From positions 107,638 to 171,637 of the forward strand of contig NZ_VCLA01000170.1 of assembly GCF_009600885.1 (NCBI RefSeq): DNA of 64,000 nt, in the 5' to 3' direction. This DNA comes from Streptomyces jumonjinensis. GTDB lineage: Bacteria > Actinomycetota > Actinomycetes > Streptomycetales > Streptomycetaceae. A model generated the notes under the pieces. That model saw only the letters and a list, made by a program, of their open reading frames with translations. It searched no databases and was not told the DNA's origin. The position numbers and the translations under genes were made by a program. The stretch's first letter is position 1. Every line of letters starts with the position of its first letter. Positions 1 to 64,000 of the stretch are shown piece by piece.

Positions 1-34
1 GCCCGACACCGGGCGGGGCGCCACCCCGAGGGGC

Positions 35-487
35 TCAGCTCCCCCGCGGAGCAGCCTCCACCTCAAGGAACCTGCGCCGCTTGGCCCCCCGGTACAGCAG
101 CGCTTCCCATCCCACCCCCGCCAGCACCCGCGCACACTCCCGCAGCCGCGCCTCCTCCTCGTGCGCCGCCCCGCTCCCCGCCGCCCCTACCCACTCCACC
201 CAAACGACCCCCTCCCGGTCCGCCGCCCGCACCCGGTACCCGCTCGCCACCCGCTCCCCGTCCGCCCCCACGGCGGACGGCGGCACGCCCCCCGCCTCCA
301 GCGCCAGCGCCACCGCCCGGACCGGCTGCCGCCGCTCCCAGTCCGCCGGAGCCCCGCCGTCCCCGGTGAGCCGCCGGATCTGCGCCAGCCCCGCGAACGC
401 CGCCCGCACCTCGGCGGCGCGCTCCGGCATCGCCGGACCGTCCCCCGTGGCAACCTCGAAGACCCCGTCTCCCGTTGTGTTACGCAC
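35..487 (-). CDS. hypothetical protein
   Basis: I do not recognise a family. The predicted product is about 150 residues, soluble and without signal peptide or membrane segment. I chose the GTG at 487 because a purine-rich stretch (ggtgagg) lies just upstream and the residues before the next start still look protein-like; an ATG at 430 (131 aa) is the alternative. It is divergent from the GntR-type gene that starts at 558, so about 70 bp holds both promoters. Function is unknown. Confidence 0.55.
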   Translation of the reverse strand: MRNTTGDGVFEVATGDGPAMPERAAEVRAAFAGLAQIRRLTGDGGAPADWERRQPVRAVALALEAGGVPPSAVGADGERVASGYRVRAADREGVVWVEWVGAAGSGAAHEEEARLRECARVLAGVGWEALLYRGAKRRRFLEVEAAPRGS

Positions 488-557
488 CCTGCACCTCACC
501 CGGTTCGTCCCTCCTGGCCTATCGTGTCCGGGACCCCCGGCGAAGGAGAAGCCATCG

Positions 558-1247
558 ATGCCCGGCCCCGGCACACGCGCCGCGAACACCGCTGTGACCC
601 GCAGCACCCTGCGGCAGCAGCTCGCGGACGCGCTGCGTGACGAGGTGCTGGCCGGGCGGCTGCTGCCCGGGCAGGAGTTCACGGTCAAGCAGATCGCCGA
701 ACAGTACGGGGTCTCCGCGACCCCCGTACGGGAGGCCCTGGTCGATCTGACCGCGCAGGGGCTCCTCGACTCCGACCAGCACCGCGGTTTCAGCGTGCAC
801 CGGTTCTCGGCGTCCGACTACCGGGCCATGGTCGAGTCGCGCTCCCTCGTCATCGACGGAGTGATCCGCCACGCGGAACGCGAAGGCCGCACCCGGGTGA
901 GCGCCGTGGCGCTGGTGTCCGTACGACGCCGGGCCGAGGAGGCCGCGCGGACGGCCCGCTGTGGGGACCTGGACATCCATATCGGCTATGACCTTCGCTT
1001 CTGGTACGAGTTGGGGTCGCTTGTCTCCAATGCCTATATCTGTGGCTTCCTCCATCAGCTGCGGGTGCGAACCTGGGGCTTCGCGGTGCCTCATCTCCGC
1101 GCCGACCCGGATCGGCGTCAATGGCTGTGGAGCGGCCACGAAGAACTGATCGACGTGGTGAACCTCGGCGATCTCACGGCTGCGCGGAACGTGATCCGCG
1201 CGTACAACGACCAGGCGTTCGCCTGGGCGGATCGGCTGGAACGGTGA
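558..1247 (+). CDS. GntR-family transcriptional regulator (FCD-like)
   Basis: 229-residue DNA-binding regulator. Residues about 15-80 form the GntR winged helix, with the core VKQIAEQYGVSATPVREAL. The C-terminal half is all helical and FCD-like, the domain that normally binds a small acid ligand through a metal. The usual histidines are partly replaced (DLRFWYEL where FCD proteins often have D..FH), so metal binding may be lost. Start ATG has a strong RBS (gaaggag). The stop is 2 nt before the next start, so it is probably co-transcribed with the glycosyltransferase. The ligand cannot be read from sequence. Confidence 0.85.
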   Translation: MPGPGTRAANTAVTRSTLRQQLADALRDEVLAGRLLPGQEFTVKQIAEQYGVSATPVREALVDLTAQGLLDSDQHRGFSVHRFSASDYRAMVESRSLVIDGVIRHAEREGRTRVSAVALVSVRRRAEEAARTARCGDLDIHIGYDLRFWYELGSLVSNAYICGFLHQLRVRTWGFAVPHLRADPDRRQWLWSGHEELIDVVNLGDLTAARNVIRAYNDQAFAWADRLER

Positions 1248-1249
1248 AA

Positions 1250-3742
1250 ATGAACCCCGTCTCCGAACGGCACACCCATGAGCGCGTCGAGTACCGAGCT
1301 GGGTACGAGAGCTTCGTGGGCCTGACTGTCGTCGTCCCGGCGTACAACGAGGAGAGCAGGCTCCGCCCCACCCTGGACGCGATCTGCGACCATCTGCGGG
1401 CGGATCCCGAGCGCTGGGGCGAGTGGGAGCTGATCGTGGTGGACGACGGCTCCACCGACGGCACGGCCGAGGTCGCCAGAGAGGCCGCCGCCGAGGAGCC
1501 GCGCATCCAGCTGATCACCTCCGGGAGCGGGGTGAACCGGGGTAAAGGGGACGCGCTACGGCGTGGTGTCCTCGCCTCGTACGGCCGCCGGGTCCTGGTC
1601 ACCGACGCCGATCTCGCGACTCCCATCGCGGAATTGGACCAGCTGGACCAGCAGTTGAACGAGGGGGAGCTGGCGGCGGCGATCGGCTCGCGCGCCCACC
1701 CCGAGTCCCGGATCGAGATCCATCAGTGGCGGGTGCGCGAATGGCTCGGCCGGATGGGCAATGGGCTGATACGCGCGGTCGCGGTGCCGGGCATCCATGA
1801 CACCCAGTGCGGCTTCAAGCTCTTCGACGGGGAGAAGGCGCGGTCCGCGTTCGCCGATTCCCGGCTGGACGGGTGGGGGATCGACGTCGAGATACTCCGG
1901 TTCTTCCGGCACCGGGACTGGCCGGTGACGGAGGTCCCGGTGCGCTGGTCGCACCAGGAGGGCTCCAAGGTCAGGCCGCTGGACTACGGCAAGGTCCTGC
2001 TGGAGCTGATGCGGCTGCGGGCCCGGTCGGTCCGGCGGGTGGATCTGCTCGTCGCCCTGCTCTTCCTGCTCGCCTCCGCGATCCTCTACAAAGACCTCTG
2101 GGCGGATCTGGACCGGGGCTATCTCGCGGACGCGGGCCAGGACCAGAATCAGTGGGAGTGGTTCTTCCGGGTCACCGCCGAGAATGTGACCCAGCTGCGC
2201 AATCCGCTGTTCACCACCCTCCAGGGATATCCCGAGGGCGTGAACCTGATGGCGAACACGGTGATGCTCGGCCTCTCCGTGCCGCTCACCCCGGTGACCC
2301 TGCTGCTCGGCCCGACCGTCACCTGGGCGCTCGTCCTGACGGTCGGGCTCGCGGCGACGGCGTTCTGCTGGTACCGGCTGCTCGCCCGTCATCTGGTCGC
2401 CAACCGCTGGGCTGCGGCGATCGGAGCGGCCTTCGCCGCCTTCGCCCCGCCGATGATCTCGCACGGCAACGCCCATCCGAACTTCCTGGTGCTGTTCATG
2501 ATCCCGGTGATCATCGACCGGGCGCTGAAGCTGTGCACGGGGCGCGCTGTCGTACGGGACGGGGTGCTGCTGGGCCTGTTCGCGACGTATCAGATCTTCC
2601 TCGGCGAGGAGCCGCTGCTGCTCGCCGCGATGGGCATGATCCTGTTCGCGCTGGCGTACGCGGTGGTGCGCCGCGATGTGGCGAAGGCGGTGTGGCGTCC
2701 GCTGGGGCGCGGTGTCCTGATCGGTCTGGCGGTCTGTCTGCCGCTGGTGGCCTTCCCGCTGGGCTGGCAGTTCTTCGGCCCGCAGAGCTATACGCATGTG
2801 GTGCACGGGGCCAATACGGGCAACAGCCCGCTGGCGTTCGTCGAATTCGCGGGCCGTTCGCTGCTGGGCACCGATGAGCAGGCCGATCCACTGGCGATGA
2901 ACCGGACCGAGCAGAACGCGTTCTTCGGCTGGCCGATGCTGGCGCTCGGGACGGTCGTGGTCGTGGCACTGTGGCGGCTGGCGGTGGTGAAGGCGCTGGC
3001 GTTCACGGCGGTGGCGGCGGCGCTGCTCTCGCTGGGCGTGAAGATCCGCATCCCCTTCACGGACATCGTGCTGCCCGGTCCCTGGCGGCTTCTGGCGAAT
3101 CAGCCGCTGTTCGAGTCGGTGATCGAGTCCCGGGTGGCGATGATCTGCGCCCCGGTGCTCGGCATGCTGACGGCGCTGGCGGTGGACCGGCTGGCGCTGG
3201 CGGAGGGCCTCGACCGCTCCCTGCGGGCGGCGGGGCTGGTGACGGTGGCGGCGGCGCTGCTGCCGGTGCTGCCGACGCCGTATCCGGTACGGGAGCGGAC
3301 GCCGGTGCCGGAGTTCATCACGGAGGGGATGTACCGCTCGTATCTCGCCGAGGGCGAGTCGGTGGTGACGGTCCCGCTGCCGAACCCGGGGAACGCGGAC
3401 GTCCTGTACTGGCAGTCGTCGACCGGTCTCGGCTTCTCGGTCGCGGGCGGGTACTTCAACGGCCCCTGGGGCCCGGACCGGGTCGGGATCTACGGCGCGA
3501 CCCCGCGCCACACCTCGAATCTGTTCGGCGAGGTCCGCGACTCGGGCAAGGTCCCGGACATCGGCCCGAGCTGGCAGAACCAGGCGAAGGCGGATCTGGC
3601 GGCCTGGCACGCCGGAGTGGTGGTGCTGCCGCCGCAGTACAACGAGGAGGCGCTGCACAAGACGGTGTCGGCGCTCCTCGGCCGGTCGGGGGAGCGGGTC
3701 GGCGGGGTGTGGGTCTGGGATGTGGGAAAGCCGAACGGATGA
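1250..3742 (+). CDS. glycosyltransferase family 2 / multi-pass membrane protein
   Basis: 830-residue two-part protein. Residues about 20-265 are a GT-A (GT2) domain of the dolichyl-phosphate glucose/mannose synthase type: VVVPAYNEE, the DDGSTDGT turn, and the metal-binding TDADLATP. It likely moves a sugar from a nucleotide donor to a polyprenyl phosphate on the cytoplasmic face. Residues about 280-720 hold roughly ten hydrophobic segments, followed by an extracellular-looking C-terminal part, as in proteins that use lipid-linked sugars outside the membrane. This suggests donor synthesis and transfer in one chain, which is inference. The ATG at 1250 is 2 nt after the GntR stop; later in-frame GTGs exist. 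Acceptor unknown. Confidence 0.8.
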   Translation: MNPVSERHTHERVEYRAGYESFVGLTVVVPAYNEESRLRPTLDAICDHLRADPERWGEWELIVVDDGSTDGTAEVAREAAAEEPRIQLITSGSGVNRGKGDALRRGVLASYGRRVLVTDADLATPIAELDQLDQQLNEGELAAAIGSRAHPESRIEIHQWRVREWLGRMGNGLIRAVAVPGIHDTQCGFKLFDGEKARSAFADSRLDGWGIDVEILRFFRHRDWPVTEVPVRWSHQEGSKVRPLDYGKVLLELMRLRARSVRRVDLLVALLFLLASAILYKDLWADLDRGYLADAGQDQNQWEWFFRVTAENVTQLRNPLFTTLQGYPEGVNLMANTVMLGLSVPLTPVTLLLGPTVTWALVLTVGLAATAFCWYRLLARHLVANRWAAAIGAAFAAFAPPMISHGNAHPNFLVLFMIPVIIDRALKLCTGRAVVRDGVLLGLFATYQIFLGEEPLLLAAMGMILFALAYAVVRRDVAKAVWRPLGRGVLIGLAVCLPLVAFPLGWQFFGPQSYTHVVHGANTGNSPLAFVEFAGRSLLGTDEQADPLAMNRTEQNAFFGWPMLALGTVVVVALWRLAVVKALAFTAVAAALLSLGVKIRIPFTDIVLPGPWRLLANQPLFESVIESRVAMICAPVLGMLTALAVDRLALAEGLDRSLRAAGLVTVAAALLPVLPTPYPVRERTPVPEFITEGMYRSYLAEGESVVTVPLPNPGNADVLYWQSSTGLGFSVAGGYFNGPWGPDRVGIYGATPRHTSNLFGEVRDSGKVPDIGPSWQNQAKADLAAWHAGVVVLPPQYNEEALHKTVSALLGRSGERVGGVWVWDVGKPNG

Positions 3743-3926
3743 GCGGGCGGGGAGATCGGGTGTGCTCCCGACTCCCGTGGTTGGGGAACGGATATGCCCA
3801 GGCACTCGTGCGCGGAGGCGGCTGGGTGTGCGACGGTTGGGCAGGCGTGCGGCGATGGGGCTGCTGACCGGGGCCCTTCGCCGACCGTGGCCGTAAGTCC
3901 GACTCCGTCCCGAGAGCGAGCCTCCC

Positions 3927-4577
3927 TTGGCCTGTGACCTGTGGCTGGTCCCCCTTGTCGATGTGCTGTGCCACAGCCCCGGCAACCCCTTCGCCGAAGA
4001 ACTGGCGGCCTATGACAAGGCGCTGACGGACGCGGGCCTGCCCACGGTCCCCGTCTTCGCCTATATGCCGGGACTCTCCGGGGACGTGGCCCCGGTCGCC
4101 GGGTTCGACTACGACGCGCTGCATTTCCTGCGCAGGGCGTATCTGCTGAGGCTGTGCGGGCTCGCCGTGACGCCGGTGGACGAACTGGGCGGGGATTACG
4201 AGCAGCTGCTGGAGATGTTCGAGGCAACGGCGCAGGACTCCCATCTGGTCTGGCACTACGACCACGCGGGCGCGTACGTCCCGGTCGACTTCGCCGCCCC
4301 CCTCTCCAACGATGAACTGCTGGAGGGCGGCGGCCCGCTCGGCTCCACCCAGGGCCTGCTGCGCGAACTCGACTTCGTCGCCCCCGCGATCGGCATCGAC
4401 CCGACCAACCCCCCGACCGCCCCGACCCCACCGGACCGCCCGACCTCCCTGGAGGAACGCGCCGACCCGACCCCCTACGACGACAGCCCCTTCGCCCGCG
4501 AACGCCACGTCTGGCTGGGGCTGCACGCGGCGGCGACCCGGAGTCTGGGGCAGGGGTCGATGATCGTCTTCAGCTGA
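3927..4577 (+). CDS. hypothetical protein, Streptomyces-type
   Basis: 216 residues, acidic, without membrane segments. I do not recognise a named domain; the N-terminus (ACDLWLVPLVDVLCHS) looks like a conserved Streptomyces hypothetical family. Start is TTG at 3927, chosen because the conserved-looking sequence begins there and no ATG or GTG in frame is better placed. The C-terminal third is proline- and threonine-rich. Its stop overlaps by 8 bp the stop of the convergent gene at 4570-5094, inside a 17-bp sequence repeated at 5125. Confidence 0.6.
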   Translation: MACDLWLVPLVDVLCHSPGNPFAEELAAYDKALTDAGLPTVPVFAYMPGLSGDVAPVAGFDYDALHFLRRAYLLRLCGLAVTPVDELGGDYEQLLEMFEATAQDSHLVWHYDHAGAYVPVDFAAPLSNDELLEGGGPLGSTQGLLRELDFVAPAIGIDPTNPPTAPTPPDRPTSLEERADPTPYDDSPFARERHVWLGLHAAATRSLGQGSMIVFS

Positions 4578-4581
4578 GCCG
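4565..4581. repeat. 17-bp direct repeat, copy A
   Basis: CGTCTTCAGCTGAGCCG occurs here and identically at 5125-5141. This copy contains the stop codons of both convergent genes that meet here. The two copies flank the gene at 4570-5094. Confidence 0.85.
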
Positions 4582-5094
4582 CACACGAGCGGTGGCGTCG
4601 AGCGACCTCAGCTCATCCGCGCAGAGCGCCGCGAAGGCGGCTGACGACCTCGCCTCGATGCCATGGGTCTCGGCCATCGTGAAGAGGTGATCGAGAACCG
4701 AGTCGATGTCTTCGTGGTCCGCGATCGGACGGAGCAGCCACAGCCGGCCCGGAGGCCGGGGCGGGACGCCCGCCTCGGCCAGGTCGGTGTTCGCGTCGTT
4801 CTCCAGTACGTCGAGGTCGTGCTGTGACAGCGGTTGGCAGGTCGCGCCGGTGATCGTGCCAGTGGCGTCGAGCCGGGTCTCCACGGCCCATCGTGTCGAG
4901 CGATCGGGTACCCAAGTCCGCCGGTCCTCCGGCCATACGTAGGGCAGGAAGCCCCACATCGGCGCGTCCGGCGCCGGCTCCCAGCCGAACTCGGCGAGTT
5001 CGCGCACTTCAGGCAGTCGATCGGGCTCCTGCTCGCTGCGTCCGGTGCGAGCCAGTGCGACCGTGTGGGGTGCTCCGTCGGTGTCCCATCCCAT
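4570..5094 (-). CDS. hypothetical protein between 17-bp repeats
   Basis: 174 residues, soluble, with no recognised domain. Notable are a tryptophan/proline-rich N-terminal half and an acidic segment in the middle. It starts at ATG 5094 without an obvious RBS. Its C-terminal codons (…RLS stop) lie in a 17-bp sequence that is repeated beyond its 5' end, where it forms the C-terminus (also …RLS stop) of the next minus-strand gene. The gene may therefore be an inserted or duplicated cassette. Function unknown. Confidence 0.55.
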   Translation of the reverse strand: MGWDTDGAPHTVALARTGRSEQEPDRLPEVRELAEFGWEPAPDAPMWGFLPYVWPEDRRTWVPDRSTRWAVETRLDATGTITGATCQPLSQHDLDVLENDANTDLAEAGVPPRPPGRLWLLRPIADHEDIDSVLDHLFTMAETHGIEARSSAAFAALCADELRSLDATARVRLS

Positions 5095-5124
5095 GGGCAG
5101 CAGAGTAGCTTCGGGGGCGGACCC

Positions 5125-5141
5125 CGTCTTCAGCTGAGCCG
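5125..5141. repeat. 17-bp direct repeat, copy B
   Basis: Second identical copy of CGTCTTCAGCTGAGCCG, 560 bp from copy A. It contains the last codons and stop of the ATPase gene at 5130-5630. Confidence 0.85.
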
Positions 5142-5630
5142 GTTCTCATCGGGGGCGGCGAGGACGGACCAGGTGCGGGAGCCGTCCGGGGTGATTCCCC
5201 AGGTGTCCGAGAGGGCGGCGACGAGGTGGAGGCCGCGCCCGCCCTCGTCGTAGGGGTCGGGCTGGCGGGTGCGGGGTTTCCAGGGGCTGGGGCCGCTGTC
5301 GACCTCGATACAGATGTACGTCGCGGTCCGCCAGAGCCGGACCGCGACGGTATCGCCCCGTCCGTGCTGGAACCCGTTGGTCACGAGCTCCGAGATCACG
5401 AGGTCGGCCGACTCGATGAGCGCGTCGAGCCGCCAGACCCGGAGCTGAGCCGCGCCGAGCCTGCGCATCAGAGCCGGCCAGGCCCGGTCGTGCTGGGCGA
5501 TGGGCTCGCCCGGGAGGGCTGTACGGGACAGTCGCATATCGAATCCGTTGGTGATCGGCTGGCGATCGAGAGCGACCGTTCCGGGGTGCCGCCGGGTGCC
5601 CTCGTCCGGGCGGGTTGTTGTGGTGGGCAT
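5130..5630 (-). CDS. ATP-binding protein, HATPase_c_2 (anti-sigma kinase-like)
   Basis: 166-residue GHKL ATPase of the SpoIIAB/RsbW type that is very abundant in Streptomyces. The N box is SELVTNGFQHG, followed by the G1 motif EVDSGPS and the G2 motif GGRGLHLV. Such proteins bind or phosphorylate anti-sigma-factor antagonists or act with neighbouring XRE/DUF397 proteins; the partner here is not known. ATG at 5630 has an RBS (ggagg) about 8 nt upstream. It is divergent from the XRE/DUF5753 gene, with an operator array between them, a layout typical of the whiJ-like cassettes. Confidence 0.85.
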   Translation of the reverse strand: MPTTTTRPDEGTRRHPGTVALDRQPITNGFDMRLSRTALPGEPIAQHDRAWPALMRRLGAAQLRVWRLDALIESADLVISELVTNGFQHGRGDTVAVRLWRTATYICIEVDSGPSPWKPRTRQPDPYDEGGRGLHLVAALSDTWGITPDGSRTWSVLAAPDENRLS

Positions 5631-5807
5631 GACGAGGTCCTCCGCGAGGGGGTCAGGGGGGCGCGCGGAAGGGTTCGCAAGCCCCCTGAACTGGGAACTC
5701 TGCCCGGATCGCGCTGTCTCTCAACTACCGTGACGCCTAAGGCGAATGCCATGCAAGCTGAACGCTCCTGAATTTTCAGCAAGCCTCTGAATTGGACTAT
5801 GCGCGAG

Positions 5808-5861
5808 TCTGCGCAGAGCCCTGAGGCGTCTGCGCAGAGCGCTCAGTCCCCTGCGCAGAGC
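5808..5861. promoter_or_regulatory. three 21-bp-spaced operator repeats
   Basis: CTGCGCAGAGC occurs at 5809-5819, 5830-5840 and 5851-5861, exactly 21 bp apart, so all three face the same side of the helix. Each has the palindromic core CTGCGCAG; the first two extend to TCTGCGCAGA. They lie just upstream of a TTGACT hexamer (5867-5872) and 40 bp before the XRE gene start. They are probably binding sites for that regulator, which would control itself and perhaps the divergent ATPase. Confidence 0.75.
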
Positions 5862-5900
5862 GGTACTTGACTGGCACAGTGGAAGTGGAAGGGTGCACAC

Positions 5901-6791
5901 GTGGGAGCCAAACGCGGAGCAACCGGACGACGGTTGGAGTTAGGCATCCAGTTGAGGCAGTTGCGTGAGAACTGCCCGCCGATCGAGGAGAACAGGCTGA
6001 AGGGGATGACCCGGAAGGAAGCGGTTCGGGGGTTGAAAGACCTCTCCGAGCCGACGCTTGCCCGCATCGAACTGGGCGAGCTCAACTTCCGCCGGAACAT
6101 CGGCAATCTGCGCACGCTGTTGAAGCGGTACGGCGTGACGGACGACGAGCTGATCAAACAGCTCATCGAGCTCAACCGTGAAGCGCCCAATGAGGAGTGG
6201 CTGACTCAGTACCGCAGTTTTCTGCCTACTGGCATGCCGCACTTCCTCGGCCTAGAGACAGAGGCGGTCGCTATCGCCGCCTACCACCCGACGGTCATCT
6301 ATAGCCTCCTTCAGACTGAGGCATATGCCAAGGCCCTCTATGAAATGGGCCGCCCCGTGGAGGACACGACGGCCGAGTTCGTCAAACGTCATGTCGAACT
6401 CCGGATGGAGCGCAAACACAGGGTGCTGACGCGCGAGGGGCCCGTGCGTCTTCGCATCGTCCTGGGCGAGGCAGCCGTACGCATCCCGGTCGGGGACGAC
6501 GAGGTGATGCGCGAGCAGTACGAGGAGATCATCCGGCTGGCGCGCGAAGACCACGTCTCGATACAGATTCTCCCCTTCCGGCGTGGCTACCGTTCAAACC
6601 ACGACTTCGCGATTCTGGACCTCGGCGAACTGCCGCCCCGTGTTCAGACCGACAACGCCTGGGGCGCGGCTTCCGCATCGGACAAGCCCCGCGAGGTGAA
6701 CCGGTTCACGCGCCGGTTCGACGCGATGGTGGGCGTGGCCCTCGGGGTCGAGGAAACCATCGCATTCCTGACCGAACTAGCGAGAAGGTAG
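5901..6791 (+). CDS. XRE-family regulator with DUF5753 domain
   Basis: 296 residues. Residues about 12-75 form a helix-turn-helix of the XRE type (…LSEPTLARIELGELNFR…), and about 95-290 a DUF5753 domain, as in WhiJ-like developmental regulators of Streptomyces. Start is GTG 5901 behind ggaaggg. Codon 14 (5940-5942) is TTA, the rare leucine codon read by the bldA tRNA in Streptomyces, so translation may be restricted to late growth. It is flanked by an HATPase gene and a DUF397 gene, the usual three-gene cassette, and preceded by three operator repeats. Confidence 0.88.
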   Translation: MGAKRGATGRRLELGIQLRQLRENCPPIEENRLKGMTRKEAVRGLKDLSEPTLARIELGELNFRRNIGNLRTLLKRYGVTDDELIKQLIELNREAPNEEWLTQYRSFLPTGMPHFLGLETEAVAIAAYHPTVIYSLLQTEAYAKALYEMGRPVEDTTAEFVKRHVELRMERKHRVLTREGPVRLRIVLGEAAVRIPVGDDEVMREQYEEIIRLAREDHVSIQILPFRRGYRSNHDFAILDLGELPPRVQTDNAWGAASASDKPREVNRFTRRFDAMVGVALGVEETIAFLTELARR

Positions 6792-6798
6792 TAGAGCC

Positions 6799-7065
6799 AT
6801 CAACACGCACACCCCGGCCACCGAGCTGGCCCCCGAGAGCGCCTGGTTCAAATCGTCGTACAGCGGCGACACCGGCAACAACTGCGTCGAGGTCGCCTGG
6901 CTCAAGTCGTCGTACAGCGATGGCACCGGCAACAACTGCGTTGAGGTTGCCGACTTCTCCGACCGGGTCGGTATCCGCGACTCCAAGGACAAGCAGGGCC
7001 CGGCCCTGATGGTCCCCGTCGCTGCCTGGAGCGCCTTCGCGGCGTTCGCGGCGGCGTCGGCCTGA
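6799..7065 (+). CDS. DUF397 protein with duplicated motif and ATC start
   Basis: 88 residues if read from ATC 6799. The frame has no ATG, GTG or TTG between the upstream stop (6778-6780) and the conserved domain, yet an RBS (gaagg, 6784-6788) sits at normal distance before ATC. DUF397 proteins pair with XRE/DUF5753 regulators, and this one follows its partner by 7 nt. The family core W-KSSYS-NCVEVA is present twice in tandem (6844-6897 and 6898-6951, 54 bp each), followed by one VGIRDSKDKQGPAL and a hydrophobic C-terminus. It may use a rare start codon or be a silenced copy; CTG 6826 is a weaker alternative. Confidence 0.7.
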   Translation: MNTHTPATELAPESAWFKSSYSGDTGNNCVEVAWLKSSYSDGTGNNCVEVADFSDRVGIRDSKDKQGPALMVPVAAWSAFAAFAAASA

Positions 7066-7136
7066 CCGCAACGCGGTGCGGGGTGCTCCTCCCGTAAGGC
7101 GGGGGCGGGCACTCCGCATTCGTTTACCGGCAGGTC

Positions 7137-7457
7137 TCAATCGGGTGGCCGCACGACGGCTGCGGTCGCCATGTTGTTGTTCTCCAGGTCGAAGGGGTTC
7201 AGCTCCACACTGCGGATGAGAACACCCGGAACGTATTCGACGAGAGCCAGGATTTCTGCGATGGCCTCAGTGAGGGTCTCGGTGTCGTAATAGCAGACGA
7301 AATCAGTGAAACCCGGACCTTGTACCCGGCCGATGAAGCTATCGGCGAAGACGTCATGGGTATCCATGATGTCGTTCTGCTCCGGGGTGAGTGGTTCTTG
7401 CGTGTGCAGGGTGAAATACCAACTACGCACAGTTCCGGTGGTGTCGGATGAATGCAT
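7137..7457 (-). CDS. hypothetical protein, possible partner of the upstream basic protein
   Basis: 106 residues, acidic, no known domain seen. It contains a central segment VCYYDTETLTEAIAEIL and a C-terminus ending ATAAVVRPPD. If read from ATG 7457 it overlaps the upstream gene by 35 nt; a GTG at 7430 would leave an 8-nt overlap. The tight arrangement suggests translational coupling with the small basic protein upstream, as in toxin/antitoxin-like pairs. That role is inference from arrangement only. Confidence 0.55.
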   Translation of the reverse strand: MHSSDTTGTVRSWYFTLHTQEPLTPEQNDIMDTHDVFADSFIGRVQGPGFTDFVCYYDTETLTEAIAEILALVEYVPGVLIRSVELNPFDLENNNMATAAVVRPPD

Positions 7458-7653
7458 CGACCCTATGCGCCGCTCCTCCTGCGCTTCTGGGGGTGCTGTA
7501 CACGGTCACGCTTTCTTTGCATGGACAGCAGATGACCCAACCCCAACGATGCCGGTTCTTGTCGTGCGTCACCTTAAGGCCGGATGCTTCCGCCCTGCGG
7601 AGGGCTGCTTCGACGTCCTTCTTCTGATGTCGATCACCTAGTCCCATGCTCAT
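7423..7653 (-). CDS. small basic protein, HicA-like
   Basis: About 76 residues, rich in Lys, Arg and His. The segment DVEAALRRAEASGLKVTHDK followed by RWGWVIC resembles the double-stranded-RNA-binding fold of HicA-type mRNA interferases (helix, strand, basic hairpin), but the usual catalytic histidine context is not clear, so this is a weak match. Start ATG 7653 (or 7647) has no strong RBS. It overlaps the following acidic gene. Upstream frame extension to 7857 reads as non-protein-like sequence. Confidence 0.5.
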   Translation of the reverse strand: MSMGLGDRHQKKDVEAALRRAEASGLKVTHDKNRHRWGWVICCPCKESVTVYSTPRSAGGAAHRVDAFIRHHRNCA

Positions 7654-7826
7654 ACGACTACTCGCACCATCACAGAACGAGGGAGCGAACCCCGAGTACG
7701 TCACCCCATCGAGTCGGGTCAGCTTCGACAAGGGGACAGGGCTTGGGCCAGAGCCAGACGGGTCACTCGGACCGTCCGGTGAAGCTCCAGTTCTGGGTGA
7801 AGGACGCCAAGACCGGGCAGGCCGCC

Positions 7827-9005
7827 TCAGAATGTGCTGATCTCGGCCCGGATCCATCCCTCGCGCGGGTGGCTCACCTTCAGGGCCGACATCGAAAACC
7901 GCAGATATATATCCGGGGTCCCGCCCACGTACGCCGCCATGAGCTGCCAGGACGGGTCACCTTGGCGCGAGTCGTCCCGCAGGAGCGCCGCCGCCTCCGG
8001 AGGGGAGAGGGGCGGCAACACCTGTTCCATCATCGCGCGGTCGGCCAGGGGAATCAGTGCGCCCATGAAGGAACGGGCTATATCGAGCGCGAAGGGGTTC
8101 AGGCCCCAGGGCGGGCAGACAGCCCAGTCTTCGCGCAGCTGGAGCGTCGCGCAGGTGATGCGGTCGCGCCCGTCGCATTCCAGTTCCAGGGCAACTTTGT
8201 CCGTGAAGCCGCCGGTGGAGAGGTGGACAGTGCGATGGGGCCCATCCTGGTCACCGTCCGCGCCAGTGCGTTCGTGTATGCCGAAGAAAGACCAGAACTC
8301 CGAATCCCTCAATTTGCTGTAACGAAGCGCTCCAGGCTTCCCGCCCGCCTCCGCCCAGAGACTCGGCCAGATGTGGACGCCGACCAGCACCCGGGCGAGC
8401 TCATCCTCGGTGATCGTCCACTGGTGCTCGCCGTGCTCTCGGGCGTCGATCCCCGCGGCGTTCTGGTGCCGGCACAGCAGTGATTCGCCAGGCCAGGGGT
8501 CTTCGTAGATGATCCGGTCGCCCTCGCGGCCAAGGAGATTCACGCCATGCCCGGATCGCCCGTCGTGCACGAATGCGACGATGTCGCTCCCACCGATCTC
8601 GAAGAAGCGGCGCATCCGGTGACGCAGTTGCGGCCAGGAGAGCCTGACGACCACGGGGATGGACTCGGTCCCCTGGCTGGGGCGTCCTTCGACGAGCACG
8701 CAGACCATCGGGATGCCGAACATCGTCATCGTCATGTGCCAGCTCTGGCCTATCGTGTGGCCCCTGTCGCCCGAGCCGTACAGCTCCGGGTTCTCCTGCT
8801 CCAACTGTTTTTCGGCCTGTTCCAACACGCGGATCCAGGCAACTCGTTGATCGTGGCTATGGGGATCCAGACGGACGTTCATGGTCCGCTCGAACCGCAT
8901 CTCCGGCCCGCCTCCGGAGCCGCCCTGCTCCGGTGTATCCGTGCCCCCGTCCCGCCGGGAAGCACCCTTGCGCCGTTGCCACCATGCCCCCATGACCGGG
9001 ACCAT
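7827..9005 (-). CDS. hypothetical protein with C39-peptidase-like segment
   Basis: 392 residues from ATG 9005; starts at 8993 or 8900 are also possible and the first 35 residues are low complexity. No domain is recognised with confidence. Near residue 160 the stretch GHGVNLLGREGDRIIYEDPW looks like the His-containing half of C39-like papain-fold peptidases (GH-V---G-dGd-vyynDPW). No matching QxxxxxC cysteine motif is visible before it, so any such domain would be inactive or rearranged. Ordered strands follow to the C-terminus, and no membrane segment is seen. It is divergent by 14 nt from the zinc-ribbon membrane gene. Confidence 0.6.
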   Translation of the reverse strand: MVPVMGAWWQRRKGASRRDGGTDTPEQGGSGGGPEMRFERTMNVRLDPHSHDQRVAWIRVLEQAEKQLEQENPELYGSGDRGHTIGQSWHMTMTMFGIPMVCVLVEGRPSQGTESIPVVVRLSWPQLRHRMRRFFEIGGSDIVAFVHDGRSGHGVNLLGREGDRIIYEDPWPGESLLCRHQNAAGIDAREHGEHQWTITEDELARVLVGVHIWPSLWAEAGGKPGALRYSKLRDSEFWSFFGIHERTGADGDQDGPHRTVHLSTGGFTDKVALELECDGRDRITCATLQLREDWAVCPPWGLNPFALDIARSFMGALIPLADRAMMEQVLPPLSPPEAAALLRDDSRQGDPSWQLMAAYVGGTPDIYLRFSMSALKVSHPREGWIRAEISTF

Positions 9006-9019
9006 ATCGCCGTATCATC

Positions 9020-9670
9020 ATGCCCACCATGGGTGAACAGGGACAGAGACTCCTTCAGCACCTCGTGCCCGAATGTCCGCACTGCGCGCACCGTCACCGC
9101 TTCGCCCTGCTCATCGGCCCTGACAACGAGCCACTGCTCTTCGCGGGCACACAGGAGGTGCCGGTACAACTTGTCTGCCCCGAGACCCGCCAGAGCTTCG
9201 AGGGCCGCATCACCATCGGCTCCAACGAGCAATTCCTGCGGATAGCGGATCCTTTTGCCGCCGATCACAGCTTCGCCGCCGCTGAAGCGGATCCGGAGCT
9301 GGCCGAGTGGATACGTTCCTCGCGCCAGACCTCCACCGAGTACTGCAAGACGATGCTGACCGCGTCTTCCGCCGGTGTCCCGGTGCACTTCGCAGTGCTT
9401 CAGTATCTCGACATCTCCGGCCGCACGGGCGGCTGGACGACCCGTGCCGCCGCCCTACCCGCCCTCTTGTACGTCCTCGCCGCAGCGGCCTTTGCTCTCG
9501 CGCAGCGTCCGCGTCTTGTCCAGCTTGCTGACACTTCCGCGGCGGCTTTTGCCACCCTGCGCCGCACCACCCTGCGGCGCATCGACCGACTTGCCCGGTG
9601 GGGCACCACGCTCTTTCTTCTCGGCAGCGTCGGCGCGTTCCTCGTCTTCGCCATCCTGCTCGGCAGATAG
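9020..9670 (+). CDS. hypothetical membrane protein with CxxC motif
   Basis: 216 residues. The N-terminal 75 residues contain CPHC and a later lone cysteine (VCPET), which may form a zinc-ribbon-like fold. The middle is helical and acidic. Two hydrophobic segments lie near residues 140-160 (ALPALLYVLAAAAFALA) and 192-214 (FLLGSVGAFLVFAILLG), so the protein is likely anchored with its N-terminus in the cytoplasm. ATG 9020 or 9029. No family assigned. The close divergence from 7827-9005 suggests shared regulation. Confidence 0.6.
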   Translation: MPTMGEQGQRLLQHLVPECPHCAHRHRFALLIGPDNEPLLFAGTQEVPVQLVCPETRQSFEGRITIGSNEQFLRIADPFAADHSFAAAEADPELAEWIRSSRQTSTEYCKTMLTASSAGVPVHFAVLQYLDISGRTGGWTTRAAALPALLYVLAAAAFALAQRPRLVQLADTSAAAFATLRRTTLRRIDRLARWGTTLFLLGSVGAFLVFAILLGR

Positions 9671-9718
9671 CCGACGACACCGCACCTCGGTCCGCTGAGG
9701 CATCTTGATCCGCGACGA

Positions 9719-10311
9719 TCATTGATCGCTAGCCGAGCAGGCTCCCGGAATACGCGATACCTGGGAAAGGCCGGGCTCTCGATGGCGATGCCCCGGGCGG
9801 CCTGCTTGCCCGCTCCTGCGCCGGTTTTCGCCCGAGGAAGAGGTCACCCGCCCGTCCGCGCGGGCGCGGGACAGCGGGTAGCGCGCTTTGTCGCGGATCG
9901 CTTCCTTGCGGTAGTGCTCCGGGTCGCGGGGCCAGGCGGCGGAGTTCTCACCGCACATGATGGTTCAGAAGGCAGCCTTGCCGTTCTCGTACGGTGAGAC
10001 CGTCCCGAGGACGGGGCGGGCGGTCGGCGGGTCTGGGAGTCGGCGCGCTTGCCCTTGACGCTCGTTCGGCACCGGGAGACCGCGATCTCGATCTGCTTGC
10101 CACCGGGCCGCCGGTAGTCCAGCGGCACTTTGACCTTCGTGCCCTGGAAGGCGGCCGGAGTCTCGGGGTCGCACCGCTTCCACGCCGGCTTCTGCTGGGG
10201 GTACCGGTCCAGCACACCCTTGGCGGGAGCTGGGGCGGCGGTGGCGATCCCGGGAGCTGGCGAGGCCATCGGGCCGATCGCCATCAGGGGCACCAGTCGT
10301 CGTCGCTGCAC
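9719..10311 (-). pseudogene. remnant of secreted tripeptidyl-aminopeptidase-like hydrolase
   Basis: The minus strand from 10311 starts with a signal-peptide-like N-terminus and continues with the family pattern (RYPQQKPAWKRCD, then VKVPLDYRRPGGKQIEIAVSR) of Streptomyces secreted alpha/beta-hydrolase tripeptidyl aminopeptidases. It then loses its frame. Another frame resumes with YENGKAAF, an in-frame TGA at 9965-9967, and CGENSAAWPRDPEHYRKEAI, which matches the region around the cap domain near the middle of these roughly 500-residue enzymes. The nucleophile region and the whole C-terminus are missing. It has a frame change, a nonsense codon and a large deletion. Confidence 0.75.
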
Positions 10312-10463
10312 GGGGTCGATCCTCTTCCGTCGCGTGATCGGGACAGGAAAGACTCTGTCGTGCCGTCCGGCCAGGCGAACCCCCCGGCCGGGCCGTGCTT
10401 CCCGTCCGTCTCAGGAGAGACGGGAGCGGCCTGATCGTCTTCCGGGCGGACCCGGAGCGGCGT

Positions 10464-11207
10464 TCAGCGCGGCGACTCCGGCGGGCGTTGGCGGGGCATG
10501 TTCGGGCGGGTGCCCGGGGGGAGGGGGGTGCGGCCCGGTGGGATGGGGTCCGGGGGGCGGGGGGAGGGGGGTGCGGGCAGCGGCGCCGCGTGGAGGGTCA
10601 GTGGGGCCGGGGAGCCCGCGAACTCGCGCATCCAGTCCGCTGTCTCCGCGCGGACCAGCTCCGTCACATCCTCCGAGAAGCTCCGCAGCACCTTCAGGCA
10701 GCGTTCGGCCGCCTCGCTCGCCGTGCCCTCCGCCGGGCCCAGCACCTCCCGTACGCTCTCCGACGCCCAGTCGAACTGGAGCGTCTGGAGTCGGCGCTGC
10801 ACCGCCTGCGCCGTCGCCACATGGCGCATCCAGCCGGAGGTCACCCCGAAGTACCGGTCGCAGGCCAGACACGCGGCACCCAGGAGCAGGGAGAGATATC
10901 CCCAGCCCGCCGCCCCGGGGAGCGCGCCCGTCAGATCGACCAGGGGGAGCGCCGCGCCCGCGATGAAGCCCGCCGCCGCGCCGGTGCGCAGCGCCCTGCC
11001 CGTACGCCGCTTCCACACCCGGTCCGCCAGATACCACTCCACCGTGCGGAGCGCGCCGGTCTCGACCCAGCGGAACAGCTCGTCGAGGCGTTCGGCGGGC
11101 TCGCCCCAGTCGCCCAGCGGAAACGGCCTTCCGGTCAGATCACCGCGCGGCACCTCGCCGCGCTCCTCCCGGGCAGGCCCCCCGGGCTGCATCTCCGGCT
11201 GGCTCAC
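10464..11207 (-). CDS. SLATT-like two-TM membrane protein
   Basis: 247 residues. Two adjacent hydrophobic segments at about residues 75-95 and 103-122 are followed by GWMRHVATAQAVQRRL and a helical tail with FDWASESV. This matches the SLATT architecture (SMODS- and SLOG-associating 2TM effector). SLATT proteins are proposed membrane-perforating effectors in conflict systems; no nucleotide-sensor partner is adjacent here. Start GTG 11207 has a good RBS (gaggag), whereas the longer frame to 11294 lacks one. The C-terminal 40 residues are proline-rich. It is divergent from ybaB. Confidence 0.7.
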   Translation of the reverse strand: MSQPEMQPGGPAREERGEVPRGDLTGRPFPLGDWGEPAERLDELFRWVETGALRTVEWYLADRVWKRRTGRALRTGAAAGFIAGAALPLVDLTGALPGAAGWGYLSLLLGAACLACDRYFGVTSGWMRHVATAQAVQRRLQTLQFDWASESVREVLGPAEGTASEAAERCLKVLRSFSEDVTELVRAETADWMREFAGSPAPLTLHAAPLPAPPSPRPPDPIPPGRTPLPPGTRPNMPRQRPPESPR

Positions 11208-11489
11208 CGGGGAACTCCTCTGATGTTGTGTGTCGCGTCGTGTTACGGGGCAATTACTCCTTGCGCCTGCCTCGCGCGTGCATGGTGACGGCAAGCCCTT
11301 ACTACCGCCGAATGGTGGTCCATGCGGCGGAAATCCCCGTGGTTCCGGGCCTCGCGGGGGTCGTGATCAGGTAGAGGACCCGCAGGATACTCACTCGAAA
11401 GAGTTGTCGCCTCGGGGTTCGGCGAGCCGCCGGACGACCACGTAGGCTCGGCATACCGAAGCAACATCGTCGAAGTGCCAGGAGTGACC
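11208..11489. other. divergent intergenic region
   Basis: 280 bp between the SLATT gene and ybaB. It holds the promoters of both. I saw no convincing RNA gene; in particular no 4.5S-like RNA, which sits near ybaB-recR in some bacteria. Confidence 0.5.
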
Positions 11490-11825
11490 GTGATCCCCGG
11501 TGGCGGCCAGCCCAATATGCAGCAGCTCCTCCAGCAGGCCCAGAAGATGCAGCAGGACCTCGCCCGCGCCCAGGAGGAGCTCGCGCGGACCGAGGTCGAG
11601 GGGCAGGCGGGCGGTGGTCTGGTGAAGGCCACGGTGAACGGGTCGGGTGAGCTGCGCGGGCTCGTCATCGATCCCAAGGCCGTCGACCCCGAGGACACCG
11701 AGACGCTCGCCGATCTCGTCGTCGCCGCCGTCCAGGCCGCGAGCGAGAACGCGCAGCAGCTCCAGCAGCAGAAGCTCGGCCCCCTCGCCCAGGGTCTGGG
11801 CGGCATGCCGGGCCTGCCCTTCTAA
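11490..11825 (+). CDS. YbaB/EbfC nucleoid-associated protein
   Basis: 111 residues. Coiled N-terminal helix rich in Gln ([20 protein letters not shown]) and the family core [20 protein letters not shown]. YbaB proteins bind DNA as dimers and lie before recR in most bacteria, as here, where recR follows 55 nt downstream. Start GTG 11490 lies 5 nt after aggag; a frame open to 11475 has no RBS. A role alongside RecR in repair is suggested by conserved order but not proven. Confidence 0.9.
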
Positions 11826-11880
11826 GGGCGCGGCGGAGCAACTAACGTACGAGCCGTAGGGGCCGAGGAGAGGCAGTCCG

Positions 11881-12480
11881 TTGTACGAAGGCGTGGTTCA
11901 GGACCTCATCGACGAGCTGGGCAGGCTGCCCGGCGTCGGTCCCAAGAGCGCGCAGCGGATCGCCTTTCACATCCTCCAGGCCGAGCCCACCGACGTCCGT
12001 CGGCTCGCCCATGCCCTGCTGGAAGTGAAGGACAAGGTCCGCTTCTGCGCGATCTGCGGCAACGTCGCTCAGCAGGAACGGTGCGGCATCTGCCGCGACC
12101 CGCGCCGGGACCTCTCCGTCATCTGTGTGGTGGAGGAGTCCAAGGATGTGGTCGCGATCGAGCGGACCCGGGAGTTCCGGGGGCGGTATCACGTGCTCGG
12201 CGGGGCGATCAGCCCCATCGAGGGCGTCGGCCCCGACGATCTGCGCATCCGTGAGCTGCTGGCGCGGCTCGCGGACGGCACGGTCACCGAGCTGATCCTC
12301 GCCACGGACCCCAATCTGGAGGGCGAGGCCACGGCCACCTATCTGGCGCGCATGATCAAACCGATGGGCCTCAGGGTCACTCGGCTGGCCAGCGGTCTGC
12401 CGGTGGGGGGAGACTTGGAATACGCCGACGAGGTCACGCTCGGGCGTGCCTTCGAGGGGAGACGACTTCTCGATGTCTGA
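11881..12480 (+). CDS. recR: recombination protein RecR
   Basis: 199 residues, the usual length. Order: helix-hairpin-helix ([16 protein letters not shown]), C4 zinc finger ([16 protein letters not shown]), then a Toprim domain ([10 protein letters not shown], and [14 protein letters not shown]) and the Walker-B-like tail. RecR works with RecO/RecF to load RecA on SSB-coated gaps. Start TTG 11881 follows a gaggag RBS; the next GTG is four codons later. The stop overlaps the start of the DUF5063 gene by 8 nt. Confidence 0.95.
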
Positions 12481-13129
12481 TGCCATGCTGCACGCGACGC
12501 ACCAGGATCCGGCCGATTTCGCGGTCCAGATCGCGGACTCGATCGAGTCCTTCATCGTCGCGACCACCGAGGTCGCCAAGGGTGACGAGCCGGACAGCGC
12601 CGTGCCCTTCCTGCTCCTTGAGGTCTCCCAGCTGCTGCTGACCGGCGGCCGGCTGGGCGCGCACGAGGACATCGTCCCGGATGAGCGGTGGGAGCCGGAC
12701 ACCGGCCCGGAGCCGGATGTGGCCGATCTGCGCGAGCGGTTCGCCCGGCTGCTCGACCCGGTCGATGTGTTCTCCGAGGTCTTCGACCCCTATGAGCCGC
12801 GCAAGGCCCCGGTGGCCTGCCGGATCTCCGACAGCCTCGCCGACATCGTCACCGATCTCCGCCATGGGCTGGCCCACTACCGGGCGGGCCGTGTCACGGA
12901 GGCGCTGTGGTGGTGGCAGTTCTCGTACTTCTCCAACTGGGGCCCCACCGCGTCCGGCACCCTGCGGGCCCTTCAGTCCCTGGTCTCCCACGTCCGTCTC
13001 GACCAGCCGCTGGAGGAGCTGGACGGGCTGGACACGGACGAGGATCTGGCGGACGACGCACTGGCGGAGGCCGCCGGACGGGTGATGGCCGAGGAGATCG
13101 CGCTTCCGCTCGGGCTGCGCACCAGCTGA
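12473..13129 (+). CDS. DUF5063 domain protein
   Basis: 218 residues, acidic and helical. The region [28 protein letters not shown] is characteristic of the DUF5063 family found behind recR in actinobacteria. ATG 12473 overlaps the recR stop and has a ggggaga RBS inside recR, so translation is coupled. No catalytic motif is visible, and the role is unknown. Confidence 0.85.
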
Positions 13130-13158
13130 CCGGGGTGCGTACCAGCTGAGCCGGCCCG

Positions 13159-13225
13159 GTGGAGAACTTCCTGGTGGAAGGCTTCCCCGGGGGAGGACTT
13201 CCCGGTGGGAGAGCCCCCCGTGGGA
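13159..13225 (+). repeat. imperfect 15-bp tandem repeats
   Basis: Four to five degenerate units with the pattern GTGGAGAACTTCCTG / GTGGAAGGCTTCCCC / GGGGGAGGACTTCCC lie in the DUF5063-ask intergenic region. They could encode a short peptide frame but look non-genic. The rest of 13130-13418 should hold the aspartokinase promoter. Confidence 0.6.
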
Positions 13226-13418
13226 GACGGCTTGTGAGCCGCCACACACTCCGCGTACAACGGCCCCGGGCGGGCAGTAGTCGACCCGAGCGCGGCCGTG
13301 ATCACTACCTGAGCAGAGCATCTCACCATGTGACTGCCCGGGGATCGGGACGGGCCGCTCGATAGACTGAGCCGACCGCAGTACAGAGCTGTGGTGGAGA
13401 ACCGAGCGAGGAGCGCAC

Positions 13419-14690
13419 GTGGGCCTTGTCGTGCAGAAGTACGGAGGCTCCTCCGTTGCGGATGCCGAGGGCATCAAGCGCGTCGCCAAGCGAATCGTCG
13501 ACACCAAGAAGGACGGCCATCAGGTCGTCGTCGTGGTGTCCGCGATGGGCGACACGACGGACGAGCTGATCGATCTCGCCGAGCAGGTATCCCCGATCCC
13601 TGCCGGGCGCGAATTCGACATGCTGCTGACTGCTGGAGAGCGCATCTCCATGGCCCTGCTGGCCATGGCGATCAAAAACCTGGGCCATGAGGCCCAGTCC
13701 TTCACGGGCAGCCAGGCAGGCGTCATCACCGACTCGGTCCACAACAAAGCGCGCATCATCGATGTGACGCCGGGCCGTATCCGTACCGCGCTGGACGAGG
13801 GCAATATCGCCATCGTCGCCGGATTCCAGGGTGTGTCCCAGGACAAGAAGGACATCACCACCCTGGGCCGCGGCGGTTCCGACACCACCGCCGTCGCTCT
13901 CGCGGCAGCGCTGGAGGCCGAGGTCTGCGAGATCTACACGGATGTCGACGGTGTCTTCACCGCCGACCCCCGGGTGGTCTCCAAGGCGCGGAAGATCGAC
14001 TGGATCTCCTCCGGGGACATGCTGGAGCTGGCCGCTTCCGGCTCCAAGGTGCTGCTGCACCGCTGCGTCGAGTACGCACGCCGATACAACATTCCGATCC
14101 ACGTCCGCTCCTCCTTCTCCGGACTGCGCGGCACCTGGGTCAGCAACGAGCCGCAGGGAGACCAGCAGATGGAGCACGCCATCATCTCCGGAGTCGCCCA
14201 CGACGTCTCCGAGGCCAAGGTCACGGTCGTCGGGGTGCCGGACAAGCCGGGCGAGGCCGCGGCCATCTTCCGCACCATCGCCGACGCCGAGATCAACATC
14301 GACATGGTCGTCCAGAATGTCTCGGCGGCGGCCACGGCCCTCACCGACATCTCCTTCACCCTCCCCAAGACGGACGGTGTGAAGGCGATCGACGCGCTGG
14401 AGAAGGCCAAGGGTCAGATCGGCTTCGATTCGCGGCGCTACGACGACCAGATCGGGAAGATCTCGCTGGTCGGCGCGGGGATGAAGACCAACCCCGGGGT
14501 CACCGCCGCCTTCTTCGAGGCGCTCGCGGACGCGGGTGTGAACATCGAGCTCATCTCGACATCCGAGATCCGCATCTCGGTCGTGACGCGTGCCGACGAT
14601 GTGAACGAGGCGGTGCGCGCCGTGCACACCGCCTTCGGGCTCGACAGCGACGCCGACGAAGCGGTGGTCTACGGAGGCACCGGGCGATGA
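13419..14690 (+). CDS. ask: aspartate kinase
   Basis: 423 residues, equal to the actinobacterial alpha-subunit length. It phosphorylates L-aspartate, the first step to lysine, threonine, methionine and diaminopimelate. N-terminal kinase domain: VQKYGGSSV at residue 4, [14 protein letters not shown] near 150, and [10 protein letters not shown]. Two C-terminal ACT domains (about 265-415) should bind lysine and threonine for feedback control. Start GTG follows gaggag. The stop overlaps the next gene (ATGA). An internal start at 14169 may give a separate regulatory beta subunit. Confidence 0.95.
14169..14690 (+). CDS. ask: aspartate kinase beta subunit (internal start)
   Basis: In-frame ATG at codon 251 of ask, with a clean RBS (agggag) 9-14 nt upstream, would give a 173-residue product holding just the ACT domains. 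In Corynebacterium lysC an in-frame internal start at nearly the same codon makes the beta subunit of the alpha2beta2 enzyme. Presence here is inferred from position and RBS. Confidence 0.6.
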
Positions 14691-15745
14691 CCCGTAAGCC
14701 GGCGCTCGCGGTCGTCGGAGCGACCGGAGCCGTCGGTGCGGTGACGCTCCAGATCCTCTCCCAGCACGCGGACGTCTGGGGAGAGATACGCCTTGTCGCC
14801 TCACCGCGCTCGGCCGGCCGCAAGCTGGCCGTGCGCGGTGAGGAGTGCGAGGTGTACGCGCTGGACGAGGACGCCCTCGCGGGCGTCGACGTCGCGCTCT
14901 TCCTGGTGCCCGCCGAGGTGGCGGCGCGCTGGGCCCCGATCGCCGTGGCCAAGGGCGCGGTGGCCGTGGACGCCTCCGCCGCCTTCCGGCTCGATCCGGA
15001 TGTGCCGCTGGTCGTCCCCGAGATCAACCCCCATGCCGCGCGGATCCGTCCGCGCGGCATCGTCGCGAGCCCGCACGACACCACCCTCGCCATGCTTCCG
15101 GCGGTGGGCGCGCTGCACGCCGAGTTCGGGCTGCGCGAGCTGGTCGTCTCGACCTATCAGGCCGTCAGCGGCGCGGGCCGGGGCGCGGTGGAAGCACTCA
15201 GGTCGCAGCTCTCCCTGGTCGCCGGGACGGAACTGGGCGCGGGCCCCGGGGACGTACGCCGTGCCGTGGGCGAACGGGGACTGGGGCCCTTCGCGGCCCC
15301 GCTCGCGCTCAATGTGGTGCCCTGGGCCGGCGCCGTGGAGGACGGCGGCTGGTCCTCGGAGGAGCTCGGGCTGCGGGACGAGACCCGCAAGGTCCTGGGC
15401 CTGCCGGGGCTGCGGGTGGCGGCGACCTGTGTACAGGTGCCGGTGCTGACGGTGCACTCCCTCGCGGTGCACGCCCGGTTCGAGAACGAGGTCACGGTGG
15501 CGCGGGCCCATGAGATCCTGGCCACCTCGCCGGGGGTGGTGCTCTACGACGACCCCGCCGCGGGCGACTTCCCCACGCCCGTCGATGTGGCCGGTACGGA
15601 TCCCACCTGGGTGGGACGGGTCCGCCGGTCGCCGGACGACCCCTGCGCGCTCGACCTCTTCGTCTGCGGCGACAATCTCCGCAAGGGCGCCGCGCTGAAT
15701 TCCGCGCAGATCGCGGAGTCGGTCGCCGCGGAGTTCCTTCTCTGA
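14687..15745 (+). CDS. aspartate-semialdehyde dehydrogenase paralogue, catalytic residues altered
   Basis: 352 residues with the full Asd fold: Rossmann GATGAVG at the N-terminus, [25 protein letters not shown], and a C-terminal half of normal length. The canonical catalytic motif NPNC(S/T)T reads SPHDTT here, so the nucleophilic cysteine is Asp131. The substrate-binding arginine (TCVRVPV in the family) is Gln250 (TCVQVPV), and the lysine in EEMK is Gly. The acid/base His257 is kept. It overlaps ask by 4 nt and is surely co-translated. It is unlikely to be a normal Asd; a regulatory or altered-substrate role is possible. Confidence 0.85.
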
Positions 15746-16214
15746 AACCTCCGCCGGGCGATCACGGCGTGATGGGCCCCGGCCTCTGGTCCTGGTCGTA
15801 GCTTTGAACCCGGGCCGGGTTTCGGGCCGGGGGGTCGGGCCGGGGGTTCGATCCGGAGTCTCGGGCCGGGGGTTCGGCCTGCGGTCAAGTCGCCCTCTGA
15901 GCAGGCCGTTTCATGATCACGTCTGGTACATGGGAGCGGTCTCGGTTTGTAGGATCTGTGGACATCCTGTGGTCAGGCTGTGCGTGACTCGAAGGTCTGT
16001 ACCCTTTGGGTCCAGATCTGGGGATGGCTGAAAATTCGCTCCTCTGTTCTGCAACCGGCGACCGGGTGAGAGGCGTCTTGGCGGTCACCTCTACACCGCG
16101 CCGCGAAAAATGGGGCATTGGGGAAGAGCGAGTGCGCATGAGGGCAAAAAGAGCGCCGTCAAATCCGTTGGCGTACGCGTACAACCCTGTTGACGGTCGG
16201 CATGTCCAACAGGC
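15746..16214. other. intergenic region before the sigma factor gene
   Basis: 469 bp without a convincing gene. The first 150 bp are GC-rich with repeats of the type tcgggccgggggttcg. From about 15910 the sequence is less GC-rich and contains likely promoter elements, such as TTGACGG near 16190. Confidence 0.5.
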
Positions 16215-17006
16215 GTGGCAGAGGTACTCGATATCCCAGGGGTGGTTCCCGTACGCAGCTCGCCGATGCGCCTGCTCCGCGGCGGTCCAGTGGTCCCGGC
16301 ACGCCGTGGTGCGGTGCGCGGCGGCCCGGCCGGTCCCGGGGAACCCGCGGGCGCGGAGAGCGGGGGCGCCGCGACCGCGGTGCGCGGCGCTCCGGTGCGC
16401 CCGCGGCGAGGGAACCGCCAGCCCGGCGGCATGCCGGTGATCGCCCCCATGCCCTCTCCCCGCGCCACCAGCATCCCCGCGCAGCGCGACGGCGGCGACG
16501 CGACCACGGCCGCGGGCACCACCGTCGACCACCTCACCGAGACCTACCGGGCCCACTACCGGTCCCTGCTCGGCCTCGCGGCGCTCCTCCTCGACGACAC
16601 GGCCTCCTGCGAGGACGTGGTGCAGGAGGCGTTCATCCGCGTCCACTCCGCGCGCAAACGGGTACGCGACCCGGAGAAGACCCTCGCCTATCTGCGGCAG
16701 ACCGTGGTCAACCTCTCCCGGTCCGCGCTGCGCCGCCGCATCCTCGGGCTCAAGCTGCTGTCCAAGCCGATGCCGGACATGGCGAGCGCGGAGGAGGGCG
16801 CGTACGACCAGTTGGAGCGGGACGCGCTGATCAAAGCCATGCGCGGGCTCCAGCGCCGTCAGCGCGAGGTGCTGGTGCTGAGGTACTTCGCCGATATGAC
16901 GGAAGCGCAGGTCGCCGAAACGCTGGGGATATCCCTCGGCTCGGTGAAGGCGTACGGCTCCCGTGGCATCAAGGCGCTGCGTGTCTCCATGGAGGCCACG
17001 GCATGA
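16215..17006 (+). CDS. SigE-family RNA polymerase sigma factor (ECF)
   Basis: 263 residues from GTG 16215. Region 2 begins near residue 103 (HLTETYRAHYRSLLGLAALL, CEDVVQEAFIRV). Region 4 ends the protein (LQRRQREVLVLRYFADMTEA, then a helix-turn-helix SLGSVKAYGSRGIKAL), as in the SigE-family (SigE70) group of actinobacteria. The first ~90 residues are low-complexity, so ATG 16431 or 16446 may be the true start, although the first residues (MAEVLDIPG) look protein-like. It overlaps the next gene (ATGA), which likely encodes its membrane regulator. Confidence 0.85.
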   Translation: MAEVLDIPGVVPVRSSPMRLLRGGPVVPARRGAVRGGPAGPGEPAGAESGGAATAVRGAPVRPRRGNRQPGGMPVIAPMPSPRATSIPAQRDGGDATTAAGTTVDHLTETYRAHYRSLLGLAALLLDDTASCEDVVQEAFIRVHSARKRVRDPEKTLAYLRQTVVNLSRSALRRRILGLKLLSKPMPDMASAEEGAYDQLERDALIKAMRGLQRRQREVLVLRYFADMTEAQVAETLGISLGSVKAYGSRGIKALRVSMEATA

Positions 17007-18532
17007 GCGGCGACAAGAACAGGTTTGAGCGGTATGGGCCGGACGGGCCGTTGGACGACCGGACTGGGAACGGAATTGTGAACAACGGGCCGGAGCACGG
17101 ACGGTCGGAGCAGGACCGGCCGGAGAGCGAACGACCGGAGAACGATCAGCCGGAGAACGATCGGGCGGGGAGAGGCCGGCCGGAGAGCGACCGGCCGGAG
17201 AGCGACCGGCCGGAGAGCGACCGGCCGGGGGGAGATCGGCCGGAGCCGGAGCAATCGGAGCCGGATCAGGCGGAGCGGGAACGGTCGGTGGGCGGGGATT
17301 CGTCCGGCGACGGTTCGGGCTCCCGCCCTGACGGCGGCGACGGTTCGGGCTCCCGCCCCGACGACGGTCCCGGTGCCGATGACGGTTCCGGGACCGGCCG
17401 CTGTCCCGGCTCTGCCGGGCGGGGTACGGAGCCGGGCGGGATCGTCGGTTTCGGCGGGCTGCTCAAGAGCGTGGACGCTCCGACCGGAGCCGACGGCGGC
17501 GAGGACCTCGGCGAGGAGGATCCGGGCGCGGACGAGCTGGCCCTGCGGCGCATGTTCCAGGGCGCCGTGCAGGACCTCGCCCCCTCGGACGGCGCCCTCG
17601 ACCATCTGCGCAAGGCGGTGCCCGCGCGGCGTGCCCGCAAGAGGCAGCTGCTGGTGGGCGTGGCCGCCGCCGCGCTGCTGCTGGGCACCGCGATCCCCGC
17701 CTTCGTCCATGTGGCGAGCTCCAACGGCGGCGGCATGGCCAATCCGCTGAACCTCGGCAAGGAGAAGTCCACCGAGGGCAGCACCGGGTCCCCCGCGGAC
17801 AAGGTGAAGGAGAAGAAGGAGTCGGCCAAGCCCTCCGACCGGGGGTCGGCCCCGCCGAAGGACAAGGGCAAGGGCAAGACGAGCCGCGCTCCGGGCGACC
17901 GCCCGGGAAAAGACACCGGAGACGGGTCCGGGGGCGCTCCCACGGGGGGCCCGGATGACGTCCAGTCCGCCTCGACGGTCTGCGGACCGGCGCAGCTGGG
18001 CGTCAGCGGCACGGATGTGAGCGCTCCGGACGCCGGGGGCGTGGTCTACGGAGTGTTCCGCGTCGCCAACGTCTCCGGCGGCTCCTGCACGGTCGAGGGC
18101 GGCGGGTCCGTCAGCGCCGCGGCGCAGGGCGCGGCCGACCCGGCCAGGATCTCGGTGGCCCAGCATGTGTCGGGCGGGCCTGCGGGCAGTCTGCCCGACC
18201 CCTCGATGGAGGCGTCCTCGCTGCTGCTGGCGCCGGGCCAGTCGTATGAGGTGCGCTTCGCCTGGGTGCCGAGCGAGACCTGTCCGGTCGACGGCGGGGA
18301 GTCCCCTGATCCCACGCCCACGGACGGCGGCGAAGGCGGCTCCGTGTCCGAGGGCTCGGGCGGGGAGCCCGGGGGGCTGTCGGCCCAGCTGATCGGCGAG
18401 GACGGCGGCCCTCAGGACGGCAGCGTCGCCCTGACCCACACGGCGCAGGGAGGCGCCCCGAGCGCCGGTGCGACGATCCCGAACGCGTGCGCCGGCACGG
18501 TGTACCGGACAGGTCTGCTGAGCGCGGGCTAG
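17003..18532 (+). CDS. membrane protein coupled to the sigma factor, DUF4232-like exterior
   Basis: 509 residues. N-terminal ~170 residues are acidic low complexity with repeated ESDRP units. Next comes a cytosolic helical segment (ELALRRMFQGAVQDLAPSDG), one membrane helix near residue 215-235 (LLVGVAAAALLLGTAIP), a Lys/Pro/Gly-rich linker and an exterior domain with paired cysteines that resembles DUF4232. The start overlaps the sigma-factor stop. By position and topology it is a candidate anti-sigma factor, but no zinc-binding anti-sigma (ZAS) motif is present, so this is inference. Confidence 0.7.
   Translation: MSGDKNRFERYGPDGPLDDRTGNGIVNNGPEHGRSEQDRPESERPENDQPENDRAGRGRPESDRPESDRPESDRPGGDRPEPEQSEPDQAERERSVGGDSSGDGSGSRPDGGDGSGSRPDDGPGADDGSGTGRCPGSAGRGTEPGGIVGFGGLLKSVDAPTGADGGEDLGEEDPGADELALRRMFQGAVQDLAPSDGALDHLRKAVPARRARKRQLLVGVAAAALLLGTAIPAFVHVASSNGGGMANPLNLGKEKSTEGSTGSPADKVKEKKESAKPSDRGSAPPKDKGKGKTSRAPGDRPGKDTGDGSGGAPTGGPDDVQSASTVCGPAQLGVSGTDVSAPDAGGVVYGVFRVANVSGGSCTVEGGGSVSAAAQGAADPARISVAQHVSGGPAGSLPDPSMEASSLLLAPGQSYEVRFAWVPSETCPVDGGESPDPTPTDGGEGGSVSEGSGGEPGGLSAQLIGEDGGPQDGSVALTHTAQGGAPSAGATIPNACAGTVYRTGLLSAG
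17176..17220 (+). repeat. 15-bp coding tandem repeat
   Basis: Three perfect units of CCGGCCGGAGAGCGA, flanked by diverged units, encode ESDRP repeats in the sigma-factor partner protein. Copy number is likely variable between strains. Confidence 0.85.
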
Positions 18533-18961
18533 GACACGGCCGGGCCGGGGGGAGTGACCGGGCCGGGGTTGGGTGACCGGGCTCGGGTCGGGTCGGGTCT
18601 GAGCTCGGCCTGGCGACGGGTCGGCGCGGCCCGGTGCGGATCTGAGCTCAGGTCGGCCCGGCCCGGTGCGGTGTTCAGCGCGGGCCGGACCTGGCGCGGG
18701 TCGGGGGCCCGGGCAGGTCGGTCGCGGGCCGGGCTCCGGCGAGGGAGGCGGGTCCGCGGATCGGTCCAGGGCGGGCGGCTCGGCACCCGGCCCAGGGCGG
18801 GGCACCCGGCGCGGACCCGGGTCCGGCCCCCGGGCCGGGCGTGCGGGCGTCGGCCGGCCCCCGACCGGACCGGCGCGGACCCGGGTCTGGCGCCCGACCG
18901 GACCGGCGCGGGTGCGCGCTCGGAACCGGCGCGGGTTCATCGCCGGTCATGGCGGCAGCGC
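18533..18961. other. GC-rich intergenic region
   Basis: About 430 bp of low-complexity G+C sequence with scattered repeats such as GACCGGACCGGCGCGG. Frames are open on both strands only because stop codons are rare; I see no gene. Confidence 0.6.
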
Positions 18962-18988
18962 CGCCTTCCGCCCGGCGGGCGGAAGGCG
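18962..18988. terminator. bidirectional hairpin terminator
   Basis: A perfect 12-bp stem (CGCCTTCCGCCC / GGGCGGAAGGCG) with a 3-nt loop lies 6 bp beyond the stop of the SURF1 gene and between convergent genes. There is no U-tract, as is common in Streptomyces. Confidence 0.75.
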
Positions 18989-18994
18989 CCGGGA

Positions 18995-19750
18995 TCAGAC
19001 CGGGTCGGGCTCCAGGCCCAGCTCGCGGTCGCGGATCGCCTCCACCTCACGGCGCATCAGCCGGAACCACATGAACAGCACGAACGCCGCGAACACGAAC
19101 CACTCCCCGGTGTACCCCAGGTTCTGGAACGCCTTCAGATCCAGCCCGCTGCCCTCCACGCTCGCGGCCGGCACCGCCGCCAGTCCGTGGTCCGCCTCGA
19201 CCAGCGTGATCCACGCGTTGTACACATCGTCCGGCACCAGGTTCACCAGCGAGGCCGCGCTGATCATCCCGACCTGTCCGCTCGGCAGCCCGCCCGCCGT
19301 ATGCACCCCGTCGGTGCCCGCGTTCTCCGACGCCTGGAGCGCTCCGGTCACCGAGACCTCGCCCGCCGGGGCGGCCGGGACCCGCCCGCCCTCGGCGACC
19401 CAGCCGCGCACCACCGGAAGCGTGCGCCCGCCGTCCGTCTTCAGCAGCGTCAGCACATAGTCCCCGCGCTTCCCGTCCAGCTCGCGGCCGGGCACGATGA
19501 ACTGCTCGCCGTAGACCCCGGTCGCCGTGGCATGCCGGCCGGAGGTCTTCGTGTCGACCGGCAGCAGCTCGTCCAGCGGCACGGCCTTCCGCTCATCGGG
19601 GGAGGGCTCCCGCTCGGCCTCCTGGTGACTGTCGACGCGGGCCTCGAACCTGCCGAGCTGCCACGACCCCATGAAGACGCAGAACGGGATCGCCAGGACG
19701 ACGAAGAGATTGATGCCCCACCACCGGGGCGTCAGCAGGAAGCGGTACAC
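18995..19750 (-). CDS. SURF1 family protein
   Basis: 251 residues. Two membrane helices at about 12-30 (GINLFVVLAIPFCVFMGSW) and 215-233 (WFVFAAFVLFMWF) enclose an exterior domain, with the SURF1 signatures SWQLGRFE and a YVLTLL…LPVVRGWV core. SURF1 proteins assist cytochrome aa3 oxidase assembly, probably haem a insertion. GTG 19750 follows ggaggg. It is likely transcribed with the S9 peptidase gene upstream (27-nt gap). Confidence 0.9.
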   Translation of the reverse strand: MYRFLLTPRWWGINLFVVLAIPFCVFMGSWQLGRFEARVDSHQEAEREPSPDERKAVPLDELLPVDTKTSGRHATATGVYGEQFIVPGRELDGKRGDYVLTLLKTDGGRTLPVVRGWVAEGGRVPAAPAGEVSVTGALQASENAGTDGVHTAGGLPSGQVGMISAASLVNLVPDDVYNAWITLVEADHGLAAVPAASVEGSGLDLKAFQNLGYTGEWFVFAAFVLFMWFRLMRREVEAIRDRELGLEPDPV

Positions 19751-19777
19751 CCCTCCACGGTACGGAACGCGCTCGGG

Positions 19778-21679
19778 CTACTCCGGTCCGCCCCCCTCCC
19801 CGGAGGTCCGCCCGGCGGCGGCCGGTGCTCCTCCCAGATGCGCGGAGGCGAAGGCGATCTCCATCGCGAGCTGCTTGATCCGCTCCTCGACCACCAGCGA
19901 GCCGTGCCCCGCGTCGTACCGGTAGACCTCATGGACCGCGCCCCGGGCCGCCAGCCGGTCCACATAGTTCTCCACCTGGCGGATCGGGCAGCGCGGGTCG
20001 TTGACGCCCGCTGAGATGTAGACCGGCGCCCGCACCGCGTCGACATAGGTCAGCGGCGACGAGATCTCGAACCGCTCGGGCACCTCCTCCGGGGTGCCGC
20101 CCAGCAGGGTGCGGTCCATCGCCTTCAGCGCCTCCATCTCATCGTGGTAGGCCGTGACATAGTCGGCGACCGGCACGGCGGCCAGCCCCAGCGACCACGC
20201 CCCGGGCTGGGTGCCGAGGCCGAGCAGGGTCAGATAGCCGCCCCAGGAGCCGCCCGCCAGGATCAGCCGCTCCGGGTCGGCGAGCCCGGAGCCCACCGCC
20301 CAGTCGCGGACCGCCGCGATGTCCTCCAGCTCGATCAGCCCGACCCGGTGCTTGAGGGCGTCCGTCCACGCCCTGCCGTACCCCGTCGAACCCCGGTAGT
20401 TCACCCGGACCACCGCATAGCCGTGGTCGACCCAGGCCGCCGGGCCCGCGGCGAAGGCGTCGCTGTCATGCCAGGTCGGGCCGCCGTGGATGTCGAAGAT
20501 CACGGGCAGCGGGCCCTCGGCCCCCGCCGGGCGCTGTACCAGGGCGTGCACCCGGCCCCCCGGCCCGTCCACCCAGACATCCTCCACCGGGACCGACTCC
20601 GGGGCCCGCGCGCCCGGCGGGTCGAGCACGGTCCCGCCCGCGGTCGAGCGGACCTGCGGCGGCAGCGCCGCCGACGACCAGAGATACTCCACATCCCCGG
20701 ACGGCCGGGCGCTCGCGCCCGAGACCGAACCGGCCGGGGTCTCTATGCGCACCAGCTCCCGGGTCGCCAGGTCGTACCGCCACAGCTCGCCGCGGGCCTC
20801 GAAGCTGTGCGCTATCAGCAGCCCCGAGCCGTCCGGATACCACTCCGCGTTCACATCGCCCGGGAGCTCGACGGCGAGATCGGTCTCCTCGCCCGAGACG
20901 ACGTCCCAGATCATCGGCTCCCAGCGCCCACGGCGCTGATGCCCCACGAGCAGCCGGGTGTCCCCGTCCACCGGAGCGAAGCCGAGGACTTCGAGCCCCA
21001 GCTCCACGGAGCCGCCCTTGGTGTCGTCCAGCTCGGCCACCGGGGTGCCGTCGAGCCGGACCACCCGCAGCGCCGCGTGCATCGCGTCCCCGTGCTCGGT
21101 GTGCTCGACGGCGATCAGCGTCCCGTCATGGGAGAGATCGCCGACCCCGGCCGACTCCCGGTGCCGGTAGATCTCGACCGGCCCGGCCCCCTCCCGTACG
21201 ACATGGATCGTGGTGCCCTCCTCGTCGGTGGAGCGCCCGATCACCGACGCGCCGTGCCGTCCGATCGCCAGCCCCGCCGAATACGCCGGGTCGAGACCGG
21301 GGGCCGCGGGCACGTCCGCACCGCCGGCGAAGGGCTGGCGCAGCCATATCCCGAACTCGTCCCCCTCCGCCGCGGAGTCGGAGTCGGGGCCGGGGCCGGA
21401 AGACGCTCCGTGCCCGTCGCAGAACCACCAGATCCACTCGCCGTCCGGGGTGAGCACGCCGTCCGTCGTGCCGCTCGGCCGGTCGGTGACCTGACGCCGG
21501 CCGCCCGTCGACCGGTCCCACGCGTACAGCTCGTACTTTCCCGTCTCGTTCGAGACGAAGAGCGCGCGGTCCGGCGCGTCCTCCGCCCAGTCGGGCAGGG
21601 AGACGCGCGGTGCGCGGAAGCGCTGCTCCCACTCGGGCATCGGGGCGGAGGCGTCGGTACTCTCGGTGATCTCGGTCAT
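19778..21679 (-). CDS. S9 family serine peptidase
   Basis: 633 residues. N-terminal beta-propeller (WD-like repeats, e.g. ILDS-free segments with DGEWIWW and YPDGSGLLI) covers about 1-370. The alpha/beta-hydrolase catalytic domain covers about 385-620. The nucleophile is in AGGSWGGYL, the acid Asp in SAGVNDPRCPI and the His in YDAGHGSL. It is a prolyl-oligopeptidase/acylaminoacyl-peptidase type enzyme that cleaves short peptides, likely cytoplasmic as no signal peptide is seen. ATG 21679 begins the conserved sequence; the longer frame to 21808 does not look coding. Confidence 0.9.
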   Translation of the reverse strand: MTEITESTDASAPMPEWEQRFRAPRVSLPDWAEDAPDRALFVSNETGKYELYAWDRSTGGRRQVTDRPSGTTDGVLTPDGEWIWWFCDGHGASSGPGPDSDSAAEGDEFGIWLRQPFAGGADVPAAPGLDPAYSAGLAIGRHGASVIGRSTDEEGTTIHVVREGAGPVEIYRHRESAGVGDLSHDGTLIAVEHTEHGDAMHAALRVVRLDGTPVAELDDTKGGSVELGLEVLGFAPVDGDTRLLVGHQRRGRWEPMIWDVVSGEETDLAVELPGDVNAEWYPDGSGLLIAHSFEARGELWRYDLATRELVRIETPAGSVSGASARPSGDVEYLWSSAALPPQVRSTAGGTVLDPPGARAPESVPVEDVWVDGPGGRVHALVQRPAGAEGPLPVIFDIHGGPTWHDSDAFAAGPAAWVDHGYAVVRVNYRGSTGYGRAWTDALKHRVGLIELEDIAAVRDWAVGSGLADPERLILAGGSWGGYLTLLGLGTQPGAWSLGLAAVPVADYVTAYHDEMEALKAMDRTLLGGTPEEVPERFEISSPLTYVDAVRAPVYISAGVNDPRCPIRQVENYVDRLAARGAVHEVYRYDAGHGSLVVEERIKQLAMEIAFASAHLGGAPAAAGRTSGEGGGPE

Positions 21680-21730
21680 GGCCCCATTCTGCGCTGAGCC
21701 GCCGACAAACCGTTCGCACCGTCCGCAGCC

Positions 21731-21739
21731 TGTGGATAA
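21731..21739 (-). promoter_or_regulatory. single DnaA-box-like 9-mer
   Basis: TGTGGATAA is the reverse complement of TTATCCACA, the strict E. coli DnaA box. It sits in the 70-bp divergent promoter region between the peptidase and methyltransferase genes. Only one copy is present, so binding is speculative. Confidence 0.3.
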
Positions 21740-21749
21740 CCTCGGACGC

Positions 21750-22592
21750 ATGCCCACTCCAGCCCCTGCCGACTTCCCCGCGGACTGGCGCGAGGTCAAC
21801 CGCTCCAACTGGGATGAACGCGTCCCGATCCATGTCGCCGGCGATTTCTACGAGCTCGACGCCTTCCGCGCGGGCAAGGAGGCGCTGCGTGACTTCGAGA
21901 TCGCCGAGGTCGGCGATGTGAGCGGACGCACCCTGCTCCACCTTCAGTGCCATTTCGGACAGGACACCCTGTCCTGGGCCCGGCGCGGGGCCGCCCAGGT
22001 CGTCGGCCTCGACTTCTCCGAACCGGCCGTGGAGGCCGCCCGCGCGCTCGCCGCCGAGATCGGATTCGGCCCGGAGCGCGCCGCGTTCGTCGCCGCCGAT
22101 GTGTACGACGCCGTGGAAGCCGTGCCGGACGCCCGCTACGACATCGTCTACACCGGCACCGGCGCGCTCAACTGGCTCCCCGACATCGAGCGCTGGGCCC
22201 GGACGGCCGCCTCGCTCGTCGCGCCCGGCGGGTTCCTGTATCTCGCGGAGTTCCATCCGCTCACCGACGCCCTCGACGACGAGACCGGCTCCAAGGTCGT
22301 GCACGACTACTTCTCGCGCGACGCGTGGCTCGATGACATGCCGGGGACCTACGCCGATCTCGACGCCGAGACCGTCCACAACCGGACCGTCGAGTGGCAG
22401 CACCCGATCGGCGAGGTCGTCTCCGCGCTCTGCGCCACCGGGCTGCGCCTGGAATTCCTGCATGAGCACGACATGTCGCTCTTCCCGCGCTTCGACCATT
22501 TCACCCAGGGCGAGGACGGCTACTACCGCTTCCCGGCGGGCCGCCCCCGTATCCCGCTGATGTACTCGCTCAAGGCGACCCGGCCGGTCTGA
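21750..22592 (+). CDS. class I SAM-dependent methyltransferase
   Basis: 280 residues. Motif I reads LLHLQCHFGQDTLSWARRGA, followed by VVGLDFSEPAVEAAR, the acidic motif and an IVYTGTGALNWLPD motif-IV region. This is the common methyltransf_11/25 fold. The substrate is not evident. ATG 21750 is chosen as the start of conserved sequence. It is divergent from the S9 peptidase gene. Confidence 0.85.
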   Translation: MPTPAPADFPADWREVNRSNWDERVPIHVAGDFYELDAFRAGKEALRDFEIAEVGDVSGRTLLHLQCHFGQDTLSWARRGAAQVVGLDFSEPAVEAARALAAEIGFGPERAAFVAADVYDAVEAVPDARYDIVYTGTGALNWLPDIERWARTAASLVAPGGFLYLAEFHPLTDALDDETGSKVVHDYFSRDAWLDDMPGTYADLDAETVHNRTVEWQHPIGEVVSALCATGLRLEFLHEHDMSLFPRFDHFTQGEDGYYRFPAGRPRIPLMYSLKATRPV

Positions 22593-22636
22593 GCCGGTGA
22601 GCCCCGGCCGGTCCGAGCCCGCAGAATCAGGGGGCC

Positions 22637-22939
22637 TCAGGGGGTCTCAGGGGCCCTGGGCAGGCGCACCACCGCCCGGCCGCCGTCCAGATCGACGGTG
22701 GAGCGGTGCGGCGGTGCGCCGTCCTCGTCGTCGTCCTTGAGCAGCAGCGCGCTCTGCCGCTCCTTCAGCTCGCTCTGCTTGCCCGGCGAGAACGTCGCGT
22801 GCAACTGCTCGAACCCGGTCGCGGACACCTGCCCCGTCCGCTTGCCGAGGCCGGTCGCCCGCATGATCTGATCCGCGAAGGCGATGACCACGAGCAGGAT
22901 CACCAGCCCGGGAAGGGTCATGAATACGATGAACTCCAT
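22637..22939 (-). CDS. small membrane protein (DUF6191-like)
   Basis: 100 residues. One N-terminal membrane helix (FIVFMTLPGLVILLVVIAF), then a basic/acidic cytosolic tail with ATGFEQLHATFSPGKQSELK. This matches small Streptomyces membrane proteins annotated as DUF6191, from memory. Start ATG 22939 (MEFIVFM); a frame six codons longer exists. Function unknown. Confidence 0.65.
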   Translation of the reverse strand: MEFIVFMTLPGLVILLVVIAFADQIMRATGLGKRTGQVSATGFEQLHATFSPGKQSELKERQSALLLKDDDEDGAPPHRSTVDLDGGRAVVRLPRAPETP

Positions 22940-23005
22940 AACCTCAGTCTCCGGCAAGGGAGTTGAGGTCGGCCAGAGCGGGGAGGAACCCCCGCGGCGG
23001 TGAGT

Positions 23006-23689
23006 TCAGCCGGCGGTGCGCACGGCCACCGCCGCCGCATAGCCGGGATCGGTCTCCAGGTCTGTGAGCCGCCAGGCCGGATCCACGCCCGGCCGGGGGC
23101 CGGTCCCGACATAGGGATGCCGCAGGCCGTCGTTGAGCCCGACGCCGATCGCCTTCAGCACCGACTCCTTACGGGTCCAGCAGCGGGCGAAGGCCGGGGC
23201 CCGGTCACCGGCGGGCAGCGCCGCCAGCTCGTCGCGCTCGCGGGGGTGCAGCTGGCCCGCGATATCGGCGATCGTCTTGGGGCTGGGCACCGCCTCGACG
23301 TCCACCCCGACCGGAGCCGAGGCCAGGGCTATCAGCACGATCCCCTCGGTATGCGACAGGGAGAAGTGCACCGCGCCGCCCGGCACCACGGGACGGCCGT
23401 GCGGGCCGTCGCAGTGGGTGCACGGCTCCCGGTCCAGGGTGACCGACTCCGGGGACCGGCCGAGGCGCTCCCCGAGCAGACGGCGCAGCGCCACATGCGC
23501 GACGGCGTACGCATCCCGGTCCGACGGCCGCAGAAAGGCGTCGAGCCGGGCGGACTCCCCGGCGTCGAGCAGACGGCGGTGGGCGAGGGCGTCGGCGGCC
23601 AGTTCGGGGACGCGTCCGGACCAGAGGCGCTCCACACCGGGGGGCCGCTCCGTCGTCGGTGCCCGGCCGGCGGGGGGCTCGGTCGCCAT
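23006..23689 (-). CDS. 4'-phosphopantetheinyl transferase
   Basis: 227 residues, Sfp/EntD type. Motifs in order: HFSLSHTEG, the magnesium-binding GVDVE, and WTRKESVLKAIG (the WxxKEA signature). It transfers phosphopantetheine from CoA to the serine of carrier proteins; Sfp-type enzymes usually serve polyketide or nonribosomal peptide synthases. No carrier-protein gene is present in the window, so it is probably a housekeeping enzyme for many clusters. ATG 23689. Confidence 0.92.
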   Translation of the reverse strand: MATEPPAGRAPTTERPPGVERLWSGRVPELAADALAHRRLLDAGESARLDAFLRPSDRDAYAVAHVALRRLLGERLGRSPESVTLDREPCTHCDGPHGRPVVPGGAVHFSLSHTEGIVLIALASAPVGVDVEAVPSPKTIADIAGQLHPRERDELAALPAGDRAPAFARCWTRKESVLKAIGVGLNDGLRHPYVGTGPRPGVDPAWRLTDLETDPGYAAAVAVRTAG

Positions 23690-23837
23690 GCTCTGCTCTG
23701 CCCTCTCTGCTGGACGTGCCCGTCTTCTGTACGTATCCGCCGCTCCCGAGCCGAGGCGGGGAAGGCGGAGACGCCGGTGTGCGGCGCGCAAGGGCCCGCG
23801 CGTCGCACACCGGGCGTCATGAGGCGGCGGCGCCGAC

Positions 23838-24413
23838 TCAGATGTTGACGCCGAAGTCCTGCGCGATACCGCGCAGGCCGGAGGCGTAGCCCTGGCCCAC
23901 GGCGCGGAACTTCCACTCGTCATTGTTGCGGTAGAGCTCGCCGAAGACCATGGCGGTCTCGGTCGAGGCGTCCTCGCTCAGGTCGTAGCGGGCCAGCTCG
24001 GCCCCGCCGGCCTGGTTGACCACGCGGATGAACGCGTTGCGCACCTGGCCGAAGGACTGGCCGCGGCTTTCGCCCTCGTGGATCGAGACCGGGAAGACGA
24101 TCTTCTGGGCCTCGGCGGGCACGCCCGCCAGATTGACCTTGATCTGCTCGTCGTCGCCCTCGCCCGCGCCCGTGAGGTTGTCGCCGGTGTGCTCGACGGA
24201 GCCCTCGGGGCTCTTGAGGTTGTTGAAGAAGATGAAGTGCTGGTCGGTCAGCACCTTGCCGTTGCCGTCCACCAGCAGGGCGCTGGCGTCCAGGTCGAAG
24301 TCGGTGCCCGTGGTGCTTCGGACGTCCCAGCCGAGGCCCACGATCACCGCAGACAGGCCCGGGGCCTCCTTGCTGAGCGAGACATTGCCGCCCTTGGACA
24401 GGCTGACACCCAT
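23838..24413 (-). CDS. TerD family protein
   Basis: 191 residues starting [15 protein letters not shown], the family N-terminus. The calcium-binding signature [16 protein letters not shown] and the second site [18 protein letters not shown] are intact. TerD proteins are linked to tellurite resistance, phage or colicin resistance and stress in bacteria, and Streptomyces has many. It ends [13 protein letters not shown] aggga precedes ATG 24413. Confidence 0.93.
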
Positions 24414-24689
24414 GGAATCCCTGCGCAATCCGGCGCGGGCCGCGCCTTTATTGACGTTGCTGTGCCCAATCGTGCCAACGACTGACCCCCGGTTCCGGTT
24501 CCCGGCGGCCCGGGAAGTCATCTAAGCGTCGCCTTATATAAGTGACGGCAGTCGAGCGGTGAACTGTGAGCCCGGATCTCACCCCAGGGGTACTCCAGGG
24601 TGAGCCGGAAGTAGGCACCGCGGTGTGACGAGTGCCGCCCCGACGCCGCCCTACGGTCCTGTCTTCGCCGCAGAGACAGGAGACGGGGA
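24414..24689. other. divergent promoter region
   Basis: 276 bp between terD-like and the GT87-like gene. It includes an AT-rich segment around 24528-24545 (cttatataag), unusual for this window, that is likely part of a promoter. No gene seen. Confidence 0.5.
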
Positions 24690-26342
24690 ATGGCACGGTC
24701 GGCATCCGAATCAGCGACGGGCGACGCGAGTGATGCGGGTGACGCGGACGACGCGGGCGATGCGGGCGATGCGAGTGATGCGGGTGACGTGGGCGATGCG
24801 GGTGACGCGGGTGACGCGGGTGATGCGGGTGACGCGGGCGATGCGAGTGATGCGGGCGATCGGCCCGCATGGACCGCAGGGCCGTCCACCTCCGGACCGG
24901 CCCGCGCACAGACCGGCCCGCCCGCCTACAGACCCGCAGGTCGGTGCGCCGCCGCCTCCGCCGGTTCGCCTGCCGGTCCGTCCGCCGTCGCCGCCCTCCG
25001 CCAGCGCCTCCCCGACACACGCCGGACGGTCGCCGCGCTCCTCGCCCACCCCTCCGGCCCAGCCCTCGGGCTCCTGCTCTGCGCGGTGCTCGCCGGAGCC
25101 TTCGCGCTGGTGACCACGGTGTCGACGCACCGGCTCTGGGGCGTCCTCGCAGCAGCCGGATACGCCGTCGCCGCGCTCGCGGCGTCACGGCACAGCGCCG
25201 CCCGGGCGACCGCTCTCGCGGCGGTGACGACGGCGCTGCTCCCCCTCGCCGTGCTCTGCGCGGCCGACAGCGCCCAGCTCGAAGTGCGGGTGGTCGAGGA
25301 AGCGGCCCGTGACCTGCTGCGCTCCGGGACCCCGTACGACGCCGCCCCCGCCGAGCCGGCCGACTACAACCCCTATCTCCCCGCGATGGCGCTCTTCGGC
25401 ATACCCGGGGCCCTCCTCGGTCTCGATCCGCGCTGGTTTTTCGCGCTCTGCTTCCTCGCCGCACTGGCGTACGCGGGCACGCTCCCGCCCGCCCCGACCT
25501 CGCCGAAGGTCACGCTCACCCCCGCCGCGCCGAAGGCCCCGCGCGCCACGGCGGGCGCGCTGACCCTCCTCATCGCCTGCCCGCCCGTGGCGATGACGCT
25601 CGCGGTGAGCGGAATCGATCTGCCCGTGATCGGGCTGATGGCGCTGGGGCTCGCGCTCGCCGCCCAGGGGCGGCCGGGCGCCGCCGGACTGGTCCTCGGG
25701 CTCGCCTCTGCGATGAAGTGGACGGCGTGGCCCGCGGCGGCGGTGGCCTGCGCGCTGCTCTTCCTCCGGTACGGGCGCGGGAGCGCGGGCCGTCTCGCGG
25801 CGTCGGCCGCCGCCGTGCTCGCCGTGTGCGCCGCGCCGGTGGCCGTACGCGATCCGGGGGCCTTCGCCGAGCACGCCGTCGCCTTTCCGCTCGGGCTGGC
25901 CGACGTGCCCTCGCCCGCCGCGAGCCCGCTGCCCGGACAGCTGCTGGCCACCGCGCTGCCGGGCGGAGACGTGGTCGCGGTGACGCTGCTCGCGGCAGCC
26001 GCCGTGACGATGGCGCTCTCCCTCGTACTGCGGCCCCCGGCGACGGTGACCGCGGCGGCGGACCGGGTGGCCCTCGGCCTGCTGGCGGCGCTGCTGCTCG
26101 CGCCCGCCACCCGGTACGGCTATCTCCTCTACCCGCTGGTGCTCTCCGGATGGTTCCGGCTGGTGGGCGCGGACCTCGGGTGGTTCCGGGCGGCGGGCTC
26201 GGACGTCAGGGCGGCGGGCTCGGACATCAGCGCGGCGGGCTCGGACATCAGGGCGGCGGGATGGCACGGGCCCAGCAGCAGCGCCGGGCCGTCGCCTTCG
26301 GGCGCGGGATGGACGGCCTGGCGCCAGCCGCGGCGAAGGTAG
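24690..26342 (+). CDS. GT87-like multi-pass membrane protein with GDA-repeat N-terminus
   Basis: 550 residues. Residues about 10-57 are acidic repeats (GDAGDASDA), then a proline-rich linker. Ten or so hydrophobic segments cover 125-500, with GTPYDAAPAEPADYNPYLPA, a motif of the DUF2029/glycosyltransferase-87 family that uses polyprenyl-linked sugars outside the membrane. Start ATG 24690 follows aggagacgggg. The C-terminus (RAAGSDV/I repeats) is read from 21-bp DNA repeats and overlaps by 214 bp the convergent GNAT gene. Confidence 0.8.
   Translation: MARSASESATGDASDAGDADDAGDAGDASDAGDVGDAGDAGDAGDAGDAGDASDAGDRPAWTAGPSTSGPARAQTGPPAYRPAGRCAAASAGSPAGPSAVAALRQRLPDTRRTVAALLAHPSGPALGLLLCAVLAGAFALVTTVSTHRLWGVLAAAGYAVAALAASRHSAARATALAAVTTALLPLAVLCAADSAQLEVRVVEEAARDLLRSGTPYDAAPAEPADYNPYLPAMALFGIPGALLGLDPRWFFALCFLAALAYAGTLPPAPTSPKVTLTPAAPKAPRATAGALTLLIACPPVAMTLAVSGIDLPVIGLMALGLALAAQGRPGAAGLVLGLASAMKWTAWPAAAVACALLFLRYGRGSAGRLAASAAAVLAVCAAPVAVRDPGAFAEHAVAFPLGLADVPSPAASPLPGQLLATALPGGDVVAVTLLAAAAVTMALSLVLRPPATVTAAADRVALGLLAALLLAPATRYGYLLYPLVLSGWFRLVGADLGWFRAAGSDVRAAGSDISAAGSDIRAAGWHGPSSSAGPSPSGAGWTAWRQPRRR
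24720..24862 (+). repeat. 9-bp coding tandem repeats
   Basis: About sixteen units of the type GAYGCGGGY encode the GDA/SDA repeats of the membrane protein. Third-position variation (GGT/GGC/AGT) shows the array is not freshly expanded. Confidence 0.85.
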
Positions 26343-26806
26343 AAGCCGAACGCGTCCGCCCGTACGGAGGTCAGCAGCCAGCACCGCCCATCGGCCGCGG
26401 TGGACGCGACCGCCGCCAGCAGCGCCGCGCCCAGCCCCTGGCCGCGCGCCCCGGCCGCCACCGCGAGTTCATCGATCTCCACCGCCCCGCAGAGCCAGCG
26501 CCGGGTGCGGTCCTCCCCCAGTACGGCGGCCACCGGCCCGTATGAGCGCCCCTCGGGAAAGGGATCGGGCGTGGTCCAGCCCGTCGCGAAGCCGTGCACC
26601 ACCCGGTCGTCCGACCCCGACAGGGCCAGGGCCGCGGCGAACCCCGGGCGGGCGAGCTCCGCCGGGAGCCGCCGCACATAGCCGTCCGCCTCGGCCGGGT
26701 CCTCGCACCAGGGCGGCTCCGCGAAGGCCCCCGCGTACACCGAGCGGACGCCCTCGGCGCGCTCCAGCAGTTCCGCGCCGGAGACCAGACGTACCACCGT
26801 GCCCAT
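26129..26806 (-). CDS. GNAT family N-acetyltransferase
   Basis: 225 residues. The acetyl-CoA-binding core is EIDELAVAAGARGQGLGAAL (R/Q-x-x-G-x-G/A), followed by DAFGFYLRRGWR. The last 50 residues are repeats (ALMSEPA) from the 21-bp DNA repeats and form a non-family tail; the catalytic domain ends near 26280. ATG 26806 overlaps the tsaD stop (TGATG), so translation is coupled. Substrate unknown. In many genomes tsaD has rimI as neighbour, but this protein is not clearly RimI. Confidence 0.85.
   Translation of the reverse strand: MGTVVRLVSGAELLERAEGVRSVYAGAFAEPPWCEDPAEADGYVRRLPAELARPGFAAALALSGSDDRVVHGFATGWTTPDPFPEGRSYGPVAAVLGEDRTRRWLCGAVEIDELAVAAGARGQGLGAALLAAVASTAADGRCWLLTSVRADAFGFYLRRGWRQAVHPAPEGDGPALLLGPCHPAALMSEPAALMSEPAALTSEPAARNHPRSAPTSRNHPESTSG
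26190..26261. repeat. 21-bp tandem repeats read on both strands
   Basis: Three units of GCGGCGGGCTCGGACATCAG(G/C) plus a partial fourth. The plus strand encodes RAAGSDI units in the GT87-like protein; the minus strand encodes ALMSEPA units in the GNAT protein. Confidence 0.85.
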
Positions 26807-27867
26807 CAGACGGCCGTCCGTACGGCGGCGACGGGGTGGAGGGCCGCGTACTCCAGCGGCGCGGACGGGTCGATCGAGAGCTCCAGCGGGGCCGGTTCGG
26901 CTCCGGCGCGCACCAGCAGATCGCCCACGGCGGCGATCATCGCCCCGTTGTCCGTGCAGAGTCCCAGCGGCGGCACGCGCAGGGTGATGCCCGCCGCCGC
27001 GCAGCGCTGCTCCGCCAGGGCGCGCACCCGTGAGTTGGCGGCCACCCCGCCGACCACGACCAGGGTGCCGACCCCGTACGCGGCACAGGCCGCCACCGCC
27101 TTGCGGGTCAGCACATCGGCGATGGCCTCCTGGAGCGACGCGGCCCCGTCGGCGACCGGCAGACCACCGGCCGGACGGCTCTCGGCCCACCGGGCCGCCG
27201 CCGTCTTGAGTCCGGAGAAGGAGAACGCGTACGGGTCGTCACGCGGCCCGGTCAGCGGGCGCGGGAAGGGGACCGCCCCCGGATTCCCGGCGCGGGCCGC
27301 CCGGTCGATGGCGGGCCCGCCCGGGTAGGGCAGCCCGAAGACCCGGGCGACCTTGTCGAAGCACTCCCCGGCCGCGTCGTCCAGGGTATCCCCGAGATGG
27401 ACGATCGGATCGCGGGCCAGATCCCGGACGAGCAGCAGGGACGTGTGCCCGCCGGAGACGATCAGCACCACGCAGGGGTCGGGCAGCGGGCCGTGCGCCA
27501 GGGTGTCGGCGGCCACATGGCCCGCCAGATGGTGGACGCCGTACAGCGGTACGCCCAGTGCGTACGCCAGCCCCTTGGCCCCGGAGACGCCCACCTGGAG
27601 GGCGCCGGAGAGGCCGGGGCCGGTGGTGACCGCGACCGCGCCGATGTCGGACATCCGCAGGCCCGCCCCGGCCAGGGCCTCCTCGACCACCGGGGTGAGC
27701 GCGTGGATATGCGCGCGGGCGGCGATCTCCGGGACGACGCCGCCGAAACGGGCGTGCTCGGCCATGCTCGACGCGACGGCATGGCCCAGCAGCCGGCCCT
27801 CGCGCACCAGCCCCGCGCCCGTCTCGTCGCAGGACGACTCGATGCCCAGCACCACCGGAGAACTCAC
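26806..27867 (-). CDS. tsaD: tRNA t6A37 threonylcarbamoyltransferase TsaD
   Basis: 353 residues, normal length. ASKHA fold with [12 protein letters not shown] at the start, the metal-binding histidines in [18 protein letters not shown], and [10 protein letters not shown]. With TsaB/TsaE it attaches threonylcarbamoyl to A37 of ANN-decoding tRNAs. Start GTG 27867 lies 5 nt after gaggag; upstream ATGs lack an RBS. TsaB and TsaE are not in the window. Divergent from cobL. Confidence 0.95.
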
Positions 27868-28108
27868 GGCCGCTCCTCTGCGTCTCATTCGCTGTTGCAA
27901 GTCATGTGCGATAAGCCCCTCAAGGGTACGAGGTCACACCGCGACCGAGGACGGGCCGGGGCCGAGGACGGGCTGCGACCGAGGACGGGCCGGGACGGGG
28001 CAGCCGGGAGGCGGGAGACGGGCCGGGACGGGGCAGCCGGGCGACGGGGAGCGCGGTGACAGTAGAGTGCGCCTGCGTCCCACCCCCCGAACACCGAGGT
28101 ACCAGGCA

Positions 28109-29398
28109 GTGATCGCCGTAACCCCCGCCGCCGCACCGGATGTCACCGTCGTCGGCATCGGGGCCGATGGATGGGCCGGGCTCCCCGGCCCCTCGCGCGA
28201 GGCGCTCGCCGCCGCCGAGGTGCTGATCGGCGGCGTACGCCAGCTGGCGCTGCTCCCGGTGCAGCCGTGCACGGGCGAACGGGTGGCCTGGCCGTCCCCG
28301 CTGCGGCCCGCCGTGCCCGCCCTGCTCGCCGCGCACTCCGGCCGCCGGATCGCGGTGCTGGCCAGCGGCGACCCCATGCACTACGGCATCGGCCGGGCGC
28401 TCACCGAGGTGCTCGGCGCCGGGGGCCTGCGGGTGCTGCCGCATCCGTCGTCGCTCTCGCTGGCCGCCGCCCGGCTCGGCTGGCCGCTGGAGGACACCGA
28501 GGTGGTCACGCTCGTCGGCCGCCCCGCCGCCCGGCTGGCCGCCGCGCTCCACCACGGACGGCGGCTGCTGGTGCTCAGCGCGGGCGCGAAGACCCCGGGC
28601 GAGGTCGCCGCTCTGCTGCGCGAGCACGGCTTCGGGCCCAGCCGGATGCGGGTGCTCGAACAGCTGGGCGGCGAGCAGGAACGTATCGGCGTCGAAGCCC
28701 GCGCCGACGACTGGCCGCATCCGCCCGGCGACCCGCTGAACGTCGTCGCCGTCGAGTGCCGCCGCGCCCCCGGCGCCGCCCGGCTCGGCGCGGTGCCCGG
28801 ACTGCCCGACACGGCGTACGAACACGACGGCCAGCTCACCAAGCGCCATGTCCGCGCCGCCACGCTCGGCGCGCTCGCGCCCGCGCCCGGGGAGCTGCTG
28901 TGGGACATCGGCGGCGGGTCGGGGTCGATCGCGGTGGAGTGGATGCGTACGCACCCGTCCTGCCGGGCCGTCACCGTCGAGCGCGATCCGGTACGGGCCG
29001 GACGCATCGCCCGTAACGCGGACCGGCTCGGGGTGCCCGGACTGCGCGTCGTCACCGGCGCCGCGCCCGCCGCGCTGGCCGGACTGCCGCTGCCCGACGC
29101 GGTGTTCATCGGCGGCGGGCTCACCGCCCCCGGACTGCTCGACGCCTGCTGGGCGGCGCTCGCGGCGGGCGGGCGGCTGGTCGCCAACACCGTGACCCTG
29201 GAGTCCGAGGCCCTGCTCGCCGAGGGCTACCGGCGGCACGGCGGCGAACTGGTGCGGCTCGCCGTGGCGCACGCCGTGCCCGTGGGGGGCTTCACCGGAT
29301 GGCGGCAGGCGATGCCGGTGACCCAGTGGGCCGTCACCAAGGGGATGCCCTCCGGGTTCCGGGATCCCGTCACCATCTCACCAGGAGACGACAGATGA
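28109..29398 (+). CDS. cobL: precorrin-6Y C5,15-methyltransferase (decarboxylating), CbiE-CbiT fusion
   Basis: 429 residues. CbiE-type tetrapyrrole methylase at about 10-210 (VVGIGADGWAG, ASGDPMHYGIG). CbiT-type methyltransferase/decarboxylase at about 235-400 (LLWDIGGGSGSIAVEW, VFIGGGL). It makes precorrin-8 from dihydro-precorrin-6 with two SAM. Start GTG 28109 behind gaggtaccagg. It overlaps cobM by 4 nt (ATGA). The upstream 240 bp contain a 23-bp direct repeat (27986 and 28019) but no riboswitch. Confidence 0.93.
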   Translation: MIAVTPAAAPDVTVVGIGADGWAGLPGPSREALAAAEVLIGGVRQLALLPVQPCTGERVAWPSPLRPAVPALLAAHSGRRIAVLASGDPMHYGIGRALTEVLGAGGLRVLPHPSSLSLAAARLGWPLEDTEVVTLVGRPAARLAAALHHGRRLLVLSAGAKTPGEVAALLREHGFGPSRMRVLEQLGGEQERIGVEARADDWPHPPGDPLNVVAVECRRAPGAARLGAVPGLPDTAYEHDGQLTKRHVRAATLGALAPAPGELLWDIGGGSGSIAVEWMRTHPSCRAVTVERDPVRAGRIARNADRLGVPGLRVVTGAAPAALAGLPLPDAVFIGGGLTAPGLLDACWAALAAGGRLVANTVTLESEALLAEGYRRHGGELVRLAVAHAVPVGGFTGWRQAMPVTQWAVTKGMPSGFRDPVTISPGDDR

Positions 29399-30144
29399 CC
29401 GTGTACTTCATCGGGGCCGGCCCCGGCGCCGCAGATCTGATCACCGTGCGGGGGGCGCGGACGCTCGCCTCCTGCCGGGTCTGTCTCTACGCGGGCAGCC
29501 TGGTGCCGCGTGAACTCCTCGCCGAATGCCCGCCGGACGCCCGGCTGGTGGACACCGCGCGGCTCACCCTGGACGAGATCACGGACGAGCTGGTCCGCGC
29601 GCACCGGGACGGTCGGGACGTGGCCCGGCTGCACTCGGGCGACCCGTCCGTCTTCAGCGCGATGGCCGAGCAGATGCGCAGACTCGACGCGGCCGGAGTG
29701 CCGTACGAGGTGGTGCCGGGGGTGCCCGCCTTCGCCGCCGCCGCTGCCGCGCTGAAGCGGGAGCTGACCGTGCCGACCGTCGGCCAGACGGTGATCCTCA
29801 CCCGTATCGCCCAGCGCGCCACGGCGATGCCCGAAGGGGAGGACCTGGCCACGCTCGGGCGCAGCGGCGCGCTGATCGTGCTCCATCTGGCGGCGGGGTA
29901 CGCGGAACGGGTGGCGGCGGAGCTGCTGCCGCATTACGGGGCGGACTGCCCGGCCGCGGTGGTTGCTTACGCCAGCCGTCCGGAGGAGATCGTGCTGCGG
30001 GGCACCGTGGACTCGATCGCGGCGCAGGTGAAGGCGGCGGGGATCGTGCGGACCGCGGTGATCATCGTCGGCCGCACGCTGGGGGCGGAGGGGTTCCGGG
30101 ACAGCCATCTGTACTCGGCGGAGCGGGACCGGCACGTCTGCTGA
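29395..30144 (+). CDS. cobM: precorrin-4 C11-methyltransferase
   Basis: 249 residues, normal length. SAM-binding GAGPGAADLITVRGAR, CRVCLYAGSLVP, LHSGDPSVFSAM and VVPGVPAFAAAAA are all typical of CobM/CbiF. It methylates C11 of precorrin-4. Coupled to cobL by ATGA with aggag upstream. Convergent with cbiD. Confidence 0.95.
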   Translation: MTVYFIGAGPGAADLITVRGARTLASCRVCLYAGSLVPRELLAECPPDARLVDTARLTLDEITDELVRAHRDGRDVARLHSGDPSVFSAMAEQMRRLDAAGVPYEVVPGVPAFAAAAAALKRELTVPTVGQTVILTRIAQRATAMPEGEDLATLGRSGALIVLHLAAGYAERVAAELLPHYGADCPAAVVAYASRPEEIVLRGTVDSIAAQVKAAGIVRTAVIIVGRTLGAEGFRDSHLYSAERDRHVC

Positions 30145-30701
30145 CGGGGGCGGGGGTGTTCGCCGTCGGCTCGGGGGTGCGGTCTGTGGCGGGGGCCTGC
30201 CTGTCCGGTGGTGCTGTCCGTCCGGTGGTTCCGCCTGTCCGGTGGACCCGTCGTTCAGGTGTCGCCCGTCCGGCGGTCCGGTGTGCTCGGGGCCCGTCTG
30301 TTCAGGTGCCGGCTGATCGGCGGTCCCGGCAGCTCGGGTGGCGCCGTCTCTTCGGGGGCTCCGGTTCGCTCGGGCGCTGCCCTGCCCGGTGGTCCCGCCC
30401 GGCGGGGCCGAACGTGGGGGAGCCCTCCGGTCAGCTCCCGCCCGCCCCTGGCCGGGCACGGGGCCCGTTCCTCCGCAGACCCCTCAGGGCCTCTCCGTTC
30501 GGAGTCCGGGTACTGCCGGGCTACGGGGGAGGGCCCCTGGGCAGACCCGCTCGCCGACCGGCCCGACCCGGAAGACGGCCACGGCCCCTCGGCTTCGAGA
30601 CCTTGACCACCAGGCTCCGGGTACCCGGTCCTCCGGGACCCCTACCACCGGGCACCCGCCCACCAGGCCCCCGGAAACCCCCGGCGCAAGCCGCACCCCC
30701 C
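30145..30701. other. gene-free GC-rich region
   Basis: 557 bp between the convergent cobM and cbiD. It is full of short repeats of the type gtccggtgg and cggtcccg. Open frames on both strands have no protein-like composition. I see no gene. Confidence 0.6.
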
Positions 30702-31844
30702 TCAACCTCCCGGCGTGCTGCGCCCCACCACCGTCCCCGCGCGGTCGATGCAGATCACGTCCACCGCGACGGGCGTGCCCCGCAGCACCGACAGGGCTTC
30801 GTCGCGCGCCGCCACCGCCACCAGATCGCCGAGCGGAACCCCCGCCGCCGCGCACAGCTGTAGCGCCGCGAGCCCCGTGTTGGCGTCCGCGATCTCCCGT
30901 GCCAGGGCCGGTCCGGCCCCGCCCCGCAGGGCCAGCCCGGCGAGGAACCCCTTGTCCACCTGGGAGCGGGCCGAGTGCAGATCCAGATGCCCGGCCGCCA
31001 GCTTGGACAGCTTGGCGAAGCCCCCGCAGACGGTGAGCCGCTCCACGGGGTGGCGGCGCAGATACTTGAGCACCGCGCCCGCGAAGTCCCCCATGTCCAG
31101 CAGCGCGTCCTCCGGCAGGCCGTACTCCGCGATCACCGTCTTCTCCGACGTCGAGCCGGTGCAGGCCGCCACATGCCGCCGCCCGGCCGCCCGCGCCACA
31201 TCGACACCGCGCCGGATCGAGTCGATCCACGCGGAGCAGGAGTAGGGCACGACGACACCGGTCGTGCCGAGGATGGAGAGGCCGCCCAGGATGCCCAGCC
31301 GGGGGTTCCAGGTGGAGCGGGCGATCTCCTCGCCGTGGTCCACCGAGACGGTGATCTCCACATCGCCGTCGCCGCTGCTGCCGCCGCCACGCCGGCCGTG
31401 CGTCCGCGTCACCTCCGCGATGTGGTCGCGCATCATCTGCCGGGGCACGGGGTTGATGGCGGGCTCCCCGACCTCCAGCGGCAGGCCGGGCCGGGTCACC
31501 GTGCCCACCCCGGGCCCGGCCCGGAAGACCACCCCGGAGCCGGGCGGCAGCGCCCGTACGGTGGCCCGGACCAGCGCCCCATGGGTCACGTCCGGATCGT
31601 CTCCCGCGTCCTTGACCACCCCGGCCATGGCCCGGCCGTCCGCCGTCAGCTCCTCCACGGCCAGCGCGAAGGCCGGGGTCTGGCCCTTGGGCAGGGTGAC
31701 GGTGACCGGGTCCGGGAAGGCCCCGGTCAGCAGCGCGGTGTACGCGGCCGTGGCCGACGCGGTCGCACAGGCCCCGGTCGTCCAGCCGGGCCGCAGCCCG
31801 GTGTGCTTGAGTTGGGCGCCGCGCCCGCCTTTCGCCTCACTCAT
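30702..31844 (-). CDS. cbiD: cobalt-precorrin-5B C1-methyltransferase-type enzyme
   Basis: 380 residues. Begins LRPGWTTGACATASATAAY, the CbiD hallmark, with GVGTVTRPGLPLEVGEPAIN, GILGGLSILGTTGVV and DMGDFAGAVLKYL. CbiD methylates C1 in the anaerobic pathway. No CobF, its aerobic counterpart, is visible, so CbiD probably supplies this step despite the aerobic-type CobG and CobN. Starts 17 nt from the divergent cobK, so the two share a promoter region. Confidence 0.93.
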   Translation of the reverse strand: MSEAKGGRGAQLKHTGLRPGWTTGACATASATAAYTALLTGAFPDPVTVTLPKGQTPAFALAVEELTADGRAMAGVVKDAGDDPDVTHGALVRATVRALPPGSGVVFRAGPGVGTVTRPGLPLEVGEPAINPVPRQMMRDHIAEVTRTHGRRGGGSSGDGDVEITVSVDHGEEIARSTWNPRLGILGGLSILGTTGVVVPYSCSAWIDSIRRGVDVARAAGRRHVAACTGSTSEKTVIAEYGLPEDALLDMGDFAGAVLKYLRRHPVERLTVCGGFAKLSKLAAGHLDLHSARSQVDKGFLAGLALRGGAGPALAREIADANTGLAALQLCAAAGVPLGDLVAVAARDEALSVLRGTPVAVDVICIDRAGTVVGRSTPGG

Positions 31845-31861
31845 GAAGGGGTCCGTACTCC

Positions 31862-32710
31862 GTGCACGTACTGATACTGGGGGGAACGACCGAGGCCCGC
31901 AGCCTGGCCGGGCTGCTCCACGGCACCCCCGGCCTGCGGCTGACCAGTTCCCTGGCCGGGCGGGTCGCCGCTCCCCGGCTGCCCGAAGGGGAGGTCCGCG
32001 TCGGGGGGTTCGGCGGGGTCGAGGGGCTGGCGGAATGGCTGCGCGAGCAGAAGGTGCGGGGACTCATCGACGCCACTCACCCCTTCGCCCGGACGATCAG
32101 TTTCCATGCGGCCGAGGCCGCTGCCATCGCCCATGTTCCCCTGCTCGCGCTCCGCAGGCCCGGGTGGGTCCGTACCGAGGGCGATCGGTGGCGGCTGGCG
32201 GACTCGCTGGAGGAGGCCGCGCGACTGCTGCCCGAGCTGCTGCCCCCCGTGCTCCCCGAGCCGTCTCCCGGGCCGGCCGCCCCCGCGCCGTCTCGTGCCC
32301 CGGCCGCTCCCGCACCCGAGCGCCGGGTGTTCCTCAGCACCGGGCGTATGGGCCTGGCCGCGTTCGCCGCGTGCGACGGGGTACGGGACGACCTCTGGTT
32401 CCTCGTACGGTCCGTGGACGAGCCGGAAGGGCTGCGTCCGGCGCGGACGCGGGTGCTGCTGGACCGGGGCCCGTTCACCCTCGAAGGGGAGCGCGAGCTG
32501 CTGGCCCGGCACCGTATCGAGGTCCTGGTCACCAAGGACAGCGGCGGCGCGGCCACCGCGCCCAAGCTCACGGCGGCCCGCGAGGCCGGAATCCCGGTGG
32601 TCGTCGTCCGCAGACCGCCGGTCCCGGAGGGCGTGGCGGTGGCGCCGGACCCCGAAGGGGCGGCCCGCTGGGTCGCGGAACGGCTGACGGACCGGGCCGT
32701 ACGGAGCTGA
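31862..32710 (+). CDS. cobK: precorrin-6A reductase
   Basis: 282 residues. N-terminal nucleotide-binding LILGGTTEARSLAGLL, then GLIDATHPFA, FLSTGRMGLAAF and VTKDSGGAAT, all conserved in CobK/CbiJ. It reduces precorrin-6A with NADPH. A proline/alanine-rich insert is at about 135-155. GTG 31862 start. Convergent with cobIJ. Confidence 0.93.
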   Translation: MHVLILGGTTEARSLAGLLHGTPGLRLTSSLAGRVAAPRLPEGEVRVGGFGGVEGLAEWLREQKVRGLIDATHPFARTISFHAAEAAAIAHVPLLALRRPGWVRTEGDRWRLADSLEEAARLLPELLPPVLPEPSPGPAAPAPSRAPAAPAPERRVFLSTGRMGLAAFAACDGVRDDLWFLVRSVDEPEGLRPARTRVLLDRGPFTLEGERELLARHRIEVLVTKDSGGAATAPKLTAAREAGIPVVVVRRPPVPEGVAVAPDPEGAARWVAERLTDRAVRS

Positions 32711-32829
32711 CCCGGCCGGACCGGCTCCGTACGGCCCGGTTCCGTACGGCCCGGTTCCGTACGGGCGGCTCCCGTGAGGCCGCTCAGGCCCCCAGCCCCC
32801 AGACCCCAGCCGCTCAGCTCCCCGACCGC
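32711..32829. repeat. 15-bp intergenic repeats between convergent cob genes
   Basis: Starting near 32733 the unit TCCGTACGGCCCGGT is repeated in tandem, followed by two copies of CCGCTCAGCTCCC. The first array can fold back on itself and may help terminate transcription. Confidence 0.5.
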
Positions 32830-34350
32830 TCAGCTCCCGGCCCGCTCCGTTTCCGGATAGCGCCGGGGAGTCCACACCACCTGCTCGCCGTTCCCGCGCC
32901 GCACCGTCCGCGTCTGCGACGACCCGACGAGCAGGATGGTCCGCATGTCCACCTCCGCCGGATCGAGCTCGCCCAGCGGCACGATCCGTACGCTCTGCTC
33001 CGCGCCGCCGACATCGCGGCCGACCACCACCGGGGTGTCCGGCCCCCGGTACTCCAGCAGCAGCTCCCGGGCCTTGCCCACCTGCCAGGTCCGGCTGCGC
33101 GAGCCCGGGTTGTACAGCGCCAGCACCAGATCGGCCGCCGCCGCCGAGCGCAGCCGCTCCGCGATGACCTCCCACGGCTTGAGCCGGTCGGAGAGCGAGA
33201 TCGTGGCGTAGTCGTGTCCGAGCGGTGCGCCCGCCGCCGCCGCGGCGGCGTTCGCGGCCGTCACCCCGGGCAGCACCCGCACCGGGACATCCGCGTACTC
33301 CGGCTGCGCCGCGGCCTCCAGCACCGCCGTGGCCATCGCGAACACCCCCGGGTCGCCGCCCGACACCACGGCCACCCGCCGCCCGCGCCGGGCCAGTTCG
33401 AGCGCGAACTCGGCGCGCTCCGACTCCACCCGGTTGTCGGAGCCGTGCCGGCACTGGCCGCCCCGCTCGGGCACCCGGTCCAGATAGGTCGTATAGCCGA
33501 CCAGATCGTCGGCGGCGGCCAGCGCGCCCCGGGTCTCGGGAGTCAGCCACAGCGGCCCGGCGGGCCCGGTGCCGACCACGACGACCTCGCCCCGCTCGCG
33601 TATCTCCGGCTTCGCGCCGACCCGGCTCGGCAGCACCGCCACCGCGAAGTACGGCACCGACTCCGGATCGACCCCGGCCAGCGCGGCGGTGCGCTCCCCG
33701 GCCATGGTGGCGCGTTCGACATAGCGGGCCTCGCCGAGCCGGCCGGAGCGTTCGAGCGCGCCGCGCACCTTCGGGAACGTCCGTCCCAGCTTCATGATCA
33801 CGGCCGCGTCCGTCGCCGCCAGCCGCGCCGTCAGCTCCTCCTCCGGCAGGGTGCCGGGCAGGATCGTCAGCACCTCCTCGCCCTCGGCGAGCGGAGTGCC
33901 GAGCCGGGCCGCCGCCGCGCTCACCGAGGTGACGCCCGGGATGACCTCGGTCTCGTACCGGTCCGCGAGCCGCTTGTGCATATGCATGTAGGAGCCGTAG
34001 AAGAGCGGATCGCCCTCGGCGAGCACCGCGACCGTCCGCCCCGCGTCGAGATGCGCGGCGAGCCGGGCCGCGGCAGCCGCGTAGAACTCCTCCATCGCCC
34101 CCCGGTAGCCGCCGGGGTGGTCGGTGGTCTCGGTGGTGAGGGGATAGACCAGCGCCTCTTCGACATGGTCGGCGCGGATGTGCTTCGCCGCGATGGCACG
34201 CGCGATGGAACGCCCGTGCCGGGCGCTGTGATACGCGATCACATCCGCCTCGGCGATGATCTCCACGGCGCGTACGGTCATCAGCGACGGGTCGCCGGGG
34301 CCGAGGCCCACTCCGTACAGCCGGCCGGTGGTGGCGTCGATGCCGCTCAT
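32830..34350 (-). CDS. cobIJ: precorrin-2 C20- / precorrin-3B C17-methyltransferase fusion
   Basis: 506 residues, two tetrapyrrole methylases in one chain. CobI part, about 1-245: [46 protein letters not shown]. CobJ part, about 250-490: [42 protein letters not shown]. It performs the C20 and C17 methylations that bracket CobG. Such CobIJ fusions are common in actinobacteria. Its start overlaps the cobH stop by 4 nt. Confidence 0.94.
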
Positions 34351-34997
34351 TCTTCCTCGCTCGCGATCGCGTTCAGGGCGGCGGCGGCCATGGCGCTGCC
34401 GCCGCGCCGCCCTCGGACGACCAGGTGGTCGAGGGCCAGGGGGTGACCGGCGAGCGCGTCCTTGGACTCGGCGGCGCCGATGAAGCCTACGGGGACGCCG
34501 ATCACGGCGGCCGGGCGAGGGGCGCCGTCCGCGATCATCTCCAGCAGCCGGAAGAGCGCGGTCGGGGCGTTGCCGACGGCGACGACCGCGCCGTCCAGGC
34601 GGTCACGCCACAGTTCGAGGGCGGCGGCGCTGCGGGTGGTGCCGAGTTCGGCCGCGAGCGCGGGCACGGACGGGTCGGAGAGGGTGCAGACCACGTCGTT
34701 GCCGGCGGGCAGCCGCTTACGCGTCACCCCGCTGGCGACCATGGCCACATCGCAGAGGATCGGCGCTCCCGCACGCAGGGCCGCGCGGGCCCGGGAGACG
34801 ACCTGGGGGCTGAAGGAGAGGTCGCGTACGAGATCGACCATCCCGCAGGCGTGGATCATCCGGACCGCGACCTGGCTGACGTCGGCGGGCAGACCCGCGA
34901 GATCCGCTTCCGCGCGGATGGTGGCAAAGGACTGGCGGTAGATGGCCGCGCCGTCCTTCTCGTAGTCGAACACTGTGCTCTCGCTGCTCTCGCTCAT
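34347..34997 (-). CDS. cobH: precorrin-8X methylmutase
   Basis: 216 residues. Core [16 protein letters not shown] with the catalytic His, [36 protein letters not shown], and [16 protein letters not shown]. It moves the methyl group from C11 to C12 to give hydrogenobyrinic acid. Lies between cobG (93 nt upstream) and cobIJ (ATGA overlap). GTG start at codon 9 is an alternative to ATG 34997. Confidence 0.95.
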
Positions 34998-35090
34998 TGG
35001 GGCATCGGGGCACCGCGTGGGGGACGCGGCGGGTCCGCCGGGGGCGGCGCCGCCATGGTGGCGGTGCGGCTCCGGCGGTCGTTCGAGGGG

Positions 35091-36668
35091 TTACGGCGGG
35101 GGCGTACGGGGACGGGTCCGGGCCGCCGTCACGGCGGCGGCGAGGTCTTCGCGGCCGGTGGCCGCGCCGGTGAGGGGCGCTCCCGTGCGGACCGCTCCCG
35201 CGCGGGCCATGGCGACCTGGTAGCCGGCGGAGGGCCCGCCGGGGGCGGCGACGACATCGACATGGTCGCCCTGGGGGTGGCCGCAGCGCCGCTCGCAGCC
35301 GGACCAGTGGACGGGCAGCCCGCCCGCCGGGCCGAGGGCGGTGGCCGCGTCGGCGCGCACATCGGCGCGGGACTTGGCGCAGCCGGGCCGCCCGATGCAC
35401 GCGCTGACGCCGCGCCAGGGCGAGTCGGGGGCGGTGACCAGCCCGGCCGCGGCGAGGTCCGCGAGACTCCGGGCGGCGCGGGAGGCGGCGACGCCGGGGA
35501 CGAGGACGCCGCGCCAGGGGGTGAGCCGCAGTTCGCCGGTGCCGTGCTCGCGGGCGAGCGTGGCCAGGGAGCGCCACTGGGCGGCGGAGAGCCGTCCGAG
35601 GGGCGCGAGCACGGAGACGGTGATGGGGCGGTGTTCAGGGTTGCGGATGATCCCCGGGGGTACTTCGGCGGGACCGGCTTCCGGCTCCCGCCCCCGGACG
35701 GGGGCGGGTTCGCGCCGGGAGGGGATGCCCGTGTGCGCCAGCCGGCGGGCCGTCTCGGCGAGCAGGCCGTTCCCCCGGCCGGGGAGCTCGCTCACCCGCC
35801 AGATCGCGGTACGTCCGGTGTGCCCGCTTTGGTCGTCGGGTGCACTCGCCTCCCGTACCGCGTCCAGAAAGGTTTCGGCGGCGATCAGAGCGGCCCGGCC
35901 CGCTGCGGCACCGGCGACGCGGAGCACCTCGGGAACATGGGCGGAATCACGGGCGGAATCACGGGCGGAATCACGGGCGGAACCACGGGCGGAATCACGG
36001 GCGGAACCACCGTCGGGACCACGGGAGGAGACACCCCCGGGAACACCAGGCGCGAACCCCAGCAGCGCGTCCCCGCCCGCCGCCGCCCTCAGCACCACAT
36101 CAGCGCCGAGCGCGGCCACATCCCCCCGCCCGTCGTCCAGCGCGAACAGAAAGCGCCCTGAGAGCGCGCGCGCCGCGTCGCTCGCGCACAGCAGCCCGTC
36201 CAACTCCCGCAGCCAGGGCCGTACATCCCGCTCCCCCCGGCCGTCGAGCCCGGTCAGCGGGGAGACGACGATATTGCGCACCCGCTCGTGGTGACGCGAT
36301 GGCAGCAGCCCGGCCGAGCCGAGTGCCTCCGCCAGCTCCCCGCCGCAGCCCGCCCCCAGCCCGCGCAGCTGGACATTGCCCCGGGACGTGAGATGCAGCA
36401 CCCCGTCGCCGAGCCGCTCGGCCGCCGCCGCCAGCGCGTCGGCCTGATCAGCCGCCAGTACGCCGCCGGGGACGCGGACCCGCGCCAGCGCGCCGTCGTC
36501 CGCCGTATGGAGCCGCAACGCGCCGGGACAGGCGTCCCCGCCGTCCCGCCCGGGAAGCTCGTGCCGGGACGTGGACCGGGGCGTGGACCGGGGCGTGAAC
36601 CGGGATGAGCCCTGGTCCGAAGGGCCGGCGGGGGCGGTGGGCATGGCGGCGAGCATACCGATAGTCAC
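35091..36668 (-). CDS. cobG: precorrin-3B synthase
   Basis: About 525 residues, nitrite/sulfite-reductase fold. C-terminal iron-sulfur/sirohaem-like cysteines are in SACIGRPGCAKSRAD and WSGCERRCGHPQGDH. The N-terminal half-domain has LHLTSRGNVQLRGL. It is the oxygen-dependent hydroxylase of the aerobic pathway. The true start is uncertain (GTG 36668, ATG 36656 or 36644) because none has a clear RBS. An insert of SARD repeats near residue 220-240, encoded by 12-bp DNA repeats, is absent from the family core. Divergent from the riboswitch-cobN unit. Confidence 0.9.
   Translation of the reverse strand: MTIGMLAAMPTAPAGPSDQGSSRFTPRSTPRSTSRHELPGRDGGDACPGALRLHTADDGALARVRVPGGVLAADQADALAAAAERLGDGVLHLTSRGNVQLRGLGAGCGGELAEALGSAGLLPSRHHERVRNIVVSPLTGLDGRGERDVRPWLRELDGLLCASDAARALSGRFLFALDDGRGDVAALGADVVLRAAAGGDALLGFAPGVPGGVSSRGPDGGSARDSARGSARDSARDSARDSAHVPEVLRVAGAAAGRAALIAAETFLDAVREASAPDDQSGHTGRTAIWRVSELPGRGNGLLAETARRLAHTGIPSRREPAPVRGREPEAGPAEVPPGIIRNPEHRPITVSVLAPLGRLSAAQWRSLATLAREHGTGELRLTPWRGVLVPGVAASRAARSLADLAAAGLVTAPDSPWRGVSACIGRPGCAKSRADVRADAATALGPAGGLPVHWSGCERRCGHPQGDHVDVVAAPGGPSAGYQVAMARAGAVRTGAPLTGAATGREDLAAAVTAARTRPRTPPP
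35941..36012. repeat. 12-bp tandem repeats inside cobG
   Basis: Six units of GCGGAATCACGG or GCGGAACCACGG/CCG, in frame in cobG (encoding ARDS/GSAR units on the minus strand). Length is a multiple of three, so gain or loss keeps the frame. Confidence 0.85.
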
Positions 36669-36745
36669 TCAAATCGTATGTCCCGCACGGAATGCGTGAC
36701 CCTTACGATACTGATCAGCGGATCATCCGGTCCGTCATCGCCGGC

Positions 36746-36843
36746 GACGGCGACAGGGGAGGAAGCCCGGTGAGATTCCGGCGCGGTCCCGCCACTGTGA
36801 GCCCGGCCCTGAAAAGCCGGGCGAGTCAGGAACTCCCGCCGTC
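36746..36843 (+). promoter_or_regulatory. cobalamin riboswitch
   Basis: Contains the conserved B12-box elements ggaagcccggtgagatt-ccg, GTCCCGCCACTGTGA (ending 36800) and GAGTCAGGA (36823-36831). The outer stem pairs GACGGCG (36746-36752) with CGCCGTC (36837-36843). It ends 47 nt before the cobN start, so adenosylcobalamin binding should block cobN expression. The flanking 3' part likely carries the expression platform. Confidence 0.93.
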
Positions 36844-36889
36844 CGACACCGCCCGGGGCGCGGAAACCCCGAGGAAGGCCAGACGCCGC

Positions 36890-39800
36890 ATGCTTCAGAC
36901 GACCGGGGACCGCCCCCCGTACCCCCACGAGATCCTGCTTCTGTCGACGTCCGACACCGACCTGCTCAGCGCCCGTGCCGCGGAAGGCCCGGTCTCGTAC
37001 CGCTTCGCCAACCCGTCCCGGCTGCCGCTGGACGACCTGCCCGCCCTGCTCGACGGCGCGGGACTCGTCGTCGTCCGTCTGCTGGGCGGCGTCCGCGCCT
37101 GGCAGGACGGCCTGGACCGGCTGCTGGAGAGCGGTCTCCCGGTGGTCGTCCTCACCGGCGAACAGGCCCCCGACGCCCAGCTGATGGAAGCCTCCACGGT
37201 CCCGGTCGGCATCGCGGCCGAGGCGCACGCCTATCTCGCCCACGGCGGTCCGGGCAATCTCGCCCAGCTCGCCCGCTTCCTCTCCGACACGGTGCTGCTC
37301 ACCGGCCATGGCTTCGAGCCACCCGCCCCGGCCCCCACCTGGGGCCCCCTGGAGCGCACCCCGCGTACCGCCCCCGACGTGACGGCGACGATCGCGGTCC
37401 TCTACTACCGCGCCCACCACATGAGCGGCAACACCGCCTTCGTGGACGCCCTCTGCTCGGCGATCGAGGACGCGGGCGCGCGGGCCATGCCGCTGTATGT
37501 CGCCTCGCTGCGCGCCCCCGAGCCCGAGCTGATCGAGACCCTGCGCGCCGCCGACGCGATCGTCACCACCGTGCTCGCCGCGGGCGGCACCCGCCCGGCC
37601 GAGGCGTCGGCGGGCGGCGACGACGAGTCATGGGACGCGGGCGCGCTCACCGGTCTCGACATCCCCATCCTCCAGGCGCTCTGCCTCACCGGCTCGCGCA
37701 GCGCCTGGGAGGAGAACGACGAGGGCGTCTCCCCGCTGGACGCGGCGAGCCAGATCGCGGTGCCGGAGTTCGACGGCCGGCTGATCACCGTCCCGTTCTC
37801 CTTCAAGGAGATCGACGAGGACGGTCTGCCCGCCTATGTCGCCGACCCCGAGCGGGCGGCCAGGGTCGCCGGGATCGCGGTACGCCATGCCCGCCTCCGC
37901 CATATACCGGCCGCGGAGAAGAAGCTGGCGCTGGTGCTCTCGGCGTATCCGACCAAGCACTCGCGGATCGGCAACGCCGTCGGTCTCGACACCCCCGCGA
38001 GCGCCGTGGCGCTGCTGCGCAGGCTCCGCGCGGAGGGCTATGACTTCGGCCCCGAGGCCGAGATCCCGGGGCTGGTCTCCGGGGACGGCGACGAACTGAT
38101 CCGCGCGCTGATCGAGGCGGGCGGCCATGACCAGGAGTGGCTGACCGAGGAGCAGCTGGCCCGTAATCCGGTCCGTATCCCGGCGGCCGACTACAAGCGC
38201 TGGTACGCCACTCTGCCCGCCGCGCTGCGGGAGCAGGTGGAGCGGCACTGGGGGCCGCCGCCGGGCGAGATGTTCGTCGACCGCAGCGCCAATCCGGAGG
38301 GCGACATCGTCCTCGCGGCCCTGCGCCGGGGGAATCTGCTGATCCTCATCCAGCCGCCGCGCGGCTTCGGCGAGAACCCGATCGCGATCTACCACGACCC
38401 GGATCTGCCGCCGTCGCACCACTATCTCGCCGCGTACCGCTGGATCGCGGCGGCTTCGGCCGATGGCGGCTTCGGCGCGGACGCGATGATCCATCTGGGC
38501 AAGCACGGCAATCTGGAGTGGCTGCCCGGCAAGAACGCGGGTCTGTCGGCGGCCTGCGGCCCGGACGCCGCCCTCGGCGATCTGCCCCTGGTCTACCCCT
38601 TCCTGGTGAACGACCCGGGTGAGGGCACCCAGGCCAAGCGGCGGGTGCACGCGACGCTGGTGGACCATCTCGTGCCGCCGATGGGCGGGCGGACTCCTAC
38701 GGGGACATCGCCCGGCTGGAACAGCTGCTGGACGAGTACGCCCAGATCTCCTCGATGGACCCGGCGAAGCTGCCGGCGATCCGGGCGCAGATCTGGACGC
38801 TGATCCAGGCGGCGAAGCTCGACCACGATCTGGGGCTTGAGGACCGGCCCGAGGACGACGGCTTCGACGACTTCCTGCTCCATGTGGACGGCTGGCTCTG
38901 CGAGATCAAGGACGCCCAGATCCGCGACGGTCTGCATGTGCTGGGCAGCCCCCCGCGCGGCGGGGACCTGGTGAATCTGGTCCTGGCCATTCTCCGCGCC
39001 CGTCAGATCTGGGGCGGTACGACGGCACTGCCGGGGCTGCGCGAGGCGCTGGGCCTCGATGAGTCGGCGGCCACCCGCACGGCGGCCGACGAGGCGGAGG
39101 CCCGGGCCCGTGCCCTGGTGCAGGGGCTGGCGGACGCGGACTGGGACCTGGCCGCGGTGCCGGCGGACCACGGTGAGCAGGTCCGGGCCGTCCTGGAGTT
39201 CGCGGTACGCGAGGTGGTGCCGCGGCTGGCCGCGACGACCGCCGAACTCGACCATGCCGTCCACGCTCTGAACGGCGGATTCGTCCCGGCGGGCCCGTCC
39301 GGCTCACCGCTGCGCGGACTGGTCAATGTGCTGCCGACCGGCCGTAACTTCTACTCCGTCGACCCCAAGGCGGTCCCCTCCCGGCTGGCCTGGGAGACGG
39401 GCCAGGCGCTGGCCGAATCGCTGCTGGAGCGCTACCGCGCGGACAACGGCGAGTGGCCGACCTCGGTGGGGCTCTCCCTCTGGGGCACGAGCGCGATGCG
39501 CACGGCGGGCGACGATGTGGCAGAGGCGCTGGCCCTGCTGGGCGTCCGCCCGGTCTGGGACGACGCCTCCCGCCGGGTCACCGGCCTGGAGCCGGTCCCG
39601 CTGCCCGAGCTGGGCCGCCCCAGGATCGACGTCACCCTCCGCATCTCGGGCTTCTTCCGGGACGCCTTCCCGCACACCATCGGCCTGCTGGACGACGCGG
39701 TACGGCTGGCGGCCTCGCTGGACGAGAGCGCGGAGGACAACTACGTACGGGCGCACACCCAGGCCGATCTGGCCGAACACGGCGACGAGCGGCGCGCGAC

Positions 39801-40530
39801 GACCCGTATCTTCGGCTCCCGGCCGGGGACGTACGGTGCGGGACTGCTCCAGCTGATCGACTCCCGCGACTGGCGGACCGACGCCGATCTGGCGGAGGTC
39901 TACACGGTGTGGGGCGGCTACGCGTACGGCCGTGAGCTGGACGGCAGGCCGGCGCGTACGGAGATGGAGACCGCGTACAAGCGGATCGCGGTGGCGGCGA
40001 AGAACACCGACACCCGCGAGCACGACATCGCGGACTCGGACGACTACTTCCAGTACCACGGCGGCATGGTGGCCACGGTCCGCGCACTGCGCGGCACGGC
40101 CCCGGAGGCGTACATCGGCGACTCCACCCGCCCGGAGACGGTCCGCACCCGCACCCTGGTGGAGGAGACCTCGCGGGTCTTCCGCGCCCGGGTGGTGAAC
40201 CCGAAGTGGATCGAGGCGATGCGCCGCCACGGCTACAAGGGGGCGTTCGAACTCGCGGCGACCGTCGACTATCTCTTCGGCTACGACGCCACGACGGGCG
40301 TGGTGGCCGACTGGATGTACGACAAGCTGACGGAGACCTATGTCCTCGACCCGCAGAACCGCGCCTTCCTCCAGGAGGCCAACCCCTGGGCTCTGCACGG
40401 CATAGCCGAACGCCTCCTGGAGGCCGAGTCCCGCGGCATGTGGGCCAAGCCGGACCCGGCGGTCCTGGAGGCGCTGCGCCGCGTCTACCTGGAGACCGAG
40501 GGCGACCTGGAGTCAAACACCGACACCTGA
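36890..40530 (+). CDS. cobN: cobaltochelatase subunit CobN, split by a 1-nt frameshift
   Basis: Corrected, about 1213 residues, normal for CobN. It inserts cobalt into hydrogenobyrinic acid a,c-diamide using ATP. The first frame reads from ATG 36890 (RBS gaggaagg) through PTKHSRIGNAVGLDTP, MIHLGKHGNLEWLPGKN and VDHLVPPM. At 38684-38690 (atgggcgggc) the family sequence ARADSYGDIARLEQLLDEY continues in another frame to 40530, with PEAYIGDSTRP and the C-terminal KPDPAVLEALRRVYLETEGD. One missing C (atggCgcggg) restores the frame. Whether this is a sequencing error or a real lesion cannot be told from sequence alone. Confidence 0.9.
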
Positions 40531-40574
40531 CCTGCCCCGCTAGCCCCCTCTGCGCCCGGCGCACCGGTCTCGCC

Positions 40575-40772
40575 TCATGACCGGCCGCCGGGCCGGAGGG
40601 CCCGGTCCGTGACGGCCGCGATGTGCTGAAGTTCTTTCCGCAGCCGGTCGGCCTCGGAGGCTCGCTCCGGTACGCCGGAGAGCGCGGCGAGCACGGTCTC
40701 CTCGGGACCGACGGTGCCTAGGACGCGGGCGGCGCGGTCCACCAGCGTGGCATCGAGATGGACGGAGTACAT
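40575..40772 (-). CDS. small VapB-like protein
   Basis: 65 residues from ATG 40772; GTG 40826 is an alternative and neither has a good RBS. The N-terminal part (VHLDATLVDRAARVLGTVGPEE) follows the pattern of VapB-type antitoxins, an alternating strand and two helices. The C-terminal helix has heptad-like spacing (ADRLRKELQHI). No PIN-domain toxin is next to it. Downstream of the triple-HTH gene on the same strand. Confidence 0.5.
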   Translation of the reverse strand: MYSVHLDATLVDRAARVLGTVGPEETVLAALSGVPERASEADRLRKELQHIAAVTDRALRPGGRS

Positions 40773-40855
40773 CCGGGGAGCGGGCTCGGGTGCGACGCTC
40801 CGGCGCCAGGGGCGTCTCGGACTCACCTGGACCGGCGATACGCGGACCTCCCGGC

Positions 40856-41953
40856 CTATGCCCGCGAGGGACTGGGCTCGCGGCGCACCCGGGTGGGCGC
40901 CGGACTCCAGTCGGCCAGGGGCGGCAGAACGGAGGGGAGACGGTCCCGGGGCGGCGGCGTGCTGCCCAGCCTCACCAAGGCGGCTGCCACCCGGTTCGTC
41001 TGGTCGCCGCCGAGGAAGCCGACTTCGTCGCGCAGATAGCGGCGCAGGGTCGTGACGGGGATGCCCGTGTGCCGGGCGAGCAGCGGAACGAACTGCGCAC
41101 CGTAGTAACGGTTCAGCGCCTGCAGGTCGACCTTGAGAAGGTGCCGGTCGACGTGCACGGCACGCTGCCTCGGCCAGGCAGGTCTCGGCAGCTCCGGCCA
41201 GTCGCCCGCACCGCTGTCGCCCCTTTCCTTCCGGCCGGAAGGCGCGGCGCCTGCCGTGTCCGGGGTTCCTCCGGACATCAGAGTGCGCAACCGCATCTGT
41301 TCGCGGGCCGCGTCCAGGCGACGGCGAGGGCTTGTACAGGTGCGCTCCAGCAGATCCAGCCACTCGATCCTCTCCGCGAAGCCCGTCACCCGGCATCCGT
41401 CGAGGAAGGCCAGCAGCCCACGTACCGTCACGGGCTCGAAGCCACTGGCCATCGCGGCGAGTGTGGAGTGGGCGTAGCCGCACTGCCGGGCCATGGCCCG
41501 GAAGGACACCGACCGGTAAGCGCGCAGCCCCGAGAGCCAGAAGGACAGGACCCGGGGTCCCGTCGCCTGCGAAGGAGGAGTCAGCCTGCCGGTCCTGTCC
41601 CAGCGCAGCCATGTGCCCCGCCAGGCGGGACGGACACGGTCCTCGTACGCCGTGCGCTTGGGGCGCGGACTCGCCGACACCGGGCGCTCCCCGCGCAGGG
41701 CGGCTTCTCGGCGGGCCAGCCATGGAGCCGGTTCCGGATCGCCACAGGCGTCGATGAACGCCTTGAGGGTTTTCTCGCTGGGCACGGTCACTCCGCCCTG
41801 TGCCATGGACAGGGTGCCGGTCGACAGTCCCGAAAGACGCGAGAGACGGCTGAGGGTGAGACCGGCGCGCTCCCGCAGCGCACGCAGCTCGGCGGCCAGC
41901 GCCACGCAGGGAAGACTCCGCTCATCGGGCAGTTCGTTGTTGGGACGCGTCAA
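40856..41953 (-). CDS. XRE-like regulator with three HTH-like segments
   Basis: 365 residues from TTG 41953, which follows aaaggagg. The first HTH (about 20-72, LSRLSRLSGLSTGTLSMAQGG) is XRE type. A second HTH-like segment at about 148-188 contains ARQCGYAHSTLAAMASG with a preceding helix. A third is near 288-330 (LLARHTGIPVTTLRRYL). No ligand domain is recognised. It is probably a local transcriptional regulator in this accessory stretch; targets unknown. Confidence 0.7.
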   Translation of the reverse strand: MTRPNNELPDERSLPCVALAAELRALRERAGLTLSRLSRLSGLSTGTLSMAQGGVTVPSEKTLKAFIDACGDPEPAPWLARREAALRGERPVSASPRPKRTAYEDRVRPAWRGTWLRWDRTGRLTPPSQATGPRVLSFWLSGLRAYRSVSFRAMARQCGYAHSTLAAMASGFEPVTVRGLLAFLDGCRVTGFAERIEWLDLLERTCTSPRRRLDAAREQMRLRTLMSGGTPDTAGAAPSGRKERGDSGAGDWPELPRPAWPRQRAVHVDRHLLKVDLQALNRYYGAQFVPLLARHTGIPVTTLRRYLRDEVGFLGGDQTNRVAAALVRLGSTPPPRDRLPSVLPPLADWSPAPTRVRREPSPSRA

Positions 41954-42015
41954 GGCCGGCCATCCTCCTTTCGTTGAAGCCGGGGCACCGAGCGGACCCG
42001 GTGCCCCGTGCCCGG

Positions 42016-42261
42016 TCAGGACAGGCGCAGGCGGAGTTCGACCGCGACGATTCCGCTGGCGGCCACCGCCGCGACAGCGATCTGCGGCGTGCAGCCGGCC
42101 ATGACCAGCAGGCTCACTCCCGCGAGCACCAGAGCCAGAATGACGGCAGCGGAGGCCGGCGGCTGATGCGTACACGGGGCTGCGGCACCCTCGCCGCAGT
42201 GGGCAAGGCACCAGGTGAAGGGCCCCTGGTGGGAGAGAGCTCGGGAGAGTGGGACGGGCAT
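42016..42261 (-). CDS. small membrane protein
   Basis: 81 residues from ATG 42261, with gagg 4 nt upstream. Residues about 36-78 are hydrophobic (SAAVILALVLAGVSLLVMAG), and a short loop with a cysteine splits them into two possible helices. N-terminal cysteines (FTWCLAHC) may bind metal. 62 nt upstream of the XRE-like gene on the same strand, so probably co-transcribed. Family not recognised. Confidence 0.5.
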   Translation of the reverse strand: MPVPLSRALSHQGPFTWCLAHCGEGAAAPCTHQPPASAAVILALVLAGVSLLVMAGCTPQIAVAAVAASGIVAVELRLRLS

Positions 42262-42792
42262 ACGGCCTCGATTCTTCCTATGGTGCCGGGGCATCGCCGA
42301 CGCTCCGGCACCACGACCCGGACAAGGTGGCGCCGGCAGGGGCCGGTTGACGCCGGATGCCCTGCCGTGAACATCTTCACCGGCGGGAACAGCAGGGGAT
42401 AGTCCTTCAGACGAAACATGAAGAACGCGCACCCGGATTCTTCAGGAATCGGAGCGGGAAGCTTCTTTTGAAGAATTCGATCTCTCTGTGACTTCGCTGG
42501 TAAGCGGTGTTTCCCGCCTTCCGCTGTCCGGGCGGCTGTTGCGTAGTTACTTCCCCGCAGGTCATCATTTCCCTAACGTCGGTGGAGTGTGAACAACGCG
42601 CGGCGCGATAGGGCTTCTTGTGTCTCGACCCGGACCAAGTCCCCAGCGGGATGCTGTTGACGCGGCATCCCGCAGCCGGTTGGCGGAGACCTCTCCGTCA
42701 CCCGGCAGCCGGAGCTGCTCGACGCCCTGGCCGGCGAGGCCGAAGAACAGACGATCAACGGGTACTGCCCTGCTCCGGGAGCGATCGAGCGG
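42262..42792. other. intergenic region with dyads
   Basis: 531 bp without a convincing gene. The part 42420-42560 is less GC-rich and contains GATTC-N5-GAATC (42436-42450), CTTC-TTTT-GAAG (42462-42473) and an overlapping GAATTC, which look like regulator sites or a promoter for the minus-strand genes to the left. Confidence 0.5.
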
Positions 42793-43650
42793 TCAGTCCG
42801 CCTGAAGCTCCGCGATGACCTGCCGCGCCATATGCCGTGCGGGCTCGATTCGAGGGTCCTCCGGATAGGCGTCCGGCCCCAGGATCTTCGAGCACGCGAA
42901 CAGCGTCATCAGCTTGCCGTCCCGGCTCTCGAAGTCGCCCCGCCGTTCACGCCGTACGCGGTCGGCCAGAGCGGGGACGGCGAGCGAGGCGGCCCAGAGC
43001 GTGGCGGCGTCCAGCCCCTGGGGAGCGTTCCCCCAGTCCTCCCAGTCGAAGAGACTGAACACCGGGGCGCTCATATTGGCCCAGTTCAGGTCGGCGTGGG
43101 CCGGCACCCATCGTTCGACGGACGTGTCGATCTCGTCGGAGAACGTGCCACGGATCGACTCGGTGACGAGGTGCTGCGTGATCATGACAGTGTCCGGGGT
43201 GGCCACGCGCCTCGTCGTATTCCGCGAGAGCGCGTCCAGGGAGGAGTTGAACGCCCGCCACCACTCCTCGGGCAGCACCGGGTCCGCACTCAGCACAGCG
43301 GTGCCGACCGGAGCGCCGGGCAGGACCTCCGTCTCATCCGCCCGCCACATCACCGGTCCGTCCGTGTCCCGCCAGACCACACACCCCAGCCATGCGGGCT
43401 GCGCCAGCCCCTCCAGGAGGGCGGCGCTTTCCGTGCCGTTCCACCCTTGATCGCCGATCTTGTTCAGTGAGCGTCGTTCCACCCGTACCCAGGTGTCGCG
43501 GTCTGTCCAGGCGCCCACGGAACGGCGCTTGCGTACGACTGAGGTCGAGTCCAAGCGCACCTGCAGGGATCGTTCGACGCGATCAAGGACTTGGTTGACC
43601 GGCTCAACTCGGAGGTCGACAGGGCGAACTGTGGGGACCGAGTGCGTCAT
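42793..43650 (-). CDS. APH-like phosphotransferase family protein
   Basis: 285 residues. The kinase catalytic loop is VPAHADLNWANM (HxDxxxxN), and the metal-binding FDWEDWGNAPQG is the DxE/DW motif of aminoglycoside phosphotransferase-fold kinases. The N-terminal lobe lacks an obvious lysine motif. Such proteins phosphorylate antibiotics or small metabolites; the substrate is unknown and a resistance role is not shown. ATG 43650. Confidence 0.8.
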   Translation of the reverse strand: MTHSVPTVRPVDLRVEPVNQVLDRVERSLQVRLDSTSVVRKRRSVGAWTDRDTWVRVERRSLNKIGDQGWNGTESAALLEGLAQPAWLGCVVWRDTDGPVMWRADETEVLPGAPVGTAVLSADPVLPEEWWRAFNSSLDALSRNTTRRVATPDTVMITQHLVTESIRGTFSDEIDTSVERWVPAHADLNWANMSAPVFSLFDWEDWGNAPQGLDAATLWAASLAVPALADRVRRERRGDFESRDGKLMTLFACSKILGPDAYPEDPRIEPARHMARQVIAELQAD

Positions 43651-43680
43651 GCGGGGACCGTAGCAGCGGGCTGAGGTGCT

Positions 43681-43929
43681 ATGGGGGCATCTGAGTCAAT
43701 ACGGCCACCCGAAGCTGTTGGGCGGTTCGGGCGTGCCGGTGCCGCGGACGGGTATGCCTGGTGCCTGGCTACCGGCCCTGACCTCGTGGTGGTGTGTGTT
43801 TGGGCGGCGCGGGCGCTGGGCGGCGGCCGGTGGGCGAGACGGCGGACCCGCCAGGTGACCGCGACCGTCGCCGTACGCTGCCTGAACCGCACCGTTTCAG
43901 TCGCCAACCGGGAGTGCCCGCGTGAGTGA
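43681..43929 (+). CDS. small hypothetical protein upstream of flavoprotein remnant
   Basis: 82 residues from ATG 43681, with gaggtgct just upstream. Contains a hydrophobic patch (LVVVCVWAARALGGG) and a basic, cysteine-containing C-terminus. The stop overlaps the next start by 8 nt (GTGAGTGA), so they were probably a translational unit. Family not recognised. Confidence 0.45.
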   Translation: MGASESIRPPEAVGRFGRAGAADGYAWCLATGPDLVVVCVWAARALGGGRWARRRTRQVTATVAVRCLNRTVSVANRECPRE

Positions 43930-44070
43930 TCAGCCAGGCCAACAGACCAAGAAGCCCTTCCTCTACGTCGTCGTGTGCGCGTCCGGCATCGCTGGTGACG
44001 TCGGCAAGCTGATCACCGCAGCCCAGGAGGCGAACTGGGATGTGGGCATCGTCGCCACCCCACAGGGCGG
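43922..44070 (+). pseudogene. 5' fragment of a flavoprotein gene
   Basis: From GTG 43922 the protein begins KPFLYVVVCASGIAGDVGKL followed by ITAAQEANWDVGIVATPQG, which is the N-terminal Rossmann-like part of flavoproteins of the phosphopantothenoylcysteine-decarboxylase type. After the Pro-Gln-Gly the frame reads unrelated basic sequence to 44170 and the rest of the domain (normally about 170 residues) is absent. The break coincides with the 3' end of the convergent gene. Confidence 0.75.
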
Positions 44071-45917
44071 GAAGGGACTCCTTCACCCTGGGGCGGCACA
44101 CAGGCCGCGCCGTGGGCATCGTGGTGGACGTGATTGGAAGACGTGGCGCGGGCTTCGGCACGCTGGGTGATGAGGCGTGCGACCTGGGCCGCGCTGTCGC
44201 CGCGCCACCGGCATACCGCATCGGTGGCCGTCCGCAGGGCGCGCGGGCGCGGATCGCGCAGTGCGGAGAGCACCTCGGCGACGTCGTGAGCGTTGCTGCA
44301 CCGCCTTGCGAGGCCATAGCCGGCCAGGTCCAGCGTGCGTTCGCCTGGCGAGCCGATTTCGAGGACCGGGACGCCGAGCAGAGCGGCCTCGATCCCGCAC
44401 GTCGAGTACGCACTCGCCAGGGCGTCGGCACCGGCGAGGCAGCCCCGGGCGCCGACCCGAGGATCGGCGACGGCCACGAGGAGCCCTCCGTCACTTCGGA
44501 GCAGTGGGGAGAAGACGTCGGTGCTCTGTGCCGGGTGCGGGGCGATGACGAGCCCCCAGTCGCTGTCCGCCGCACGCAGTCCGTCCAGGAGAAGGTCTGC
44601 CTGGGCCTTGAGCCGATCGGGTCCGAACGGCTGGCAGGCCCATACCGCGATCCGGGCAGGAGCACGGCGATTGCCGGAAGCCAGCAACTTCTCCAGGTAC
44701 CGCCGCTGCGCCTCACGGCCGAGACCCGCGAGCGCATCGAAGCGGGGCTGTCCCAGCACGTGCAGTTCGGCGGCGGGGTGGCGCACCCACGCTGTCGCCA
44801 GCAGACGGTCCCGTTCCCCCATCACGACGACGTCGCGGCTGTGCAGTGTCGGCCTGCCGACCGACTCCGCCGTCCACGCCCCGTGCTGGACGTGGACTGT
44901 GTTCGCGCCGTGGCGTTCCGCCGTGTGCACGGCCAGCGCGCCCAGCGGGCTGGTGTCGTTGCTGAGGAGGACGGTATGTGGCCGGGTCGCGGTGAGGACG
45001 CCGTCGAGCCAGGTTTCCGCCTGGACGAGGGTCCGCCACGAGGGCTGGGTACACCCGCCGCTCGTCTCCAGGAGTACGGACAAGAGTTTTACAACTCTGG
45101 CGAGTTGGACGGTGTGACCCTTGATGCGGACGGTGTGGCCGTCCTCAGGCAGATGGAGGTCCTCGGCGGTGCCGGAAAGAGTGAAGAGATCACTCGGCGG
45201 CGAGCGCAGGACGATGTCCGTGGCCGACGGTGCCGGGCACCGCTCCGCCCGGTCGGTGGCGAGGTCGAGCATGAGGCTCGTGCGCCCGTCGCGCTCCAGC
45301 TCGACGAGCACCGGCATCAGGGTGGCCGCGTGACGGGAGGACCAGGACAGCGCTACGACGTCTCTCTCCCTCAGACGTGAGGGGAGCGGGCTCGGCTCCC
45401 CGTTCGCCGTGTTGGCCCGGGAGAGATTGCGTAACCGAGCGGAGCGGGAAGGGTTGTACTGGGCCGCTGCTCCGAGCAGGTAGGCGATGCCGGACCAGGT
45501 GACGGTGTAGGCCAGGTACTCCCTTGAGCTGCTCGAACGCAGACCGACGAGCCCTTCGTGCGGGGCGAGGGTCACGGGCCCCGGAGCCGCCGCGAACGGC
45601 TCCCAGGCGCTCAGAGCCAGCAGCTTGCGCAGCATCTCGGCCACGAAACGCCGAACGGGAACGTGCTGCACATGGAACCAGCCGACACCACCAGGCGTGG
45701 AGGCGAGCGCACCGCTGTAGCTCTCCAGGGCGGACATGACGGTCTCGACGAGGTCGCGCAGTTCTTCTCGGTCGAGGGGTATGGCCTCCAGCTCAGCCGT
45801 CTTGATGCAGTCGGTCTGTACGTGGCCAAGGGCGCCGCTGCCGACAAGAGCCCATCGGGGCTGTCCGCCGCAATCGGAACGGACGAGGCCCAAACCGCCG
45901 GTCGGACGGATACTCAC
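44013..45917 (-). CDS. glycerophosphotransferase / GT-B-like protein with aberrant tail
   Basis: 634 residues. The C-terminal half has a GT-B-like fold with GANTVHVQHGAW, VLGQPRFDAL, ADALASAYSTCGIEAALLG and VLEIGSPGE, similar to CDP-glycerol glycerophosphotransferase or capsule synthesis proteins. The N-terminal half is unassigned. GTG 45917 overlaps the upstream HAD fragment stop (GTGTGA). The last 40 residues lie antisense to the flavoprotein fragment and look non-native, so the real stop was probably lost in a rearrangement. Confidence 0.65.
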   Translation of the reverse strand: MSIRPTGGLGLVRSDCGGQPRWALVGSGALGHVQTDCIKTAELEAIPLDREELRDLVETVMSALESYSGALASTPGGVGWFHVQHVPVRRFVAEMLRKLLALSAWEPFAAAPGPVTLAPHEGLVGLRSSSSREYLAYTVTWSGIAYLLGAAAQYNPSRSARLRNLSRANTANGEPSPLPSRLRERDVVALSWSSRHAATLMPVLVELERDGRTSLMLDLATDRAERCPAPSATDIVLRSPPSDLFTLSGTAEDLHLPEDGHTVRIKGHTVQLARVVKLLSVLLETSGGCTQPSWRTLVQAETWLDGVLTATRPHTVLLSNDTSPLGALAVHTAERHGANTVHVQHGAWTAESVGRPTLHSRDVVVMGERDRLLATAWVRHPAAELHVLGQPRFDALAGLGREAQRRYLEKLLASGNRRAPARIAVWACQPFGPDRLKAQADLLLDGLRAADSDWGLVIAPHPAQSTDVFSPLLRSDGGLLVAVADPRVGARGCLAGADALASAYSTCGIEAALLGVPVLEIGSPGERTLDLAGYGLARRCSNAHDVAEVLSALRDPRPRALRTATDAVCRWRGDSAAQVARLITQRAEARATSSNHVHHDAHGAACVPPQGEGVPSRPVGWRRCPHPSSPPGLR

Positions 45918-46160
45918 ACCATGCTCCCCTCAACGAACGGCTCGGACGGCCCGACGGAGTGGAGGAGCTGCAGCAACTCCTGCGGCGACTCGACAATCTC
46001 CGGAATGGGTGAGGTGGGCTGCCCGTATCCCCACCCCGCGTGGACGTACGCGACACCGGCGCGAGCCGCCGATTCCTGGTCGACTGCCATGTCCCCCACA
46101 TACGTGGCTGCGGAGGGGTCAACCCCCAGATCGTGGTGTGCCTGCCGAGCCAGCAGCGAT
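45914..46160 (-). pseudogene. C-terminal fragment of HAD-family hydrolase
   Basis: The minus-strand frame ends with HDLGVDPSAATYVGDMAVDQ then ESAARAGVAYVHAGWGYG, the motif IV region of HAD phosphatases (GDxxxD). The upstream part of the frame (to 46534) shows no cap domain and no DxDxT nucleophile, so the N-terminal two-thirds are missing. The stop overlaps the start of the GT-B-like gene. Confidence 0.7.
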
Positions 46161-46254
46161 CTTGCTCGGCCCACCCGTCCTGAAGGACCTGCCCCCGCTG
46201 CTCGGTGAAGCCGTGCTGCCACGGCCTCTCGGCCGACTCGGCCCCGCGCTCGGG

Positions 46255-46395
46255 CTAGACGCGGACCAGGACGCACAGCTGGCCACCAGGGCGCAGCCAA
46301 CGGTGCGTGTCGACCACGAACCGCTGGTGATCGATAGACGGAAGGACGTTGCGGCAGACGACGAGGTCGAGCGAGCCGGCCTGCCCGGCAAGCTG
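46255..46395 (-). pseudogene. fragment of SAM-dependent methyltransferase
   Basis: About 46 residues (SLDLVVCRNVLPSIDHQRFV, then WLRPGGQLCVLVRV) match the middle of class I methyltransferases, from motif IV to the post-motif strand. No motif I is found upstream and the stop follows immediately. It abuts the HAD fragment, so two broken genes meet here. Confidence 0.6.
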
Positions 46396-46771
46396 GGATT
46401 GCCCCCGCGTCGCCCGGTCGCTGTGTTCCTTTCGCGTAGCTGCGCTCCTCGGCCTCAGCCTGCAGGGTGTTCGTTTCATGGTCGCCCTTCTCTCCAGTTG
46501 CGCAGTCCTCGCAGGACTCACGCGGCGATGGCAATGAAGCGTTCGAAGTGGCGGGCTGGACTGGCGGCGCTGACGTGAATCAGGGCCGCCGCAAGGGGTG
46601 TTCGGGTACCGTGTGCTCAGCTCGCACCAACGATGAAATCGCTCCGGGCCCGTGGTCGGGAGGCCCTGGACGGAGCCCCGCACGTTGGCTCCTCAGGCCC
46701 CATCGAGCGCCAACGGGTGACGTTGGCGTCAATCCGCAGGGTGAACGACGGTGCACGGGGGAGGCGAAAGC
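46396..46771. other. gene-free stretch upstream of XRE/TPR regulator
   Basis: About 375 bp with no convincing gene. It probably holds the promoter of the plus-strand regulator operon. Nothing else recognised. Confidence 0.4.
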
Positions 46772-48192
46772 GTGGGTCAGCAGCCGAACGAGCTGACTCC
46801 GGACGCCGGCCCATGGCATCGCTGGGGTTACGAGCTACGCCAGTTCCGCGAGGCCCGTCGACTGTCGCAGCAGGTCCTCGCTCGCAAGGCGTTGATTGAT
46901 CGCTCACATCTTGGACGTTTCGAGCGCGCTGAACGTCCTGTTCCGAGCACGCGGCCATCGCCCTCGATGAGGCTCTTGACGCCGCTGGTGCATTAGTTCG
47001 TTGCTGGGACGAGGCGGAGCGCGATGCTCCCCAGGATGGCTCTGCCCTTGTGTCCAGAGCCGGGACGGCGACTCACGGGGCCAACACACGGGTCCATGGG
47101 GTCAGCGACCTGGTGACCCTGACCGGAAGCACGCCCGGGCAGGCAGTCTCTCTTGGAGACGACACGGAAACGGTCGTCGTCCCTGCCCGAATCCACGGAA
47201 GGATTCTCTTCGTGCCCGTGCCTCGCCGTGTTGTTCTCGCCTCCGGGCTCGCCGGTCTGGCTGCGACGTCCATCCCGGCTGCGGCGGCTGCCACGGAACT
47301 CGCTGACATGGCCTCGCCCTTCGAGCACTTCGCGCAGCTCCGCCGAGTGATGATCCAGACTGACAACCTCATCGGCCCCCGGCACGTGCTGCCTGCGCTG
47401 CAACAGCACCTCGTCTCTCTTGCCACAAGACGCCGAGCTGCCCGTGGCAATGACGCCGTTGAGCTTCTCGCCTTGGAGACGCGCTACGAAGAGCTGGCGG
47501 GGTGGTTCGCCCAGGACATCGGCGACGAACGCACCGCCCACGGTCATACCGCGAAGGCACTCGACGCTTCGCACATCACTGGCGACACTGATCTCACCGC
47601 GTACATCCTCGGCCGAAAGGCCCAGCTCGCGGTCGACACCGGACACCCTGTCGACGCCCTCGGCCTTGCCGCCGCTGCTCGGCGCACCGCCCGGCCCGGG
47701 AGCCGTCTCGAAGTCATCGCTGTCCTGCACGAGGCCCACGCGCATGCCGTACTCGGTGAAGGCGCTGAAGCTCATCGGGCTTACGAAACCGCGCTCACCC
47801 TCCTCGATCGCGCGGGCACCGACGGCGTCTGGGGATCCTGGCTCGATACGGCGTACATCAGCACCGCCCGAGCCCGCTCTCTGGCTGCACTTGGTGACTA
47901 TGAGCAGGCCGCAGCGGACTTCGACACCGCCATCGCAGTGCTTCCTCCCGCATATCGTCGGGACCGTGGTGTCTATCTCGCTCGCGCTGCCCGTGCCCAT
48001 GCAGGCACGGGCAACATGACCTTGGCTGCCCGAATCGGTGGGCAGGCCGTAGGCATCGCCGCCGAGACCGGTTCCGCGCGGATCTTCGGTCAGCTCGGCC
48101 GGCTCGACCAAGCGCTGGCCCCCGCAGCCGCCGAGGACGGCGTCGCCGAGTTCCGGGCGTCGCTCGACCGCATCGTTCTGCATCCCGCCTGA
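46772..48192 (+). CDS. XRE regulator with TPR-like domain, split by a 1-nt frameshift
   Basis: Corrected, about 473 residues. GTG 46772 with gggggagg begins an XRE helix-turn-helix (WGYELRQFREARRLSQQVLA … HLGRFERAERPVP). At 46943-46946 (ttccgag) the frame changes; restoring one G gives EHAAIALDEALDAAGALVRC and leads into the frame that ends at 48192 with helical TPR-like repeats (ALGDYEQAAADFDTAIAVLP). The corrected frame contains a TTA codon at 46993-46995, suggesting bldA dependence. 29 nt before the RibD-like reductase gene, so it probably regulates that pair. Confidence 0.75.
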
Positions 48193-48221
48193 CCCACCCG
48201 CGTATACCTTCTGGAGATAGC

Positions 48222-48920
48222 GTGCCTCGCCCGTACGTTCTGCTGTCCGCAGCCGTCTCGATCGACGGCCACCTCGATACCCGCCTGGGTGAGGACCGGC
48301 TCCTGCTGTCCAACAAGGAGGACTTCGAGCGCGTTGACTCCGTACGAGCCGGCGTCGACGCCATCCTTGTCGGCGCCGGAACGCTCCGGGCCGACAATCC
48401 CCGCCTCCTCGTGAACTCGGCAGAGCGCAGGGCGTCCCGGGTGGCCGCCGGTCAGCCGGAGTACCCCCTGAAGATCACCGTTACCGGCACGGGTGACCTC
48501 GATCCCGGCTGGAAGTTCTGGCACCACGGCGGGGACAAGCTCGTCCTGGCCGTCGGCGACGCGGCCACCACCAAGGCGCGCGCCAACCTCGGTGACCTGG
48601 CCACCGTCCAGAGCGTCCCTGTCGAGGCCGTCTGGCCGACCGCTCTCGACATCCTTGGCGATGTGTACGGCGTCAAGCGGCTGATGGTCGAAGGCGGCGG
48701 CACCATCCACACACAACTGCTCGAAGCAGCGCTTGCCGACGAACTCCAGCTCGTCATCGCCCCGCTCCTGGTCGGTCAGCCGGACGCGGTACGGATGCTC
48801 GGCCCAGCTGGCTATCCCGGCGGCCCGGCCGCCCGCCTCCGACTTCTGGGAACCCGCCAGATCGGCGACGTGGTACTCCTGAGGTACGCCCCCAAGGACA
48901 CCTCGACGGAGCCCCGATGA
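48222..48920 (+). CDS. RibD C-terminal / DHFR-like reductase
   Basis: 232 residues. RibD_C fold: VLLSAAVSIDGHLD, AILVGAGTLRADNPRL, and the conserved MVEGGGTIHTQLLEA. These reductases use NADPH on pyrimidine or deaminated riboflavin precursors. It overlaps by 4 nt the next gene, a deaminase; together they correspond to the two domains of RibD split into separate genes. GTG 48222. No other riboflavin gene is nearby, so a specialised modified-base pathway is possible. Confidence 0.85.
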   Translation: MPRPYVLLSAAVSIDGHLDTRLGEDRLLLSNKEDFERVDSVRAGVDAILVGAGTLRADNPRLLVNSAERRASRVAAGQPEYPLKITVTGTGDLDPGWKFWHHGGDKLVLAVGDAATTKARANLGDLATVQSVPVEAVWPTALDILGDVYGVKRLMVEGGGTIHTQLLEAALADELQLVIAPLLVGQPDAVRMLGPAGYPGGPAARLRLLGTRQIGDVVLLRYAPKDTSTEPR

Positions 48921-49408
48921 GTACTGCCCCCTCAGCCAGTGCGCCGGGCACCGGCCGCAAGCCCAACACCGCAGACCGGGACTGGATCTCCCTCGCCTGC
49001 GAGCTGGCCGCCCTCTGCCCGCCCTCGACGACCGCTTTCAGCGTGGGGGCGGTCATCGTCGCGGCCGACGGGACCGAACTCGCCCGCGGCTACTCCCGCG
49101 AGAACAATCCCCACGACCACGCAGAGGAAGGTGCCCTAGCCAAGCTCCCCGCCGAGGATGCCCGGCTCGCCACCGCCACGATCTACAGCTCCCTGGAACC
49201 CTGCGCCAAGCGGGCATCCCGCCCTCGCCCCTGCGCTCAGCTCATCAGGGACAGCGGCCTCCGTCGTGTCGTCACCGCTTGGAGCGAGCCCGACACCTTC
49301 GTCGCAGGGGCCGATGGCACCGAGCTCCTCGAAGACGCGGGTGTGACGGTCGTGGCCCTGTCTGAATACGCGGACGTTGCCCAGGCTCCCAACCTGCACC
49401 TGCTCTAA
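48917..49408 (+). CDS. cytidine/deoxycytidylate-type deaminase (RibD-N-like)
   Basis: 163 residues. Zinc site HAEEGAL (catalytic Glu follows His) and the cysteines in SLEPCAKRASRPRPCAQL, spaced as in the RibD deaminase domain. FSVGAVIVAADGTELARGYS is the N-terminal signature. It should deaminate an aminopyrimidine or nucleoside. ATG 48917 overlaps the reductase stop. Ends about 165 bp before the tRNA-Pro gene on the opposite strand. Confidence 0.85.
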   Translation: MSTAPSASAPGTGRKPNTADRDWISLACELAALCPPSTTAFSVGAVIVAADGTELARGYSRENNPHDHAEEGALAKLPAEDARLATATIYSSLEPCAKRASRPRPCAQLIRDSGLRRVVTAWSEPDTFVAGADGTELLEDAGVTVVALSEYADVAQAPNLHLL

Positions 49409-49523
49409 CGGCCAAGGTGAGGGAGCCTCGCCGTCCTCGGGGCCCTCATCGTGCTGGAGTCGGGGAGCCGAATTTCGAATCCGGCTCCCAAATGGCTCCC
49501 AAGGTGGCCCCAGGAACAAGTCA

Positions 49524-49552
49524 AGGGCCTGATCCATTTAGTGGATCAGGCC
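49524..49552. terminator. strong hairpin terminator
   Basis: Perfect 12-bp stem (GGGCCTGATCCA / TGGATCAGGCCC) with a 5-nt loop. It lies between the convergent deaminase gene and tRNA-Pro, so it could terminate both. Confidence 0.8.
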
Positions 49553-49573
49553 CCTGACCTGGTGTTTCAGCTG

Positions 49574-49647
49574 TCGGGGTGGCGGGATTTGAACCCACGA
49601 CCTCTTCGTCCCGAACGAAGCGCGCTGCCAAGCTGCGCTACACCCCG
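49574..49647 (-). tRNA. tRNA-Pro (anticodon CGG)
   Basis: Cloverleaf on the minus strand: acceptor CGGGGTG/CACCCCG, anticodon loop TTCGGGA between CTTCG and CGAAG, T-arm GGTTCAAATCC. The CCA end is not encoded. tRNA genes are common integration sites; I found no integrase and no repeat of the tRNA 3' end elsewhere in the window. Confidence 0.95.
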
Positions 49648-49880
49648 ATGTCACCACTGTCGCGGCGACATCGATTACTTTAGCCCACCCGCGCTCCCAG
49701 GCGAAATCCGGTTTTCACCGGCCCCGTCGCGGCCCGGCCGGGCCCTGCCGCAGCCTCGCCCAGGTCCATGGCCAGGTCCACGCCCAGGTCCACGCCCAGG
49801 TCCACGACGGGTCCACAGCCGAGCTCCGGCCGGTCCTCGGCCAAGCCCCGAGCAGCTCCGCAGCCCCCGCTCAGTCGCGC
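49648..49880. repeat. short GC-rich repeats
   Basis: Contains four near-tandem copies of CCCAGGTCCACG from about 49759 to 49806. No gene seen; the tRNA promoter should lie close to 49648-49700. Confidence 0.5.
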
Positions 49881-50807
49881 TCAGTCGCGCTCCACCAAGG
49901 TCAGCAGCGTCGCCTCCGGGGGGCAGGCGAAGCGGACCGGGGTGTAGCGGTTGGTGCCGCAGCCCGCTGAGACGTGGAGGTAGGAGACATTGCCCGCCGA
50001 CTCATGGGTGGACAGGCCCTTCACCCGGTCCGTGTCCAGGTCGCAGTTGGTCACCAGCGCGCCGTAGAACGGGATGCACAGCTGGCCGCCGTGGGTGTGG
50101 CCCGCCAGGATCAAGGGGTAGCCGTCCGCCGTGAAAGCGTCCAGGGTGCGCAGATACGGGGCGTGGACTATCGCCAGGGAGAGGTCGGCGTCCTTCTCCG
50201 GGCCGCCCGCGACCTCCTCGTAGCGGTCGCGCTTGATGTGGGGGTCGTCGAGGCCGGTGAAGGCCAGCTCGTAGCCGTCCAGCTTCAGTCGGCCGCGGGT
50301 GTTGCTCAGCCCCACCCAGCCCGCCGTGTCGAAGGCGTCGCGCAGCTCCTCCCACGGGTTGTGGATCACTCCCGTGGCGGGAGCGTTGCCGTTGAGGCCA
50401 TGGCGGCCCTGGGCCTTCTCGAACAGATAGCGGGCGGGGTTGCGCAGCTTGGGCCCGTAGTAGTCGTTCGAGCCGAAGACATAGACGCCCGGGAACTCCA
50501 TCAGCGGGCCCAGCGCGTCCAGCACCTCCGGGACGCCCTCCGGATCGGACAGATTGTCGCCCGTGTTGACCACGAAGTCCGGGCGCAGCCCGGCGAGCGA
50601 CTGGAGCCACGCCCGCTTCTTGCGCTGGCCGCTGACCATATGGATGTCCGAGACCTGAAGCACCCGGAGCGGGCGCATGCCCTTCGGCAGTACGGGGACG
50701 GTCAGTCTCCGGAGGCGGAAGGAGCGGGCCTCGAAGGCGGCGGCGTACGTGATGCCGGCGGCGCCGACCGCCGTGATGGCCAGGGGGACTCCGTAGCGTG
50801 CGCGCAT
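49881..50807 (-). CDS. membrane-anchored metallophosphoesterase
   Basis: 308 residues. One N-terminal helix (VPLAITAVGAAGITYAAAF), then calcineurin-like motifs: QVSDIHMVSG, NTGDNL, GSNDYYGPK (replacing GNHE), and LAGHTHGGQLCIP. It likely hydrolyses lipid- or wall-linked phosphoesters at the membrane, similar to YkuE-type proteins. ATG 50807; longer frames run into 29-bp repeats and are not credible. Divergent from the YqeY gene. Confidence 0.88.
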   Translation of the reverse strand: MRARYGVPLAITAVGAAGITYAAAFEARSFRLRRLTVPVLPKGMRPLRVLQVSDIHMVSGQRKKRAWLQSLAGLRPDFVVNTGDNLSDPEGVPEVLDALGPLMEFPGVYVFGSNDYYGPKLRNPARYLFEKAQGRHGLNGNAPATGVIHNPWEELRDAFDTAGWVGLSNTRGRLKLDGYELAFTGLDDPHIKRDRYEEVAGGPEKDADLSLAIVHAPYLRTLDAFTADGYPLILAGHTHGGQLCIPFYGALVTNCDLDTDRVKGLSTHESAGNVSYLHVSAGCGTNRYTPVRFACPPEATLLTLVERD

Positions 50808-50920
50808 ACGCCCATCGTTGCAGACGCCGTCCGGCGTCCAGCGGGGCGGGCGGCGTATTCGATCTTCGTCTGTACGGTGCGCCCGCGCGGCTCGCCGTAC
50901 GGGGTCGCCCGCCGCACTCG

Positions 50921-51007
50921 CTGTACGCGGCCGTCGCCCACGCCACACGCTGTACGCGGCCGTCGCCCACGCCACACGCTGTACGGGGTCGCCGCCCACG
51001 CCACACG
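50921..51007. repeat. 29-bp tandem repeat
   Basis: Three units from CTGTACGCGGCCGTCGCCCA to CGCCACACG, at 50921-50949, 50950-50978 and 50979-51007. The first two are identical and the third is diverged. It is in the promoter region between the phosphoesterase and yqeY genes. The region 50808-51130 holds no other gene. Confidence 0.85.
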
Positions 51008-51130
51008 CCGTACGGGCCCTTCCGCGCCGCGCCTCGTACGGGGTGGGCGGGCCGTCCGCCCCACGGCTCATCCGGGCCGCCCGCGAAATGGTGCCGCGCC
51101 GCCGTACCCTCACCTGCCACACTGCTTGGT

Positions 51131-51595
51131 ATGACCACGCTCAAGTCCAAGCTCCACGAAGACCTGACCGCAGCGATCAGGGCGCGCGACGAGCTGCGCT
51201 CCGCCACGCTCCGGCTGACCCTCGCCGCCATCACCAAGGAAGAGGTGTCGGGCAAGACCGCCCGTGAGCTCTCCGACGACGAGGTGCAGAAGGTGATCGC
51301 GAAGGAGGCGAAGAAGCGCCGTGAGGCCGCCGACGCCTTCGCCCAGGGCGGCCGGGCCGAGCAGGCGGAGCGGGAGAAGGCCGAGGGCGTACTCCTCGAC
51401 GCGTACCTTCCGCAGCAGCTGACGGACGACGAGCTGAAGCAGATCGTGGCCGAGGCCGTCGCGGAGGCCAGGGCCGCCGGCGCCGAGGGGCCGCGGGCCA
51501 TGGGCGCCGTGATGAAGATCGTGAACCCGAAGGTGGCCGGGCGGGCCGACGGCGGCCGTGTCGCCGCCGCGGTGAAGCCGCTCCTCGCGGGCTGA
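51131..51595 (+). CDS. GatB/YqeY domain protein
   Basis: 154 residues, full YqeY length. N-terminal LKSKLHEDLTAAIRARDELR with TLRLTLAAI, middle KVIAKEAKKRREAADAF, C-terminal GAVMKIVNPKVAGRADGGRV. It resembles the C-terminal tRNA-binding domain of GatB, which hints at tRNA or RNA binding; its precise role is unknown. ATG 51131. Confidence 0.93.
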   Translation: MTTLKSKLHEDLTAAIRARDELRSATLRLTLAAITKEEVSGKTARELSDDEVQKVIAKEAKKRREAADAFAQGGRAEQAEREKAEGVLLDAYLPQQLTDDELKQIVAEAVAEARAAGAEGPRAMGAVMKIVNPKVAGRADGGRVAAAVKPLLAG

Positions 51596-51599
51596 CCGC

Positions 51600-51660
51600 A
51601 CCGAGCCGCCGAGCCGCCGAGCTGCCGAGCTGCCGAGCTGCCGAGCTGCCGAGCCGCCGA
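51600..51660. repeat. 8-bp tandem repeats after yqeY
   Basis: CTGCCGAG repeats four times from about 51618, flanked by GAGCCGCC variants. Intergenic. Confidence 0.75.
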
Positions 51661-51785
51661 TGCGGCGCGGCGCGGTACGGCGCATGCGGTACGCACCGTA
51701 CGTACGGCGTGACGGAGCGCCTCCAGCGGTACCAGGGCCTCGCCTGATCCCCCGCGCAGAGACCACCCAGCCGTACACAGACAGA

Positions 51786-51827
51786 GAGGGAGGGCCCCGG
51801 GTCCGTCAAGACCCGGGGCCCTCCCTC
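51786..51827. terminator. 18-bp stem bidirectional terminator
   Basis: Perfect inverted repeat GAGGGAGGGCCCCGGGTC / GACCCGGGGCCCTCCCTC with a 6-nt loop. Between the convergent yqeY and PBP genes; 17 bp from the PBP stop. Confidence 0.9.
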
Positions 51828-51844
51828 AGCGCTGCCGCCGCCGG

Positions 51845-54199
51845 TCAGTCCCAGCCGCCGCTGCCCTGTCCTTCGACCACACCGTCGCCGCTGTCCTGTC
51901 CCTCGGTCGCGGCGTCGCCGCCGCCCGTTCCCTGACTGGCGGCTCCGCCGAGCAGATCGGCCGGTACGGAGATGCCGGGAATCGGCTCATTGCCGGAGTC
52001 CCCGTCACCGGGCTCCCCGTCGCCGGGCTTGCCGTCCCCCAGCCGGCCGCCGGGGCTGAAGCCCCCGTCGCTGTCGCTGTCCCCATCGCTGTCGCCGTCG
52101 CCGTCCCCGTCACCGCCGGAGCTCTCGTCCTTCGGCGCTTCCGGGAGCGTCACGCTGTTGAACGCCAGCGCTTCCCTGTTCTCCAGGGCCCCCGTCATGG
52201 CGTCCCGCCAGATCGGACCGGGAACCTCGCCGCCGTAGACCTTCGGGTGGTACTGGCCGCCGATGGTGATGTCCATCATGTTGACCTGCTGGCTCGGGCT
52301 GCCGACCCACACCGCTCCGGAGAGATTCGGGGTGTAGCCGACGAACCACGCGTTCTTCCGCTCGTCGGTCGTACCGGTCTTACCCGCGTTGGCGCGGCTC
52401 TCCAGACCCGCCTTGCGGCCCGTACCGGAGTCGGTCACACCGCTGAGCAGGGTGTTGATCGTGTCCGCCGTCCGCTCCGACATCGCCCGCTCGCAGCTGC
52501 TCTTCGGCACCGCGAGGCTCTTGCCGTCCGCCGTGCGGATCGACTCGATGGCGGTCGGCGTGCAGTACATGCCCCGGTTGGCGAAGGTCGCGTACGAGTT
52601 CGCCATCACCAGCGGCGAGATGCCCGTCGAGCCCAGCGTCAGCGGCGCGGGCGCGACCGGGAGCTTGGTGCCGTTGCCCTGCACCACGCCCAGCTTGTCG
52701 ACCATGTCCACGACCGGGCAGAGACCGATTTCCTCGATCATCTGCACGAAGTACGTGTTGACGGAGAGCTCCATCGCCTCTTTGAGGCCGTACGGGCCGA
52801 TTTCGGAAGCGTCTTCGTTCTCCAGGTTGGACTTGGCGTCGTTGAGCCAGGTCTTTCCGTCGCACGCGGAGATCGACGCCGGGTACGGCATCTGGTACGG
52901 CGAGGAGTACACCTGGGCCGGCGAGAGACCCTGCTCTATGGCCGCGGACGCGACGAACGGCTTGAACGTCGAACCGACCGGGAAGCCGTAGTTCGAGCCG
53001 CCGTACTTCTTGTCGACGGAGTAGTTGATCGTGGTCTCGTTCTTGCCGAAACCGTATGGCCGGGACTGGCCCATCGCCTGGATCTTGCCGGTGCCCGGCT
53101 CGACCATGGTCACAGCGGTGGCGACCTGGTCCGACTGGTAGATGTGGCTCTTGATCGATTCCTGCGCGGATTTCTGCGCCTGCGGATCCAGCGTCGTCTT
53201 GATCGTCAGACCGCCGCGGTTCCAGATCTTGGCCCGGTCCTCCCTGGTCTTGCCGAAGACCGGGTCGGCCAGGAACACCTGCTGCACGTAGTCGCAGAAG
53301 AAGCCCGCGCCGTCGACCGCGGTGATACAGCCGTTCTTCGGCCGGCTCACCTTGAGCTTGACGTCGCTCGCCTTGGCCTTGTCGGCGTCCGCCTGGGTGA
53401 TGTTCCCGACGTCGGCCATGCGCTGAAGCACCACATTGCGGCGCTTGCGGGCCTCCTCCGAGTCATTGACCGGGTCGTAGCGGCTCGGGGCCTGGACGAG
53501 GCCCGCGAGCATGGCGGCCTCCTCCAGATCCAGGTCCTTGGCCGGCTTGGAGAAGTAGCGCTGGGAGGCGGCCTCGACGCCGTAGGCCTGCTGGCCGAAG
53601 AAGGTGATGTTGAGGTAGTTCTCCAGGATCTTCTTCTTGCCGAGCTCCTCCTCGACCTGGATCGCGTACTTCAGCTCCTGGATCTTGCGGCCGAGCGTCT
53701 GCTGGGTGGCCTGGGCGACCTTGTCCGGGTCGTCGCCGGCCTCCTCCACGAAGACGTTCTTCACATACTGCTGAGTCAGGGTCGACGCGCCCTGGGCCAC
53801 GCCGCCGCTGGTCGCGTTCTTGTTGAGCGCGCGCAGCACGCCCTTGAGGTCGATCGCGCCGTGCTCGTAGAAGCGCGAGTCCTCGATCGCGACGATCGCC
53901 TTCTGCATGTACGGCGAGATGTCCTTGAGCGGCACCACCGTGCGGTCGCGGGAGTAGACCGTGGCGATCTCGCCGCCCTTGGAGTCCAGGATGGTGGTGC
54001 GCTGGCTGAGCGGGGGCCGCTTGAGGTTGGCGGGGATCTCGTCGAATCCCTTGACCGTCCCCTTGGCCGCGAGCCCCAGCACCCCGGCGGCGGGGAGGGC
54101 GATACCCGCGAGCACCGCTCCGGCGAGCACGCTGACACCGAGGAACTTGGCGGCTTGTTGGGTCCCGGTCAGACCGCCGCCCGAGCGCTTCTTTGGCAT
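51845..54199 (-). CDS. class A penicillin-binding protein (transglycosylase/transpeptidase)
   Basis: 784 residues. One membrane anchor near 18-42, GT51 transglycosylase domain (EDSRFYEHGAID with the catalytic Glu, ASTLTQQYVKN, ITFFGQQAYGVEAAS), and a transpeptidase domain with GSTFKPF (SxxK serine), SVNTYF (SxN) and AGKTGTT (KTG). It polymerises and cross-links peptidoglycan. The last ~100 residues are Gly/Asp/Ser-rich repeats (GDGDGDSDGDSD). ATG 54199. In S. coelicolor, as I recall, a similar PBP lies next to wblA. Confidence 0.93.
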   Translation of the reverse strand: MPKKRSGGGLTGTQQAAKFLGVSVLAGAVLAGIALPAAGVLGLAAKGTVKGFDEIPANLKRPPLSQRTTILDSKGGEIATVYSRDRTVVPLKDISPYMQKAIVAIEDSRFYEHGAIDLKGVLRALNKNATSGGVAQGASTLTQQYVKNVFVEEAGDDPDKVAQATQQTLGRKIQELKYAIQVEEELGKKKILENYLNITFFGQQAYGVEAASQRYFSKPAKDLDLEEAAMLAGLVQAPSRYDPVNDSEEARKRRNVVLQRMADVGNITQADADKAKASDVKLKVSRPKNGCITAVDGAGFFCDYVQQVFLADPVFGKTREDRAKIWNRGGLTIKTTLDPQAQKSAQESIKSHIYQSDQVATAVTMVEPGTGKIQAMGQSRPYGFGKNETTINYSVDKKYGGSNYGFPVGSTFKPFVASAAIEQGLSPAQVYSSPYQMPYPASISACDGKTWLNDAKSNLENEDASEIGPYGLKEAMELSVNTYFVQMIEEIGLCPVVDMVDKLGVVQGNGTKLPVAPAPLTLGSTGISPLVMANSYATFANRGMYCTPTAIESIRTADGKSLAVPKSSCERAMSERTADTINTLLSGVTDSGTGRKAGLESRANAGKTGTTDERKNAWFVGYTPNLSGAVWVGSPSQQVNMMDITIGGQYHPKVYGGEVPGPIWRDAMTGALENREALAFNSVTLPEAPKDESSGGDGDGDGDSDGDSDSDGGFSPGGRLGDGKPGDGEPGDGDSGNEPIPGISVPADLLGGAASQGTGGGDAATEGQDSGDGVVEGQGSGGWD

Positions 54200-54692
54200 G
54201 AAGTCAGCCTACGTTCTCATTCGCCGGACACACGTATAGGCCTTGGCCTAAGCTGCTCTCAACTGTCACAAGAGTGTGGTTTTGCATCAAGGCATTCCCG
54301 GAATCCACAGCAGGTCGCAGCATGTTTGTAGCAATTTCGTAGCAACCTGGCTGTGTCGTCTCCGCGACGGTCCTAGTCACTATGGCCGTGGCGGGACTGG
54401 AAGCGGAATCCGGTAGTTCATGTCCGGATTCCAGCCGAATCCGCCTTATGTGCCGTCAGGCTCCCGCCCCGCCTGGGTCGATATGCCCAGCTTTATGGGG
54501 TTGGTCCGTTATGCCTTCAGGTCACTCCCCTGGGTGATCTGCCGCGTACGCATAGTCCGTTCGGGCCATTCAAGATTGGGCCCGAAGGGGGTGTTGCGGT
54601 GTGTCCGCCTTCCGTAACGTCCTCAACTGGCAGCGGTGAATATGCCGCTGCCGCCGTGGGGGAGCCTCGATTCGGGAGAGGACGGCGCCGGG
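54200..54692. other. long upstream region of wblA
   Basis: About 490 bp without a gene between the divergent PBP and wblA genes. It is noticeably less GC-rich, with elements such as TTTGTAGCAATTTCGTAGCAACC near 54320. It probably contains a long leader and several regulator sites for wblA. I recognise no riboswitch. Confidence 0.5.
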
Positions 54693-55037
54693 ATGGGCTG
54701 GGTAACCGACTGGAGTGCGCAGGCAGCCTGCCGCACTACCGATCCGGATGAACTGTTCGTACAAGGGGCAGCGCAGAACAGGGCCAAGGCGGTGTGTACC
54801 GGATGTCCGGTGCGGACCGAATGCCTGGCGGATGCCCTCGACAACCGAGTGGAGTTCGGTGTGTGGGGCGGAATGACCGAGAGGGAGCGGCGCGCTCTGT
54901 TGCGCAGGCGGCCCACGGTCACCTCATGGCGCAGACTCCTGGAGACCGCGCGTACGGAGTACGAGCGCAGCGCGGGCATTCTGCCCGTGGGTCTCGATGA
55001 TGATGAGACATATGAGACATACGCGGCGGTGGGATAG
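54693..55037 (+). CDS. wblA: WhiB-family regulator WblA
   Basis: 114 residues from ATG 54693 (MGWVTDWSAQAACRTTDPDE). The four iron-sulfur cysteines are Cys13, Cys35, Cys38 and Cys44 (CTGCPVRTEC), followed by the G[I/V]WGG turn (FGVWGGMTERERRALL) and a basic helix. The sequence is very close to S. coelicolor WblA (SCO3579), which represses antibiotic production and controls sporulation, as I recall it. ATG 54642 would extend it by 17 residues; ggagagg precedes the chosen start. Confidence 0.9.
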   Translation: MGWVTDWSAQAACRTTDPDELFVQGAAQNRAKAVCTGCPVRTECLADALDNRVEFGVWGGMTERERRALLRRRPTVTSWRRLLETARTEYERSAGILPVGLDDDETYETYAAVG

Positions 55038-55139
55038 GCGCCGGCAGACGCGTGGGCGGCGTCCAGGCATATGTACGGACGCCGGGAACGCATAGGCGTC
55101 CAGGGCGCGTCGATCGGACGGCTCAGCGGTCTGCCTCGG

Positions 55140-55159
55140 ATATGCGCCGAAGCGCATAT
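55140..55159. terminator. hairpin between convergent wblA and ATPase genes
   Basis: ATATGCGC-CGAA-GCGCATAT, an 8-bp perfect stem with a CGAA loop, 21 bp beyond the ATPase stop. A weaker stem (GGCGTCC/GGACGCC) lies at about 55055-55085. Confidence 0.6.
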
Positions 55160-55179
55160 GCCTATACGGCCTCGGCTGC

Positions 55180-56772
55180 CTATACGGCGTCGGCCGATGT
55201 CGCGTGGCCACCGGTCGCGAGCTGGTCACCGATGGCTCGGAGCCCCGCCACATCGTGTACGTCGCCGGGCAGGGCGGACACCATTGCCACCGCCACCTCG
55301 GGGTGGAGCGCGGTGAAACGGTCACGGGTGCGCTGTTCGCGAGCGAGTACCTGCATCCTTTCGGCATGCAGGCGCAGCAGACCCGCCGTCAGCTGCTCCA
55401 CGGTCTGCTGCTCGGCGGCGTACTGCTCCGGGACGTACTGCTCCGGGTGGTGGGGCTCCATGTCGTGCGGCTCAGGGGCGTACTGCTCGGTGTCGTGCGG
55501 CTCGGTGTCGTGGGGCTCCATGTCCTGCGGCCGGGCGTTCTGCGGCTCGGCGCCGTCCTGCCGGCCGGTGCGCGGGTCTACGGCGCGATGGTCCGCGGCG
55601 GCGGGGAGTGCCGCGGAATCGGGTGCTGTGGAGCGGCCTGCTGGGGGGGATACGGCCGCTTCGGTGGTGGGCTCGGGGCTCTCGCACTGCTCGGGGTGGT
55701 GCGGTGGGGTGTGATCCACGGCCGGGGCTTCGGGAGAGGCGTCCGTGGTCTCACGAACACCAGTCTTCCCGACCCCCTGATCCACAATGCCGTTCTCGTC
55801 AAGATTTTCTGACGTACTTCCCGAGGCGAGGTTCTCCGCCGCGGCGAGCGCTCGTTCCGCCGAGAGCCGGTCCGCACGGCTGCCGTGAACCCGGTTGAGG
55901 ATCAGCCCGGCGAGCGGCATGCGCTCCTCCGCCAGCCGCTCCACGAAGTACGCCGCCTCCCGCAGCGCGTCCCGCTCCGGCGCCGCCACCACCAGAAAAG
56001 CGGTGCCGGGCGCCTGGAGCAGCCGGTAGGTGGCGTCCGCCCGGGTGCGGAAGCCGCCGAACATCGTGTCCATCGCCGTCACAAACGTCTGTACGTCCCG
56101 CAGCAGCTGGCTGCCGAGCAGCTTGCCCAGCGTTCCGGTCATCATCGACATGCCGATATTGAGGACCTTCATCCTCGCCCGGCCGCCCACCCGTGCCGTA
56201 GCCACCAGCAGCTTGATCAGCTTGCCGTCCAGAAACGACCCCAGCCGCTTGGGCGCGTCCAGAAAGTCCAGCGCGCTGCGCGAGGGCGGAGTGTCGACGA
56301 CGATCAGATCCCATTCGTCCCGGGCGCGGAGCTGGCCCAGCTTCTCCATCGCCATGTACTCCTGGGTGCCCGCGAAACCGGCCGACAGGGACTGGTAGAA
56401 GGGGTTCTCCAGAATGGCGCGGGCCCGCTCGGGGTCCGCGTGCGCCTCGACGATCTCGTCGAAGGTCCGCTTCATGTCGAGCATCATGGCGTGCAGCTCG
56501 CCCCCGGCGGCTGCGGCGTCGGGAGCTATGCCCGCCACCCGGCGCGGAGTGTTGTCCAGCGAATCGATCCCCAGGGACTGGGCCAGCCGGCGGGCCGGGT
56601 CGATGGTCAGCACGACCACACGACGGCCGCGCTCGGCCGCCCGTACGCCGAGAGCCGCCGCGGTCGTCGTCTTGCCGACCCCGCCCGAGCCGCAGCACAC
56701 GATGATGCGGGTGGCCGGATCGTCGATGAGCTGGTCGACTTCGAGAGGCGTCGCCGACGCTTCCAGGGTCAT
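55180..56772 (-). CDS. ArsA-family ATPase with long low-complexity insert
   Basis: 530 residues. P-loop [16 protein letters not shown] near residue 33, [32 protein letters not shown], and [13 protein letters not shown]. This is the ArsA/Get3 fold (SIMIBI class), but not an arsenite pump. Residues about 325-470 are an insert rich in Glu, Pro, His and Gln with EPHD units before the C-terminal helices. Start overlaps the first ATPase gene (ATGA), so the two are probably partners. The role in Streptomyces is unknown; the pair is conserved next to wblA. Confidence 0.88.
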
Positions 56773-57731
56773 GAACCGGTCCCTTGCTTCCGCAGTTCCT
56801 TCGCCAGTTGGTAGAGCCCGGCCAGGTCGACCCCCTCGCTCAGCAGCGGGAGCTCATACGACGGCACCTCCAGCCGGTTCAGCGTGTCCCGCTGCTCACG
56901 CTCCAGCTCAACACGTTGAGCGTGCTCGACGGCCTGCTCCAGCAGAGGTGTCACCAGCTTGGCCGCGCCGCTCACCCCGGCCGCCGTGAGGGCCTTGGCG
57001 ATCTCCTTGCGGCGGTCGCCCGAGGCGCTGCGCACCGCGTCCCCGTCCAGGATGTGCGGACGCACCATGTTCACGATCACCTTGCCCACCGGCAGGTCGG
57101 CGGCGTGCAGCTCGGCGACGCCGTCCGCCGTCTCCTGAACCGGCATCTCCTCCAGCAGGGTCACCAGATGGACGGCGGTCTGCGGGGATTTGAGCACGCG
57201 CATCACCGCCTGGGCCTGATGATGTATCGGCCCGAACTTCGCGAGCCCGGCCACTTCGTCGTTCACATTGAGAAACCGGGTGATACGGCCGGTGGGCGGC
57301 GCGTCCATGACGACGTAGTCATAGGCGTACGCACCCTGCTTGGTCCGGCGGCGTACGGCCTCGCACGCCTTGCCCGTCAGCAGGACGTCGCGCACCCCGG
57401 GCGCGATGGTCGTCGCGAAGTCGATCGCGCCGAGTTTTTTGAGGGCCCGGCCCGCGCTGCCGAGTTTGTAGAACATCTGGAGGTAGTCCAGCAGCGCCCG
57501 TTCGGCGTCGATGGCCAGCGCGAAGACCTCGCCGCCGCCGGAGGAGACGGCGATCTTCCGTTCCTCGTACGGAAGCGCTTCCGTCTCGAAGAGCTGCGCG
57601 ATGCCTTGTCTCCCCTCGACCTCGACGAGGAGAGTCCGCTTTCCCTCGGTCGCGAGGGCGAGCGCGAGGGCGGCGGCGACCGTGGTCTTACCGGTGCCGC
57701 CCTTGCCGCTGACGACCTGGAGCCTGCTCAC
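56769..57731 (-). CDS. ArsA-family ATPase
   Basis: 320 residues. Starts [20 protein letters not shown] (P-loop at residue 9-16), then [28 protein letters not shown] and VIVNMVRP. It pairs with the next ArsA-like gene by a 4-nt overlap. GTG 57731. Proteins of this type form dimers that close on ATP; their client here is unknown. Confidence 0.9.
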
Positions 57732-58105
57732 GTATTCGAGCCTAACCAGTCGCGCCGCGCGCTACGCACGGGACGGGTGCGGGCTGCGTCACGCCGGGGG
57801 CGGGGAGGGGGAGCGGCGAGGGCGGAACCGGGGCGGCCGGGAGCCGGCCGGGACGCGGGCGGGAGCCGGCCAGGACCCGGCCAGGACCCGGGCGGGACCC
57901 GGCCAGGACCCGGGCGGGACCCGGGTACGAGCCCGGGAGGGCGGCGGGAACCGGGACGGCCGGGGCTCGCCCGGCCCCCGGCCGTTCCCGTCGTCGCCCC
58001 GCTTTCCGCCGCCGTCACGGCCCCCGGCCGCCCCCGCCGAGACCTGCTGTCGGGCACCCGCTGGCTGCGCGCCGAGCCGCTCATCCGTGCGGCTACAGTC
58101 GCCCC
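57732..58105. repeat. GC-rich promoter region with 11/22-bp repeats
   Basis: 374 bp between divergent genes. From about 57840 to 57930 units of GGACCCGGCCA and GGACCCGGGCG alternate in tandem. No gene seen. The promoters of both flanking operons must lie at the edges. Confidence 0.6.
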
Positions 58106-58270
58106 ATGACCACTAAATGGGAATACGCCACTGTCCCCCTTCTCGTACACGCGACCAAGCAGATCCTGGACACCTGGGGCGAGGACGGCTGGGAGCTCGT
58201 CCAGGTCGTCCCCGGGCCGAACAACCCCGAGCAGCTGGTGGCGTATCTGAAGCGGGAGAAGTCCGCATGA
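58106..58270 (+). CDS. DUF4177 small protein
   Basis: 54 residues: MTTKWEYATVPLLVHATKQI, then LDTWGEDGWELVQV and a C-terminal YLKREKSA. The pattern KWEY…W…GWELV is typical of DUF4177. ATG 58106; stop overlaps the RidA start by 4 nt (ATGA). Small, soluble, function unknown, conserved before ridA in Streptomyces. Confidence 0.88.
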   Translation: MTTKWEYATVPLLVHATKQILDTWGEDGWELVQVVPGPNNPEQLVAYLKREKSA

Positions 58271-58743
58271 GCGCCGCCGGCGCCGTCGAGGCCAGGCTCG
58301 CCGGGCTGGGGCTGACGCTGCCGGAGGTCGTGCCGCCGCTGGCCGCCTATCAGCCCGCCGTCGTGTCGGGGGCGTACGTCTACACGGCGGGTCAGCTGCC
58401 GATGGTGGAGGGCAAGCTTCCGGTCACCGGGAAGGTGGGGGCCGAGGTCACCGCCGAGGAGGCCAAGGGCCTGGCCCGGGTCTGCGCCCTGAACGCCCTG
58501 GCGGCCGTGAAATCGGTCATCGGCGATCTTGACCGGATCGCGCGCGTGGTGAAGGTCACCGGCTTCGTCGCGTCCGCCTCGGACTTCACCGGGCAGCCCG
58601 GCGTCCTCAACGGTGCGAGCGAACTGCTGGGCGAGGTGCTCGGCGACAAGGGTGTGCACGCGCGCAGCGCCGTGGGCGTCGCGGTGCTGCCGCTGGACGC
58701 TCCCGTCGAGGTCGAGATCCTGGTGGAGCTCGTCCAGGGCTGA
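58267..58743 (+). CDS. RidA family protein
   Basis: 158 residues. Subfamily with a long N-terminus: VEARLAGLGLTLPEVVPPLA, YVYTAGQLPMVEGKLP and SAVGVAVLPLDAPVEVEIL. RidA proteins are trimers that hydrolyse reactive enamine/imine intermediates, and a catalytic Arg normally lies near GVxxLP. Here the equivalent ARSAVGVAVLPL retains an Arg. Coupled to the DUF4177 gene. Followed by a hairpin. Confidence 0.9.
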   Translation: MSAAGAVEARLAGLGLTLPEVVPPLAAYQPAVVSGAYVYTAGQLPMVEGKLPVTGKVGAEVTAEEAKGLARVCALNALAAVKSVIGDLDRIARVVKVTGFVASASDFTGQPGVLNGASELLGEVLGDKGVHARSAVGVAVLPLDAPVEVEILVELVQG

Positions 58744-58764
58744 ATCGCCCGCTACCGACCCCAT

Positions 58765-58800
58765 GGCCCCGCGCCTGCCGATTTCCGGCGGGCCGGGGCC
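58765..58800 (+). terminator. hairpin after ridA
   Basis: Stem GGCCCCG…GCCTGCCG / CGGCGGGC…CGGGGCC with one G-U pair and a loop of about 5 nt (atttc), then cttgtc. Lies 22 bp after the ridA stop. Confidence 0.7.
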
Positions 58801-58827
58801 TTGTCGATGTGCGGTGACCGGATGTGC

Positions 58828-58841
58828 GGTAAACGCTTGCA
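58828..58841. promoter_or_regulatory. LacI-family operator-like site
   Basis: GGTAAACGCTTGCA is close to the LacI/CcpA-type pattern TGNAANCGNTNNCA with the central CG. It is 7 bp before a TTGACG hexamer (58848-58853), upstream of the sugar dehydrogenase gene. Confidence 0.5.
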
Positions 58842-58886
58842 TCGCTCTTGACGCGGACACGTCGACGGGTGTGACCTGTTCATGGA

Positions 58887-58900
58887 TGGGAACGTTTCCT
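58887..58900. promoter_or_regulatory. second LacI-like site
   Basis: TGGGAACGTTTCCT has the central CG and near-palindromic arms of LacI-type operators. It is 59 bp after the first site. Together they suggest carbon-source control of the dehydrogenase. Confidence 0.5.
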
Positions 58901-59051
58901 ATCCATCTGAATCCGTACGCCGACTCCCTGTGCTCTCGCCGGGCATCGAAACCCCGTTGACCGGCGGCGACGCCGATCCGGCCGTGCTGGATTCCGGCGG
59001 GAGCCGTCCCCCCGAGCTGTCGCCCTCAGCCGCTCGACGCCATCCGCACCA

Positions 59052-59098
59052 TCTGAATTCGCCCTGAATTCATCTGAAAGTTGAATATCGCCTGAATT
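59052..59098. repeat. TGAA-repeat cluster before the dehydrogenase
   Basis: TGAA begins at 59054, 59065, 59074, 59082 and 59093, close to one helical turn apart; two copies form TGAATTC. This AT-rich patch is 26 bp before the start codon. Confidence 0.5.
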
Positions 59099-59123
59099 GA
59101 CCCCCAGGAATATGGAGGGATCA

Positions 59124-62110
59124 GTGGCATCAACCCCCCGCCTCCGCCCCCGCCGTTCGCGCAGAGCGACCGGCGTCCTCGTGGCCGTGGCCACAGCAGC
59201 GCTGACCATGGCCCTGCCGCCGCTCGGCCATGCGCAGCCGGGACCGGTGGCCGACCGGGCCGCAGCCGCTCCTGTGCGGTACGAGGCCGAGTCCGCGACC
59301 ATCTCCCAGGGCGCGACCGAGTCCAACCACACCGGCTTCTCCGGAACCGGCTTCGTCAACTACACCAATGTCGTCGGCAGCTATGTGGAGTTCACCGTCA
59401 ACGCCCCGGCCGCCGGCCCCGCCGCCCTGGCGCTCGGATTCGCCAACGGCACCTCCGGCAACCGCCCCCTGAACATATCGGTGAACGGAGTGTCCGCCGC
59501 CGATCTGGACTTCCAGCCCACCGGAGCCTGGACCACCTGGTCCGCCATGACACCACGGTGACGCTCAAGGCGGGCAGCAACACCATCCGGGCCTCCGCCG
59601 GCGCCGCCGAGGGCGGCCCCAACCTCGACTACATCGATGTCACCGCCTCCGACGGCCAGGCGGGCACGGAGTACGAGGCCGAGTCCGGGACCGTCTCCCA
59701 GGGCGCCATCGAGTCCAACCACGCCGGTCACTCCGGCACCGGCTTCGTCAACTTCCAGGCCGTGACCGGCGCGTACGTCGAATTCACCGTCTCCTCCGCG
59801 CAGACGACCGCCGCGAAGCTCGACTTCCGCTACGGCCTCGGGGCCGCTGCCGCCCGTGCCATGGACATCACCGTCAACGGCGCCCCGGTCGCCGATGACC
59901 TCTCCTTCCCCGGCACCGGTGCGTGGACCACCTGGAAGACCGTCAGCGCCACCGCCACGCTCCAGGCCGGAACCAACCGGATCCGCGCCACCACATCGTC
60001 CGGCGACGGGCCCAACCTGGACAGACTCAACGTCACCCCGACCGGCCCGGCCGACACCGAGAAGCCGGCCGCGCCCGGCAATCTCCGCAAGGACCAGGAG
60101 CCCACGGTCTCCTCCGTCTCCCTGGCCTGGGACGCGGCCACCGACAACGTCGGCGTCACCGGCTATGACGTCTACCAGCACGGCCAGCTGATGAAGCAGG
60201 TCGACGGGAACACCCTCGCCGCCACCGTGACGGGCCTGGCGCCCGAGACGGCGTACGACTGGACCGTCTTCGCCCGGGACGCGGCGGCCAACGTCTCCGT
60301 CGCGAGCAACGCGGTCACCATCGCCACCCTGCCCGCCCCGCCGGACGACCAGGCGCCCACCGTGCCGGGTGGTCTGCGCTCCACCGGCAAGACCGCGGCC
60401 AGCGTCGATCTCGCCTGGAACGCCGCCACCGACAACGTGGGGGTCACCGGGTACGAGATCTACCGCGACGGCACCCTCGCCGGAACCGCGGACGGCACGA
60501 CCAGCACCGTCGCGGGCCTGACCGCGAACACCGCGTACGCCTTCAAGGTCAGGGCGTACGACCTCAAGGGCAACAAGTCGGGCTTCTCCTCGGAGATCAC
60601 CGTCACCACCAGCGGCGCCCAGCCCGGCGGGGTTCCCGATCCGGGCACCGTCTCCACCCTCGCCAGCGGGGTCGACGTGGCCTGGGGCCTGGCCTTCCTG
60701 CCGGACGGCGCGGGCGTCTACACCGAGCGGAACACCTTCAACGTCTACCGGCTCACCAAGTCGGGCACGAAGACCCTGCTCGGCAAGGTGCCCAACTCGC
60801 AGACCACGGGCGGCGAAGGCGGCCTGATGGGCGTCGAGGTCAGCCCGAACTTCACCAGCGACCGCTATCTGTACTTCCTGCACACCTCGTCCGACGGCAA
60901 CCGCCTGGCGCGGATGAAGCTGGAGAACAACGCGCTCAGCGGCTACACCGTACTGCTCGACGGCATGGAGAAGAGCCGCTTCCACAACGGCGGCCGACTC
61001 CGCTTCGGGCCGGACGGCAAGCTGTATGTGTCGATGGGCGACGCCCAGAGCGCCAGCCGCGCCCAGGACCGCAACTCGCTCAACGGCAAGATCCTCCGTA
61101 TCAACCAGGACGGCAGCATCCCCTCGGACAACCCGTTCGGCAACGCCGTGTGGTCCATGGGGCACCGCAATCCGCAGGGCATCGACTTCGACTCCAAGGG
61201 CCGGTTGTGGCAGGCCGAATTCGGCAACAGCAACATGGACGAGGTCAATCTGATCCAGAAGGGCGGCAACTACGGCTGGCCGAACTGCGAGGGCACCAGC
61301 GGCAGCTGCTCCGGCTATATCGCCCCGAAGAAGACCTGGCCGACCTCATCGGCCTCGCCCAGCGGTCTGACGGTCGTCAACGACCATGTCTTCGTCGCCA
61401 CGACCCGCGGTGAGCGCGTCTACCGGATGAGGATCGACGCGAGCTCCAACCTGGTCGATCAGAAGACGTACTTCCAGGGAACCTACGACCGGCTCCGTAC
61501 GGTCGAGGTGGACCACGACGGCGACATCTGGCTCACCACCTCCACCGACAAGGACGGCACCAGCGGCAACGACCGCATCCTGCTGATCGACATCAACTAC
61601 TCCGGCGGCCAGACCGGTGAGTTCAAGCTGACCAGCGGCGCCTTCGGCGACAACGCCGCCATCCCGGCCAAGTACACCTGTGCCGGGGACGGCGCGGCGG
61701 GCCAGGACCCCTCGCCGCCCCTGTCCTGGGGAGCGGGCGGCACCGGTGCGCTCAGCTATGCGATCGTCTTCGCCGACACCAACAACAACGGCAATAAGCT
61801 CCACTGGGCGATCTGGGACATCCCCGCGGCCAAGCTCTCCCTGCCCGAGGGGCTGGGAGCGGGCTTCGCCGTGCCGGGTCAGGACGGAGCCAAGCAGAAG
61901 GCCATGGGCAGCGGAGCGAACGCCCAGAAGTACTTCGGCCCCTGTCCGGGCGGCTCCACCCACCCGTACTCCTTCACGCTGTACGCGATGAACACGGCGA
62001 CGGTCCCGGGGATCGGCTCCAGCTCCTCGATGCCCCAGATCGAAACGGCCATCAAGAGCGCGAGCACGGCGAACGTGAAACTCCGCGGCAACTCCAACGC
62101 GACCGCCTGA
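59124..62110 (+). CDS. secreted PQQ-type sugar dehydrogenase, multidomain, split by a 1-nt frameshift
   Basis: Corrected, about 995 residues. Signal peptide (RRATGVLVAVATAALTMA) from GTG 59124 (ggaggga RBS). Two CBM6/35-like domains (YEAESATISQG…, YEAESGTVSQG…), two fibronectin-III domains (SLAWDAATDNVGVTGYDVY and DLAWNAATDNVGVTGYEIY), a beta-propeller dehydrogenase (GHRNPQGIDFD, NYGWPNCEG), and a C-terminal PEBP/YbhB-like domain (AIWDIPAA, PCPGGSTHPYSFTLYAM). The frame breaks at about 59546-59550 (gtccgccatgac); one missing base restores TWSAHDTTVTLKAG. It probably oxidises a glycan-derived aldose outside the cell. PQQ use is inferred. Confidence 0.8.
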
Positions 62111-62134
62111 CCCCGGCTGTCCAGGAGAGCGCCA

Positions 62135-62164
62135 GGGGCGGCCGGGAACCTTCCCGGCCGCCCC
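62135..62164 (+). terminator. hairpin after the sugar dehydrogenase
   Basis: Perfect 14-bp stem GGGGCGGCCGGGAA / TTCCCGGCCGCCCC with a 2-nt loop, 24 bp beyond the stop. Confidence 0.85.
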
Positions 62165-62272
62165 GTACCGCTCCGTACCCGCCGTTGTGCTGCCCCGTAC
62201 GGCCTGTACCGCCCCGCACCGCCCCACGCCGCCTGTATCGCCCCGTACCGCCTCCAGGGCTTCACCGGGCGT

Positions 62273-62286
62273 GTTTCACGTGAAAC
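62273..62286. other. parS: parS site (ParB binding)
   Basis: GTTTCACGTGAAAC is a perfect copy of the bacterial chromosome parS consensus; the palindrome extends to TGTTTCACGTGAAACA. It is in the intergenic region before the NUDIX gene. Streptomyces carries about two dozen parS sites, mostly near oriC; no parAB or oriC features are present here. Confidence 0.92.
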
Positions 62287-62376
62287 ATCCCCCGGATGGC
62301 GGCTCACCGGGCTCACCGGGGCCGCCGGGGCCGATGGCCTCTCGAACATCCACGCGTGAGCGTTTAGCATCCGCCC

Positions 62377-63240
62377 ATGTCCAATGGTCAGTGGTACCCC
62401 CCGGAGTGGCCCGACCGGATTCGCGCGCTCGCCAGCGGTGAACTCACGCCCACGACGCCCAAGCGGGCCGCGACCGTGATGCTGCTGCGCGACACGGCGG
62501 ACGGCGTCGCCGTGCATATGCTGCGCCGACGCACCTCCATGGCCTTCGCCGGAGGGGCCTACGCCTATCCGGGCGGTGGCGTCGACCTCCGCGACTCCCG
62601 GCCGGTCCGCTGGGGCGGCCCCTCGCTCGCGGTCTGGGCCGCGCGGCTCGGGGTGGACGAGGCCGCCGCCCAGGCCATCGTGTGCGCCGCCGTCAGGGAG
62701 ACCTTCGAGGAGGCGGGCGTACTGCTCGCGGGTCTCACCCCGGACACGGTGATCGGCGATACGACCGGACCGGAGTGGGAGGCCGACCGGCAGGCGCTGG
62801 TCGACCGGGAACTGGCCTTCGCTGATCTCCTGGACCGGCGCGGACTGGTGCTGCGCTCGGATCTGCTGGGCGCGTGGGCCCGCTGGATCACCCCAGAGTT
62901 CGAGCCGCGCCGCTATGACACCTGGTTCTTCGTCGCCGCCCTTCCCGTCGGTCAGCGGACCCGCAACGCCTCGACGGAAGCCGACCGCACGGTGTGGATC
63001 CGCCCCTGCGACGCGACCGCCGGCTATGACCGCGGCGAGCTGCTGATGATGCCGCCGACGGTCGCCACGCTGCGGACCGTCGCCCCGTACGCCACCGCCG
63101 CCGACGCGCTCGCCGCGGCCGACGGGCGGGATCTGACACCGGTGCTGGCCAGAGCCGAGATGGCGGACGGTGAACTGGTGCTCAGCTGGCCCGGCCATGA
63201 GGAATTCACCAAGCACATCCCGAGAGGAGGTCCGCGATGA
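62377..63240 (+). CDS. NUDIX hydrolase
   Basis: 287 residues. The Nudix box is built from YPGGGVD and, about 45 residues later, CAAVRETFEEAGVLLAG (REUxEExGU). The spacing between glycine and REU is longer than in the short Nudix box, as in the NUDT19/RNase-like subgroup. The substrate is an unknown nucleoside diphosphate-linked compound, possibly CoA. ATG 62377; stop overlaps the MBL start (ATGA), with RBS agaggagg inside this gene. Confidence 0.88.
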   Translation: MSNGQWYPPEWPDRIRALASGELTPTTPKRAATVMLLRDTADGVAVHMLRRRTSMAFAGGAYAYPGGGVDLRDSRPVRWGGPSLAVWAARLGVDEAAAQAIVCAAVRETFEEAGVLLAGLTPDTVIGDTTGPEWEADRQALVDRELAFADLLDRRGLVLRSDLLGAWARWITPEFEPRRYDTWFFVAALPVGQRTRNASTEADRTVWIRPCDATAGYDRGELLMMPPTVATLRTVAPYATAADALAAADGRDLTPVLARAEMADGELVLSWPGHEEFTKHIPRGGPR

Positions 63241-64000
63241 CGAACGCGGCCTCGCTGCCGGGACAGCCCCGCGGCGGGGTGCTCTCCGGGCCCGCCACCG
63301 CTCGTGCGGTCAATGTCCTCGCGCCCAACCCGTCCGCGATGACGCTCGACGGCACCAACACCTGGATCGTCTCCGAGCCGGACTCCGCTCTCGCCGTCGT
63401 CATCGACCCCGGCCCCCTCGACGACGTCCATCTGCGCCGGGTCGTCGCCACCGCCGAGCGGGCGGGCAAGCGGATCGCGCTCACTCTTCTCACCCATGGC
63501 CACCCCGACCACGCCGAGGGCGCGGGGCGCTTCGCCGAGCTCACCCGAGCCCCTGTCCGCGCCCTCGATCCGGCGCTGAGACTCGGTGACGAGGGGCTCG
63601 CGGCGGGCGATGTGATCCGGACCGGCGGCCTGGAACTACGGGTCGTCCCCGCCCCGGGCCACACCGCGGACTCGCTCTGCTTCCATCTGCCCGCCGACCG
63701 GGCCGTACTGACCGGAGACACCGTCCTCGGCCGGGGCACGACGGTCGTCGCGCATCCGGACGGACGGCGCGGCGACGATCTCGACTCACTGCGCCGGCTG
63801 CGCTCGCTGACGGTCGACGACGGGGTGAGCACGGTGCTGCCGGGCCATGGGTCCGTATTGGAGGACGCACAGGGCGCGGTGGAGTTCTATCTGGCCCATC
63901 GGGCCCATCGGCTCGCCCAGGTGGAGACGGCGGTCGAGGACGGCTGCCGTACGGCGGCGGCGGTGGTCGCGCAGGTGTACGCGGACGTCGACCGATCGCT
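63237..64000 (+). CDS. MBL-fold hydrolase (LACTB2-like), partial
   Basis: At least 254 residues, cut by the window end. Zinc motif LTHGHPDHAEG, then PAPGHTADSLCF, LTGDTVLG and LPGHGSVL, followed by the start of a C-terminal helical domain (EFYLAHRAHRLAQVE). Similar proteins (LACTB2) are endoribonucleases or thioesterase-like. Coupled to the NUDIX gene. Confidence 0.9.
   Translation, partial: MTNAASLPGQPRGGVLSGPATARAVNVLAPNPSAMTLDGTNTWIVSEPDSALAVVIDPGPLDDVHLRRVVATAERAGKRIALTLLTHGHPDHAEGAGRFAELTRAPVRALDPALRLGDEGLAAGDVIRTGGLELRVVPAPGHTADSLCFHLPADRAVLTGDTVLGRGTTVVAHPDGRRGDDLDSLRRLRSLTVDDGVSTVLPGHGSVLEDAQGAVEFYLAHRAHRLAQVETAVEDGCRTAAAVVAQVYADVDRS

Follow-up and report, generated by a model that had tools for sequence, protein, structure and literature searches.

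An exact 17-bp direct repeat brackets a gene of the DUF5956 family in the chromosome of Streptomyces jumonjinensis, and insertion of this gene with duplication of the site is its likeliest history. The observation of the repeat is right and goes beyond chance. For the route, we give illegitimate insertion, most likely of a fragment captured at a staggered break, a probability of about 0.5. All positions refer to the window, the whole stretch of 64,000 nucleotides that was analyzed.

Results

The 17-mer CGTCTTCAGCTGAGCCG was found exactly at 4565–4581 (copy A, plus strand) and 5125–5141 (copy B, plus strand) of the window, at both ends of the 174-residue gene as claimed in the initial annotation. 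The first 13 nt of copy A form the coding end and stop of the plus-strand neighbor, here called gene A (TGA at 4575–4577), and the stop of the DUF5956 gene on the minus strand lies in the same copy (4570–4572). Copy B supplies the last codons and the stop (5130–5132) of an ATPase gene on the minus strand. The C-terminal residues RLS are common to both minus-strand proteins; the RLS end with stop in each copy and the plus-strand stop in copy A, both described initially, were thus confirmed. Stops on both strands of the repeat result from its core TCAGCTGA, which is an 8-nt palindrome. A plus-strand TGA is present within copy B as well, where it terminates no listed ORF.

In the genome (8.46 Mb, 208 contigs) the two sites are the sole exact copies of the 17-mer, and the next best sites have 1 mismatch. 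With up to 3 mismatches, one further match (3 mismatches) was obtained in the window; the shuffle comparison gave a mean of 0.49 matches and reached 3 matches in 2 of 100 shuffles. As a control, the 3′ flank of a gene was compared with its 5′ flank for the longest common direct repeat. The maximum among 1118 predicted genes from 80 related loci was 12 nt, compared to 17 nt for the window gene; the gene finder used here and for the DUF5956 loci follows a simple codon-composition rule and misses some genes. Short-range repeats per se are not rare, since exact repeats of at least 17 nt at 60–1000 bp distance occurred 103 times in 1.55 Mb of related loci and 7 times in the window. At a spacing of 400–700 bp only 3 were counted in the same 1.55 Mb. 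The flanking repeat expected of a site-duplicating insertion is present, being exact, at both edges, 17 nt long and beyond chance. RNA folding of three stretches at the repeat (copy A on both strands, copy B on the minus strand) was no better than that of shuffles, and a terminator scan returned two overlapping sites at 5597–5614, which lie in the ATPase gene, at a distance from the repeat. On these grounds a role of the repeat in RNA structure was rejected.

Gene A (3927–4577, plus strand, 216 aa, tail ATGATCGTCTTCAGCTGA) is a conserved Streptomyces gene with no match in Pfam. Matches covering most of the gene were obtained in 59 of 60 genus genomes, the exception (G050) being 82% complete. 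Across 108 distinct loci, one of them the window, the gene ends in codons for MI[IV]FS or MIILS plus stop, and 30 of these 108 carry 18 nt identical to the gene A end of the window. Judged from this conservation, copy A is evidently the old copy and part of the conserved gene A tail. Matches of at least 13 nt to the gene A stop region occur further downstream in 18 of the 108 loci, again with the window included. A direct match of at least 15 nt beyond 100 bp is confined to the window among the 108 loci, some of which have 1.5 kb of flank only. Near-tandem copies of 13–14 nt of the tail region lie right behind gene A in two loci (L035 and L074), and in genome G041 (L020) the last 110 nt of gene A recur as an inverted near-copy 111 bp downstream, which may reflect either an inversion-duplication or an error of assembly. 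An 11-nt copy of the tail (TGATCGTCTTC) at 10432–10442 (plus strand), 21 nt before the stop of the SLATT gene, is the only second occurrence of this word in the window. Because it is only 11 nt long, a match reached by a random 60-nt stretch in 0.36% of 20,000 draws and, through an unrelated word, in 1 of 16 other loci compared, we merely note it as weak and possibly due to chance.

The usual convergent neighbor of gene A is a SLATT_2 gene (10464–11294, minus strand, Pfam E 7e-104). It stands behind gene A on the opposite strand in 65 of the best 80 loci among the matches listed, a set outside which the records nearest to the genome of the window may fall. The gap between both genes has a median of 90 bp and is below 500 bp in 85 of 95 rows and above 1 kb in 10, with the window included, some genomes entering twice, the 15 of 80 loci lacking a SLATT gene behind gene A left out, and loci with 1.5 kb of flank being blind to large gaps. 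In the window this accessory interval (4578–10463) measures 5886 bp versus the median of 90 bp. It contains the DUF5956 gene, a cassette of ATPase, XRE and DUF397 genes, and other ORFs for which Pfam gave no match; a scan of 11 ORFs of this island detected no recombinase family.

The 174-aa gene (4570–5094, minus strand) was confirmed as a member of DUF5956 (PF19381) by a Pfam score of 63.1 bits, above the gathering cut-off of 24 bits. Together with one repeat copy it makes up an inserted unit of 560 bp (4582–5141 or, equivalently, 4565–5124), in agreement with the repeat spacing of 560. Within the repeats it is the sole family match, two smaller overlapping ORFs being without one. The C-termini of 16 DUF5956 relatives of 163–181 aa all differ from that of the window protein, which indicates that its RLS and stop come from copy A. 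DUF5956 is patchy in the genus and occurs in 21 of 392 genomes, own genome included, with 20 of the 21 over the cut-off. Twelve of the 20 other genomes share one locus downstream of recR, beside an amidohydrolase or HD-domain gene; in three of the 12 it lies ~12 kb downstream of gene A. The stretches surrounding the remaining 8 genes show none of the neighbors of the shared locus, and no second DUF5956 gene was found in the genome of the window. Orthologues of the genes that flank the shared locus are ~28 kb apart in the window (~21800–49900), with other DNA between them. A phylogenetic tree places the copy of the window outside the 12 shared-locus copies, with weak support throughout. Its DUF5956 identity amounts to 53–62%, versus 77–79% and 64–70% for two neighbors at the shared locus. 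Relocation from the shared locus was not upheld, as the tree is weak and the divergence is, by eye, in line with that of the neighbors; transfer of the gene was likewise not upheld by tree (weak support) or divergence.

Comparison with 20 other DUF5956 loci, two of them left out for want of an alignment and L040 and L041 being partial matches with uncertain gene ends, revealed no flanking direct repeat above 10 nt in the 18 tested. Among the 19 copies tested the 17-nt flank is thus peculiar to the window, and since the 18 others have no such repeat, DUF5956 does not appear to form a mobile unit by itself. Four inverted-repeat pairs were detected, none of which joins the two ends of the unit as terminal inverted repeats would. 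A search of the genome returned no second copy of the 560-bp unit, only one 35-nt match inside it. PADLOC gave no match for 4 proteins, and a defense function was discarded on this basis. Solved structures offered nothing convincing for DUF5956 (best E 0.51), and a full-text literature search, outside whose scope most subscription journals lie, yielded no paper on it. In two loci (L197 and L199) a DUF5956 gene is convergent with a gene for a similar-looking protein (by eye) near XRE and ATPase genes; these convergent proteins have no Pfam match.

On the far side of copy B, Pfam assigns a HATPase_c_2 gene (5130–5630, minus strand, 166 aa, C-terminus …AAPDENRLS followed by the stop), an XRE-type regulator with DUF5753 (5901–6791, plus strand; NCBIfam TransRegSco1979 only below its cut-off) and a DUF397 gene (6802–7065, plus strand, E 4.4e-29). 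We take DUF397 to be the BldB family. The start codon of the DUF397 gene is unclear: on reading of the sequence at 6790–6810, none of ATG, GTG or TTG stood out as a start behind the stop of the XRE gene. These three genes and two small ones form a cassette (5156–7647) of which blastn and tblastn found a diverged paralogous copy elsewhere in the same genome (contig C200). The ATPase paralog on C200 matches through residue 157 and then ends in LLTVDGA and stop, and the DNA homology begins at 5156, 15 nt from copy B. Five further ATPase relatives have ends other than RLS, one of them (L186) in LS. As the relatives compared end otherwise, the final codons and the stop of the window ATPase are supplied by copy B, and its RLS end does not look ancestral. 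Since gene A usually faces the SLATT gene, the cassette itself is a newcomer beside gene A, and judged from gene order the ATPase gene is no old neighbor of it.

For relatives lacking the DUF5956 gene, the initial annotation had predicted an ATPase gene directly convergent with gene A. Such an arrangement was found in none of 80 plus 8 longer loci; these comprise the best 80 listed (with as much as 10 kb of sequence behind gene A, less in 20 of them) and 8 long ones, partly from the same genomes, with no close strains of this species among them. The locus L095 has an ATPase gene of 35% identity ~4 kb from gene A, beyond the SLATT gene. The absence of an empty site from every relative had been named beforehand as evidence against the insertion, and its absence from the loci examined does count against this history. 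The proposed insertion with duplication of the site was therefore only partly borne out. In its favor are a repeat that is both real and unusual, the old conserved gene tail to which copy A belongs, the lack of an RLS end in the ATPase relatives compared and a flank peculiar to the window gene among 19 copies; on the other side stand the empty site that was not found and an ATPase gene that is no old neighbor of gene A.

A parallel case was found in S. inusitatus (L060), the nearest relative among the loci listed, with a gene A 93% identical to that of the window. Here a direct repeat of 84 nt, 94% identical between its copies at 10681–10764 and 12478–12561, encloses two ORFs on the minus strand immediately behind gene A; the low-complexity filter on the repeat listing also hides this long repeat. 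One of the ORFs shows weak, sub-threshold similarity to metallopeptidases and the other has no Pfam match. The repeat corresponds to the 3′ end of the next gene, which is PAF-acetylhydrolase-like. Neither this gene nor the bracketed cargo has a homologue in the other loci compared, and consequently no empty site was found for S. inusitatus either. Nothing of that size was observed in the 8 other loci with gaps above 1 kb, of which one has a 17-nt repeat inside the gap and six have none of at least 13 nt, while in L139 a 13-nt repeat begins 3 nt behind gene A.

The genome of the window encodes two LigD-type polymerases and two ATP-dependent ligases. A Ku gene adjoins one of the polymerase genes, and an ATP-dependent ligase gene adjoins the second; no match to the LigD nuclease domain was found in the genome. 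According to the accessible part of one report, kuA-polK and ligC-polR are the core Streptomyces end-joining set, which the genes found here match, and the LigD nuclease domain is also absent in S. ambofaciens (PMC5124664).

Discussion

From the sequences compared we infer the order of events, the prior state and the repair mechanism. The ATPase–XRE–DUF397 cassette would first have come against gene A, so placed that the ATPase frame ran into the gene A tail and took its last codons and stop there. Later, a DUF5956 piece of ~543 bp would have been inserted at the junction of gene A and the ATPase gene, and duplication of 17 bp in this step would have left a stop each for gene A, the ATPase gene and the newcomer. 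Most likely, the staggered end of a double-strand break underwent fill-in, and Ku-type end joining linked it to a captured fragment; alternatively, a template switch may have re-copied the 17 nt and produced the same scar. What is seen is the scar itself, not the prior state, and the 17-bp duplication fits capture by non-homologous end joining (NHEJ) as it fits other routes. The preferred route gains slightly from the presence of the end-joining genes and loses slightly from the failure to find an empty site in the S. inusitatus case. In our judgement a stagger of 17 nt is long and one of 84 nt too long for simple fill-in, so that template switching or recombination may fit better; for the 84-nt case template switching may be a better fit than staggered-end capture. 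As one part of this explanation as a whole, held with the same evenly balanced confidence, the stretch from gene A to the SLATT gene may be a place where accessory genes gather.

The events may also have taken place in the opposite order, with DUF5956 first beside gene A and the ATPase cassette arriving second, the 17-mer being copied at its join. Either gene could have been first, as both minus-strand genes owe the same RLS stop to the repeat, and a diverged paralog of the cassette is present elsewhere in the genome. This order requires, however, that the gene A tail was copied 560 bp away, beyond DUF5956, which a simple cassette insertion does not bring about, and we regard it as unlikely. 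Alternatively, the 17-mer could be the attachment core of a small integrative or mobilized element that used the 3′ end of gene A and restored the gene, as is known of integrative elements at tRNA ends. The insertion at the 3′ end of a conserved gene with its frame kept and the 84-nt repeat that S. inusitatus has at this position are in accordance with such an element; but that repeat derives from the end of a different gene, and a gene A tail repeat of at least 13 nt is missing from the 8 other loci with gaps above 1 kb. Moreover, 560 bp leave no room for a recombinase gene next to DUF5956, and the island ORFs scanned contain no recombinase family. As the flanked DNA holds no site-specific recombinase, it does not qualify as an integrative element, and we consider this origin very improbable.

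Even less can be said for insertion of a transposon or IS element with a 17-bp target-site duplication. The exact flanking direct repeat and the sharp edges would suit it, yet neither terminal inverted repeats at the ends of the unit nor a transposase nor multiple copies were found, the 35-nt internal match being all that recurs in the genome, and the other DUF5956 genes have no flanking repeats; such an insertion is highly improbable. Chance, or a common constraint on overlapping convergent stops, is the least probable source of the repeat. The palindrome TCAGCTGA does offer stops on both strands, which suits convergent overlaps, and short-range repeats of 17 nt do occur (the 103 cases mentioned above). 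Against this, the palindrome covers only 8 of the 17 nt, copy B lies outside any convergent junction, the 17-mer has no other exact copy in the genome, and none of the 1118 control genes exceeded 12 nt.

Compared with these alternatives, illegitimate insertion remains our preferred reading. It makes the locus a readable scar of the entry of a single gene into a Streptomyces chromosome without a visible mobile element, and a clear, if ordinary, trace of gene gain in such genomes. On its own, one such locus changes nothing. Because two related species have a duplicated gene end at this hot spot, the route can be tested across many genomes. We tentatively put forward, as an idea with only a small chance of being right, that the 3′ ends of conserved Streptomyces genes are recurrent docking points at which accessory genes come in between convergent genes, the tail being re-copied (17 bp here, 84 bp in S. 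inusitatus) so that the adjacent frames stay intact. If this were true, it would amount to a general means of gene addition that needs no recombinase and causes no damage.

Comparison with known systems

As far as the accessible parts of the sources extend, the locus can be placed beside several known cases. At I-SceI breaks in S. ambofaciens, fill-in was reported at repaired ends, together with five inserts ranging from 30 bp to 18.8 kb (PMC5869714). This resembles the present case in that the genus is the same, fill-in and insertion occur there and end-joining genes are found here; it differs in that break and donor are inferred here and that a 17-bp duplication flanks the insert. All inserts in S. 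ambofaciens were the strain's own DNA, which counts against the capture reading here; uptake of foreign DNA by NHEJ is raised by the authors as a speculation (PMC5869714).

The clusters of whiJ, abaA and bldB paralogs share with 5130–7065 the combination of XRE-type, anti-sigma-like ATPase and small-protein genes, and the part of the report available does not mention DUF5956 in them (PMC10294661). AICE/ICE elements at a tRNA-Thr hot spot of Streptomyces are flanked by direct repeats of 42 and 43 nt (PMC6722414). As here, direct repeats surround accessory DNA that lies in a hot spot, next to the end of a conserved gene, whereas our case lacks integrase and transfer genes in the ORFs scanned, spans 560 bp and concerns a protein gene. 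The same report describes insertion/deletion hot spots in Streptomyces conspecifics, with indels from one gene upwards (PMC6722414). Different gene sets at one site in related genomes are a feature of both; in contrast to these hot spots as described there, one junction in the window has retained a readable scar.
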